Source of the DNA: Phycisphaerales bacterium UBA2421
GTDB lineage: Bacteria; Planctomycetota; Phycisphaerae; Tepidisphaerales; Tepidisphaeraceae
Length of the DNA: 42,588 bases
NCBI GenBank assembly: GCA_002343075.1
Contig: DDRH01000052.1
Span: 1-42,588 of the forward strand
Reading direction: 5' to 3'
Program-made: the position numbers and the translations under genes
In this document: positions 1 through 42,588 of the stretch, piece by piece
Position numbering within the stretch: position 1 is the first letter of the stretch
Layout of the letters: each line of letters opens with the position of its first letter
Notes under the pieces: generated by a model
Databases searched by the model: none
The model's input: the letters and a program-made list of their open reading frames with translations, nothing else
Told to the model about the DNA's origin: nothing

Positions 1-1
1 G

Positions 2-235
2 GCGGTGGTGGACGCTTCTCAGCGATGCGCCGATGATGTCACGCGACGGTTGAGGTCAGCCAATCGACTCCGCGCGGGCGGGGCGGGTCAGCTAAGATCG
101 TTCGTTACCGACGACCCCGCGCGTTACCGCGTGCTTGCAGGCAAAATGGTCGGTCTCACGATCGATGAACCGGAGTGGGTGCCGCTTGAGGACCTACCCA
201 GCGCCGAGCCTGCCCGAGTGCGGGCGGCAGGTTAG
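2..235 (+). CDS. Partial C-terminal end of an unrecognised protein
   Basis: A frame is open from the left edge of the window to a TAG at 233-235. It encodes about 77 residues, or 76 from a GTG at position 5. The peptide is rich in Arg, Ala and Asp, and I recognise no domain. It ends about 80 bases before the lipoprotein gene on the same strand. It could be the tail of a gene that starts outside the window, or simply a non-coding open frame in GC-rich DNA. I cannot tell which. Confidence 0.25.
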   Translation, partial: AVVDASQRCADDVTRRLRSANRLRAGGAGQLRSFVTDDPARYRVLAGKMVGLTIDEPEWVPLEDLPSAEPARVRAAG

Positions 236-314
236 TATAGTTGCCGACATGGCCAGCGCGAACCGCGGCCGCTGACAGACAGCCGACGACAGATTTTGGA
301 AGGAAGCGGGTCTC

Positions 315-989
315 ATGCGACGAATTCGACTCATCTCAGCCTTATTGCTCCCCGGCGTCGTGGCGGGGTGCTCCACATCCAAGGTGCGCAATGATTTCGG
401 CGATTTCCTGGGACGAGCGGGCGACCTGATTACCGGCAATACACCCACCGCCGCCGCGACCCGGATGGAAGATCAGTACTTCCCTGACGAGCGCCGCGAG
501 GGCATCAATCGGCTGAGCGCGCGTTCGTTCGGCCGCGGCGAACCTTACACGACCCGATATCAGCAGATCGCCCAGACCGATTCCAATTTTCTTGTCCGTG
601 CGACCGCGCTGCGCGCTCTCAATCGCTCGCGAGACGCTTCCGCCACGCCGCTGTTTATTCAGGGATTGAGCGATCCACAGCTTCGCGTGCGGCTGGAGTC
701 GGTAAAAGCACTGGCGAATGTGCCGGATGAAGCAGCGATTCCAAGGCTTCTTCAGATGGCCGCCGACACGCGCGAAGACCGCGACGTCCGCATCGCAGCC
801 GCCGATGCCCTCAGGAATTATCAACGGGTGGAAGTGGCCCGGGGGCTGATTTCGCTTCTCAATCAGCGTGATTTTGCGATCGCGTGGCAGGCGCGGCAGA
901 GCCTCGTCGGCTTAACCCGGGCCGACTTCAAGTATGATGAAGGTGCGTGGCTGGGGCTACTGGCTAGTGACACAAATCCATTCGGCTAA
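315..989 (+). CDS. Lipoprotein with HEAT-like repeats
   Basis: This encodes a predicted 224-residue lipoprotein. The N-terminus has two Arg, a hydrophobic stretch and a lipobox ending VVAGC, with the lipidated Cys at residue 19. It is therefore exported and anchored to a membrane. From about residue 80 to 205 there are repeated helical pairs typical of HEAT/PBS-lyase repeats (for example LVRATALRALNRS, VRLESVKALANV and VRIAAADALRNY), which usually form a protein-binding scaffold. A purine-rich GGAAGGAAG precedes the ATG and supports this start. The binding partner cannot be read from the sequence. The MDR dehydrogenase follows on the same strand, but nothing shows that they work together. Confidence 0.75.
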   Translation: MRRIRLISALLLPGVVAGCSTSKVRNDFGDFLGRAGDLITGNTPTAAATRMEDQYFPDERREGINRLSARSFGRGEPYTTRYQQIAQTDSNFLVRATALRALNRSRDASATPLFIQGLSDPQLRVRLESVKALANVPDEAAIPRLLQMAADTREDRDVRIAAADALRNYQRVEVARGLISLLNQRDFAIAWQARQSLVGLTRADFKYDEGAWLGLLASDTNPFG

Positions 990-1058
990 CGCGCAGCTTG
1001 AATGAGCCAGGGCGCGTTTGAACACGGTCGCTGCATTCTGCCGGATGCCCATTGCCCC

Positions 1059-2018
1059 ATGCGTGCACTCAGTTACGACAACGCACTCCGATTCGAGCCC
1101 CATCACCCCGAGCCTCCGGCGGGAGAGGGCGACTCGCTTTTGCGTGTCCGGATGGCCGGGATTTGCTCCACTGACCAGGAAATCTGCCGCGGTTACATGG
1201 GCTTCCGGGGCGTGTTAGGTCATGAGTTTGTCGCAACGGTCGAAACTTCGCCGAAGCCGGAGATTGTCGGCAAGCGCGTGTGTGGTGAGATCAACGTGGT
1301 ATGCGGCAAGTGCGACCTCTGCATGGCCGGACTAAGCACGCACTGCCGAAATCGCAGCGTGATGGGCATCCTCAACCACGGCGGGGCGTTTGCAGATTTT
1401 GCTCGCCTGCCAGCCAGTAACCTGCATGTGCTGCCCGACACAGTCGACGACGACGCCGCGGTATTTGTCGAACCACTCGCAGCGGCATTTCAGATTCTTA
1501 AACAGATCACACTCGATGGCCGGAAGTGGGTCACAGTGCTGGGCGATGGCAAACTGGGTCTTCTCGTTGCACAAGTATTGAGAAACGTCGGCGCGCCCGT
1601 AAGGGTGATTGGCCGGCACGCGCCGAAGCTCGCGCTGTGTGAAAAGTGGTCTATTCGGGCGCGAGCGGTTGACGAAATCGCAGCGAGGCACGATCAAGAC
1701 GTCGTAGTTGATTGCACGGGATCAGCCGCGGGGCTTGAACTGGCGATGGCGATGGTTCGCCCGCGGGGGACCATCGTGCTGAAGAGCACGGTCGCTCAGG
1801 GCAAGCCGCTCAACCTTGCGCCGCTGGTCATCGACGAAGTGACCCTGCTTGGCAGTCGGTGCGGGCCTTTTCGCGAGGCAATCCGCGCGCTCGCCTCTCG
1901 AGAGGTGGATGTGCTTTCCCTCGTTCACCGCAGGATGAAGTTAGAGCAGGGCGCGGAGGCGATGTTGCTGGCGAGCCGACCGGGCGTGACAAAGGTGCTA
2001 TTGTCTGTTGCCGATTAA
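1059..2018 (+). CDS. Zinc-dependent medium-chain (MDR) alcohol/polyol dehydrogenase family protein
   Basis: This encodes a 319-residue MDR-family oxidoreductase that should oxidise an alcohol or polyol with NAD(P). The catalytic zinc ligands are visible: Cys36 in GICSTD, His55-Glu56 in GHE, and Glu138 in the VEPLAAA segment. Four Cys (82, 85, 88, 96) form the structural zinc lobe. A Rossmann motif GDGKLGLL starts near residue 162. I chose the ATG at 1059 because MDR proteins commonly begin MRAL at this distance from the catalytic Cys. An upstream ATG at 1002 would add 19 residues with no family resemblance. Neither start has a clear ribosome binding site. The substrate is unknown. The next gene follows after about 70 bases on the same strand. 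Confidence 0.85.
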   Translation: MRALSYDNALRFEPHHPEPPAGEGDSLLRVRMAGICSTDQEICRGYMGFRGVLGHEFVATVETSPKPEIVGKRVCGEINVVCGKCDLCMAGLSTHCRNRSVMGILNHGGAFADFARLPASNLHVLPDTVDDDAAVFVEPLAAAFQILKQITLDGRKWVTVLGDGKLGLLVAQVLRNVGAPVRVIGRHAPKLALCEKWSIRARAVDEIAARHDQDVVVDCTGSAAGLELAMAMVRPRGTIVLKSTVAQGKPLNLAPLVIDEVTLLGSRCGPFREAIRALASREVDVLSLVHRRMKLEQGAEAMLLASRPGVTKVLLSVAD

Positions 2019-2089
2019 CTTGCATCCCGCAAGGTACCAATCGACAATCGACCGCGAGCGAACCAGACAGGAAACGGCTTCCAGACAGC

Positions 2090-2755
2090 ATGGCCAAAGA
2101 CATCGCAATCATCCTCAACAACGGCAGCGTGCAGTCGTCGGTCGTGACTGCGATGGCGGCGCAGAAGTATCGGCCCGTCATGCTGTACGTTGATACTGTC
2201 GGAAATGTCACTTCGCGCGCGAAGCAGGCGTATGACATGCAAGTTGCGCATTTCAAGCCCTATCGCGAACACACGGTTGGCATGCCTTTCATGACCGTGC
2301 TCGACGCGCGCCCCAGCGCCGCGCCCCCTCCCGCCGACCCGCGGCTGTCGGCGCCGCTCGGCCCGCAGCTTTCCCAGCTCCTCCCACTCATTGCCGCGGC
2401 AGGGATCTACGCCATCCACTACCAGGCGGCGGCAGTTTACCTCGGCCTGCGAGTGGGGCCACACACCGACGAACTCGCGCAGGCAACCGAGTATGTACAG
2501 ATTTGGAACGAATTGATCCAGCAACCCTGTGCGCACAGCGACATCGAACTGGTGACGCCCATACTCGACCTTGAACCCTGGCAAGTGGTAGATGTGGGCT
2601 TTCAGGTTGGCACGCCGTTTGAGCGTACGTGGAGCTGTTTTGATGAAAATGCCGACTCGTGCTGGGCCTGTAGCAGGTGTCGCGCCCGCGAAGCAGCGTT
2701 TCAGCAGGCAGGAAAGCCCGATCCGCTGCGCGCTTCGCATCCGACCAGAAAATAG
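2090..2755 (+). CDS. QueC-like protein with degenerate PP-loop
   Basis: This encodes 221 residues resembling 7-cyano-7-deazaguanine synthase (QueC), the ATP-dependent enzyme that makes preQ0 for queuosine and related bases. The C-terminal zinc cluster is intact: Cys183, 191, 194 and 197 in a WSC-F-x6-C-x2-C-x2-C arrangement followed by the usual R-x-R-E-x2-F tail. The ATP-binding loop is not intact. Where QueC has SGGxDS, this protein has NNGSVQSS (residues 10-17), without the Asp. The PGRN motif that follows in true QueC is also not recognisable. It may have lost catalysis or changed substrate. The ATG at 2090 follows an AGGAAACGG purine run and overlaps nothing. A longer open frame back to 1859 is only the shadow of the dehydrogenase gene. 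Confidence 0.65.
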   Translation: MAKDIAIILNNGSVQSSVVTAMAAQKYRPVMLYVDTVGNVTSRAKQAYDMQVAHFKPYREHTVGMPFMTVLDARPSAAPPPADPRLSAPLGPQLSQLLPLIAAAGIYAIHYQAAAVYLGLRVGPHTDELAQATEYVQIWNELIQQPCAHSDIELVTPILDLEPWQVVDVGFQVGTPFERTWSCFDENADSCWACSRCRAREAAFQQAGKPDPLRASHPTRK

Positions 2756-2836
2756 CCCGCGAAGCGAGAGTCGTACCGCAACCGCCCGGACTTTGCCTCC
2801 CGGACCGTGCCGAACAGTGATTGGTGCCAGTTTGCG

Positions 2837-4618
2837 CTACATCTGCTCTGGGTGTTCGATCCCCAGAAGATCGAGGCCCTGTGCCAGCGTGCGGGCAGTG
2901 ACGTCGCAGAGGGCCAGACGGGACGCTCGAATCGGCTCTTCACTCTGAATCACAGGGCAGTTCTCGAAAAATCCGCTGAACTTCGTCGCGAGATCATAAA
3001 GGTAAAGGCAGAGCAGGTGCGGCTTGAGGTCGCGGGCGACAATCTCAATCGCCTCGCCAAAACGAAGGATATGTTTGGCCAGTATCAGTTCAGCAGGCTG
3101 TGTTAGGTTGATCCCGGCCGGAGGAGAATCAGTCTTGCCAGCCTTTCTCTGGATTGATCGCGTGCGCGCATAGGCGTATTGCAGATACGGTGCCGTATTC
3201 CCATCCATGCTGAGCATTTTCTCCCAGCTAAAGACATAGTCGCTGGTACGGTCCTTCGAGAGATCGGAATATTTGATCGCACCGATGCCGATCGCCCGGC
3301 CGATGGCTTTCAGTTGCTCGTCGCTGATGTCGGTGCCGCGGCTGCCTGATTTTTCCTTTGCGATCTGGTAGCCGCGCTCCTCCGCTTCGTCGAGCAAATC
3401 CTTGAGCTTCACCGTATCCCCGCTGCGTGTCTTGAACGGCTTTCCATCGGCACCAAGCATGGTGCCGAAGGGCGTATAATCTAACTGTACGTCATTCCCC
3501 GCCCACCCGGCCTTGCGGGCCGTGTCGAACACCTGCCGGAAGTGGTTGGCTTGCCGGGAATCGTGTGTGTAAATCAGGTGCTTGGCGTGCAACTCCTGAA
3601 TGCGGTAGCGCACTCCGGCTAGATCGGTAGTGGCGTAAAGGTAACCGCCGCCGGTCTTTTCGATAATCATCGGCGGCTTGTCGGGGCCGTCGACGAAAAC
3701 CACTGTCGCGCCTTCGCTCTCGACCGCTAAGCCCTTCTGCTTCAAGTGGTTAACGACATCGGCGAGAAACGGATTGTAGAAACTCTCTCCGCGTTCGTCT
3801 TCTTCGCGAAGCTTGACGTTAAGCCGCAGATAAATCGGCTGATAGTCGCGCCGGGTTTCCAAGACGATTTTCTGCCACGCATCGCGTTCCGCAGGCTCTC
3901 CCGATTGCAGGCGGACAACCGTCTTGCGCGCTTCGTCCTGAAATGCCGCGTCTTCGTCAAACCGCTTCTTGGCTTGACGGTAGAATTCCTCCAAGTCGGC
4001 TATGTGTGACTCCGGCGTTACCGAAGCTCCCTCCACCGAAGGAGAGTTGCCCGTGCCGTGGCGCAGATGGGCGATCAACATCCCGAACTGCGTGCCCCAA
4101 TCACCGATGTGGTTCTGTCGAATCACGTTTTCAGCGCCATGCAGATGCTCAATCACCCGCGAGATGGCATCGCCGATGATCGTTGATCGCAAGTGCCCGA
4201 CGTGCATCTGTTTAGCAACGTTCGGTCCCGAGTAATCGACCACCGTTCTGATCGCAGCTGATGCCCTGGGAACGCCAAGGCGTGGGTCGCGGCTGATTTC
4301 ATCCAGACGCCCAGCGAGCCAAGACGGAGAAAGCCTGATGTTGATAAAACCAGGACCCGCAATGTCCCGGGTACCGAGGGGTGCATCAACCATCTTGCCG
4401 AGGTCCAGGTTTGCGATCACCTGCTCGGCGATCTGCCGTGGACTGGTTTTCGTCCCCCCGGCGGCCAGGCGCTTGGAAAGGCCCATAGCGGCATTGGATT
4501 GGTAGTCGCCGAACTGAGGCGTGGCGCTGACCGTAATCAGAGGGTCGGCCGCGACGCCGAATGCGGCGTGAATGGCTTTCGTAAATGCTTGTTCCAGCGA
4601 GTGTTGGATCGTTTCCAT
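2837..4618 (-). CDS. argS: Arginyl-tRNA synthetase
   Basis: This is a 593-residue class I aminoacyl-tRNA synthetase that charges tRNA-Arg in the cytoplasm. It has the N-terminal Add-1 domain (about residues 1-100). The HIGH signature appears as HVGHLRS (139-145). The catalytic core includes the IGDWGTQFG and YATTDLAGVRYR segments characteristic of ArgRS. A helical DALR-type anticodon-binding domain closes the protein, which ends in GIEHPEQM. As in many ArgRS enzymes the second signature lacks a canonical KMSKS and is replaced by KPFKTRSG. The length is normal for the family. It is transcribed towards the QueC-like gene (convergent) and away from the S41 protease gene, with which it shares a 200-base divergent upstream region. 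Confidence 0.97.
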   Translation of the reverse strand: METIQHSLEQAFTKAIHAAFGVAADPLITVSATPQFGDYQSNAAMGLSKRLAAGGTKTSPRQIAEQVIANLDLGKMVDAPLGTRDIAGPGFINIRLSPSWLAGRLDEISRDPRLGVPRASAAIRTVVDYSGPNVAKQMHVGHLRSTIIGDAISRVIEHLHGAENVIRQNHIGDWGTQFGMLIAHLRHGTGNSPSVEGASVTPESHIADLEEFYRQAKKRFDEDAAFQDEARKTVVRLQSGEPAERDAWQKIVLETRRDYQPIYLRLNVKLREEDERGESFYNPFLADVVNHLKQKGLAVESEGATVVFVDGPDKPPMIIEKTGGGYLYATTDLAGVRYRIQELHAKHLIYTHDSRQANHFRQVFDTARKAGWAGNDVQLDYTPFGTMLGADGKPFKTRSGDTVKLKDLLDEAEERGYQIAKEKSGSRGTDISDEQLKAIGRAIGIGAIKYSDLSKDRTSDYVFSWEKMLSMDGNTAPYLQYAYARTRSIQRKAGKTDSPPAGINLTQPAELILAKHILRFGEAIEIVARDLKPHLLCLYLYDLATKFSGFFENCPVIQSEEPIRASRLALCDVTARTLAQGLDLLGIEHPEQM

Positions 4619-4818
4619 GGTTGCAACTTTTTGCCAAAGCGGCGCATGTTACCATTGTTCGGCCTGCTACTGTAGTAGGCGGTTGTTTCGGCCGATAAAT
4701 GCAGGTGCGGCAGTGATAGTCTCGGCGGTTCTGGGTTGGCGAATGTTGATCGTGCCGTCCGGGTCAATTACTGTTGGCAGAGCCTCATAACCAGCTTCCA
4801 TCGCAAGGACGTTTTGAC

Positions 4819-7020
4819 ATGAATAGATTGCTTACCCGTGTCGTTCTCTCTGCTGCAGTTACTGCCACATCGTTCGGCATCTCCGCCGCACGGGCCGAAT
4901 CCCCCATCCCCGGCGACGCTCGGGCTGAAGCTCAGCTTCTGCAAACCGAGGCAATCAAGGCGATCAAATCCGGCGAGTGGACGAAGACCAGCGAGTTGAT
5001 CAGCAAGGCTGCCCAAGTTAGCAACGACCCCAATCTGGTCAAAATGAGCGAATGGGTCGCTGCGTTTGAGAATCAGCGGCAGGAATTCGCCGCGGAGAGG
5101 AAAAAGCAGTACGAAGAGGCCGTCGCCGACGTCAACAAACTGCTCGCCGCGGGGCAGCAGACATTCGCGATCGATGCGGCTGGCCGAGCCTACCTTCTCG
5201 CGGATGACAAGCAGGCATTCCATGAGTTGCCGTGGGTTAGAGAAATTATCGCCAACAGTGTCGATCAAGCGTCGGAGTATGAGGCGGTCGGCAACTGGAT
5301 TGGTGCATCAAGGGTCTATCAATATTTGAATGTCATCGAGCCAGCGAACGGGCTTTGGAAAGACAAGCTTAAGCTTGTAACGCGTAGAATCCGTCTGTCG
5401 GGTGTCTACGCGCCGGAGCAATTCAAGGCGGTGGTCGAGATTGAAGCAGAAAAGCGACGAGCGGCCGATCAGGTGCTCAAGCCGACAACCCAACCGGCAA
5501 CGAAGCCCAGCGACGAGAGTAACGACAGCTTCAAGATAGTCTGGCGCGACACCGTCAAGGGCATCCAGATGGAAATGCTCCGCGACGCCCTTCGTGACGC
5601 AAGGCGGCACTATTGGCGCGAAGTGACTTACAAGGATTTGCTCGTCGGTGGGCTGGAAGGATTGCGCGCGCTGGCGACCACGCCAGGCCTGGACGTGGCC
5701 TTCCCGAAGCTGGCCGATGAAGCCAAACGCGAAGCATTCCTCGAAAACGTCAATCAGCTCGTGGCGGCGGTGAACGCATCGACTTCGCCAACAGATGATT
5801 CGCTGATGACGCGCACTATTGCCAGGCTTTACCAAGTGAATGCCGAAAGCCTCGAGATTCCCGAAGAGGTGTTCACAGCCGAGTTTGCCGACGGCGCTTT
5901 CGCGCGGCTGGACGACTTCACCAACATGATCTGGCCGTACGATGTCGAAGAGTTTAACAAGAGTACGCAAGGCGAATTTCAGGGCATTGGCATTCAGATT
6001 GATATCGATGAGCAAGGTGGGCTGAAGGTGGTCAGCCCGATTGAAGACACGCCCGCATATCGAGCCGGCATTAAAGCTGGCGATGTGATCACGCACATCA
6101 ATGGCAAGAATGCCAAAGGCATCACCATCAACCAAGCCGTCAAGAACATCACAGGGCCTGAAGGCACTACTGTAAAACTGACTGTTCGCAGTGCTGGCGA
6201 CGGTACGAGTCAGGATTACCAGATCAAGCGACAGAAGATCATGGTCGCGAGCATTAAGGGCTGGTTTCGCAAGCCCGGCGGCGGATGGGATTACCTGATC
6301 GACCAGGACAGCGGGATCGGTTACACCCGCATGACCAATTTCACAAAATCGACCACCAAGGAACTCGATACTGCATTAAAGGAAATGCAGAAGGCCGGCG
6401 CGAAGGCCATGATTCTTGACTTGCGATACAACCCCGGCGGGCTCCTCAATGCCGCGACAGAAGTGAGCGACCGTTTTCTGTCCGGCGGGCGGATCGTCAG
6501 CACAAAAAGTGACCGGCGCCCTGAAGATGAGCAAGTGACTCACGCTCGTGCCGATGCCGACGATGTTAAGCTCCCCCTGGTGGTGCTTGTGAACCAGTAC
6601 AGTGCCTCGGCGAGCGAGATTGTGTCCGGCGCGCTGCGCGATCAGACGCGCGCGATTGTGGTGGGCGAGCGCACGTTCGGGAAGGGAAGCGTCCAAATGT
6701 TGTTTAACGTCGACGGGCGCATGGCTTATCTCAAGCTCACCACCAGCCACTACTATCTGCCCAACGGTGAGTGTATTCACAGGGAAGAAAACAGTGATAA
6801 ATGGGGCGTCGAGCCGGATGTGACGGTCACCATGACCAGCAAGCAGATGACCGACGCGATCGAGGCGCGCCAGCAGCAGGATGTGCTGCGCGATGCATTA
6901 CCCATCGCTCCGACTGATGAGATTGTCGCCGCAGCGAAGAAGAGTGCTCTCGACGTCGACCCACAACTGTCGGCGGCGGTTTTGCTGCTGAAACTGCAAC
7001 TTGCCGGCGCCAAGATCTGA
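4819..7020 (+). CDS. S41-family C-terminal processing peptidase (Ctp/Prc-like), secreted
   Basis: This encodes a 733-residue serine protease of the Ctp/Prc family, which trims C-termini of exported proteins. Residues 1-26 form a signal peptide ending in ARA. A Glu/Lys/Ala-rich helical region follows (about 30-330), then a PDZ domain (about 384-465, with GIGIQIDIDEQGGLKVVSPI and GDVITHINGK). The S41 catalytic domain contains SASASEI, whose central Ser is about residue 597, and FGKGSVQ, whose Lys is 25 residues later. That is the usual Ser/Lys dyad spacing. The ATG at 4819 is preceded by AAGGA at a good distance. An in-frame ATG at 4774 would bury the signal peptide behind 15 hydrophilic residues. 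The gene is divergent from argS and convergent with citrate synthase. Confidence 0.93.
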   Translation: MNRLLTRVVLSAAVTATSFGISAARAESPIPGDARAEAQLLQTEAIKAIKSGEWTKTSELISKAAQVSNDPNLVKMSEWVAAFENQRQEFAAERKKQYEEAVADVNKLLAAGQQTFAIDAAGRAYLLADDKQAFHELPWVREIIANSVDQASEYEAVGNWIGASRVYQYLNVIEPANGLWKDKLKLVTRRIRLSGVYAPEQFKAVVEIEAEKRRAADQVLKPTTQPATKPSDESNDSFKIVWRDTVKGIQMEMLRDALRDARRHYWREVTYKDLLVGGLEGLRALATTPGLDVAFPKLADEAKREAFLENVNQLVAAVNASTSPTDDSLMTRTIARLYQVNAESLEIPEEVFTAEFADGAFARLDDFTNMIWPYDVEEFNKSTQGEFQGIGIQIDIDEQGGLKVVSPIEDTPAYRAGIKAGDVITHINGKNAKGITINQAVKNITGPEGTTVKLTVRSAGDGTSQDYQIKRQKIMVASIKGWFRKPGGGWDYLIDQDSGIGYTRMTNFTKSTTKELDTALKEMQKAGAKAMILDLRYNPGGLLNAATEVSDRFLSGGRIVSTKSDRRPEDEQVTHARADADDVKLPLVVLVNQYSASASEIVSGALRDQTRAIVVGERTFGKGSVQMLFNVDGRMAYLKLTTSHYYLPNGECIHREENSDKWGVEPDVTVTMTSKQMTDAIEARQQQDVLRDALPIAPTDEIVAAAKKSALDVDPQLSAAVLLLKLQLAGAKI

Positions 7021-7066
7021 TGCGCCGTCGTGGCGAACCGGCGCTTCAGCGCGACACCAGAAAACC

Positions 7067-8203
7067 TCACACTCGGCGCAACGCCGGCCCGCTATACAGC
7101 GACCGTGGGCGGATGATTCGGTTATTGGCCAGTTGCTCGGTCACATGTGCCCCCCAGCCTGCGCATCGCGATGCGGCAAACATCGGGGTGTTCAGGTCGA
7201 CGGGGATCTTCAGCATGTTGAAGATCGGCGCGGCGTAGAGATCAGCATTGGCAAAGAGCTTCTTTTCCTTCTCCATCACGCGCTCGAGTTCCATGCAGAT
7301 GGCCACCCATTTTTTTTCGCCCAGCCGGTTCTCAATCTCTGTAGCCACCTTGCGCATCGGCGCGACCCGGCTGTCACCGTTCTTGTACACCCGGTGCCCG
7401 AAGCCCATGACCTTGGCGCGGTGGGCCAGCTTGTCTTTTACCCAGTCAGCCACACCTTCAACCGAGCCAATCTCTTCCAGCACTCCCATTGCCTCCTCAT
7501 TGGCGCCCCCGTGGAGCGGACCCTTGAGGGTTGCCAGCGCGCTGCAACAGCCGGCGTACATGTCGCTGAGCGTACTGACTGTAACGCGCGCGGCGAATGT
7601 CGATGCGTTGAACTCATGCTCGGCGTACAGAATGTAGAGGATGTCGATCGCCTTCACCTTGTACGCTTCGGGTTCTTCCCCGCTGAGCATGTACAGAAAA
7701 TTGGCTGCGTGGGAAAGATTGGGTTTGGGGAGCAGGATCGCCTCTCCCTTTCTCACTCGCGCACCCGCAGCGGCGAGAACGTTCATCTTTGCCAGGATTC
7801 GCACGGCCTTGCGCCGATTCGCTTCGAGCGATGCATCATTCAGCTCTGGATCAAATCCGGCGAGCGCGCTGATTCCGGTGCGCATGAAGTCCATCGGGTG
7901 CATCGTCTTGGGGAGCAGGCGGAGAATTTTCTCGACATCGCCCGGCAGAGATGCTTCGGAAACAAGCGAATCCCTGAACCCCTTCAGTTGAGCATCGTTG
8001 GGCAGATCACCATAGATGAGGAGATACGCCACTTGTTCATAGGCGGTGTGCTCGGTCAGATCGTGCACATCGTAGCCGCGGTAGCCGAGGCCGGCCTGTT
8101 CATCCACATGACAGATTGCCGACTCGCCGGCTATCACGCCTGCCAAACCGGGAGAGAAGGCTGGTTTCTCGGGCGATGCGCTGTTGGCAGATTGATTGCT
8201 CAT
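7067..8203 (-). CDS. gltA: Citrate synthase (or 2-methylcitrate synthase family)
   Basis: This encodes a 378-residue citrate synthase-family enzyme. It condenses acetyl-CoA with oxaloacetate at the entry of the TCA cycle. The catalytic triad is present: His in LKGPLHGGANEEA (about residue 229), His in MGFGHRVYK (about 269), and Asp in the NADLYAAP segment (about 321). The short length is that of the type I bacterial/archaeal form rather than the longer E. coli type II form. 2-Methylcitrate synthase cannot be excluded by motif alone. The ATG at 8203 sits just behind a strong GGAGG. A TTG six codons upstream overlaps this site and is rejected. The gene is about 100 bases downstream of ftsI on the same strand. 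Confidence 0.92.
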   Translation of the reverse strand: MSNQSANSASPEKPAFSPGLAGVIAGESAICHVDEQAGLGYRGYDVHDLTEHTAYEQVAYLLIYGDLPNDAQLKGFRDSLVSEASLPGDVEKILRLLPKTMHPMDFMRTGISALAGFDPELNDASLEANRRKAVRILAKMNVLAAAGARVRKGEAILLPKPNLSHAANFLYMLSGEEPEAYKVKAIDILYILYAEHEFNASTFAARVTVSTLSDMYAGCCSALATLKGPLHGGANEEAMGVLEEIGSVEGVADWVKDKLAHRAKVMGFGHRVYKNGDSRVAPMRKVATEIENRLGEKKWVAICMELERVMEKEKKLFANADLYAAPIFNMLKIPVDLNTPMFAASRCAGWGAHVTEQLANNRIIRPRSLYSGPALRRV

Positions 8204-8305
8204 GGTTGTTCCTCCGTACAAGTCAATCGTATGAGCCAGCGGAGGAAAAGCGAGGGGGATTGTTGGGCCGCAGCAAAAATTGCGATGGCATTGCTGTACG
8301 CGAGC

Positions 8306-10243
8306 TTAGTCGCGAGTGGATGCGGTGCGCATTTGGCGGTCGTAGACGCGCGGATCGAACGCATGCAATACCGGCATGACCGATGCTGGCGGTGCATCTA
8401 GCTGGGGCGAATCGGGCACCTGCAGGTAGCTCAGCGTGCGATCGAGGATCTGGCCCGCCGCGGGGGCCGACACCGTGCCCCCGTAGTGGGCCAGAGATTT
8501 GTCCGGGTCATGCAGAATCACCGCGACCACCACCCGGGGGTTCTCAAATGGCCCGCCGCCCACAAACGAACTGGTGTAGTTGTCCTCGTTGTAAACCCCA
8601 TTGGTCGCCGTGTGCGCCGTTCCGGTCTTTCCAAAGAGGTTCCACCGACGGCTAAGCGCCTTTTGGCCGGTGCCACGATACACAACGTCACACATGATGC
8701 GCCGAATGAGCTGTGATGTCGGTTCATCAATGGCGCGCGTCCGGATCGCACTTTTCTTTAGCGAAGGATCGATTTGCCCTTCGGGAGTCAGAAGCCCGTG
8801 CATCACCTGCGGCTGCACAAGCCACCCGCCGTTGGCATAGGCGCAAACCGCACGAGTGAGCTGCAGCGGAGTGAGCATCATCTCGTAGCCCATAGCGATG
8901 CTTACCGGACTTGGGCGCGTCCACCGCCTAAGAGGGTTGACCAACCCTCCATTCTCCCCGGGGAGATCAATCCCAGTCATCTTCCCGAAACGAAACTGCT
9001 GCAACGCTTCGAACAGCGATTTGCTGCCCACGCGCTCGGCTAGCTTCACCATGCCGATATTGCTGGACTTCACTACCACATCCCACAGCGGTAGTTGGCC
9101 ATAGTAGTGGATGTCGGTCACAAGCTTGGCGCGCAAGGGGGATTTATAGGGGCCAGGAATCTGAAACATGTCCGTGGGCTTGGCGAGCTGCCCAGATAGC
9201 ATCGGGCCGACGATGAATGGCTTGATGGTCGAGCCTGGTTCATAAGGGTCTGTTAGAGCGCGATTACGGCGGAGCTCAGGGACGGCCGCGGTGTCTTCGA
9301 TGTTGGCCGGGTTGAATGTTGGCCAATTGGCAAGGGCGAGAATGTCGCCGGTGTGCGGATCCATCACAATCGCCTCGCCGGCGCGCACGCGGAACTGTTC
9401 GCAAGTGCGCGCCAGTTCCTGCTCGGTGATCATCTGGATATTGCTATCGATCGTCAGAACCACATGGTTGCCATTCACCGGCGGAACATAGTCCTCCGCC
9501 GCGGTTGCGATGGTTCGGCGGCGGGCATCTTTAAGGCTTCGCTTGAAGCCATCCTTGCCGCGAAGCAGTTTCTCGAACTGCAGTTCGACGCCTTCCAGCC
9601 CGATGTTGTCCTTCTGCACGCCGCCGAGGATATGCGCCGCGAGTGAACCCATCGGATACTCACGGACATCGACGGGTTCCAGCACCACACCCGGAAGGTT
9701 GAGCTTGAGCACAGCATCGACCACATAGTCATCGAGGAGCTCGGCCACTTTCACATAGCGGCTCTGCGCCCGATCCCCGATTATCTGCGAAATTTCCAGC
9801 GGGTCTTTATCGAGGAGGCTGGCAAGTTTGCCGATCTCGCGATCGAGGTCGACAAGCGTTTTGCCGTCTTCCTGAAACACCTCTAGCATGAACTTGGGAT
9901 CAACAAACAGCGATTTCTTCTGTACCGTTCCCGCCATCAGCAGGCCGTTACGATCAAAGATGCTCCCGCGCCGGGCATGAAGGGTTTCGGTGTAGTGCTG
10001 TTGCCGGTCGGCTTGGAGAACGGTCCGCTCGCGCCCGATGGTCTGCAGAAAAACGACCCGGCCAAGCAGGCTGGTGAACGCGAGACCAATTGCCGAGAAG
10101 ATCACCATGGCAAAGCGAGCGTTGAAGGTAGGGGGGTACGGAGTCACGTCCGATAAGTATCGGCTGAATGAGAGCGAATGAATGAAAAAGCTTGAGACCA
10201 ATGGACAGGTCTGTGCGTTGCGCCGCAGGTTTCGCGGTTGCAC
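8306..10243 (-). CDS. ftsI: Peptidoglycan D,D-transpeptidase FtsI / PBP3
   Basis: This is a class B penicillin-binding protein of up to 645 residues that crosslinks septal peptidoglycan. One transmembrane segment (about residues 43-68, MVIFSAIGLAFTSLLGRVVFLQ) anchors it. A dimerisation domain follows, containing RGSIFDRNG. The transpeptidase domain has the three standard motifs: SxxK in EPGSTIKPF (nucleophile near residue 339), SxN in KSSNIGM (about 393), and KTG in FGKTGTAH (about 539). The given start is a GTG. A second GTG at 10147 lies closer to the membrane segment and may be the true start. Neither has a clear ribosome binding site. It lies 27 bases after the ftsL-like gene, the usual dcw order. 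Confidence 0.93.
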   Translation of the reverse strand: MQPRNLRRNAQTCPLVSSFFIHSLSFSRYLSDVTPYPPTFNARFAMVIFSAIGLAFTSLLGRVVFLQTIGRERTVLQADRQQHYTETLHARRGSIFDRNGLLMAGTVQKKSLFVDPKFMLEVFQEDGKTLVDLDREIGKLASLLDKDPLEISQIIGDRAQSRYVKVAELLDDYVVDAVLKLNLPGVVLEPVDVREYPMGSLAAHILGGVQKDNIGLEGVELQFEKLLRGKDGFKRSLKDARRRTIATAAEDYVPPVNGNHVVLTIDSNIQMITEQELARTCEQFRVRAGEAIVMDPHTGDILALANWPTFNPANIEDTAAVPELRRNRALTDPYEPGSTIKPFIVGPMLSGQLAKPTDMFQIPGPYKSPLRAKLVTDIHYYGQLPLWDVVVKSSNIGMVKLAERVGSKSLFEALQQFRFGKMTGIDLPGENGGLVNPLRRWTRPSPVSIAMGYEMMLTPLQLTRAVCAYANGGWLVQPQVMHGLLTPEGQIDPSLKKSAIRTRAIDEPTSQLIRRIMCDVVYRGTGQKALSRRWNLFGKTGTAHTATNGVYNEDNYTSSFVGGGPFENPRVVVAVILHDPDKSLAHYGGTVSAPAAGQILDRTLSYLQVPDSPQLDAPPASVMPVLHAFDPRVYDRQMRTASTRD

Positions 10244-10270
10244 GGCTTGGTGGCGGGACTTGCGAGACCA

Positions 10271-10525
10271 CTACTCTCGCGGTGACGGGGCGGGGTTGCG
10301 GGGCACCATCTTTAATGCTTCGGAGTTTACCGTTTGAAACACGGCATTGGGTGCTGTGTATGTGGCGATTTGCAGTTGCTGGTTCCACAGCTTGGCCTGG
10401 GCCGCCTCGATTTTTCGATGCAACTGGTTGCTCTGGTAGTTAACTTCCAGCCGCTGCTGGCGGAGGTGCAGCAGGACTGCGCCGATGATGGTCGCGAAGA
10501 AGAGTGTGAGCAGGAGCTTGAGCAT
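10271..10525 (-). CDS. ftsL: FtsL-like short membrane/coiled-coil protein
   Basis: This encodes an 84-residue protein with a single N-terminal transmembrane segment (MLKLLLTLFFATIIGAVLLH). A heptad-rich coiled coil follows (RQQRLEVNYQSNQLHRKIEAAQAKLWNQQLQI). That is the architecture of FtsL, the bitopic partner of FtsQ and FtsB in the septal synthase complex. FtsL proteins are hardly conserved in sequence, so the name rests on architecture and on its position directly before ftsI. The start is the ATG at 10525. A TTG one codon upstream is less likely. Confidence 0.7.
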   Translation of the reverse strand: MLKLLLTLFFATIIGAVLLHLRQQRLEVNYQSNQLHRKIEAAQAKLWNQQLQIATYTAPNAVFQTVNSEALKMVPRNPAPSPRE

Positions 10526-10596
10526 CAAAATACCATGAGAGGTGGAGAGCGAATGAGCGCTCTCCAGCCATCATCCCGCAACACGGCCTCTTCGGT

Positions 10597-11655
10597 TCAC
10601 TGACTCACCGCGACCGATTTCGCGGGCAGACGGAGCTTCATGCCAGGACGGATCACATCGCCGCCTTTGAGCAGATCTCGATTGAGTTCCTTGATGGCCG
10701 CTACTGCGTCGTCGGTGCCGCACTGTTCTCGTGCAATACGAGTGAGGTTGTCGCCATCTACTACAGTGTAAGTCGAGCGAGAATCAGCACTTGCATTGTT
10801 GGAGCTCGCCTGTGGCGCTGGTACGAGTGTCCCGGTTGGGGGCGTTAAACGGTCGGCGGCAATGCGCTCGGTACCCGCGCGACCTGCCGCCGTGGTCCCG
10901 GCTGTCGACAGGACGGGCATGTTGTACGTGCGACCTTCAATAACGAGGTTGGGATTGGCCTTCAGGCTTGGGTTGGCTTCGACGATCGCCGCGATGGCCG
11001 CCTGGTTGCTCGTGCCATACACTTTGCTGGCGATCTTTGACAGCGAGTCACCGGCTTGGACCTTGTACTTAGTCATGCCAGCGGGCTGCGGAGCGGATGC
11101 TGTGTTGCTCACTGGAACCACCGATTCACCCAGCCGCGCAGCTTCGGCGTTGAGTCGGGCGAGAACCGGATCACTGTTCGGAATCTGGGTTGTGGATCCG
11201 GTAGTATTGACTGGCTCATCGCGCGCTTCCGCGGATTGGTGGAATGTTGATTGATCAGGATGGCTGAAATCCCTTGTCGATCGGTTGTTCGATGAGGTGT
11301 CTGGTGTGTGCTGGACGTACGTCGCACCTGGGTTGGTGTCAGGGGAAGTAATCGAGACTGGTTCCTGTTGGACCGGGGAATCAATGGAGACGACCTTGAC
11401 CGGTTGCGGGCGCGGTTGAAACTCCTCTGCGGCGCGAACCGGCTGGCGAATCTGCACCTGCGGGGCCGCGGCTTGCGGCATCGGCTGCTGCGAATGAACT
11501 GGTGTGTTGACCGCCGAGCGGACCACTGCTCCAGCCCCCGAAATCGGCGCCGCCGGGGGTTCGGTGCTGCTGGTGAGGTGGTCGGAAAGCAGGATTCCGA
11601 TGACGATGATAAATGCCAGTCCGACCAGCAATCCGATCTTGGTTTCGCGCGTCAT
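10597..11655 (-). CDS. Membrane-anchored protein with two LysM domains
   Basis: This encodes 352 residues. A short cytoplasmic start (MTRETKIG) is followed by a transmembrane helix (LLVGLAFIIVIGILLS). A long low-complexity linker rich in Pro, Gln, Ser and Thr follows. Two LysM domains come last: YKVQAGDSLSKIASKVYG near residue 195 and YTVVDGDNLTRIAREQCG near residue 295. LysM binds peptidoglycan, so the protein probably tethers the membrane to the cell wall outside the cytoplasmic membrane. It lies between rsmH and the ftsL-like gene, where classical dcw clusters have nothing, so a role in division or septal wall is plausible. No catalytic domain is visible. A palindromic repeat element sits directly upstream of its ATG. 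Confidence 0.85.
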   Translation of the reverse strand: MTRETKIGLLVGLAFIIVIGILLSDHLTSSTEPPAAPISGAGAVVRSAVNTPVHSQQPMPQAAAPQVQIRQPVRAAEEFQPRPQPVKVVSIDSPVQQEPVSITSPDTNPGATYVQHTPDTSSNNRSTRDFSHPDQSTFHQSAEARDEPVNTTGSTTQIPNSDPVLARLNAEAARLGESVVPVSNTASAPQPAGMTKYKVQAGDSLSKIASKVYGTSNQAAIAAIVEANPSLKANPNLVIEGRTYNMPVLSTAGTTAAGRAGTERIAADRLTPPTGTLVPAPQASSNNASADSRSTYTVVDGDNLTRIAREQCGTDDAVAAIKELNRDLLKGGDVIRPGMKLRLPAKSVAVSQ

Positions 11656-11667
11656 GTGTCAGTCCAG

Positions 11668-11741
11668 TTGCTCGTTGCTGGCTGCCTGTTGCTGGTTGAG
11701 ACCCAGCACTGATTGCTAGCAACCAGCGCCTAGCAACCAGG
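11668..11741. repeat. Palindromic element with CAGCAAC-type repeats upstream of the LysM gene
   Basis: Two arms face each other. The first (11668-11698) is made of degenerate TTGCTGG-type units. The second (11716-11741) is made of AGCAACCAG units, so transcripts can fold into a hairpin. It fills the short interval between rsmH and the LysM gene. The design (tandem 7-8-base units in inverted pairs around a short loop) is the same as that of the elements in the imu operon, but with different unit sequence. Confidence 0.6.
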
Positions 11742-11744
11742 AAG

Positions 11745-12659
11745 TTAAGTTTTTTCAGCCACGCGCAGCTTCGCAGAGCGTGCTCGTGGATTTCTTGCAG
11801 TTTCGAGGTCGGAGGGCGAGAGGGGCTTTTTCGTCACAACCTTGAGAAGCCCGGTCTGCTCCGCAAACCGAAACGCCTGCTTCACCGCCCGGTCTTCCAC
11901 ACTGTGGAAGCTGATGACCGCCATCCTCCCGCCGGGCTTGAGGTGCCCAGGGGCGACTTCAAGCAGTCTGGAGAGATTTTCCACTTCCTCGTTCACTTTC
12001 ATTCGGAGAGCCATGAAAGTGCGGGTGGCCGGATCGATCCGGGTGCCGGCGCGTCCTGCGCCAGTTGAGGGAACAGCCGACCTGACAAGCTCGGCTAGAT
12101 CGCTCGTACTTTTGATCGGCGAAACTTTACGCGCTTCGACAATCTTTCTTGCAATTCGTCGAGAAAATCGTTCATCACTGAGGTGATAAAGCAGATCGGC
12201 CAGTTCTCGTTCGCCAAAGCGATTGACAATCTGGCTCGCAGTGAGCCGAGTGCGGGGATCGATGCGCATGTCCAGCGGCCCCTGTTCACTGAAACTCATG
12301 CCGTAGTCCGGCGTAAGGAACTGGTTAGTGCTCAATCCCAGGTCCGCAAGCAGGGCATCGACTTGAGGGATGCCGACTTCCCTCAGAACGAGGTCTAACT
12401 CGGAAAAGTTGGCATTGAAAAGGTGCACAGGGCAGCCGGCGGTTTGCAGCCGGGTACGGGCGTACTCAATGTTTCGGGGATCGGCGTCCAGCCCGATGAG
12501 TTTCCCTTCCGGGCCGAGTGCCGCAGCGACCGCAACTGAGTGGCCTCCGCGACCGACGGTGCAATCGACCACAACCGCGCCGGGTCGAACGGCCAGTGCC
12601 TCGATCGTCTCGGCGAGCATCACTGACTCGTGACCGTGTTCGGGTTCGGGTTCGTCCAT
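11745..12659 (-). CDS. rsmH: 16S rRNA (cytosine-1402-N4) methyltransferase RsmH (MraW)
   Basis: This is a 304-residue SAM-dependent methyltransferase that modifies 16S rRNA and is a standard dcw member. The conserved start HESVMLAETIEAL is followed by the SAM-binding motif VDCTVGRGGHS. DALLADLGLSTNQ, DMRIDP, the insertion domain, and the late motifs ATRTFMALRMKVNEE and ISFHSVEDRAVK follow. The frame is open far upstream, to 13292, but that extension is low-complexity and unlike any protein. I therefore start at the ATG at 12659, which places HESV at the family position. It is separated from mraZ by more than 900 bases, although the two genes are usually adjacent. Confidence 0.95.
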   Translation of the reverse strand: MDEPEPEHGHESVMLAETIEALAVRPGAVVVDCTVGRGGHSVAVAAALGPEGKLIGLDADPRNIEYARTRLQTAGCPVHLFNANFSELDLVLREVGIPQVDALLADLGLSTNQFLTPDYGMSFSEQGPLDMRIDPRTRLTASQIVNRFGERELADLLYHLSDERFSRRIARKIVEARKVSPIKSTSDLAELVRSAVPSTGAGRAGTRIDPATRTFMALRMKVNEEVENLSRLLEVAPGHLKPGGRMAVISFHSVEDRAVKQAFRFAEQTGLLKVVTKKPLSPSDLETARNPRARSAKLRVAEKT

Positions 12660-13095
12660 AAACTCGGGATTGTGACCATTTTTTTCTTGAAAGTCGCCCG
12701 GTAGTGTGCGATACTCGTTTGTTCGGAGAATGTTTGATATCCCACTCTGGACCCGCCGCGCTAGCTGCAGCTTAAGGCCTGCACCACGACGGGTAGCTCG
12801 ACCGATATTCCCACAATCCGCGCGGGTTAGGGACCGGTCGTGCGGCACTTGGATTTGCTGCTTGCTAGCGTTAACAGCCATCAAGGACCGGTTTTTGACG
12901 TATCTTGGCCGTGCGGTCTGACTATCAGGGTTTCTCCCATTGACGGCGGCAGGGTCTGTGTTAGCGTACTCCGTTCGGTGTGGCCGATCGGAAATTGCCG
13001 CCCGATTAAGCGGTCTTTTCGCAAAACGGTCTAAGGTCAGACCAAAATCGGGTCGCCCGCACCCGAGCGCTGCAGAAATGGTGCGAAAACTGGGT
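12660..13095. other. Long untranslated region upstream of rsmH
   Basis: No credible gene is seen on either strand. Because a terminator lies just upstream, rsmH and the genes after it need a promoter within this stretch or read-through. I could not pick out a convincing -35/-10 pair, and no ribosome binding site precedes rsmH. A structured leader RNA is possible, but I recognise no known class. Confidence 0.4.
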
Positions 13096-13136
13096 AAAAA
13101 AACCAAGTCGGGCAACATCCGTGTCGCCCGATTTGG
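13096..13136 (-). terminator. Rho-independent terminator between mraZ and rsmH
   Basis: Read on the minus strand, an 11-bp stem (CCAAATCGGGC pairing with GCCCGACTTGG, with one A-C mismatch) encloses a 12-base loop. It is followed directly by seven T. This is a textbook intrinsic terminator. It would stop transcripts coming from mraZ and the small ORF before they reach rsmH. Confidence 0.75.
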
Positions 13137-13304
13137 GTGAGACTGTGAGGTCGGGCATCCGTGCACCCTTGGGCTGCAACCCAAGGCCCCGTCCGTGGGA
13201 CGACCACACAGCACGCAACGTGTTTTCAGGCAGTGAGTTACACCAGCATGGTGGACATGCATGGCGCGGGGATCGCGCAACGCATTTCCCATTTTCGCGT
13301 AACT

Positions 13305-13460
13305 TCACGGCTCGCAGTTGGCGCGTCGATCCTTCGGCGTGCCCACTGCGAGCTTTGCTTCATTTGCAACTCCTGACCGGCCGCTCCTTCTTTTTCGGCG
13401 GTGCTGGACTGGGGATCTTCTCGCTTGTTTGCCCGTCTTGGCGGTTCTGCCGTCGCCCAT
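13305..13460 (-). CDS. Small basic ORF between mraZ and the terminator (uncertain)
   Basis: This ORF encodes 51 residues, very rich in Arg and Lys, starting MGDGRTAKTGKQARR. The start faintly recalls the small ribosomal protein bTHX (which begins MGKGD-KT-KGK), but the alignment needs gaps and I would not name it. There is no clear ribosome binding site, and codon use is not strongly biased. Its position on the mraZ strand, upstream of a good terminator, is the main reason to list it. The stretch may instead be non-coding RNA. Confidence 0.3.
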   Translation of the reverse strand: MGDGRTAKTGKQARRSPVQHRRKRRSGRSGVANEAKLAVGTPKDRRANCEP

Positions 13461-13599
13461 TTCTAGGGATATGTCCGTCGATCCCTACTGCGTAAACCCT
13501 GAATTTTGTGGTTTTTGGCCGGGATTCGCTCTCCGGCTAAACCGCTTGCGTCGTGAATGCCCGGAGCGGGTGGCACCGCATTCAGCGACGACTCCGAGA

Positions 13600-14076
13600 T
13601 TAATTTTGCCCCGGCTGGGCCTGGTGGGCCGACACCTGGGGAGCTTGAAGCAACTGATTGAACCGCACTTCCCAGTCGTCGCGGTTCCAAATCTCCAAAT
13701 GATTCCTGACACCGACGAGGGTAATGTCTCTGCCGGTTCCCGTACGTCGAAGCATCAATTCAGGGATGAGAATCCTGCCTTGCCCATCCCACCGCAGCTT
13801 GTTCGCCATGCCGAAAGTAGCGTGCCAATTCTCCAGCGTCTTGGCATCGGGCCGCATCTCGGCTTCCGGCGACAGGTTTTGCTCTTCTCGGGCGATTAAC
13901 TCTTCATAGTACCTCTCGCCAAAGAGCCAGAGCTTGCGGTTTTGCCCAAAAACCAAGAAGAAGCCCACGCCGTCACGATCTTTGTCCATCGATTTCTTCA
14001 CGTCCGAAGGCACAAGAATTCTATTCTTGCTGTCGATCGTGAGTTCGTGCTCGCCGATGTAAACCGCATGTCTCAT
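13600..14076 (-). CDS. mraZ: Transcriptional regulator MraZ
   Basis: This encodes a 158-residue MraZ protein, the DNA-binding repressor that opens dcw clusters. Two SpoVT/AbrB-like halves are visible. The first carries HELTIDSKNRILVPSDVKK and the second carries LRWDGQGRILIPELML, the paired DxKNR / DxQGR signatures of the family. The C-terminal tail after NQLLQAPQ is Gln/Ala-rich and extra. MraZ normally forms a ring and binds direct repeats upstream of its own gene. Candidate repeats are present (see 14104-14130). Here it lies downstream of ftsQ and the unknown membrane gene, rather than at the start of the whole cluster. Confidence 0.95.
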   Translation of the reverse strand: MRHAVYIGEHELTIDSKNRILVPSDVKKSMDKDRDGVGFFLVFGQNRKLWLFGERYYEELIAREEQNLSPEAEMRPDAKTLENWHATFGMANKLRWDGQGRILIPELMLRRTGTGRDITLVGVRNHLEIWNRDDWEVRFNQLLQAPQVSAHQAQPGQN

Positions 14077-14103
14077 CTGCTCTGGAATTCGTTATCTGAC
14101 GCG

Positions 14104-14130
14104 ACACGTTTTACCACTCTTCGCCACTTT
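14104..14130 (-). promoter_or_regulatory. Candidate MraZ boxes (10-bp direct repeats)
   Basis: Read on the minus strand just upstream of mraZ there are AAAGTGGCG, AGAGTGGTA and AACGTGTCG, spaced 10 bases apart. Known MraZ operators are two to four direct GTGG/TGGG-type repeats with a 10-bp period in front of mraZ. The first two copies fit well and the third is degenerate. This suggests autoregulation. Confidence 0.5.
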
Positions 14131-14268
14131 TGCAATCGGGAAAACAAAAATCAGCGCGAATCTGTGAAGGAAATCTTCGCGAATGGCCGATGAATGGAGT
14201 TTTGCACCTTCGACGCACAAAAGTCGGCCCATTTAAGCCAGAGAATTGTGGATAACCTGTCTTGACCG

Positions 14269-14901
14269 CTATGAGTCTCTGGGCGCACTGCGGCTATAGA
14301 ATGCCGATACCCCGCCAATCACGCAGATTCCCAGCAAAACCGCCCATATCTGTGGTGGTGGTAAGTGGAGGAATGAGAAGCCATTGATGGCGAGCAACGG
14401 GTGCAAGCCGAGCAGGTTTGTCGCCGGAGAAGTGCCGCGGAAATCGAGCATTGCGTACAGGAGCAGGGGCAATCCGAGCGTAAAAAGCGCGCCGGCGGCG
14501 GCTGCGTTCAGTCGACAGTTTCGCCGTCCGGCGAGAGCGGCCCACGGATGAAGCGCAACCAACCACGCCGTCAGGAAGCCCCACTCACCCAGTTGCAGCA
14601 GTACCGGAGTTCCCGCCGACCGGCCTGATATTGCCAGAAACGGGACCGCAACCGCGCTGGCGAGTGCCAAGCCACGCCATGTTCGCAGCAGTGAAGGAAA
14701 GATCAGCCCGCTGACCAGAATCTGCATGCCAAGCAGCATCACCGAAGGCGACCACGGCAGATTTGTACCGACCGGCGCAGACAGACCCGACTCACTGCAA
14801 GCGATTGTGAGGGTGTGGACCACGATCCAGAAACTGATCGTTGCGGCAGGGGGAAATGTGTCGCCCGCATGTCTTGAATTGTGGCGGACTGAGGATGTCA
14901 C
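14269..14901 (-). CDS. Unknown polytopic membrane protein coupled to ftsQ
   Basis: This encodes 210 residues, mostly hydrophobic, with about five to six likely transmembrane segments (for example WIVVHTLTIAC, LLGMQILVSGLIFPSL, LALASAVAVPFLAI and IWAVLLGICVIGGVSAFY). I recognise no family. The GTG start overlaps the ftsQ stop codon as GTGA, so the two are probably translationally coupled. In a classical dcw cluster ftsA and ftsZ follow ftsQ. Here this gene takes their place, but it resembles neither. A role in division or envelope biogenesis is inferred from context only. Confidence 0.6.
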   Translation of the reverse strand: MTSSVRHNSRHAGDTFPPAATISFWIVVHTLTIACSESGLSAPVGTNLPWSPSVMLLGMQILVSGLIFPSLLRTWRGLALASAVAVPFLAISGRSAGTPVLLQLGEWGFLTAWLVALHPWAALAGRRNCRLNAAAAGALFTLGLPLLLYAMLDFRGTSPATNLLGLHPLLAINGFSFLHLPPPQIWAVLLGICVIGGVSAFYSRSAPRDS

Positions 14902-15815
14902 TGCGTCCCTGCAGCCGCGGGGTAGGTGACTTTGTCAAAGCGAATGTCCACCCACGGCTGGCCCGCATCGACCCGATTAAACGTGGTGAAAATCTGCTGC
15001 ATTGCTTCAAGTTTCTTTGCCGGGGCAATTTCAATGAAGGCGTCTTTCGCGCTGATTGGTCGCCCCCATCGAACCTCAGTGCCATCGCGGGTCACCAGGG
15101 TCAGATGCGCCTCGCGCGGGTCAATCCGCCCCGAGAAGTTGCTAATGTCGATCTTCACAATCTCGTCGACGTAGCGCTGGCCGAAGAGGAGCCGCGCCAG
15201 CTCTAGTCCTGCGGCCAGGTCGGCACCTGGCCACTGCTGGCCTGATTCCACCGGCGCGTGCGCCACGCCATCAATGATCCGTAAGTGTGGACGACGCTCG
15301 TTATCCAGCACCAGGTCTGCGGCCTGTTCGGCGGTGTATTGCTCGGGGAGTTTGTAGCCGTCAGAATCAATCAGCCAGAAGTAATCCTGCCAGCGCACCA
15401 TTGCCATCGGCGCTCGAAAGTCGCACTCGATCTCGATCAGATCGCCCGGACGCGAGTGGTAGGCCCGGCGAATCGATTTGACCTGCCGGACCCACGGGCT
15501 GGCACCGAGAACGCGAGCACAGTCGGCGAGGACGCGGTCATCAAACGCCGAACTTCCTCGCAGCGGGCGAACCGATCGTGCGAGGCTCTCGGCAATCTCG
15601 TCGGTCATCCAAGCCGGTCGATCACGAAACACTACCACGGGCGGGTCGGGCGCATAAGCCAGCCTGAGAGACACTTCTCGCCGCGCAAACCAAAACGCCA
15701 TCGCGAGCACCGCGAGGAAGATCATTGCGCCGGTAAAGTGGTAGAGAATCTTCCGTGTCGCCAAAGAGTTCGACGAGACGGGTTTAGCAGAAGTTTTGAC
15801 CGGCTTTCTTGCCAT
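14898..15815 (-). CDS. ftsQ: FtsQ-like cell division protein
   Basis: This encodes about 305 residues. A basic cytoplasmic N-terminus (MARKPVKTSAKP) precedes one transmembrane helix (FTGAMIFLAVLAMAFWFA). A POTRA-like domain follows, with SPWVRQVKSIRRAYHSRPGDLIEIECDF matching the typical FtsQ pattern of W-V-x-V-x-I-x-R and L-x-I-x-V. A beta domain comes after it, including WLIDSDGYKLPE, the conserved YWLVDxxG segment. FtsQ bridges FtsL/FtsB and the septal synthase. I start at the ATG at 15815. An upstream in-frame start at 15869 adds 18 residues without support. It lies about 90 bases after ddl, the canonical order. Confidence 0.85.
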   Translation of the reverse strand: MARKPVKTSAKPVSSNSLATRKILYHFTGAMIFLAVLAMAFWFARREVSLRLAYAPDPPVVVFRDRPAWMTDEIAESLARSVRPLRGSSAFDDRVLADCARVLGASPWVRQVKSIRRAYHSRPGDLIEIECDFRAPMAMVRWQDYFWLIDSDGYKLPEQYTAEQAADLVLDNERRPHLRIIDGVAHAPVESGQQWPGADLAAGLELARLLFGQRYVDEIVKIDISNFSGRIDPREAHLTLVTRDGTEVRWGRPISAKDAFIEIAPAKKLEAMQQIFTTFNRVDAGQPWVDIRFDKVTYPAAAGTQ

Positions 15816-15903
15816 ACAAATGAGTCTATGCGCGAGTAATGCGCGCAGCGCGTTCAGACGATATCCCAAGTGGTTATCGGACGCTCGCAGCGAGTTTCTT
15901 TAT

Positions 15904-16806
15904 CTATTGCTCCCGCGCCAGCGCCCCGCGGGCGAGGCGGTCGACCAGCGCAGCGAAAGGAATCCCTGCGTGCGCTGCCGCCTCGGGAAGCAGGCTCTTT
16001 GGAGTGAAGCCGGGGAGGGTATTGATCTCAATCAAATACGGCCTGTTCTGATTGTCCACGATGACATCGACACGCGATAAGTCTCGACAGCCAACCACGT
16101 TATGCGCATCAAACGCCAAGTCCTGCACCAACTTCACGACATCACTGGGCAGGCCGGTCTCGAATCGGTGTTCAGTCTCCGAGCTCTTGTACTTCGCCTC
16201 AAAATCAAAGAACTCCGACTTCGGCACGATTCGGATTGGCGCCAGTGCGCGGTCTTCGAGAATACCGACGGTTAACTCTATGCCATTGATGAATTGTTCA
16301 ACGAGCGCGCGATCGTGTCGCGCCAGCACCTGTGCCAGCGCTGCCGAAGCGTTGGCGGGGGCTTCGGCGGGCGCTTTGCAGACAAAGACGTCAATGCTGC
16401 TCCCGCTGCCGATGGCTTTGACCACGCATGGCCCGTCAATCGTCGGATAAGTCTCACCCCGGCGGACCGTGTTCCATGCGGGGGTTGGCAGGCCAGAGGC
16501 CTTCCAGACTTCCTTGGTGGCAATCTTGTCGATTCCAATACGCGAGGCCCGGCTGCCTGAACCGACAAACCGCAACCGCCGCTGTTCGAGTATCTCCTGC
16601 AACTCGCCACTTTCACCAAATGCGCCATGAAGCACCGGAAAAATGACATCGGCGGGGTGATCCAGGCCGGAAAGTTCGGTCGGCGAAATGTCCGATTCAA
16701 AGACGACATGCCCGGCCTGTCGCAGCCCATCAGCAACGGCGGCCCCGCTGATCAGAGAAATTTCGCGTTCGGCACTCGGCCCGCCGCGGAGAACGGTAAT
16801 TTGCAT
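15904..16806 (-). CDS. ddl: D-alanine--D-alanine ligase
   Basis: This is a 300-residue ATP-grasp ligase that joins two D-Ala for the peptidoglycan stem peptide. The conserved N-terminus (VLRGGPSAEREISLISG) matches the family GGxSxEREVSLxSG motif. VLHGAFGESGELQ, CVVKAIGSGSSI, VEQFINGIELTVGIL and the metal-binding VIVDNQNRPYLIEINTLPGFTPKS with SL-P are all present. The length is normal for the DdlB type. It precedes ftsQ, as in many dcw clusters. Confidence 0.96.
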   Translation of the reverse strand: MQITVLRGGPSAEREISLISGAAVADGLRQAGHVVFESDISPTELSGLDHPADVIFPVLHGAFGESGELQEILEQRRLRFVGSGSRASRIGIDKIATKEVWKASGLPTPAWNTVRRGETYPTIDGPCVVKAIGSGSSIDVFVCKAPAEAPANASAALAQVLARHDRALVEQFINGIELTVGILEDRALAPIRIVPKSEFFDFEAKYKSSETEHRFETGLPSDVVKLVQDLAFDAHNVVGCRDLSRVDVIVDNQNRPYLIEINTLPGFTPKSLLPEAAAHAGIPFAALVDRLARGALAREQ

Positions 16807-16862
16807 GGGAGTGAATCTACCGCAAGACCGCCGCTCGGCAACACGACATGTTCTGGAACGCT

Positions 16863-17624
16863 TCAGAATCGCCGTCGAAGTGCGACGAAGCCAGCGCAGA
16901 ATCCGAGAAATGCAACCCCACTCGGTTCAGGAATGTTCTCACTTAGTGTGAGTGTGATCAGGTCCGCATACGGATACGACGGATCGACTTCTATCACGGG
17001 ATCAACCACGATCTGGAACTCACCGTCGGCATTGTCAACAAAAAATCCTCTGCCGAGGTAGTTCACTGCCCCAATCACGCCGAGGCGGGCAACATCTTGG
17101 TGGACGACATCGAACCCGTCACTGGCCGGTGTGTCAGGAAAACCTGCGGATGCCGATGCAAAGGCCGGGCTGGTGGGGTGGCTCGCATCATCCCAATATC
17201 GGGCGAACGCCTGCGCGCGACCGCTGCCCGAGGCACTGACTTCGGCGGCGGCAAAGATGCGAACCGGGATTGGCAGATCAGGGTCTGGCACCTCTCCGTC
17301 GAATCGAAAGAAATAGGTCGTGTTGCCAAAGACCTGGACTGGGGGGCCGAGGAAAGTGCCCTGGACATTGAGGTCGGCTGTGATGTCCACGGAGGGTTTG
17401 TTGCCTGCGGTGGTGATGACCTGCCAAGCGACCTGCCACGCGTTACCAGAGTCATCTGAAAACGACTCGTCAAAACTGATGGACTCGGGCAGATGATCGT
17501 TGGTTCCGCCGCTTTCAACGAACGAGGCAAGCGGCACTGGAGCTGCGAGCGCGACGCTCGATGGCAGCAGGATGCCGGAAAGTGCGGCAAGGATGGACAT
17601 CGGTTTGCAATGAAGCCGAGACAT
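16863..17624 (-). CDS. PEP-CTERM sorting-domain protein
   Basis: This encodes 253 residues. A signal peptide (MSILAALSGILLPSSVALAAP) is followed by a Ser/Asp/Gly-rich, beta-type extracellular region with no recognised enzyme domain. The end is the PEP-CTERM tripartite signal IPEPSGVAFLGFCAGFVALRRRF: the PEP motif, then a hydrophobic helix, then an Arg cluster. Such proteins are recognised by an exosortase and handed to the cell surface. A strong GAGGTGAT ribosome binding site precedes the ATG. It has no known link with peptidoglycan synthesis and interrupts the murB-ddl order. Confidence 0.85.
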   Translation of the reverse strand: MSRLHCKPMSILAALSGILLPSSVALAAPVPLASFVESGGTNDHLPESISFDESFSDDSGNAWQVAWQVITTAGNKPSVDITADLNVQGTFLGPPVQVFGNTTYFFRFDGEVPDPDLPIPVRIFAAAEVSASGSGRAQAFARYWDDASHPTSPAFASASAGFPDTPASDGFDVVHQDVARLGVIGAVNYLGRGFFVDNADGEFQIVVDPVIEVDPSYPYADLITLTLSENIPEPSGVAFLGFCAGFVALRRRF

Positions 17625-17731
17625 AGATCACCTCATGTAAAAGACGAGTTTTGAACGCAACAATAGCATGAAGGATACAAATGTGCGGGTGTGCAGTCGT
17701 CCGGTTTTCGCTTCAAGCACTTCCGGTTTTC

Positions 17732-18460
17732 TCAGGTCTGCCCGACAACGCGCAATACTGCGTCGAACAATTGGCGTGGTCGGGTAAACATCCCGGTGGC
17801 GCCGCGGTGCTGCGCCTGGCGTCGCCTCGGCACGTCCACAAACCCGGTGTAGAAGAAGAACGGTATGTCAGCGCGAATGTGTTTGACAGCGCGAAGCAAT
17901 GACCAGCCGCTTTCGGCGGGCGCGTCGCGATGGATGTCGCTGACGACGACGTGGTAGTGGGCGAGTTTCATGGCGCCAAGCGCGTCGAAGTTGTTTTGAT
18001 AGCTATCGACGACGATGCCTATCTCCGCAAGGCAGCGTCGTTCGATGACGTTGTTCAGCGGGCGGTCATCAACCCAGATCGCATGAAAGGTCGTGCCCGG
18101 CGAGCGGTGAGTCGGCAGAGGGCCGCGCACCTCACGCGGGCGCATACCGGTGACCTGGGTAAAAGCCTCATAGAACCGGCTGAGCGACCCAAAGCCGCTT
18201 TGCATCGCCACTTCAAGAACCGTCATCCGGGTGCCAGCCAGAAGACGCTCGGCGTGGTGCACGCGAAGCTCGGTCAGTCGGCCGACCAGCGTCTTTCCGG
18301 TCTGTCGGCGAAACAACGTCGCCCCATATCCCGCGCTTAGCCCGGCGGCGGCGGTGATGTCGGCGACCGAGACCAGATCACGGAAGTGACTCGACGCAAA
18401 CGCGTCCATCATCGCAACCAGTGACTCGACAGAATCTTGAGGGTGGTTTTGCGGCGGCAT
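17732..18460 (-). CDS. AraC-type HTH protein with C-terminal receiver-like domain
   Basis: This encodes 242 residues with unusual domain order. Residues 10-112 form an AraC/XylS double helix-turn-helix (VSVADITAAAGLSAGYGATLFRR, then VLEVAMQSGFGSLSRFYEAF, then the TGMRPREVR end). Residues 125-240 look like a response-regulator receiver: acidic pair Asp131-Asp132, presumed phospho-acceptor Asp175 in VVVSDIHRD, and Thr205. The conserved Lys-Pro near the end is Arg227-Pro. Receivers usually sit N-terminal to the DNA-binding part. A pseudo-receiver or altered phosphorylation is possible. It lies 66 bases after murB on the same strand. No cognate histidine kinase is in the window. Confidence 0.75.
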   Translation of the reverse strand: MPPQNHPQDSVESLVAMMDAFASSHFRDLVSVADITAAAGLSAGYGATLFRRQTGKTLVGRLTELRVHHAERLLAGTRMTVLEVAMQSGFGSLSRFYEAFTQVTGMRPREVRGPLPTHRSPGTTFHAIWVDDRPLNNVIERRCLAEIGIVVDSYQNNFDALGAMKLAHYHVVVSDIHRDAPAESGWSLLRAVKHIRADIPFFFYTGFVDVPRRRQAQHRGATGMFTRPRQLFDAVLRVVGQT

Positions 18461-18526
18461 GCGGCCCTGATCAACTCAGTAAAAGCGGCGTCCCGGCGAG
18501 ATATTCAATCGCAAGCTTGGTCGGGG

Positions 18527-19432
18527 TTACCGCTCGAACGGCCAAATCTGAACTTCTGTTTCCATCTCGATCTGGTTCCGCTCGAACACCTTTTCCTTAA
18601 TCAGCTTGATTAGTTTCATTACATCGTCGCTGGCGCAATCGGGATGGGCGATGATGAAGTTGGCATGCTTGTCGCTCACTTCGGCGTTGCCGACACGCAT
18701 GCCCTTTAGCCTCGCCTGATCGATGAGTGCTCCGGCGCTGAGGCCTCGCGGGTTCTTGAAAACACAGCCGCAGTTCTTCGTGTTCAGCGGCTGGGTATTA
18801 CGTTTATAGAACCAGATTTCCTTAGTTCGCTTCATGATCTTTTCGGGATCGTCTTCATCAAGTTCGAGTGTGGCATTCAAAATGAAGCGGGCCGCGATGT
18901 TTGTCTTGCGGTATTCAAAGACCAGATCGTCTTTAGTGCGGTCAAAAATGTTACCCTCGCCATCCATCACGCTGACTCGGTGAATCACCGCACCAAAGTC
19001 ACCAAATTTACCTCCCGCATTCATCCGAACCCCGCCGCCGACGGTGCCGGGGATACCGGCGAGGCACTCGATGCCAGCCAAGCCCTGTCGGCAGGTGCGT
19101 AGCAGCAGTTTTTGCATGTCCACGCCCGCGCCCACTTCCACGGTCGTCTTGTCGAAACTTACCCGCCGCCAGAATTCGTCGCTTAAGCGAAACACGGCGC
19201 CATCGACGCCGCTGTCCTGCACCAGCAGATTAGCGCCGAGGCCCAGCACATAGATCGGGACCGAGTTCTCATTGCACCGTCGCACCGCCTCCTGCAATTC
19301 TTCGGTGTTGCGAGGCGTGACGAAGTACCGGGCCGGTCCGCCGATGCGATACCAGGTATGCGCGCGGAGCGAAACATGTTCGCCGACAAATCCTTCGAGG
19401 CCGGCAAATGGTTTGTTGGATACAAGGTTCAT
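18527..19432 (-). CDS. murB: UDP-N-acetylenolpyruvoylglucosamine reductase MurB
   Basis: This is a 301-residue FAD enzyme that reduces UDP-GlcNAc-enolpyruvate to UDP-MurNAc. The FAD-binding PCMH fold is seen in TWYRIGGPARYFVTP, VLGLGANLLVQDSG and GIPGTVGGGVRMNAGG. The second-half domain carries YRKTN and the active-site loop NCGCVFKNP, where Cys stands in place of the proton-donating Ser of E. coli MurB. Cys at this site also occurs in other type II enzymes. It follows murC by about 120 bases on the same strand. Confidence 0.96.
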   Translation of the reverse strand: MNLVSNKPFAGLEGFVGEHVSLRAHTWYRIGGPARYFVTPRNTEELQEAVRRCNENSVPIYVLGLGANLLVQDSGVDGAVFRLSDEFWRRVSFDKTTVEVGAGVDMQKLLLRTCRQGLAGIECLAGIPGTVGGGVRMNAGGKFGDFGAVIHRVSVMDGEGNIFDRTKDDLVFEYRKTNIAARFILNATLELDEDDPEKIMKRTKEIWFYKRNTQPLNTKNCGCVFKNPRGLSAGALIDQARLKGMRVGNAEVSDKHANFIIAHPDCASDDVMKLIKLIKEKVFERNQIEMETEVQIWPFER

Positions 19433-19550
19433 CGCGCTGCTCAGGTCAGATTCTCAATTTCCCGCCCAAGAATTCAATGGGGCCGAGCGACGCATGTGGA
19501 TAATGATTGGTGCCATTTCCCAGGATTGGCTCGAGAGACATGTGATAAGC

Positions 19551-21026
19551 CTACTGTGCGATCTTCATTTCGCGGTCGGCAAGCACGTCGCGGCCAATCT
19601 CCCAGACATTTCCCGCCCCCATCGTCACTACCAGATCGCCGGGCTGCACGATCGAGCGCACATGGTCGGTCACCTGCTCAAAGGTGGCCAGAAAGACGGC
19701 CTCTTTTCCTCGCTCCTCAAGCTTTCGCGCGAGCATGGCTGCGCTGATCGACCTTCGATCGGCCTCGGTATCGCGGACGAAGTAGATCTCGGGCATGATT
19801 ACAAGGTCAGCGTGTGTAAAGGACCGCGCAAAATCGTCCATCAGGAGCCGCGTTCGGCTTGCCTGATGCGGCTGGAAAACACAGATAAGCCGCTTGGGTT
19901 GATAGCGATCGCGGATCGCTTCGAGTGTGGCCCTAATCTCGGTGGGATGATGGCCGTAATCGTCAACGACGGTAACTCCTGCAGCGTGGCCGAGCTCGGT
20001 CATGCGCCGGTCGACGCCGCTGAAGCTGCCCAGGGCATCGGCGGCAGCCTGGGGCGAGGCTCCGCAGGCGCAGCAGGCGGCAATGGCCAGCGTGGCGTTG
20101 CTTAGATTATGCCGGCCCGCAACTGCCAATTGCAGATCCGCAACGTGCGCACCGCGATGAAACACCTGCCCGCCGTGACACCCGCGGGTCAGTCCGGTTG
20201 ACTTGGTCGTCCATTCGGCTTCCGTCTCGAGCGCGCACCATTCGATGGGCGTATCCAGAACATGCAACGCCGAAGCGACATGATCCTCGGCGGCGGCGAT
20301 GATCTTCCCGTCGAGCGGGACGAGCCGCGCGAAATGTCGAAATGAGGCGATGATGTCCTCGATGTCGCGGTAACAATCCAAATGGTCGGCGTCAATGTTG
20401 GTGATAACAGCAATGCGCGGCTTGAGGGCGTGAAACGACCGGTCATACTCGCAAGCCTCGGCGACGAAGGGCGACCCGGTCCCGCTGCGACTGCCGCCGC
20501 CAAGTTGCGGCACGGTGCCCCCGACGACGAAACTCGGGTCCATGCCGCATCGAAGCAGGGTGTGTGCGATCATGGCGGTGGTGGTGGATTTGCCGTGCGT
20601 TCCCGCGACCGCAATTCCCAGGTGTTCGCTCATTACTTCGCCGAGAAGCTGCGCATATTTGACGGTTCGCAGCCCGAGCCGCCCGGCGATCTGAAACTCG
20701 ACATTGGTCGCAGGTACCGCCGCCGTGCGGACGACCAGATCGACATCGTGGCACAAGAGTTCGCCTAGTTGATCTCGTGTAATTCGCGCACCTTGCTCGA
20801 CCAGCTTGAGCGTTTGATCGTTGGGGGTTGGCTCCGACCCGGTGACAATCGCCCCGCGGTCCATGAGCATTCGGGCTAGGCCGCTCATACCGGAGCCGCC
20901 AATTCCAATAAAATGAACGCGCTTGCCAGTAAAGAGACTGGCCGGCCGCGCCTCCGTTCGCGATTCGGCAGATGGTGTGATCACAGTTTGAGGTATCGTA
21001 CTTTCGTCGTCGACGGAATCAACCAA
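19551..21026 (-). CDS. murC: UDP-N-acetylmuramate--L-alanine ligase MurC
   Basis: This encodes up to 491 residues of the Mur ligase family. It adds L-Ala to UDP-MurNAc. The N-terminal Rossmann motif HFIGIGGSGMSGLA, the ATP loop AGTHGKSTTT, EACEYDRSF, TNIDADHLD, and the C-terminal VVDDYGHHPTEIRATLEA and FQPHQASRT segments are diagnostic for MurC rather than MurD/E/F. The given start is a TTG. A GTG at 20984 gives a 477-residue protein and may be the real start, since the first residues are low-complexity. It opens the minus-strand wall operon and diverges from the DHH gene. Confidence 0.95.
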   Translation of the reverse strand: MVDSVDDESTIPQTVITPSAESRTEARPASLFTGKRVHFIGIGGSGMSGLARMLMDRGAIVTGSEPTPNDQTLKLVEQGARITRDQLGELLCHDVDLVVRTAAVPATNVEFQIAGRLGLRTVKYAQLLGEVMSEHLGIAVAGTHGKSTTTAMIAHTLLRCGMDPSFVVGGTVPQLGGGSRSGTGSPFVAEACEYDRSFHALKPRIAVITNIDADHLDCYRDIEDIIASFRHFARLVPLDGKIIAAAEDHVASALHVLDTPIEWCALETEAEWTTKSTGLTRGCHGGQVFHRGAHVADLQLAVAGRHNLSNATLAIAACCACGASPQAAADALGSFSGVDRRMTELGHAAGVTVVDDYGHHPTEIRATLEAIRDRYQPKRLICVFQPHQASRTRLLMDDFARSFTHADLVIMPEIYFVRDTEADRRSISAAMLARKLEERGKEAVFLATFEQVTDHVRSIVQPGDLVVTMGAGNVWEIGRDVLADREMKIAQ

Positions 21027-21467
21027 AAAGCGAAGTCATTCGGCGGGCAAGTTTTCATCGACAGCAGGGGAAGCTGTCGTGTAATTCTAGCCTCGATGCG
21101 GTTCTCACCGCTCGGAAATGTTGGAGAGATGCTTGGCGCGTCGGCATTGGCACACCACTGGTTGCGTTGAATCACACGGCCAGCGGGGTGGCGAGCGCAT
21201 CGAGCGGTGGATGTTCTGAGTGGTAATGTCCGGCTCGGCGAATTGGTTCAACGCGTCGCCCGATGCGCAATTATCAAGCGTGCCTTCGTTTCGAACACCG
21301 CAGAAGATTTATCGGTCGGGCGAGCCGCAGCAGAGTCGAGGCTCAGAACCGCTTCGGGGCGGTCTTACCGGACTGGTGCGTAAGTCCTTAATTTACAATG
21401 ATTTCAGGTCGATCAAATCGTTATCTTGGCGGGCGCGCGCCGGGTTGGTTCCTATAGTTGTTCTGGA
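21027..21467. other. Divergent intergenic region between murC and the DHH phosphoesterase gene
   Basis: About 440 bases separate the two halves of the split dcw cluster. Both directions need a promoter here. I see no convincing gene, tRNA or terminator, and no promoter good enough to mark. Short open frames here lack coding character. Confidence 0.4.
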
Positions 21468-22568
21468 ATGATGACGGCATTTGTAGAGTCTTGCGTTGAC
21501 ACGGTTACGGGTTCTGCCCGCAAAGCCGAACGCGCCACCCGCGGCCGAGGGAAGGCGAAGAGGTTGCTGCGCGCGCTGGCGGGGAAGCCCAACATTCTCG
21601 TCACCACCCATATTCATCCCGACCCGGACGCGCTGGCAAGCTGTATCGCCATGCGACACTTTCTGCGTGAGAGGTTGCCCGACGCAAAGGTGGATGTCTC
21701 CATCCGCGGGCCGATCGGTGGGGGTGTCAACGATGCGTTCAATCGATATGTTAACCTCAATGCCCTGACGTGGAACCCAATTCTCGTCAAGCAGTACGAC
21801 GCGGTTGTGCTCCTCGACGTACAGCCCAACTTTGCCTACAACCCGCTGCCGCAAGATGTTGCCGCGACAGTGATTGTCGATCACCATCGCTCGCGTGGCC
21901 GCCGGCCGCCGGGGGAGTTTGTCGATATTCGGCCCGACATCGGGAGTACCTGCTCAATCGTATTCAGTTACTTCATGGAGCTTGACGTTACCATCCCACC
22001 GGAGTTGGCGACGACGCTACTTTACGGCATCGAGTCCGACCTCGCCGGCGCCGCGGGCACACCTGCGACCCTCGACAACATGGCGCTGTCGAGCCTGACC
22101 TTACTCGCCGACACGCAAAAGCTTTACCAGTTGCGTTATGTAACCCTGCCGCAGAGCTATTTCGTGGCATATGCCAATGGCATCAACAACGCGACGTGGT
22201 TTGAGACAGTGATGACGACGCATATCGGTGAAATCGACTCAGCCGAGTCGCCCGCGGTGATCGCCGACTTTCTACTGCGGTTTGATCCGGTCTCTTGGAC
22301 GCTCGTCACCGCAACACAAGGAAACAAGCTCTTACTGAGCCTGCGCACCCGAGCAAAGGACCGCAGCGCCGGCGATTTGATGAAGCGGCTCCTGCACAAG
22401 CTAGGCGAGGGTGGCGGCCATCGTACCAAGGCGGGTGGGTTCATTGCGGTCACCGGCGAGTCCCCCGGGGAAGTCGAAAAACATCGCAAGACATTGCAAC
22501 GGCGGTTATTGCGCTGCCTGAAAATCAAAGATTCTTCCGCCAAGCCACTTGTATCCTCAAAATCGTAG
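21468..22568 (+). CDS. DHH/DHHA1 phosphoesterase (NrnA-like)
   Basis: This encodes about 366 residues of the DHH family. The N-terminal catalytic domain carries THIHPDPDALAS (metal-binding DxD), LLDVQP, VDHH, and a later Asp in GIESDLAG. The C-terminal DHHA1 domain ends with the nucleotide-binding GEGGGHRTKAGGF loop. NrnA-type enzymes degrade oligoribonucleotides and may dephosphorylate 3-prime-phosphoadenosine-5-prime-phosphate. The exact substrate cannot be decided here. The start is one of two adjacent ATGs at 21468 and 21471. An open frame from 21426 is less likely. It lies 180 bases before murE on the same strand. Confidence 0.85.
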   Translation: MMTAFVESCVDTVTGSARKAERATRGRGKAKRLLRALAGKPNILVTTHIHPDPDALASCIAMRHFLRERLPDAKVDVSIRGPIGGGVNDAFNRYVNLNALTWNPILVKQYDAVVLLDVQPNFAYNPLPQDVAATVIVDHHRSRGRRPPGEFVDIRPDIGSTCSIVFSYFMELDVTIPPELATTLLYGIESDLAGAAGTPATLDNMALSSLTLLADTQKLYQLRYVTLPQSYFVAYANGINNATWFETVMTTHIGEIDSAESPAVIADFLLRFDPVSWTLVTATQGNKLLLSLRTRAKDRSAGDLMKRLLHKLGEGGGHRTKAGGFIAVTGESPGEVEKHRKTLQRRLLRCLKIKDSSAKPLVSSKS

Positions 22569-22747
22569 CCGAACGCACGATAGAGACATGGCCGATGGAT
22601 CCGATGGAACGGTTTCGGAAGTCCCAAGCCGATTACCAGGACAATTGATTCTCTGCAGTCATTTTGCTACGTTTCAAAGGTTGATCGCGGGTCGGATGCC
22701 CGCTGCCATTCCTGAATTCAGAACGCAGGAGGACATGGAGGTCCTGA

Positions 22748-24211
22748 ATGCTTCTGCGAGATTTGTTTCAACAGTTTGATCCCACTCTCAACTTGATGCG
22801 CCTGCCGGATGCTCGTGTGACGGCAGTCACAGAAGATTCCCGGCGCGTTGTTCCAGGCAGCATCTTTGTCGCTCGGGCGGGCACGGTAACTGATGGCTCA
22901 AGATACATTGCCGACGCCGCTCGCCGGGGGGCGGTGGTGGTGGTGGCGGGGCAGACAGTTGCGGGGGCGCGCGTTCCGATCATCGTCGTTCCCGATCCCG
23001 CCGCCGCAACGTCAATTCTAGCACACAAGCTGGCTGGAAATCCCAGTCATTCGATGAACGTGATTGGCGTGACCGGAACCAACGGGAAGACGACCGTCAC
23101 CTATCTCATCCGGCAGATTCTGAACCACTTCGAGAAGAAGTGTGGCATGATCGGAACGGTCGAAATCGACGACGGGCAGAAGACATTCTTAAGCGACATG
23201 ACAACGCCTGCAGCGGTTGATGTCGCGGCGATGCTCGGGCGCATGCGCGATCACGGATGCGATGCTTGCGCGATGGAGACTTCAAGCCACGCCCTGTGCC
23301 AGGGAAGGGTGGCGGCGGTCCGATATTCTGCGGCGGTGTTTACGAACCTCACTGGCGATCATCTGGACTATCACGGCTCAATGGACGACTACGCCGCCGC
23401 AAAGTCCCGACTCTTTTCGATGCTCGATCAGGACGGAGTAGCGATCGTCAATGCCGACGATGCGTGGTCGGTAAGGATGCTCAAGGATTGCAAGTCGGTG
23501 CATCCGTTGCGGTTTGGCATTCGTAACCGCGCCGACTACATGGCGCGCGATCTGTCATTTACCGCCGCCGGTACGCAGTTTGTGCTCGATACGCCCGACG
23601 GTTGCACCCCCGTCAAGACTCGGCTGATCGGCAGGCACAATGTAGAGAATGTGCTCGCTGCTGCAGCGGTGTGTGCAGAACTGTTCGGATTGACTGTGCA
23701 TCAACTGGCGAATGTGTTTCAGGACCTGACGGGCGCACCGGGCCGGCTCCAGCGGGTGGATGCTGGCCAGCCGTTTACGGTGTTGGTTGACTACGCCCAT
23801 ACGGACGATGCACTGCGGAATGTGTTATCGGCGCTACGTCCGATTTGCCGCGGGAAGCTGCATGTGCTGTTTGGTGCCGGCGGAGATCGGGACAGGACAA
23901 AACGCCCGCGAATGGCCTCGGTGGTTGCCCAGTTCGCTGATACGATGATCATCACCAGCGACAATCCAAGGACCGAGAATCCGCGCGCGATCATCGACGA
24001 AATTCTTTCCGGCCTGCCTGCCGATAGAAGGGAGTCGGTAACGGTTGAACCGGACCGACGCGTGGCGATTTCGATGATCCTCTCGCAACCCGGACCAAGC
24101 GATGTCGTTCTCATCGCGGGCAAGGGGCACGAAAACTATCAGATTTTGGGAATTGAAAGAACGCACTTTGATGACTGTGAAGAAGTTCGCTCCCTGTTGC
24201 AGGGGTCGTAA
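22748..24211 (+). CDS. murE: UDP-MurNAc-L-Ala-D-Glu ligase MurE (meso-diaminopimelate type)
   Basis: This is a 487-residue Mur ligase that adds the third residue of the stem peptide. The ATP loop GVTGTNGKTTV, ETSSHAL, TNLTGDHLDYHG, the long Arg/Asp-rich GAGGDRDRTKRP and the specificity motif SDNPRTENP are visible. DNPR is the known signature of enzymes using meso-diaminopimelate, so the peptidoglycan should be of the DAP type. A GGAGG lies a little upstream of the ATG. murF follows after 75 bases. Confidence 0.96.
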   Translation: MLLRDLFQQFDPTLNLMRLPDARVTAVTEDSRRVVPGSIFVARAGTVTDGSRYIADAARRGAVVVVAGQTVAGARVPIIVVPDPAAATSILAHKLAGNPSHSMNVIGVTGTNGKTTVTYLIRQILNHFEKKCGMIGTVEIDDGQKTFLSDMTTPAAVDVAAMLGRMRDHGCDACAMETSSHALCQGRVAAVRYSAAVFTNLTGDHLDYHGSMDDYAAAKSRLFSMLDQDGVAIVNADDAWSVRMLKDCKSVHPLRFGIRNRADYMARDLSFTAAGTQFVLDTPDGCTPVKTRLIGRHNVENVLAAAAVCAELFGLTVHQLANVFQDLTGAPGRLQRVDAGQPFTVLVDYAHTDDALRNVLSALRPICRGKLHVLFGAGGDRDRTKRPRMASVVAQFADTMIITSDNPRTENPRAIIDEILSGLPADRRESVTVEPDRRVAISMILSQPGPSDVVLIAGKGHENYQILGIERTHFDDCEEVRSLLQGS

Positions 24212-24286
24212 TGGTAAGCTGAACGTGACGGTCACTGCGTTGATGACTGTGGCGGAACGCGGCAGGAAGACCGGCGGGATGTCAGT

Positions 24287-25690
24287 ATGAAGCAGTTGAA
24301 CCTGGAAACCATTCGCCGCGTGACCGGCGGCAAGCCGTTGTGCGTCCTGCCGCGTGAGGTTTGCGTTGAGGCCATCAGCACCGACAGCCGTAAACTGCCG
24401 CCGGGTGCCGTATTTCTGGCATTGAAGGGCGAAAAGTTCGACGGACATCACTACCTCCCCGAGGTCGCCGCTGCCGGCGCGGTGGGGGCGATTGTTGAAG
24501 ATCGTTCGTGCAACGCCCCGGACAATCTGCCTTTGATTCAAGTAGACAATGCCCGGCTCGCGCTAGGGAAGCTCGGCCGGTACGTCCGACAACAGTTTAC
24601 TGGCAAAGTGGTCGCTGTCGCCGGAAGTAACGGAAAGACCTCGACTAAGAACCTGATTCACTCGGCATTATCGGGCAAGCTCTATGGGAGCATGTCTCCG
24701 AAGAGCTTCAACAATGACATAGGCGTCCCAATCACTCTGCTCGAAGCCGATGCGGCACAGGATTACCTTGTGCTGGAAATGGGGACGAATCATCCAGGCG
24801 AGATTGCCACGCTAGCAGGGATCGGTTTGCCTGACATCGCGGTGATCACGAACTGCTCTGCGGAACACCTGGAATACCTGGGCGACCTTGCCGGCGTTCG
24901 AAGAGAGAATGCCTGCATTGTGCAAGGGCTTGATGCAAAGGGTCTGCTTGTGGCCAACGGCGACGACCCGGCGTTGCTGGATGCGGTCAGTAGCTACTCT
25001 GGAAGGCGAATCACATTTGGATTTGAACCGCACAACGATCTCTTCGCCGCCGATGTTGTTGCAGGTGAAGATGGCGTGCGATTTAGGCTCAATGGCAGCA
25101 AGACCGAGTACTTCGTGCCGCTCCTCGGAAAGCACACAGCCTGCAACGCGCTTGCCGCGATTGCGGTGGCGCGTCGGCTTGGACTGAGCGACAAGGAGAT
25201 TGGGGCGCATCTTGCCGCAGCACGCGGGCCGGATATGCGCCTTCAACTGCTGCAGTTCGGGGGCGTACAGGTATTGAATGACGCCTACAACGCCAATCCC
25301 GCCAGCATGCAGGCTGCGCTTGACACGTTTCAGAATCTCCCTACCGAGGGCCGTCGCATTGCCGTGCTGGGTGATATGCGAGAGCTGGGGCACACGAGTG
25401 AGCGATATCACAGGGAAGCCGGCTTCTGGGCCGCCGCCGCAAGGCTCGATGTGCTTGCGTGCGTCGGCCACCAGGCGAGGCTTCTTGCCGAGTCTGCCCA
25501 AAGCTGTGGGATGGCGTCAGGACGCATTCACTGTTTCGATGATTCATCCACCGCGAGCAAGGTTGTGCCGAGATGGCTGCAGCAGGGCGATATCGTCCTT
25601 CTCAAGGCCAGCCGCGGGCTTCGCCTGGAGTTGATAGCGCGTGAGATTCAGCAGTCGCGCGAGCCTTCCTCCGCCGCGGTCCCGAACTAG
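24287..25690 (+). CDS. murF: UDP-MurNAc-tripeptide--D-Ala-D-Ala ligase MurF
   Basis: This is a 467-residue Mur ligase that attaches the D-Ala-D-Ala dipeptide made by Ddl. The diagnostic parts are STDSRKLPPGAVFLALKGEKFDGH in the N-domain, the ATP loop AGSNGKTSTKN, KSFNNDIGVPITLL, LEMGTNHPGEI, and NDAYNANPASMQAALDT in the C-domain. The length is normal for the family. It sits between murE and mraY, only 14 bases before the latter, so the three are co-transcribed. Confidence 0.97.
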   Translation: MKQLNLETIRRVTGGKPLCVLPREVCVEAISTDSRKLPPGAVFLALKGEKFDGHHYLPEVAAAGAVGAIVEDRSCNAPDNLPLIQVDNARLALGKLGRYVRQQFTGKVVAVAGSNGKTSTKNLIHSALSGKLYGSMSPKSFNNDIGVPITLLEADAAQDYLVLEMGTNHPGEIATLAGIGLPDIAVITNCSAEHLEYLGDLAGVRRENACIVQGLDAKGLLVANGDDPALLDAVSSYSGRRITFGFEPHNDLFAADVVAGEDGVRFRLNGSKTEYFVPLLGKHTACNALAAIAVARRLGLSDKEIGAHLAAARGPDMRLQLLQFGGVQVLNDAYNANPASMQAALDTFQNLPTEGRRIAVLGDMRELGHTSERYHREAGFWAAAARLDVLACVGHQARLLAESAQSCGMASGRIHCFDDSSTASKVVPRWLQQGDIVLLKASRGLRLELIAREIQQSREPSSAAVPN

Positions 25691-25704
25691 GCGGTGCCGG
25701 CGCG

Positions 25705-26880
25705 ATGCTCTACTGGCTCATCAAGGCCAATCTCACATGGCTCGAATCGCGCGGGCTTGGGTTTCTCCGCGTATTCACTTTTGTCGAGTTTCAAACGGTA
25801 GCCGCGATCTTGCTGTCGTTTGCCATTGTCATCGCTGCGGGTCCGGGTGTGATTAGGTGGTTGCGCCGCAAAAAAATAGGCGACCGGCCCGATTTTGATC
25901 AAGCCGACATCAACGCGCAGATGGCGCATAAGAAAGACACGCCCACCATGGGTGGCGTGCTCATCATTGCGGCTATTGCTGTGACGGCTCTCTTGCTTTC
26001 CAACTGGTGGGTGCCAGGGTTGGGCCGATTTGGCGTTGACGGCAATTTTCACGTAACGATGGCGCTCGTCTGCCTGCTGGGCTTCGGCATCGTTGGCGCA
26101 ATCGACGACTGGCTCAAACTCACCGCGGCTCGACGCGGCGGGGGAAGGCAAGGTCTTCACAGTGGCGAGAAGCTCCTGTTTCAGTTCGGGCTTGCCATCG
26201 TGCTCTCTTACTTCACCTGGCGATACGGACAACATGTTCCGCAACGGAACTTTCTCTACCTGCCGTTTCTGAAAGATGCAGTCATCCCGTTGGGTGCGCT
26301 GGCTTTCGTCCTCATCGGGACCGTTGTGATCGTTGGCTTCAGCAACGCAGTCAATCTCACGGATGGTCTCGACGGCCTGGCGTCCGGCTGCACTGCAATT
26401 GTGAGCATTGCGTTCCTCATTCTGGCACTCGTGGTTGGCACACGCGCGCTAGCTGACGCTCTTCTGTTCACTTACATCAAGGGCAGCGATCAGATGGCGG
26501 TTTTGTGTGGGGCGATGCTCGGGGCTTGCCTGGGCTTTCTCTGGTACAATTGCAACCCGGCGCGCGTCTTCATGGGTGACACGGGGAGTCTGTCCCTTGG
26601 TGCATTTTTGGCCTATGTCGCCATCGTCTTGCGGCAAGAGCCGCTGCTCATTCTGGTGGGGGCAGTCTTTGTTGCCGAAGCCGGATCGAGCTTCTTGCAG
26701 GTGATGTACTTCAAATACACGAGGAGGCGCTACGGCACCGGCCAGCGCATCTTCCTCATGGCCCCGCTGCACCACCATTTCCAGAAGAAGGGTTGGAGTG
26801 AGGTGCAGGTGGTCGTGCGTTTCTGGCTCATCAGTGCGATGCTGGCAGCGGTTGCATTGGCGACGATTAAGTTGCGGTAG
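25705..26880 (+). CDS. mraY: Phospho-N-acetylmuramoyl-pentapeptide transferase MraY
   Basis: This is a 391-residue polytopic membrane enzyme that makes lipid I by moving phospho-MurNAc-pentapeptide to undecaprenyl phosphate. The family signatures are all there: KKDTPTMGGVLII, GAIDDWLKL, SNAVNLTDGLDGLASG, FMGDTGSLSLGAF, and the MraY-specific MAPLHHHFQKKGWSE. About ten hydrophobic helices are visible. In classical clusters murD follows. Here ftsW is next. Confidence 0.98.
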   Translation: MLYWLIKANLTWLESRGLGFLRVFTFVEFQTVAAILLSFAIVIAAGPGVIRWLRRKKIGDRPDFDQADINAQMAHKKDTPTMGGVLIIAAIAVTALLLSNWWVPGLGRFGVDGNFHVTMALVCLLGFGIVGAIDDWLKLTAARRGGGRQGLHSGEKLLFQFGLAIVLSYFTWRYGQHVPQRNFLYLPFLKDAVIPLGALAFVLIGTVVIVGFSNAVNLTDGLDGLASGCTAIVSIAFLILALVVGTRALADALLFTYIKGSDQMAVLCGAMLGACLGFLWYNCNPARVFMGDTGSLSLGAFLAYVAIVLRQEPLLILVGAVFVAEAGSSFLQVMYFKYTRRRYGTGQRIFLMAPLHHHFQKKGWSEVQVVVRFWLISAMLAAVALATIKLR

Positions 26881-26950
26881 GCAAGGCAGTTACGTCACGG
26901 CAGCAAGTTCACTTCAGGTTCTTCCGCGAATCGTCCGATAACTGTTTCAT

Positions 26951-28183
26951 ATGGATTGTTCGGTCGATCGGTTGCGCAACCACGATATCGTCACGCTCTG
27001 TGTGGCGACGCTGCTGTGTCTCAGCGTTCTGATGGTGCAAAGCGCTTCGATGCATGTCACCGGCAGCACGTCCTGGGGTTGGACCGATCGCGGTACGCGG
27101 CACCTGATCTATGCTGTACTTGGGGTTGTCGCGTTTGTTCTTGCGGCGAGGTTCGATTATCGCACTGTGTTTTCGGCGGAGAGATCCTTCCTCGCAAGTC
27201 CTTCGGTTTGGGCACTGGGGCTTTCAGTTCTGCTCTGCGCAGCGGTACTCGTGCCCGGGGTTGGCAAGGAAGTAAATGGCGCGCGCCGGTGGATCGTCAT
27301 GGGACCGATTCAGGTGCAGCCGAGTGAGATTGCAAAATGGTCGGTCGTCATCTTCCTTGCGTGGTGGCTTACATCATCGCGTGCGAAGCTCGACCGCTTC
27401 CGGACATTGGTTCTGACGCTCTTACCAGTGGCTTGCATCGCACTTCTGATTGTGATCGAAGACTTCGGTACTGCGGTTCTCATTGGCATGTGTGCGTTCT
27501 CCATGCTGTGTTGCAGTCGGGTCAAGAAGTGGCAGCTTTTCGCGCTCGTTCCCCCGGTTTTGGCTGCGGGAGTCTGGTTTATCACTCACAAGGAGTACCG
27601 CGTCCGCCGCATGATGGCGTTTCTCGACCCGTGGGCCTCACCCCGAGGTGAAGGCTATCATATGGTTCAGAGTCTGCTGAGTTTCAGCACCGGCGGGCTG
27701 ACGGGAAAGGGTCTCGGTAACGGCGTGCAGAAGCTCGGCTATCTGCCGGAAGATACGACCGACTTCATCTTTGCCGTGGTCTGCGAAGAACTGGGTGTAT
27801 CCGGCGCGATGCTCGTCGTGGCGATGTATCTGGGCATCATGTATGTGACCTGGCAATTGATCAGATCAGACCGCGATAGCTTCGGCAAGATGCTCGCGTT
27901 CGGAATCACGGCGATGGTTGCCCTGCAGGCTGCCATTAACATTGCCGTGGCGACCGTAAGCGTGCCGACGAAAGGACTCAGCCTGCCGCTGGTTAGCGCA
28001 GGAGGGAGCGGAATGGTGATTTCGTGTGCGGCGCTGGGGCTTCTGTGCAGTGTGTGCAAGTTTCGGCATGCCGAAGGCCCCGCCACTAAGGTCGGTGTGA
28101 ACTTGGCCGCTCGTGAGGGGTCCTCCGATGCCGTCCCGGAACGTGTTTCCGAAGCAGATTGGCGCGCGTGGACCAAGGCTTAG
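26951..28183 (+). CDS. ftsW: FtsW, septal peptidoglycan glycosyltransferase (SEDS family)
   Basis: This is a 410-residue SEDS-family membrane protein with about ten transmembrane helices. Conserved parts include GVGKEVNGARRWI, QPSEIAKW, LIVIEDFGTAVLIG, YHMVQSLLSFSTGGLTGKGLGNGVQKLGYLP (read in sections), DFIFAVVCEELG, and PLVSAGGSGM. SEDS proteins polymerise glycan strands together with a class B PBP, here presumably FtsI. RodA is a paralogue, but the dcw position favours FtsW. It starts 70 bases after mraY. Confidence 0.93.
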   Translation: MDCSVDRLRNHDIVTLCVATLLCLSVLMVQSASMHVTGSTSWGWTDRGTRHLIYAVLGVVAFVLAARFDYRTVFSAERSFLASPSVWALGLSVLLCAAVLVPGVGKEVNGARRWIVMGPIQVQPSEIAKWSVVIFLAWWLTSSRAKLDRFRTLVLTLLPVACIALLIVIEDFGTAVLIGMCAFSMLCCSRVKKWQLFALVPPVLAAGVWFITHKEYRVRRMMAFLDPWASPRGEGYHMVQSLLSFSTGGLTGKGLGNGVQKLGYLPEDTTDFIFAVVCEELGVSGAMLVVAMYLGIMYVTWQLIRSDRDSFGKMLAFGITAMVALQAAINIAVATVSVPTKGLSLPLVSAGGSGMVISCAALGLLCSVCKFRHAEGPATKVGVNLAAREGSSDAVPERVSEADWRAWTKA

Positions 28184-28280
28184 TGATATCGCCGCTTGCG
28201 AAACCACGCATTCTTGATTGGCCTATCGGGGCAGATCTTGGAAATCTTGGTATCAACGTCATGCGCAACAAGACTCGATT

Positions 28281-29396
28281 GTGAACACCGATCCCAAGAC
28301 CATCTTCTTCGCCGGCGGCGGCACGGGCGGGCATCTGTTTCCGGGCATTGCGGTTGCTCAGGCGCTGGTGACGCGTGATGCGTCGCTCAAGCCCGTGTTT
28401 CTTTGCACGGAGCGAGAGTTAGACAGAACGATTCTCGATCCGACAGGGTTTGAACGCATCACCCAACCAATCGTACCGCCGGCGCGGTCGATTGGGGGGT
28501 TGCTCAAGTTCTGGAGGGCGTGGCGAGAGACTAAGGACCTCGTCAAGTCGCTTTTGCGCGACCGCAAACCCGCTGTGGTGCTCGGCTTGGGCGGGTACGC
28601 GGCCGGTGTTGCGGTGAAACTGGCCGGCGGGCGGAATGTGCCGACTGCAATTCTCAACCCGGACGTGATTCCCGGCAAGGCAAACCGATACCTGATGCAA
28701 TCTTCGCGCATCATCTGTTGCCAGTTTGAACAGACCGCTGAGCATGTTTCGGTGTCGTATCGAGACCGGTTGCGCGTTACCGGTTGCCCGATTCGTGCTG
28801 ATCTGGCCAGCTTGCCGACGCGAGAAGAGGCAGCCAAACGGCTCGGTCTTGACCCGCGTGGGCTGAACCTCGTTGTTACCGGTGCCTCACAGGGCGCGCT
28901 GACGGTGAATGAGGCCGTTCTCGAGGCATTGAAGTCGATCAAGTTGCAGGGGTGGCAGATCATTCACCTGACCGGTAAAGACCATGCCGATTCTGTGAGG
29001 CAGGAGTATCGTGAGCTGGATCGAGTCGCTCGCGTGATCGACTTCACGGAGCAGATGCGCGACATCTGGGCTGTGGCTGATTTGTGCATCAGCCGTTCGG
29101 GCGCGAGTACATGCGCCGAACTGACCGCCGCCGCCGTGCCGAGTATTCTGATGCCTTATCCATTTCATGCCGACATGCACCAGCGTGCCAATGCCAGAGT
29201 GTTAGCCGACGCCGGTTGCGCCGAATTGCTGGACGATAAGAAAGACCGTCGTCGCAATGCTGAATTATTGAAGCCGGTGTTGGAAAAACTGCTTTATGAC
29301 GCCACCGCTCGATCAGATATGAGCCAGAGGGCGCGGGCGCTGGCAAAGCCCGATGCCGCTGAACGCGTTGCCGAGGAACTTTTGGGGATGCTGTGA
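28281..29396 (+). CDS. murG: UDP-N-acetylglucosamine transferase MurG
   Basis: This is a GT28 glycosyltransferase of about 371 residues that turns lipid I into lipid II at the inner face of the membrane. The N-terminal FFAGGGTGGHLFPGIAVA is the diagnostic GGTGGH loop. LGLGGYAAGVAVKLA, VTGCPIRADL, TGASQGALTVNE and the UDP-GlcNAc-binding SRSGASTCAELTAAAVPSILMPYPFHADMHQRANA (read in sections) follow. I start at the GTG at 28281, three residues before the conserved strand. A TTG at 28218 would add 21 unrelated residues. It closes the plus-strand wall operon and converges with dnaE2. Confidence 0.93.
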   Translation: MNTDPKTIFFAGGGTGGHLFPGIAVAQALVTRDASLKPVFLCTERELDRTILDPTGFERITQPIVPPARSIGGLLKFWRAWRETKDLVKSLLRDRKPAVVLGLGGYAAGVAVKLAGGRNVPTAILNPDVIPGKANRYLMQSSRIICCQFEQTAEHVSVSYRDRLRVTGCPIRADLASLPTREEAAKRLGLDPRGLNLVVTGASQGALTVNEAVLEALKSIKLQGWQIIHLTGKDHADSVRQEYRELDRVARVIDFTEQMRDIWAVADLCISRSGASTCAELTAAAVPSILMPYPFHADMHQRANARVLADAGCAELLDDKKDRRRNAELLKPVLEKLLYDATARSDMSQRARALAKPDAAERVAEELLGML

Positions 29397-29478
29397 TTCG
29401 CGTTGCCACGATTTTGGGGCGGCAGGGCGGATTGTAAGTAGACAGCGAACGACGATCTGTTTTCCGAGCGCTTGCCTC

Positions 29479-32400
29479 TTAGTGGAAGTCGCGGGAAGAA
29501 AGTTCAAAGCCGCGAATGAGTTCGCTGCGGTCGAACAGCCGCTTGGCCATGACGTGCAGCACCTGCCCTTGTCGCTCGACGTAACCATCACACTGCAGCA
29601 GCGCCGCGTGCCGGGCTGCGGGGCGGTATTGGTCGTAAACGTTGGGCCTGACAATCAGGTTGACCACACCGGTCTCGTCTTCCAGTGTGATGAACACAAT
29701 TCCGCTTGCGGTTCCCGGTCGTTGTCGGATGAGCACCAGTCCTGCAACGCGTGCGAACCGACCATGTTTGATTTGTGATAGCTCACTTGCGGTGAAGATC
29801 TTTTGCCTCGTCAGCACGCTGCGCACCAGCGACAGAGGGTGCGCTTTGAGTGAAAGGCTGGTTGTGGCGTAATCGGTCATTACTTCCTGCCCGAGAGGCA
29901 TGATGGGAAGCGACGGAGCGACGGAGCGACGAAGCGACGAAGGGAGTTCATCGAGCAGCGGTGTTGCTTTGTCTGTGAGTTCTAGGGATTCCCACAGTGC
30001 TTCTCGGCGCGAGAGTTTAAGCGATGAAAATGCATCTGCTTCAGCCAGGCTACGAATTGCCTGGGTTGGAAGTCGCGTACGTGATTGAAACTGGGCAATG
30101 TCTTTGAATGGCCCGTGAGAAAATCTTTCAGCAATAACCTGCTGGGCAAAGGCCTCACGAAAACCTTTGACCAGCCGCATTCCCAAGCGGATCGCCGGCC
30201 CGTTCCGATGAGTCAACAGATTCTCTGTCCCTTCGTCGCTCCGTCGCTTCGTCGCTTCGTCGGTATGTCTCCCCTCTTCATCACCCTCTTCCAACGTGCA
30301 ATCCCACTCACTAAAGTTTACATCCACTTCGCGGACTTCCACGCCGTGGTCGCGGGCGTCGCGGATGATTTGGGCGGGTTGATAGAAGCCCATCGGCTGG
30401 CTGTTAACAAGCGCCGCAGCGAAGACGGCGGGGTGGTGGCATTTGAGCCATGCGCTGACGTAAACCAGTATCGCAAAACTGGCCGAGTGCGACTCGGGAA
30501 AGCCGTATTCGCCAAACCCTTTGATTTGTTCAAATGTCCGCTGGGCAAAGTCGTGTGTGTAGCCATTTCGCAACATGCCTTGAATGATTCGATCCTGAAA
30601 GTGCAGCAACTTGGTGCTCTTTTTCCATGCCGCCATCGCCCGACGCAGTTGGTCCGCCTCGGCGGCGGTAAAACCTGCAGCGACCATCGCAACCCGCATC
30701 GCCTGCTCCTGAAAAAGTGGCACACCTAAAGTCTTGTGCAGCACACGTTTAAGTGCCTCGGAAGGATAGACCACCGGCTCTTCGCCGTTCCGGCGGCGCA
30801 GATAAGGGTGAACCATATTCCCCTGAATCGGCCCGGGACGAACGATCGCCACTTCAATGACAAGATCGTAAAAACTCCGCGGCCGCAACCGCGGCAACAT
30901 GCTCATCTGAGCCCGTGACTCGATCTGAAAAACGCCGATCGTATCGGCATTACAAATCATGTCGTAAACGGCGGGGTCGTCGGGGGGTATGGTGTGGAGT
31001 GAGAAGCAGCGAAGGGGAGAGGTAGAGCGACGAAGCGACGAAGCGACGGAGCGACGAAGGGGGGGAGGTGAAATAGGGCGACCACTGGAAGATTCGGGTG
31101 TTACTATTCTTTCTTCTGTTCTAAGCTTCGAATCAGGCCCTGTAGTACGCGATCTACCTCCTCCAACAAAGCGATCGTTGTTTCGTCTTTTGAAATCATT
31201 TTCATTGAGCACGCAATCTCGAACTGCATCATAAGCTCTGCAAGTGAGCCCCGTGCAGTCCTCAAAAACCGGATGTAGTCCGGACGACTTTGTCTGGCAT
31301 GACCTTCGGCAATGCTGGATGGAATCGAAACCGCCGCTCGTCGCATCTGATTCGTCAACCCAAATCGCTCGTCGGCGGGCATCTTCGCGGTCACTCGATA
31401 GATAAGTAGACTCAGTTCCATGCTCTTTTGCCAAGCAATCAAGTCTCTGAATGTTCGCACGGTTGCCATGAACTGTGTCTCCGAGAGTCAAGGTTACTAC
31501 CTGTTCCCCCCCTTCGTCGCTCCGTCGCTTCGTCGCTTCGTCGCGTCTCTCCAGCATACCAAACGCCTTCGAGATACAGCTAAGCATCCCCAACCCCAGG
31601 CAATCCACTTTGAGTATGCCTAGCTCCTCAATATCGTCTTTGTCCCACTCGATGACCGTACGATTTTCCATCGCGGCGTTTTCTATTGGCACGACTTCGC
31701 ACAGCGGGCCGCGGGTCATTACCATTCCGCCGACGTGTTGGCCTAAATGTCTTGGAAAGCCGAGCAGTTCGCTGGCCAGGCTCAGGACGCGTTTCACGTT
31801 TGGGTCATTCGGGTCGAGGCCGGTTTCGCGCACCATCGCGTCATTTAACACCCCGCGGTGCCACCAATCGAGCTTTTTGGCCATGGTGTCGACCATGTCA
31901 AGGCTGAGGCCCAGCGCCTTGCCCACATCGCGAATGGCCGACCGCCCGCGATAGGTAATCACCACCGCCGCCATGCCGGCGCGGTCTCGGCCGTACTTGT
32001 TATAGAGATACTGCAACACTTCTTCGCGGCGTTCGTGTTCAAAATCGATATCGATATCCGGATACTCATTCCGCTCGGCGGAGATAAATCGCTCAAACAG
32101 CAGATCAATCTTCGACGGATCCACGCTGGTAATCCCCAGGCAATAACAAACCGCACTGTTAGCGGCGCTACCCCGGCCCTGACAAAGAATGCCTCGAGAA
32201 CGGGCAAATTTGACGAGGTCGTAAACGGTCAGAAAGTAAGCCTCGAATTTCAGTTGCTCGATGAGCTTGAGTTCGTAGTTGATCAAATCACGTATCTTCT
32301 GAGGGATGATTGGAAGGCACGAAGGCGCGAGCGCACGGAGGCACGGAGAAGAAGCGTTGTCTTCAGATTCTTGCACTGAATCTCTACCTTTGCCGTGCCT

Positions 32401-33483
32401 CGGTGCCTCCGCGTTTTCTTGCCCGTTTTCTCCAAACTTTTCGCGTGCCCCAGCCCACGCCAAATCTCTCAGATACGTCGTGGCGGACTTTCCCTCCGGC
32501 ACCAGTTCGTCGGGGTATTCATACTTCAGTTCAGACATCACAAAGCTACACCGATTCGCAATCTCCACCCCCGCGCACAGTGCCTGTGGGCACGCAGCGA
32601 ACAGGCGGTGCATTTGCTCGGGCGACTTCAGATATCGCTCGGCGTTGGGGAACAGGTTGTAGCCTGCCTGACCGATAGTGCATTTTTCCCGCACGCTGAC
32701 GAGCACATCCTGCAAGCTACGGCGGGCCGGATCGTGATAGTGAACGTGATTGGTCGCCAGCAGCGAGAGTCGTAATGATTGCGAAAGCGACACCATCCGA
32801 GACAGATCGGTTTCATCATCGCCGGAATAGGCAAGGGAAACGGCGAGCCAGATGCGGTCGGCAAATACCCGGCGTAAATCTGAAACTCTAAATCCGAAGT
32901 CCGAATTAAATCCGAATGACGAATGACGAAAGACGAGCTTTTGAGGGTCGTGTTCTTCGACGTTCGTCATTCGAGCTTCGTTATTGATTCGGATTTCAGG
33001 TTTTAGGTTTCGGGCTTGGGTCGTTGCGCTGATCGTTTTCTCGTCAATGGCGATTAACAACCCTTCATGCAATCCCAGCAGATCCCCGACTCCTAACTCA
33101 CACTTTCCCTTCTCCGTTCGTCGCTTACCGATGGTGAGAAGTTTGCACAGGTTCCCGTAGCCCGTTCGGTTCATGCACCAGACGAGAATGTCCGGCATGC
33201 CGTCGGCGAATTGCAGCCGGGAGCCGACGATCAGCTTCATGCCGCATTCTTTCGCTGCGGCGTGGGCGCGCACCATGCCGGCGAGGGTGCACACGTCGGT
33301 TAACGCGATCGCGCGGTAGCCGAGGTTGGCGGCGGTGTAGACGAGTTCGTCCGGGTGGCTTGCCCCGCGCAAAAATGAGAAATTGCTGATTACATCAAGC
33401 TCGGCATAACCCAATTCACAACGAGCCACCGCGGCAGGCGGCGGCATGGGGTCGCGAAGTTTGAAGCTGGGGGATTCGGGCAT
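29479..33483 (-). CDS. dnaE2: Error-prone DNA polymerase DnaE2 (ImuC) with several in-frame palindromic inserts
   Basis: This is a C-family polymerase of about 1334 residues, longer than usual. It has an N-terminal PHP domain (YAELDVISNFSFLRGASHPDEL). Catalytic Asps lie in YPDIDIDFEHERREEV (about 32029-32070), with a third in LKVDCLGLGML (about 31580-31620). FGEYGFPESHSASFAILVY and a C-terminal OB domain complete it. With ImuA and ImuB it forms the mutagenic translesion system. The excess length comes from inserts encoded by palindromic elements at 29905-30263, 31012-31548, 32312-32430 and 32888-33012, lying between conserved blocks. The frame stays open through all of them. I start at the ATG at 33483. 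A GTG at 33513 lies inside a hairpin element. No ribosome binding site is evident. Confidence 0.93.
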   Translation of the reverse strand: MPESPSFKLRDPMPPPAAVARCELGYAELDVISNFSFLRGASHPDELVYTAANLGYRAIALTDVCTLAGMVRAHAAAKECGMKLIVGSRLQFADGMPDILVWCMNRTGYGNLCKLLTIGKRRTEKGKCELGVGDLLGLHEGLLIAIDEKTISATTQARNLKPEIRINNEARMTNVEEHDPQKLVFRHSSFGFNSDFGFRVSDLRRVFADRIWLAVSLAYSGDDETDLSRMVSLSQSLRLSLLATNHVHYHDPARRSLQDVLVSVREKCTIGQAGYNLFPNAERYLKSPEQMHRLFAACPQALCAGVEIANRCSFVMSELKYEYPDELVPEGKSATTYLRDLAWAGAREKFGENGQENAEAPRHGKGRDSVQESEDNASSPCLRALAPSCLPIIPQKIRDLINYELKLIEQLKFEAYFLTVYDLVKFARSRGILCQGRGSAANSAVCYCLGITSVDPSKIDLLFERFISAERNEYPDIDIDFEHERREEVLQYLYNKYGRDRAGMAAVVITYRGRSAIRDVGKALGLSLDMVDTMAKKLDWWHRGVLNDAMVRETGLDPNDPNVKRVLSLASELLGFPRHLGQHVGGMVMTRGPLCEVVPIENAAMENRTVIEWDKDDIEELGILKVDCLGLGMLSCISKAFGMLERRDEATKRRSDEGGEQVVTLTLGDTVHGNRANIQRLDCLAKEHGTESTYLSSDREDARRRAIWVDESDATSGGFDSIQHCRRSCQTKSSGLHPVFEDCTGLTCRAYDAVRDCVLNENDFKRRNNDRFVGGGRSRTTGPDSKLRTEERIVTPESSSGRPISPPPLRRSVASSLRRSTSPLRCFSLHTIPPDDPAVYDMICNADTIGVFQIESRAQMSMLPRLRPRSFYDLVIEVAIVRPGPIQGNMVHPYLRRRNGEEPVVYPSEALKRVLHKTLGVPLFQEQAMRVAMVAAGFTAAEADQLRRAMAAWKKSTKLLHFQDRIIQGMLRNGYTHDFAQRTFEQIKGFGEYGFPESHSASFAILVYVSAWLKCHHPAVFAAALVNSQPMGFYQPAQIIRDARDHGVEVREVDVNFSEWDCTLEEGDEEGRHTDEATKRRSDEGTENLLTHRNGPAIRLGMRLVKGFREAFAQQVIAERFSHGPFKDIAQFQSRTRLPTQAIRSLAEADAFSSLKLSRREALWESLELTDKATPLLDELPSSLRRSVAPSLPIMPLGQEVMTDYATTSLSLKAHPLSLVRSVLTRQKIFTASELSQIKHGRFARVAGLVLIRQRPGTASGIVFITLEDETGVVNLIVRPNVYDQYRPAARHAALLQCDGYVERQGQVLHVMAKRLFDRSELIRGFELSSRDFH
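29905..29945. repeat. 8-mer array, arm 1 of an inverted pair in dnaE2
   Basis: Four tandem units, GCGACGGA twice and then GCGACGAA twice (29910-29941), are flanked by GGGA. Read in the dnaE2 frame they encode SSLRRSVAPSLP. The inverted partner is at 30228-30263. Confidence 0.85.
30228..30263. repeat. 8-mer array, arm 2 of an inverted pair in dnaE2
   Basis: The units TTCGTCGC, TCCGTCGC, TTCGTCGC and TTCGTCGG (30232-30263) read in the dnaE2 frame as DEATKRRSDEG. This is inverted relative to 29905-29945. The 280 or so bases between the arms encode ordinary DnaE2 sequence, so this pair encloses host gene rather than foreign DNA. Confidence 0.85.
31012..31548 (-). mobile_element. IVS-like cassette inside dnaE2: perfect inverted repeats around an S23-family gene
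   Basis: The left arm (31027-31065) is GCGACGAA, GCGACGAA, GCGACGGA, GCGACGAA and seven G. The right arm (31506-31544) is its exact reverse complement, 39 of 39 bases. The 440 bases between them hold a complete S23-family gene. The whole insert lies between the DnaE2 blocks ISKAFGMLE and CFSLHTIPPDDPAVYDMI. It reads open in the host frame, adding about 175 residues. Intervening sequences in 23S rRNA genes have the same make-up: a terminal stem plus an S23 gene. Here the host is a protein gene. Confidence 0.8.
31104..31469 (-). CDS. Four-helix-bundle protein, S23 / 23S rRNA intervening-sequence family
   Basis: This encodes 121 residues matching the IVS-encoded S23 family: an N-terminal FRDLIAWQKSMELSLLIY helix, then the signature GLTNQMRRAAVSIPSSIAEG, YIRFLRTARGSLAEL, and a last amphipathic helix with a Lys-rich tail. 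The fold is a pentamer-forming four-helix bundle related to the Avd protein of diversity-generating retroelements. Its cellular role is not settled. The gene lies in the same orientation as dnaE2 but in another frame and has its own GGAG nine bases before the ATG. It is fully enclosed by the 39-bp inverted repeats. No reverse transcriptase or variable repeat is nearby. Confidence 0.82.
   Translation of the reverse strand: MATVRTFRDLIAWQKSMELSLLIYRVTAKMPADERFGLTNQMRRAAVSIPSSIAEGHARQSRPDYIRFLRTARGSLAELMMQFEIACSMKMISKDETTIALLEEVDRVLQGLIRSLEQKKE
32312..32430. repeat. Palindromic GGCACGGA-type element in dnaE2
   Basis: The left arm (32312-32350) carries degenerate GGCACGAA/GGCACGGA units. The right arm (32389-32430) carries GTGCCTCG/GTGCCTCC units. 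Read in the dnaE2 frame it adds a peptide beginning EAPRHGKGRD and ending PCLRALAPSCLP, a worn copy of the RHGG...CLRASVPPCLP peptide seen in imuB. Confidence 0.8.
32888..33012. repeat. Palindromic AATCCGAA / ATGACGA-type element in dnaE2
   Basis: The left arm (32888-32938) carries AATCCGAA-like units and then ATGACGA 7-mers. The right arm (32948-33012) is the inverted version, ending in TTCGGATTT and TTTCGGG. It is read in the dnaE2 frame between the PHP segments. The 7-mer would give a TGA if tandemly read on one strand, and the arm read in that sense is degenerate, which keeps the frame open. Confidence 0.75.
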
Positions 33484-33490
33484 CTTATAG

Positions 33491-33570
33491 AAGGCACTGA
33501 GGCACATAGGCACGAAGAGGGAAAAAGCGATAGTCTATTCACCTCGTGCTTGTGTGACTCCGTGCCTGGG
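33491..33570. repeat. Palindromic GGCACGGA-type element between imuB and dnaE2
   Basis: The arms at 33491-33518 and 33540-33568 pair imperfectly (GGCACTGA, GGCACATA and GGCACGAA against the inverted GGCACGGA, GTCACACA and AGCACGAG). It fills the imuB-dnaE2 junction and overlaps the alternative upstream start codons of dnaE2. It could therefore influence translation of the polymerase. Confidence 0.7.
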
Positions 33571-35502
33571 TTAAAATTCCCCTTGCCAAAACCACCGTCC
33601 ACTTTCATTCACACGGAAGATCCACCATCGACGGGTGTTGGGAAGTTCGATGTCGAAGTAGTCGCGTGATTTGTTATGGCCGTTCCACCATTCCCCGCAG
33701 ATGCGCTCGGGGCCAACGGCGTATACCACACGATGTACCGCGCCGTCCGGGTCGGTCACGCTCACGGGCCGGCCGTCGCGGTCGTGCGATGGGCTGACGA
33801 TGACGCGGAGTTCGGTGGGATGACGAAGCCACAGCGGGCGTGTAGGCAGGCACGAAGGAGAAGAGAGCGAAGTAGTGCCTGCTTTCACTTCGTGCCTGCG
33901 TGCCTTCGTGCCTCCGTGCCTATCTTCACTTCCTTCATCCCTTGCGCAGTATTCAACTCCCTTCTCCGGCAAATGCGACTCCACCGGCGTGACTTGTATG
34001 ACCGCCGATTGATCCATGCGCACGCGCAACCGTTCAATCAGATCATCAAGTTCCCTGCGGGCTTCGATGGTGTCGCTCTGGCCGAGTTCAATCTGCTCGG
34101 TCACCATCCGCTGGGAGTGCCCGATGTTAAAATCGATCGAGATGAAGCCGTTGTAATCGAATGCCGAAAGGTCGGAAGGGACGGATGGGAAGGTACGAAG
34201 GCACGCAGGCACGGAGGCACGGAGGGAAGATTTCGAAGCCGATCCGCCGGTCGTCTCAGCCAGCAAAATACATGAACCTGCTTGCCTTCGTGCCTCCGTG
34301 CCTCCGTGCCTCCGTGCCTCCACATTTCCAAGCGATTGCTGTAGCAACTCAAAAATTCGTTTCGGATCGCGTGTCGGCCGAGAAAAACGGATGGTTCGCC
34401 GGATCGGCTCTCCCAGTGCCAGGCGCAGCGTCGCTTCCATTTCCCGCGCGCCGTGTCCTCGGCGGAGCAGTTTTGTTGCCAGATCATCAATCAATTCCCT
34501 TGTGATCGGCCAAATCAAATCCAGGTTTTCCACCGGCTCTTCCCAGCGGCGGCGGGCTGTGATTGGGAAGGTGGGTTCGAGAGGCATCAGCGGTTCTTCA
34601 ATCAGGCCGTCAAACTGATTCAACCTCATCAGCAGCATCGATCCAAACCGTGCCGATAACTGGTTCCGCGGCAGCTTGCGAAGCTGGCTGATGGTGTGAA
34701 TTCCCACATGGTGCAATGCCGCAACAGTGTCGGCGGGCAGGCGGAGGGAATGAATGGGAAGGGTAGGAAGGCAGGGAGGCAGGGAGGCACGGAGGCACGA
34801 AGTGAAAGCAGACACTTTTTCGCTCCCGGCATCCCCTACTTCCCCTGCGTGCCTGCGTGCCTTTGCGCCTCCGTGCCTGTCTTTAGCTTGATAAAACGTC
34901 ATCGCCCAGGCCGCGCCGGGAGTGGGGGCTATGGCCAGCCTTGCGGTTACGCTCCATCGTCGAAGAGAGGCTTCAATGGTTTGGTGGATTCGTTCCGCCG
35001 GGCCGAAGAGCCTTTCGGTGCCGGTCAGGTCGAGCCAGATTCCTTCAGGTTGCGCCTGTTCCTGTTGGATGAGGGAAACACAGGGCGAAAACCGCATCAT
35101 CCATCGAGCCAGTGCTTCCAGAGCCATCGAGTCACGGTGCGGTTCGTGCTCGACATGTTTAACCTGCGCGTGGAGCGCGCGGGCCTGCGCGAGTGTCATG
35201 CCCGGCTTAATCCCCCGTTGCGCCGCCGCCACCGAGACGGCGAGAACTATCTGCCGGTTGGCGATGGTTCGGATGATGACAACGGAAAGGAGACGCGAAT
35301 TGGGGGGGAGGCACAAAGGCACGGAGGCACGGAGGCACGAAGTGAAAGTTGATGTGCTTTCGCTTGCTTCATCAGATTCTTCCCCTTCGTGCCCGCGTTC
35401 CTTTGTGCCTGCGTGCCTGTCCTTAAGCAGTTTCCCATCGAGCCGCCGCAAAACTCGGTCCACGGGCCAATTGAGCAGTCGCACGCACAAGATTGTTTTC
35501 AC
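33571..35502 (-). CDS. imuB: ImuB, inactive Y-family polymerase-like mutasome protein, with four in-frame palindromic inserts
   Basis: This is a 643-residue Y-family-like protein. The start is a GTG behind GGAGAGG. The N-terminus (KTILCVRLLNWPVDRVLRR) aligns with the palm strand of DinB/UmuC but lacks the catalytic Asp, as in ImuB generally. IKPGMTLAQARAL and WLDLTGTERLFG are typical, followed by the helix-hairpin-helix (TVAALHHVGIHTISQLRKLP) and little-finger regions. ImuB links ImuA, DnaE2 and the sliding clamp. Four inserts from palindromic elements (33843-33921, 34186-34321, 34755-34883, 35302-35425) add peptides of 30-45 residues beginning DRHGGTKARRH-like and ending CLRASVPPCLP-like. 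The first 80 bases overlap imuA. Confidence 0.9.
   Translation of the reverse strand: MKTILCVRLLNWPVDRVLRRLDGKLLKDRHAGTKERGHEGEESDEASESTSTFTSCLRASVPLCLPPNSRLLSVVIIRTIANRQIVLAVSVAAAQRGIKPGMTLAQARALHAQVKHVEHEPHRDSMALEALARWMMRFSPCVSLIQQEQAQPEGIWLDLTGTERLFGPAERIHQTIEASLRRWSVTARLAIAPTPGAAWAMTFYQAKDRHGGAKARRHAGEVGDAGSEKVSAFTSCLRASLPPCLPTLPIHSLRLPADTVAALHHVGIHTISQLRKLPRNQLSARFGSMLLMRLNQFDGLIEEPLMPLEPTFPITARRRWEEPVENLDLIWPITRELIDDLATKLLRRGHGAREMEATLRLALGEPIRRTIRFSRPTRDPKRIFELLQQSLGNVEARRHGGTEARRQAGSCILLAETTGGSASKSSLRASVPACLRTFPSVPSDLSAFDYNGFISIDFNIGHSQRMVTEQIELGQSDTIEARRELDDLIERLRVRMDQSAVIQVTPVESHLPEKGVEYCARDEGSEDRHGGTKARRHEVKAGTTSLSSPSCLPTRPLWLRHPTELRVIVSPSHDRDGRPVSVTDPDGAVHRVVYAVGPERICGEWWNGHNKSRDYFDIELPNTRRWWIFRVNESGRWFWQGEF
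33843..33921. repeat. Palindromic GGCACGGA-type element in imuB (copy a)
   Basis: A short arm (33843-33858) faces a long arm (33888-33921) of GTGCCTGC, GTGCCTTC and GTGCCTCC units. It encodes DRHGGTKARRHEVKAG and SPSCLPTRP in ImuB. Its core GCACGAAGTGAAAGCAG is on the minus strand, opposite to copies c and d. Confidence 0.82.
34186..34321. repeat. Palindromic GGCACGGA-type element in imuB (copy b)
   Basis: The arm at 34186-34226 (GGTACGAA, GGCACGCA, GGCACGGA, GGCACGGA) faces the arm at 34281-34321 (TGCCTTCG and three GTGCCTCC units). In ImuB it encodes EARRHGGTEARRQAG and then SSLRASVPACLRTFP. Confidence 0.85.
34755..34883. repeat. Palindromic GGCACGGA-type element in imuB (copy c)
   Basis: The arm at 34755-34806 (GGCAGGGA twice, GGCACGGA, GGCACGAA) faces the arm at 34840-34883. 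The core GGCACGAAGTGAAAGCAG is shared with copies a and d. In ImuB it encodes DRHGGAKARRHAG and ends SCLRASLPPCLP. Confidence 0.85.
35302..35425. repeat. Palindromic GGCACGGA-type element in imuB (copy d), touching the imuA stop
   Basis: The arm at 35302-35348 (GGCACAAA, GGCACGGA twice, GGCACGAAGTGAAAG) faces the arm at 35380-35425. In ImuB it encodes DRHAGTKERGHEG and ends SCLRASVPLCLPP. Its outer edge (CCTGTCCTTAAGC, compare CCTGTCTTTAGC in copy c) includes the TAA that ends imuA. Confidence 0.85.
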
Positions 35503-36223
35503 GGCACCTCTCCAAAAAAATGGATTCTCCGACTTGCCCTCCGTGGCCATGAAGTAATGTGAGTTTCCAGCGGTGAATGGTTCTTTCGCCGCGTGCAGGT
35601 TCAACAAGCCAACGTGTGGCGGCGGCGTAGATTTCACTTCCTCGTGTCATCGGACGCATAATGATTCCCATCCCTCCGCCGCGTTCGGCAGCCAACTGCA
35701 GCCGACGGACGTCGTTGCGATGAAGCCGCGCCGGCAACTGAGTCACCGTCACGCCCACCCCTTTACATCGCAAACACTCGGCGGCGGCCCACAACGCTTC
35801 CTGTTCCGTGCGAGGATGCAGAATCCACAGGTCATGCGGGTTGATACCCGCAGCGAATAGAGCAGGGGGGTAGAGGGTGTGGGTGGCGTCGGACCAGATG
35901 ATGGTGGGAGAAGTGCAAAGACTGAGAGGCCGAGAGACGGAGAGAGAAAGTGAGTGTGCGCAAGCCTGGTCTTCCACTTCGTCTCTTTTTCTCTTCGTCT
36001 CTTTCTCTCTGAGTTGAAGAAATATCGCTGCCACTGCATATGGCCGCGGATGCTCGTGCTTAAACAGCAATTCATGCACCGCTCCTTGCGTCAGCCCGCC
36101 GGCGGGGAGCAGGGCGTCGAGCAAGGGTAAGCCCGTTTGTTGCCCCCGCGGGCGCGCGGCATCCGTCCAAGCCGACTCCGCGGTCTCGATTAATTGGCCG
36201 TTATGGGCGGTGATGAGTTTCAT
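35423..36223 (-). CDS. imuA: ImuA, RecA-like mutasome protein, with one in-frame palindromic insert
   Basis: This encodes 266 residues with the ImuA/SulA-like RecA fold: an N-terminal TGLPLLDALLPAGGLTQGAVHELL, where a degenerate Walker A loop sits, then IIWSDATHTLYPPALFAAGINPHDLWILHP, then EALWAAAECLRC and a basic C-terminal part. ImuA works with ImuB and DnaE2 in SOS-type mutagenesis. About 30 residues (REKETKRKRDEVED... SLSLSVSRPLSL) come from a palindromic element at 35917-36013, between conserved strands. It is the first gene of imuA-imuB-dnaE2 and overlaps imuB by 80 bases. Confidence 0.85.
   Translation of the reverse strand: MKLITAHNGQLIETAESAWTDAARPRGQQTGLPLLDALLPAGGLTQGAVHELLFKHEHPRPYAVAAIFLQLREKETKRKRDEVEDQACAHSLSLSVSRPLSLCTSPTIIWSDATHTLYPPALFAAGINPHDLWILHPRTEQEALWAAAECLRCKGVGVTVTQLPARLHRNDVRRLQLAAERGGGMGIIMRPMTRGSEIYAAATRWLVEPARGERTIHRWKLTLLHGHGGQVGESIFLERCRENNLVRATAQLARGPSFAAARWETA
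35917..36013. repeat. Palindromic GAGACGGA-type element inside imuA
   Basis: The arm at 35917-35952 (GACTGAGA, GGCCGAGA, GACGGAGA) is followed by AAAGTGAGTG and GCGCAAGCC, and then by the inverted arm at 35976-36013 (CTTCGTCTC repeated). It is read in frame by imuA. It is nearly the same sequence as the copy at 36232-36330. Confidence 0.85.
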
Positions 36224-36231
36224 TGTTTAAG

Positions 36232-36330
36232 AAGAGACTGAGAGACTGAGAGACGGAGAGAGGAAGTGAGTGGCGCAAGCCGTCTTCCGCTTCGTCTCTT
36301 TTTCTCTTCGTCTCTCAGTCTCTCTCCCTT
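36232..36330. repeat. Palindromic GAGACGGA-type element just upstream of imuA
   Basis: The arm at 36232-36267 (GAGACTGA twice, GAGACGGA, GAGAGGAA) is followed by GTGAGTGGCGCAAGCC and then the inverted arm at 36281-36330. It lies nine bases from the imuA ATG and would form a strong hairpin in the 5-prime leader of the operon. Confidence 0.85.
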
Positions 36331-36347
36331 CCTGTTCGCATAAAGTT

Positions 36348-36377
36348 AGGTTATTCTTTCAATCCTCCCGTCGTCAA
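36348..36377 (-). promoter_or_regulatory. Candidate promoter of the imuA-imuB-dnaE2 operon
   Basis: On the minus strand TTGACG (36372-36377) and TAACCT (36348-36353) are separated by 18 bases. This would start a transcript just before the leader hairpin at 36232-36330. The -10 match is weak. Confidence 0.3.
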
Positions 36378-36403
36378 TAATTTTCGGATTTGATTTGTTT
36401 TGC

Positions 36404-36418
36404 TGTGAAAATCTCACA
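36404..36418. promoter_or_regulatory. Perfect inverted repeat TGTGA-N5-TCACA upstream of the imu operon
   Basis: This short dyad lies about 30 bases upstream of the candidate -35 box of imuA. It could be an operator. It does not match the E. coli LexA box. The regulator is unknown. Confidence 0.35.
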
Positions 36419-36624
36419 ACAGTTTGAGACTTGTAAATTAGTTCACCACGCATGCTTGACGCATCGGGTTCGGCGGCTAACCTACATCTCGTTGGGCGAT
36501 TTGAGCGCAGATTGCGGCCCGTGATGCTCCCAAGCTTCACAAATTGCTAAAGAGCGGCAGAAAGACTGCCACGGCTACGCCGACCCTTCGGCGTGACCGA
36601 TTCCCTTTCGTTTAGCACTCCCGC

Positions 36625-36654
36625 TTGCGCGTTCATCTCGTCTTGTGCTATCTT
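36625..36654 (+). promoter_or_regulatory. Candidate promoter of the MoeB-rhodanese gene
   Basis: TTGCGC (36625-36630) and TATCTT (36649-36654) are separated by 18 bases, about 60 bases before the ATG at 36712. The rest of the imuA-moeB interval (36419-36624) holds a small GC-rich dyad near 36570 and no gene that I can support. Confidence 0.35.
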
Positions 36655-36711
36655 CAACTGTTACCGTGAAAGTCCCGAGCAGATTCGGGCGCTAAACATA
36701 GCGAGGATTCG

Positions 36712-38022
36712 ATGAGTGTGCCTGCCGTAACCCCTGCGCCGCATCCGGTTGTTTCCGAGCTAAACGCTGAACAGATAACAAGATATCGCCGTCACCTGAT
36801 CTTGCCGGAGATGGGTGTCGAAGGGCAGAAAAAACTCCTGAATGCCAGCGTATTATGCATTGGTGCAGGAGGTCTAGGTTGCCCGATTTCACTCTATCTG
36901 GCGGCGGCGGGGGTGGGGACGATTGGGTTGGCGGACGTCGATGTCGTCTCCCCGTCAAACCTCCAGCGGCAGGTGCTGTTTGGCATGTCGACCATCGGCG
37001 AAGACAAAGTTGCCGCCGCGGCGCGAAAACTCAAAGACTTAAATCCGGATGTGCGTGTCGTCCAACACAAAACCGTCGTCAACGCTGCAAATGTGCTCGA
37101 CCTGGTGGCGCGGTACGACATCATCATCGACGGCACCGACAATTTTCCCACCCGATACTGCGTGAATGACGCCTGCGCAATGCTGAAAAAGCCCAATGTT
37201 TACGGCAGCATCTTTCGATTTGAAGGGATGGTCACGGTTTTCGCGCCGCACCTGGCCAATCCCGATACAAAAGAGCTTGGTCCATGCTATCGCTGCCTCT
37301 ACCCCGAACCGCCGGAACCGGGAAGTGTGCCGAGTTGTGCTGAGGGGGGCGTGGTTGGCGTGCTTCCGGGTATCATTGGCACATTGCAAGCCAATGAGGT
37401 GATCAAGCTGATCCTGGGCATCGGCCGGCCAGCGATCGGGCGGCTTCTGACATTTAGCGCGCTGGACATCGAGTTTCGAACGTTCAAAATCCGCCGCGAC
37501 AAGGCGTGTCCGGTGTGCGGTGACGATCCTACAATCACCGAGCCTGTGGATTACGAACAATTCTGCGGTGTGCCAATTCTCGACCCCAACTCGGTCGCAG
37601 AGACGGCAGCGGAAGTGAAGAAGCACAAAGGGGATGTGAATGGAGAAGACGCGATGCTCACCGAACAAGGCCTACCCCTAGATTACAACTTTATGCCCGA
37701 CTGGGAAGTGACCCCGCGCGAGGTTAAGCAAAAACTCGACCGCGGCGAGAAGTTTGTATTTATCGATTGTCGGCTGCCGCACGAGGAAGCGATTACCAAA
37801 ATCGACGGTGCCACTCTCATCCCACTGCAACAACTTGGTCAGCGCGTGGGAGAACTCGCTGGAAGCGAGAGCAAGGAAGTAATCGTGTACTGCCGTAGCG
37901 GCGGGCGGTCACTGCAGTTCGCGCAGATACTGCGCCAAAACGGCTTTGAAAATGCAAAAAGTATGGCCGGCGGGGTGCTGCTGTGGAACAAGGATATCAA
38001 TCCGGGCGGGCCGCAGTATTGA
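36712..38022 (+). CDS. moeZ: MoeB/ThiF-type adenylyltransferase with C-terminal rhodanese domain
   Basis: This encodes 436 residues. The first 270 form an E1-like adenylyltransferase: the nucleotide loop VLCIGAGGLGCPISLYL, NLQRQVLFG, DGTDNFPTRYCVND, and paired zinc Cys in CYRC and CPVC. A linker of about 60 residues leads to a rhodanese domain ending with the active-site loop VYCRSGGRSLQFA, whose Cys carries the persulfide. Such MoeZ/MoeBR proteins activate and thiocarboxylate small ubiquitin-like carrier proteins (MoaD, ThiS or CysO) for molybdopterin, thiamine or cysteine synthesis. No carrier protein is nearby, so the pathway stays open. GCGAGG precedes the ATG. Confidence 0.92.
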   Translation: MSVPAVTPAPHPVVSELNAEQITRYRRHLILPEMGVEGQKKLLNASVLCIGAGGLGCPISLYLAAAGVGTIGLADVDVVSPSNLQRQVLFGMSTIGEDKVAAAARKLKDLNPDVRVVQHKTVVNAANVLDLVARYDIIIDGTDNFPTRYCVNDACAMLKKPNVYGSIFRFEGMVTVFAPHLANPDTKELGPCYRCLYPEPPEPGSVPSCAEGGVVGVLPGIIGTLQANEVIKLILGIGRPAIGRLLTFSALDIEFRTFKIRRDKACPVCGDDPTITEPVDYEQFCGVPILDPNSVAETAAEVKKHKGDVNGEDAMLTEQGLPLDYNFMPDWEVTPREVKQKLDRGEKFVFIDCRLPHEEAITKIDGATLIPLQQLGQRVGELAGSESKEVIVYCRSGGRSLQFAQILRQNGFENAKSMAGGVLLWNKDINPGGPQY

Positions 38023-38500
38023 ATTGGCGCGAAGCCTTTCTTAAACATTCATACTGCACTTGCCATACACAGGAGTCGCGTGAAAGACCAGCCGATTTGG
38101 CTTCGGAGCTTGCACGACAATCCGAAACATGACTCCGGCGCAAATGTCCACGCGGGCTGTGGGAATCGCGTTTGTGCAAAGTAGCGGGCATTGAGGACCC
38201 CGCGGCACTTTTCGTGATTGCGGGTGCTTGGGTCAGCTGCAGACCACTGATCAATAGGGTCTTCCACGAGCATCAGGAAGCGAGATGGGGTGGTGAACGA
38301 TCCGCTCACGGTTTTTCGAGACCCTTTTTCCCGACAAGAATCCGGATGTAACAAAGCATCACAGATCTGACAGGGCGACCGGGATGATCAAGGTCGAGTT
38401 TTGCATTGGCAATCTGACTCTCCGGTCGCAACTCAACCCACAGCGCTTCCCGTTGCCGTTGGGCATGTTACCATGACGGCATAAGGAACATCATAGAATC
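38023..38500. other. Intergenic region without a recognised gene
   Basis: About 480 bases separate the MoeB-rhodanese and debranching-enzyme genes. A 101-codon frame on the minus strand (38049-38354) has no family resemblance and no ribosome binding site. An AAGGA lies about 13 bases before the next ATG. I see no RNA gene, terminator or repeat. Confidence 0.4.
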
Positions 38501-40573
38501 ATGCCCGGCATTGATGTGACAGCACTTTCATTTGACGAACTCATCGCCCGCGAATGGCTGATCACCAACGGTGCCGGGGGATATGCTTCTTCGACCGTTC
38601 TTGGTCTGAACACTCGGAAATATCACGGCTTGCTCGTGGCGGCGATGGCGGCACCGGTGCGGCGGATGGTCATCCTCTCTCGTGTTGAAGAAACCGTAAC
38701 CGTCAATGGACGCAGTTCGGCGCTGGCGACAGTGGAATATCCCGGCGTGGTTCACCCCGCGGGGCATCCGCTCATCAGGGCGTTTACCGCAACGCCCTAT
38801 CCCCGCTGGGCGATTCAGGGTGAAGGCTGGACGATCGAAAAGAGCGTGCGATTCTCACCATCCGGCGAGAATGATCTGCTTATCACCTATACCGTCCTCG
38901 CCAGCGACGCCCCCGTTCATTTGCGCGTGAGGCCGCTGTTTGCGCTGCGGGGCATCCACGACCTGATGTATCAATGGTCGGGCCGCCTCGAAGCAGAGGT
39001 TTCGACCGAGATGCCCGGCAGGGTGCGCATCGCCGCCACCGCGCGCACGCCCGAGGTACACATGGCGCACGATGGCATTTTCGATGCCAAGCCACTCTGG
39101 TATCTCTCCACCCTTTACCGGCGCGAGCGAGAGCGTGGCTATGCGGCACTGGAAGACCTCTGGACGCCCGGCGAGGTCGCATTCACGCTGCAACTCGGCC
39201 AGACGGCAAACTTCGCAGCGGCCGTGCAGCCGGTGGGTCTGGAGAACGTGCTTTCGGCCTGCTCTCAAGCGGATATTCAGGAAGAACACCGCCCGCCATG
39301 CCGGGTCTCTGCCCTGAGTGACCAAGCGATTGGGCAAAAGCTATCGCACATGGTCGATCAGTTCGTCTCCGCAGCCCCGCCGGTGGTTGGGGGTCGTTGT
39401 TGGTCATGCATTGTGCCTCAATATCCGTGGACCGCATGGGCTGTGCGCGACACGCTCATCGCATTCCCCGGTGCGCTGCTCGTTACGGGCAAGTTTGCAC
39501 TTGCCAGGGCGCTGCTCGCCACGCTCGCAGGGCTGGTGCGCGATGGGATTACTCCCTCGGAGATCGACGAAGCCGGTGGCGAGCCGGCGTACAATGCCTG
39601 CGACACATCACTTTGGCTCATTAATGCCATCTGGCTCTACCTGATTCACTCTGGCGACGAGGCAGCTGTCCGACAACTGTTTCCCACGGTTCGCCAGATC
39701 ATTGAGCGATATCAAGCCGGCACCGCCTTGGGCATCGCAGTCAACGGTGATGGCCTGCTCCGCGTGCGAGCGGCTGGCGTTGGAAGTACCTGGATGAACT
39801 CAAAGCTGAACGACTGGGTCATCACCCCGCGCAATGGTCGTCCGGTGGAGCTGAACGCGCTCTGGTACAACGCACTCTGCATCGCGCGAGAGTTGGCGTT
39901 TCGCTTTGATGATGCACCCCTCGCCCGGCAATACGCCGCAACCGCCGAGCAGCATCGTGCTGACTTCAATCAGCGCTTTTGGAACCCGCTCGCCAACTGC
40001 TGTTATGACGTTGTGAATGATGCCGGGGAAGACGCCTCAATTCGGCCCAACCAACTCCTCGCCGCTTCGCTGCCGTTTGCCGTGCTCGCCGAAGTCCGGG
40101 TGCCGGAGATGCTCGATACGGTTCGCTTTAAGTTGCTTACCCCGCTCGGCTTGCGCACGCTCGACGCCGGCGACCCCAATTACCAGTGCCGATACGCCGG
40201 CGACGTGGCGGCGCGCGACCGCGCCTACCACCAGGGGTGTATTTTCCCCTGGCTTCTCGGCCCCTATTGTGCCGCGATGGCCAAAACGCAAGGCCCGTGG
40301 CCCGCAGCGGCCGAGGCGATTCGCCGGATCGTCACGGGGCTGGTCGAATATGTGCTCGGCAACGGGCTTAACGTCGTCCCCGAACTGTTCGATGGCGATG
40401 CCCCGCACAAACCCGGCGGCGCCGTCTCCGATGCCCGCGCCGCGGCGGAGCTTAACCGGGTCTGGCACGAACATATTCTCGGTCGGCATATTCTCGGCCG
40501 GCCCGATGCGCACGCCCCGACCGGGCAACACACTGCCCCCGCCGGGCAGGCTCGCTCCCGTGGCAGGGCCTGA
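38501..40573 (+). CDS. Glycogen debranching enzyme (amylo-alpha-1,6-glucosidase family)
   Basis: This encodes 690 residues. The N-terminal domain begins REWLITNGAGGYASSTVLGLNTRKYHGLLVA, the hallmark of bacterial/archaeal GDE-type proteins, and is beta-rich. The C-terminal (alpha/alpha)6 glucosidase domain has YPWTAWAVRDTLIAFPGALL, PSEIDEAGGEPAYNACDTSLWLINAIW, and ELNALWYNAL. It should hydrolyse alpha-1,6 branch stubs in glycogen or related glucans. The last 30 residues (ILGRPDAHAPTGQHTAPAGQARSRGRA) are Pro/Ala/Gly-rich and look like an extra tail. It lies 120 bases before gnd on the same strand. Together they suggest storage-glucan use feeding the pentose phosphate pathway. Confidence 0.9.
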   Translation: MPGIDVTALSFDELIAREWLITNGAGGYASSTVLGLNTRKYHGLLVAAMAAPVRRMVILSRVEETVTVNGRSSALATVEYPGVVHPAGHPLIRAFTATPYPRWAIQGEGWTIEKSVRFSPSGENDLLITYTVLASDAPVHLRVRPLFALRGIHDLMYQWSGRLEAEVSTEMPGRVRIAATARTPEVHMAHDGIFDAKPLWYLSTLYRRERERGYAALEDLWTPGEVAFTLQLGQTANFAAAVQPVGLENVLSACSQADIQEEHRPPCRVSALSDQAIGQKLSHMVDQFVSAAPPVVGGRCWSCIVPQYPWTAWAVRDTLIAFPGALLVTGKFALARALLATLAGLVRDGITPSEIDEAGGEPAYNACDTSLWLINAIWLYLIHSGDEAAVRQLFPTVRQIIERYQAGTALGIAVNGDGLLRVRAAGVGSTWMNSKLNDWVITPRNGRPVELNALWYNALCIARELAFRFDDAPLARQYAATAEQHRADFNQRFWNPLANCCYDVVNDAGEDASIRPNQLLAASLPFAVLAEVRVPEMLDTVRFKLLTPLGLRTLDAGDPNYQCRYAGDVAARDRAYHQGCIFPWLLGPYCAAMAKTQGPWPAAAEAIRRIVTGLVEYVLGNGLNVVPELFDGDAPHKPGGAVSDARAAAELNRVWHEHILGRHILGRPDAHAPTGQHTAPAGQARSRGRA

Positions 40574-40693
40574 TCTAGCGCCGGAATCTGAAAAAACGGC
40601 CCGACTCGGGAGATTGCTTTCGCGCGTCAGAAAGCCGAACATATGTTCTCGGGATTTGGGCATAACATCTAAGCATTCGAGGAAGGCTTTCTC

Positions 40694-42151
40694 ATGGAAA
40701 AGCAGGCATTCGGCGTCGTCGGACTGGGCGTGATGGGCGCAAACCTCGCGCACAACATGGAACGCAACGGTTTTTCTGTCGCCGCGTTCGATCGCAGCGC
40801 CGACAAGACCAACGAGTTCATCCAGAAATCAGCCGACAAGAAGATCAAAGGCGCGCGCTCGCTGGCCGACATGGCGAGCATGCTCGAAAAGCCGCGCCGC
40901 ATCCTGCTGATGGTCCCCGCGGGGGGGCCGGTTGATGCGGTGCTGGCCGAAATCAAGGGCAATCTCGAAGACGGCGATATCGTCATCGATGGCGGCAACA
41001 GTCTGTATGGCGATACCGAACGCCGCGCCAAGCAACTCGACTCCGAAGGCAACGGCATCCGCTTCTTCGGCATGGGCGTCAGCGGCGGCGAAGAGGGCGC
41101 GCTCTGGGGGCCGAGCCTCATGCCCGGCGGCGACCGCGAAAGCTATAACCGCCTCAAGCCCGTCCTCGAAAAAATCGCCGCCAAGGCCCCTTCAGACAAA
41201 GTCCCTTGCGTCACCTATTGCGGCAGCGGCGGGGCGGGGCACTTCGTCAAGATGGTTCACAACGGCATCGAATACGGCGACATGCAGCTTATCGCCGAAG
41301 CCTACGACCTGCTCAAAAACGTCGGCGGCATGAACAACAGCCAGATGAAAGATGTCTTCACCGAGTGGAATGCCGGCGAGCTGCAGAGCTTCCTCATCGA
41401 AGTCACGATGAAAGTCATCGATTTCAAAGACCCCAAAGGCCCGGGCGCACTGGTCGAAAGCATCCGCGATATCGTCGGCATGAAAGGCACCGGCACATGG
41501 ACCATCAAGGCCGCCCTCGATCTGCTGGTCAGCGTCCCCACCATGGCCGCCGCGGTCGATGCGCGCGAGCTTTCCATGCTCAAGACCGAACGCGAAGCCG
41601 CCAGCAAGGTGCTGCAAGGCCCCACGCCTCAGAAGTTTAGCGGCGACGTCAAGGCGTTTGTTAACGACGTGAAGGATGCGCTCTATTGCAGCAAGATTTG
41701 TTCCTACGCACAGGGTATGGCCCTCCTCGCCGCCGCCAATCGGCCTATTCCTAAAGACAAAAACAGTCCCATGGGTTTCGGCTACGGCATGAACCTGCCC
41801 GAATTGCCCATGATCTGGCGCGCCGGGTGCATCATCCGGGCGGTGTTCCTCGAAGAAATCACCAAGGCGTTCAAGGAAAACCCCAGCCTGCCCAATCTGC
41901 TGATGGATCAGCGATTTACAAAAATGATCAACGACCGCCAGGCCGCGTGGCGCCGAGTGGTCACGCAGGGCATCGCCAACGGCATCTGCACCCCCGCGTT
42001 CAGCGCGAGCCTGGCATACTACGACAGCTACCGCCGCGCCCGCCTACCGGGCAATCTCATTCAGGCCCAGCGCGACTACTTCGGCGCGCATACGTTTGAA
42101 CGAAACGATGCGCCGGGCACGTTCATTCATAATGACTGGTCGGCGAAGTAG
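40694..42151 (+). CDS. gnd: 6-phosphogluconate dehydrogenase, decarboxylating
   Basis: This encodes 485 residues and makes ribulose-5-phosphate and NADPH. The N-terminal dinucleotide loop GVVGLGVMGANLAHNM, the IDGGNSLYGDTERR strand, the family signature GMGVSGGEEGALWGPSLMPGG (read in two parts) and KMVHNGIEYGDMQLIAEAYDLL (likewise) are all present. The length is that of the long, dimeric type (Gnd of E. coli). A strong GAGGAAGG precedes the ATG at 40694. Codon use is even more C/G-rich in third positions than in its neighbours, as expected for a highly expressed gene. Confidence 0.97.
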   Translation: MEKQAFGVVGLGVMGANLAHNMERNGFSVAAFDRSADKTNEFIQKSADKKIKGARSLADMASMLEKPRRILLMVPAGGPVDAVLAEIKGNLEDGDIVIDGGNSLYGDTERRAKQLDSEGNGIRFFGMGVSGGEEGALWGPSLMPGGDRESYNRLKPVLEKIAAKAPSDKVPCVTYCGSGGAGHFVKMVHNGIEYGDMQLIAEAYDLLKNVGGMNNSQMKDVFTEWNAGELQSFLIEVTMKVIDFKDPKGPGALVESIRDIVGMKGTGTWTIKAALDLLVSVPTMAAAVDARELSMLKTEREAASKVLQGPTPQKFSGDVKAFVNDVKDALYCSKICSYAQGMALLAAANRPIPKDKNSPMGFGYGMNLPELPMIWRAGCIIRAVFLEEITKAFKENPSLPNLLMDQRFTKMINDRQAAWRRVVTQGIANGICTPAFSASLAYYDSYRRARLPGNLIQAQRDYFGAHTFERNDAPGTFIHNDWSAK

Positions 42152-42158
42152 CCTTAAG

Positions 42159-42197
42159 CCCCTCTCTCCCACTCAGGGAGAGGGCTGGGGTGAGGGG
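42159..42197. repeat. CCCCTCTCTCCC / GGGAGAGGG palindrome after gnd
   Basis: The left arm (42159-42170) pairs with GGGAGAGGG (42176-42184) and is followed by CTGGGGTGAGGGG. Sequences of this kind recur between genes in many bacterial genomes. Here it may act as a transcript-end hairpin for gnd. Confidence 0.6.
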
Positions 42198-42501
42198 ACA
42201 GCGCGGCGGATCGATGTCCCGAAGAACCTGGAAGGCGCACCGCTGCGGCGGTGTACTTCCCTCGCGGTCGAGCGGCGCACGCGCGTCGCCCGTGACCGAA
42301 ACTCAACCGTCTTCACCCCACGAAGGGATCACCTCGGCCCCGCTTCACTCAACCGTGCTGTCGGATCGAGAGGGCGAGCATTGGTTATCTATCGGCGATT
42401 CAGCGCACGCTCTGTCTGTTGAATATCAAACAGCGCGTTGGTTTTTTCCGGTTTGATTATTCTCGCGGAGAATCCACTAAATTGTTATGCTCGGTCATGT
42501 T

Positions 42502-42529
42502 ACGGCGGAAAGCTTGGCGCTTCCGCCGT
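42502..42529. terminator. Perfect 9-bp stem, possible terminator or regulatory hairpin
   Basis: ACGGCGGAA pairs with TTCCGCCGT around a 10-base loop. No T-run follows on either side, so intrinsic termination is uncertain. It sits just upstream of the operator at 42539. Confidence 0.35.
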
Positions 42530-42538
42530 CATGTTATC

Positions 42539-42560
42539 TTGACCGGGCGGTCAATATAAT
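42539..42560 (+). promoter_or_regulatory. TetR-like operator overlapping a -10 box
   Basis: TTGACCG-GG-CGGTCAA (42539-42554) is a perfect 7-2-7 dyad of the kind bound by TetR-family repressors. It abuts a consensus TATAAT (42555-42560). A repressor bound here would block a plus-strand promoter whose gene lies beyond the window. Confidence 0.5.
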
Positions 42561-42588
42561 AAGAGGTTGAACTAAACCGCTGCGCGGT

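What the first reader, a model, noticed from the sequence alone, without database searches (positions are those of the whole stretch)
31012..31548. An rRNA-type intervening sequence sits inside a DNA polymerase gene
A complete S23/four-helix-bundle gene with its own ribosome binding site is enclosed by a perfect 39-bp inverted repeat in the middle of dnaE2, in the same orientation but another frame. S23 genes are known from intervening sequences in 23S rRNA, where a terminal stem is cut by RNase III and the rRNA stays fragmented. In an mRNA such cutting would destroy the message, yet the insert is readable in the dnaE2 frame across about 175 codons, keeping the polymerase reading frame intact. 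Identical arms point to recent arrival or upkeep. The cassette would be a gene-in-gene: the same RNA could give the S23 protein, a longer DnaE2, or split halves of DnaE2.
Basis: partly seen in the sequence, partly recalled or inferred. Interest (0 to 1): 0.93.

Follow-up and report, generated by a model that had tools for sequence, protein, structure and literature searches.

The report
Readable S23 element inside DNA polymerase
In planctomycete-type bacteria a complete small gene (S23) lies inside the gene of a mutation-prone DNA polymerase, same strand but another reading frame, between two mirror-image repeats, and no stop signal interrupts the polymerase's frame, so it is likely a selfish insert that the host can read straight through.

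Summary
A complete S23 gene lies between perfectly complementary 40-nt arms of 8-bp tandem repeats, inside an intact dnaE2 frame, on the same strand in another frame. It is not peculiar to this strain. In 27 dnaE2 copies defined by homology of both flanks S23 always lies sense; 26 keep the dnaE2 frame open across the insert, and the exception breaks just upstream of S23. Within nested S23 genes, codons that would create a stop in the host frame are absent (0 of 565 pairs, against 430 of 1934 in neutral contexts), while the conserved protein is S23 (56% identity in its frame, 28% in the host's). Similar inserts lie in an amidohydrolase, type III methylases and BREX PglX. S23 genes of several phyla carry inverted arms of mostly 7- or 8-bp arrays (112 of 146, against 5 of 339 control positions). 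S23 and dnaE2 trees conflict in 3 of 5 tests; arms tend to match the genome's own repeats. Best reading: a probably mobile hairpin element that carries S23 and survives in genes by being translatable in the host's frame. rRNA-like cutting of the message is not supported as its main fate. How it moves and what S23 does are untested.

The parts
31505..31544 (-). upstream arm of the element (5' side in dnaE2/S23 sense), array of GCGACGAA/GCGACGGA
31104..31469 (-). S23 / four-helix-bundle gene, 121 aa, own ATG with GGAG upstream
31027..31066 (-). downstream arm, perfect reverse complement of the upstream arm
29479..33513 (-). dnaE2, error-prone DNA polymerase, open through the whole element (host frame = S23 offset +2)
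30227..30262 (-). single array of the same 8-bp family, read in frame in dnaE2 (aa about 1084-1096), no S23
29907..29942 (+). single array of the same 8-bp family in dnaE2 (aa about 1191-1202), no S23
32315..32423 (.). S23-less imperfect palindrome (75% complementary) with GGCACGGA-type arms in the dnaE2 loop aa 364-402, the loop that holds an S23 in G380 and G384
32882..33011 (.). S23-less imperfect palindrome (73% complementary) of another repeat family in dnaE2 (insert aa 158-205)

Best explanation
A 518-bp hairpin element, a complete S23 gene between 40-nt perfectly complementary arrays of 8-bp repeats, sits in a loop of dnaE2 and leaves the polymerase frame open through its whole length, so that one message would give both S23 and a DnaE2 with about 170 extra residues; it is likely a mobile selfish element. 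Shown: the anatomy; S23 at the same loop in 24 other dnaE2 copies and at a second dnaE2 loop in two; sense orientation throughout; absence of host-frame stops in 26 of 27; constraint on the S23 frame; conflict between S23 and host trees in part of the tests; arms that tend to match each genome's own repeats. Inferred: S23 is translated from the host message through its own Shine-Dalgarno; the extra segment is a tolerated surface loop; selection removes synonymous S23 codons that would stop DnaE2; the cassette is exchanged between loci through its arms, which pair with arrays already dispersed in the genome. Which enzyme moves it is unknown.
For: Nested by homology of both flanks: 27 dnaE2 + 1 amidohydrolase of 176 distinct S23, 28 sense, 0 antisense; frame kept and stop-free in 26 of 27 dnaE2 and in the amidohydrolase. 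Codon test 0 of 565 against 430 of 1934; un-nested genes 511 of 2770 against 2347 of 9136. Five un-nested members of the same S23 clade have 4, 1, 2, 2, 4 stops in that frame. Identity at S23 codon positions 0.642/0.716/0.405; protein identity 0.563 in the S23 frame, 0.280 in the host frame. Arms: 112 of 146 against 5 of 339 controls. Mobility: L211/L224 hosts 88% identical, S23 47%; one-clade rejected in 3 of 5 host-defined groups; two S23 in one dnaE2 in G384, probably also in G380; same clade in an amidohydrolase. Arms against the genome's repeats: Mann-Whitney p 0.007 and 0.006 (counts). DnaE2 motif PDxDxDF in 25 of 25 main-loop copies.
Against: No expression data. The 27 dnaE2 cases are related, so they are not 27 independent trials. 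Two of five AU tests, the window's own family among them, do not reject shared descent; the groups were named after the first S23 tree had been seen, and only 4 of 33 inner branches of the tested tree are well supported. Host and S23 identity do correlate weakly (Spearman 0.29). An empty site with target duplication was not found. No mobility enzyme is tied to it: RVT_1 in 9 of 20 and Y1_Tnp in 19 of 20 carriers, and G037 (completeness 100) has neither. Arms do not always match: G380 and G483 have 45 and 35 GCGACG hits though their S23 arms are of other types. Un-nested S23 genes also use fewer T-ending codons before AA/AG/GA (18% against 26%), so part of the effect is general. One copy (L230) has lost the frame.
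Confidence: 0.74

Rival explanations
1. An rRNA-style intervening sequence: the arms pair in the mRNA, RNase III cuts there, and DnaE2 is made as two halves or not at all.
For: The arms pair in the predicted fold of the RNA; S23 and terminal stems are features of 23S IVSs, which RNase III excises (PMC4990558, passages).
Against: Obligatory cutting would remove the need for an open frame, yet 26 of 27 copies keep it and stop-making codons are absent. No rRNA or intron match near it.
Confidence: 0.1
2. A domesticated gene-in-gene: S23 works with its host protein, for instance as an Avd-like helper of a polymerase, and is kept for that.
For: Same loop in 25 dnaE2 copies; S23 frame under constraint; fold resembles Avd, TM 0.74 at E 0.03.
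Against: The same kind of insert lies in hydrolase, methylase and PglX genes; 20 of 24 relatives' loci that cover the loop lack it; S23 appears exchanged at the site.
Confidence: 0.09
3. One ancient insertion inherited with dnaE2; S23 merely evolves fast and the arms turn over by gene conversion.
For: All dnaE2 S23 in the tree lie in one clade, 98/97; Spearman 0.29 between host and S23 identity, p 3e-7; no rejection in the window's family or the g25 pair.
Against: Three host clades are rejected for S23; host 88% against S23 47% in one pair; S23 of the clade also in another loop, another gene and un-nested places.
Confidence: 0.12
4. Chance: dnaE2 is decaying or GC-rich DNA stays open by itself.
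For: Codon usage alone would leave some copies open (P up to 0.58 for single genes); L230 is broken.
Against: Summed log10 P of no stop is -29 under host codon usage (related genes); only 9 of 135 un-nested S23 are open in that frame; catalytic motif kept in 25 of 25.
Confidence: 0.02

Closest known systems
23S rRNA intervening sequences (IVS) with S23p, e.g. Coxiella, Leptospira (PMC4990558, passages seen)
   Same: S23 gene between complementary ends that form a long terminal stem; sporadic; mobility suspected
   Different: Here in protein-coding genes, with arms made of 7-8 bp tandem arrays and an open host frame; no rRNA
Rickettsia palindromic elements (recalled; only listings seen)
   Same: Palindromic inserts that stay in frame in protein genes
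   Different: Those carry no gene (recalled); here a complete overlapping gene is carried
Heptameric G-rich arrays of Xanthomonas and Nostoc (PMC4692102, passages seen)
   Same: 7-bp arrays, some of them noted as inverted repeats
   Different: That paper generally found no association with mobile elements, and 'S23' does not occur in its main text
Avd of diversity-generating retroelements
   Same: Four-helix-bundle fold (4dwl E 0.03, 8ub7 E 0.04, TM 0.74); bAvd profile match E 3.6e-5 but under its cut-off
   Different: No reverse transcriptase in the element; no RVT_1 match in 11 of 20 carriers

Membership tests
23S rRNA IVS | encodes S23p | tested here: met
   PF05635 E 7.6e-34; Foldseek 2gsc E 1.9e-8
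23S rRNA IVS | complementary ends forming a terminal stem | tested here: met
   (stem predicted)
23S rRNA IVS | lies in a 23S rRNA helix | tested here: not met
   lies in dnaE2; no rRNA match in window 29000-36500
23S rRNA IVS | excised by RNase III | not testable with these tools
   needs RNA work
palindromic element of the Rickettsia type | palindrome read in frame within a protein gene | tested here: met
palindromic element of the Rickettsia type | short and without a gene (recalled) | tested here: not met
   carries S23
intein or self-splicing intron | intein domain or intron RNA in the insert | tested here: not met
   no such Pfam match in DnaE2; no intron match at E up to 0.5
diversity-generating retroelement | reverse transcriptase beside Avd | tested here: not met
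   own RVT_1 matches lie on other contigs (C17, C7), none on C66

The most novel reading that the evidence does not exclude
S23 genes are the cargo of a pan-bacterial class of mobile elements whose ends are inverted 7-8 bp tandem arrays, and one branch of it lives inside protein-coding genes by dual coding: the codons of the passenger gene are chosen so that the host can be translated straight through it. The rRNA intervening sequence would be the special case that landed in rRNA.
Probability: 0.5. Interest if true: 0.95.

Novelty: new variant of a known kind. Interest (0 to 1): 0.86.

Why it matters
S23p is described as having no known function (PMC4990558, passage). Here the gene is found with array-built inverted ends in several phyla, and it shares DNA with genes that look functional under a measurable rule: in nested copies no S23 codon ends in T before a codon that starts AA, AG or GA. 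That makes its mobility and function testable outside rRNA, and suggests a way in which a gene-carrying insert can stay in an expressed gene without splicing. It also puts slippage-prone 8-bp arrays (not a multiple of three) into a mutagenic polymerase, which could switch it on and off; that is untested.

Tried and rejected
A reverse transcriptase or a Y1 transposase as the mover: RVT_1 in 9 of 20 carriers; Y1_Tnp in 19 of 20, in 11 of them with a best E under 1e-20; neither in G037. A Y1 transposase acting in trans is therefore possible in most carriers but not tied to the element.

Antisense nesting: three long antisense open frames (L068, L092, L135) have no Pfam match, so they are not counted as host genes. 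Sense frames over L148 and L181 have no family either. In L134 the methylase match starts after the S23, so it is not claimed as nested inside a domain, though it was put with the nested set.

A clean empty site: L019 (same genus as L065 and L209) has an S23-free loop, but by eye the loops are too unlike to show a target duplication; no formal alignment of the three was obtained, since one search failed before it.

S23 in rRNA: 20 un-nested S23 loci (20 of the 30 loci) gave no Rfam match at gathering score. In window 29000-36500 only microRNA models and one snoRNA model matched, all under their gathering scores.

S23-less hairpins in the same dnaE2 loops of relatives: found in some (L009, L016, L024 main loop; L007, L013, L029 at aa 1065-1115; L016 at aa 352-412), not in most. 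Of 10 own-genome array places outside the window, chosen, three had array-type inverted repeats of score 14 or more (L037, L040, L060), so most look like single arrays rather than palindromes.

Literature: (open-licence PMC only, judged by titles and starts of abstracts) listed no paper that describes S23 genes inside protein-coding genes. Papers opened, passages only: PMC4990558, PMC4692102, PMC3919608, PMC12926913, PMC4679880.

Full report
What is there. The window's dnaE2 (29479-33513 minus, 1344 aa) is an error-prone DNA polymerase by NCBIfam (1411.9 bits, cut-off 939), with PHP, alpha, finger and HHH domains. Between its residues 660 and 837 lie 528 extra nucleotides. They hold an S23 gene (31104-31469, PF05635 E 7.6e-34) between arms 31027-31066 and 31505-31544 that are 40 nt long and perfectly complementary. 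The arms are 8-bp arrays, GCGACGAA/GCGACGGA. In E. coli Pol III alpha the same place is residues 577-584 of chain 5fku_A. S23 is on the dnaE2 strand; the dnaE2 frame is its +2 frame. As RNA the arms pair (-223.1 kcal/mol, z -9.4). The S23 model (mean pLDDT 93.6) matches the solved S23 proteins 2gsc (E 1.9e-8) and 2rld (E 2.7e-4), and less strongly Avd (E 0.03).

It is not a single case. A search of 61 genomes with this DnaE2 and an alignment of 26 relatives' loci showed inserts of S23 length at the same loop in four; 20 others that cover the loop lack one. A protein search with residues 655-845 of this DnaE2 gave nine proteins: the window's own, seven other DnaE2 and one amidohydrolase. A search with S23 found matches in 265 of 397 genomes of the class and 124 of 294 of the phylum; genome contigs gave 33 named loci from several phyla. 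The loci that I held are not a random sample: the 30 best, the 33, 27 further best ones and 80 regions picked from the list. They hold 176 distinct S23 genes. Nesting was defined by homology of both flanks, not by an open frame. 27 lie in dnaE2 and one in an amidohydrolase, all sense, none antisense; two more showed one flank only. 25 of the 27 are at the main loop; two are at loop aa 354-410. G384 has both sites filled in one gene; G380 has a second S23 at the main loop whose far flank lies beyond the fetched stretch.

The host frame is protected. In 26 of 27 dnaE2 and in the amidohydrolase the insert is a multiple of three and stop-free in the host frame. In the exception, L230, the upstream host frame closes and the downstream one opens within about 75 nt before S23, where the upstream arm lies, while its S23 is still stop-free in the +2 frame; a slipped 8-bp unit or an assembly error could explain it. 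A stop in the +2 frame needs an S23 codon that ends in T before a codon starting AA, AG or GA. In the 28 nested genes such pairs number 0 of 565, against 430 of 1934 where no stop would arise; in 135 un-nested genes the figures are 511 of 2770 and 2347 of 9136 (11 genes with other spanning frames and the two one-flank genes were left out). Part of the drop is thus a general context effect, the total absence is not. Redrawing synonymous codons by host usage gives P(no stop) 0.004 for the window and a summed log10 P of -29 over 27 genes; these are related, so the sum overstates independence. Five un-nested S23 of the same clade (L096, L101, L212, L215, L227; no spanning sense frame) have 1-4 stops there.

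S23 is the selected product. Among 25 main-loop genes identity at S23 codon positions 1, 2, 3 is 0.642, 0.716, 0.405; protein identity is 0.563 in the S23 frame and 0.280 in the host frame. SD-like sequence precedes the start in 31 of 38 nested and 87 of 134 un-nested genes with a start found (of 137), against 305 of 1760 random places (the 38 add ten genes with other evidence of nesting, L134 among them). The polymerase motif PDxDxDF is present in 25 of 25.

The arms define the element. Of 146 testable S23 genes (149 distinct, from 145 of 147 loci) 112 have inverted flanks of score 15 or more, against 5 of 339 random places in the same loci; the arms have period 7 in 84, 8 in 23 and another in 5. 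The window genome's two other S23 genes, which that count missed, also have array arms. In the larger set the score reaches 15 in 34 of 38 nested and 101 of 135 testable un-nested genes; nested elements have period 8 or 7 in 25 and 9 cases, un-nested ones in 16 and 79 (p 3.9e-9); arms free of stop triplets on either strand are 22 of 34 and 30 of 101. In 20 carriers (of 24 carrier genomes with handles) genomes whose S23 arms are GCGACG-type hold more such arrays (p 0.007; 0.008 with six hits taken off for the element's own arms), and likewise GGCACG-type (p 0.006; 0.037). Exceptions are G380 and G483, rich in GCGACG arrays with other S23 arms, and G618, richest in GGCACG arrays.

Mobility is inferred. 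The dnaE2 S23 form one clade (98/97) with the amidohydrolase one and five un-nested ones. Within it host and S23 agree poorly (Spearman 0.29, 300 pairs); L211 and L224 have hosts 88% and S23 47% identical. Holding S23 of host clades together is rejected for f3 (p 9e-5), f105 (0.005) and f14 (0.016), not for the g25 pair (0.20) nor for the window's family f1 (0.30). The groups come from the host tree but were tested after the S23 tree had been seen, so the p values are somewhat too small. The window's own S23 may thus have been in place since its family's ancestor, while arms in that family differ (GCGACGAA in G000 and G019, GGCACG-type in G012 and G024). Perfect arms then mean upkeep rather than recent arrival.

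Other hosts. Open sense +2 frames run through S23 in BREX-1 PglX at two sites (L102, L104, L107 in Gammaproteobacteria; L113 in an Akkermansiaceae bin and L115 in an unclassified bin). NF033452 scores are 1363.8, 814.9, 485.6 and 1173.9 bits for L102, L107, L113, L115, cut-off 500; L113, cut by a contig end, falls just short; L104 matches PADLOC PglX. Type III methylases hold it in L079 and L086 by PADLOC, and in L080, the near copy of L079. These were picked by their open frame, so their openness is not independent evidence; their orientation and frame are. No sense +1 case was seen among frames that span S23 by 200 nt or more.

Verdict. A selfish, probably mobile hairpin gene that persists in coding DNA by dual coding. 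Its parts resemble IVSs and palindromic elements, but it meets neither definition in full.

Noticed in passing
window 33571-36330: The neighbouring IMS-domain gene (33571-35637; imuB by recall) and the stretch after it hold more palindromes with GGCACGGA- and GAGACTGA-type arms (34185-34325, 35309-35418, 36233-36323); those inside the gene lie in its open frame.
   Followed up: partly
L216 (G380) and L219 (G384): Two different S23 elements in one dnaE2 in G384 (two loops); G380 probably likewise, the second at the edge of the fetched stretch.
   Followed up: yes
L230 (G508): dnaE2 frame broken just upstream of S23, where the upstream arm lies; possibly a repeat-unit slip or an assembly error.
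   Followed up: partly
L102, L104, L107, L113, L115: S23 elements inside BREX-1 PglX methylase genes at two different sites, in an open sense frame.
   Followed up: partly
L079, L080, L086: S23 elements inside type III methylase genes, from two different S23 branches.
   Followed up: partly
L002 (G000:C20) and L003 (G000:C27): The genome's two other S23 genes are also bracketed by inverted arrays of other sequence (GATGAGT and GAACGATGAATG types); the one in L002 has an internal TAG.
   Followed up: partly
L065 (G037) and L209 (G544): Same genus, dnaE2 flanks 82% identical in DNA, but S23 69.5% and arms of different repeat families.
   Followed up: yes
window 40472-40502: A separate 15-bp tandem repeat, 2.1 copies.
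   Followed up: no
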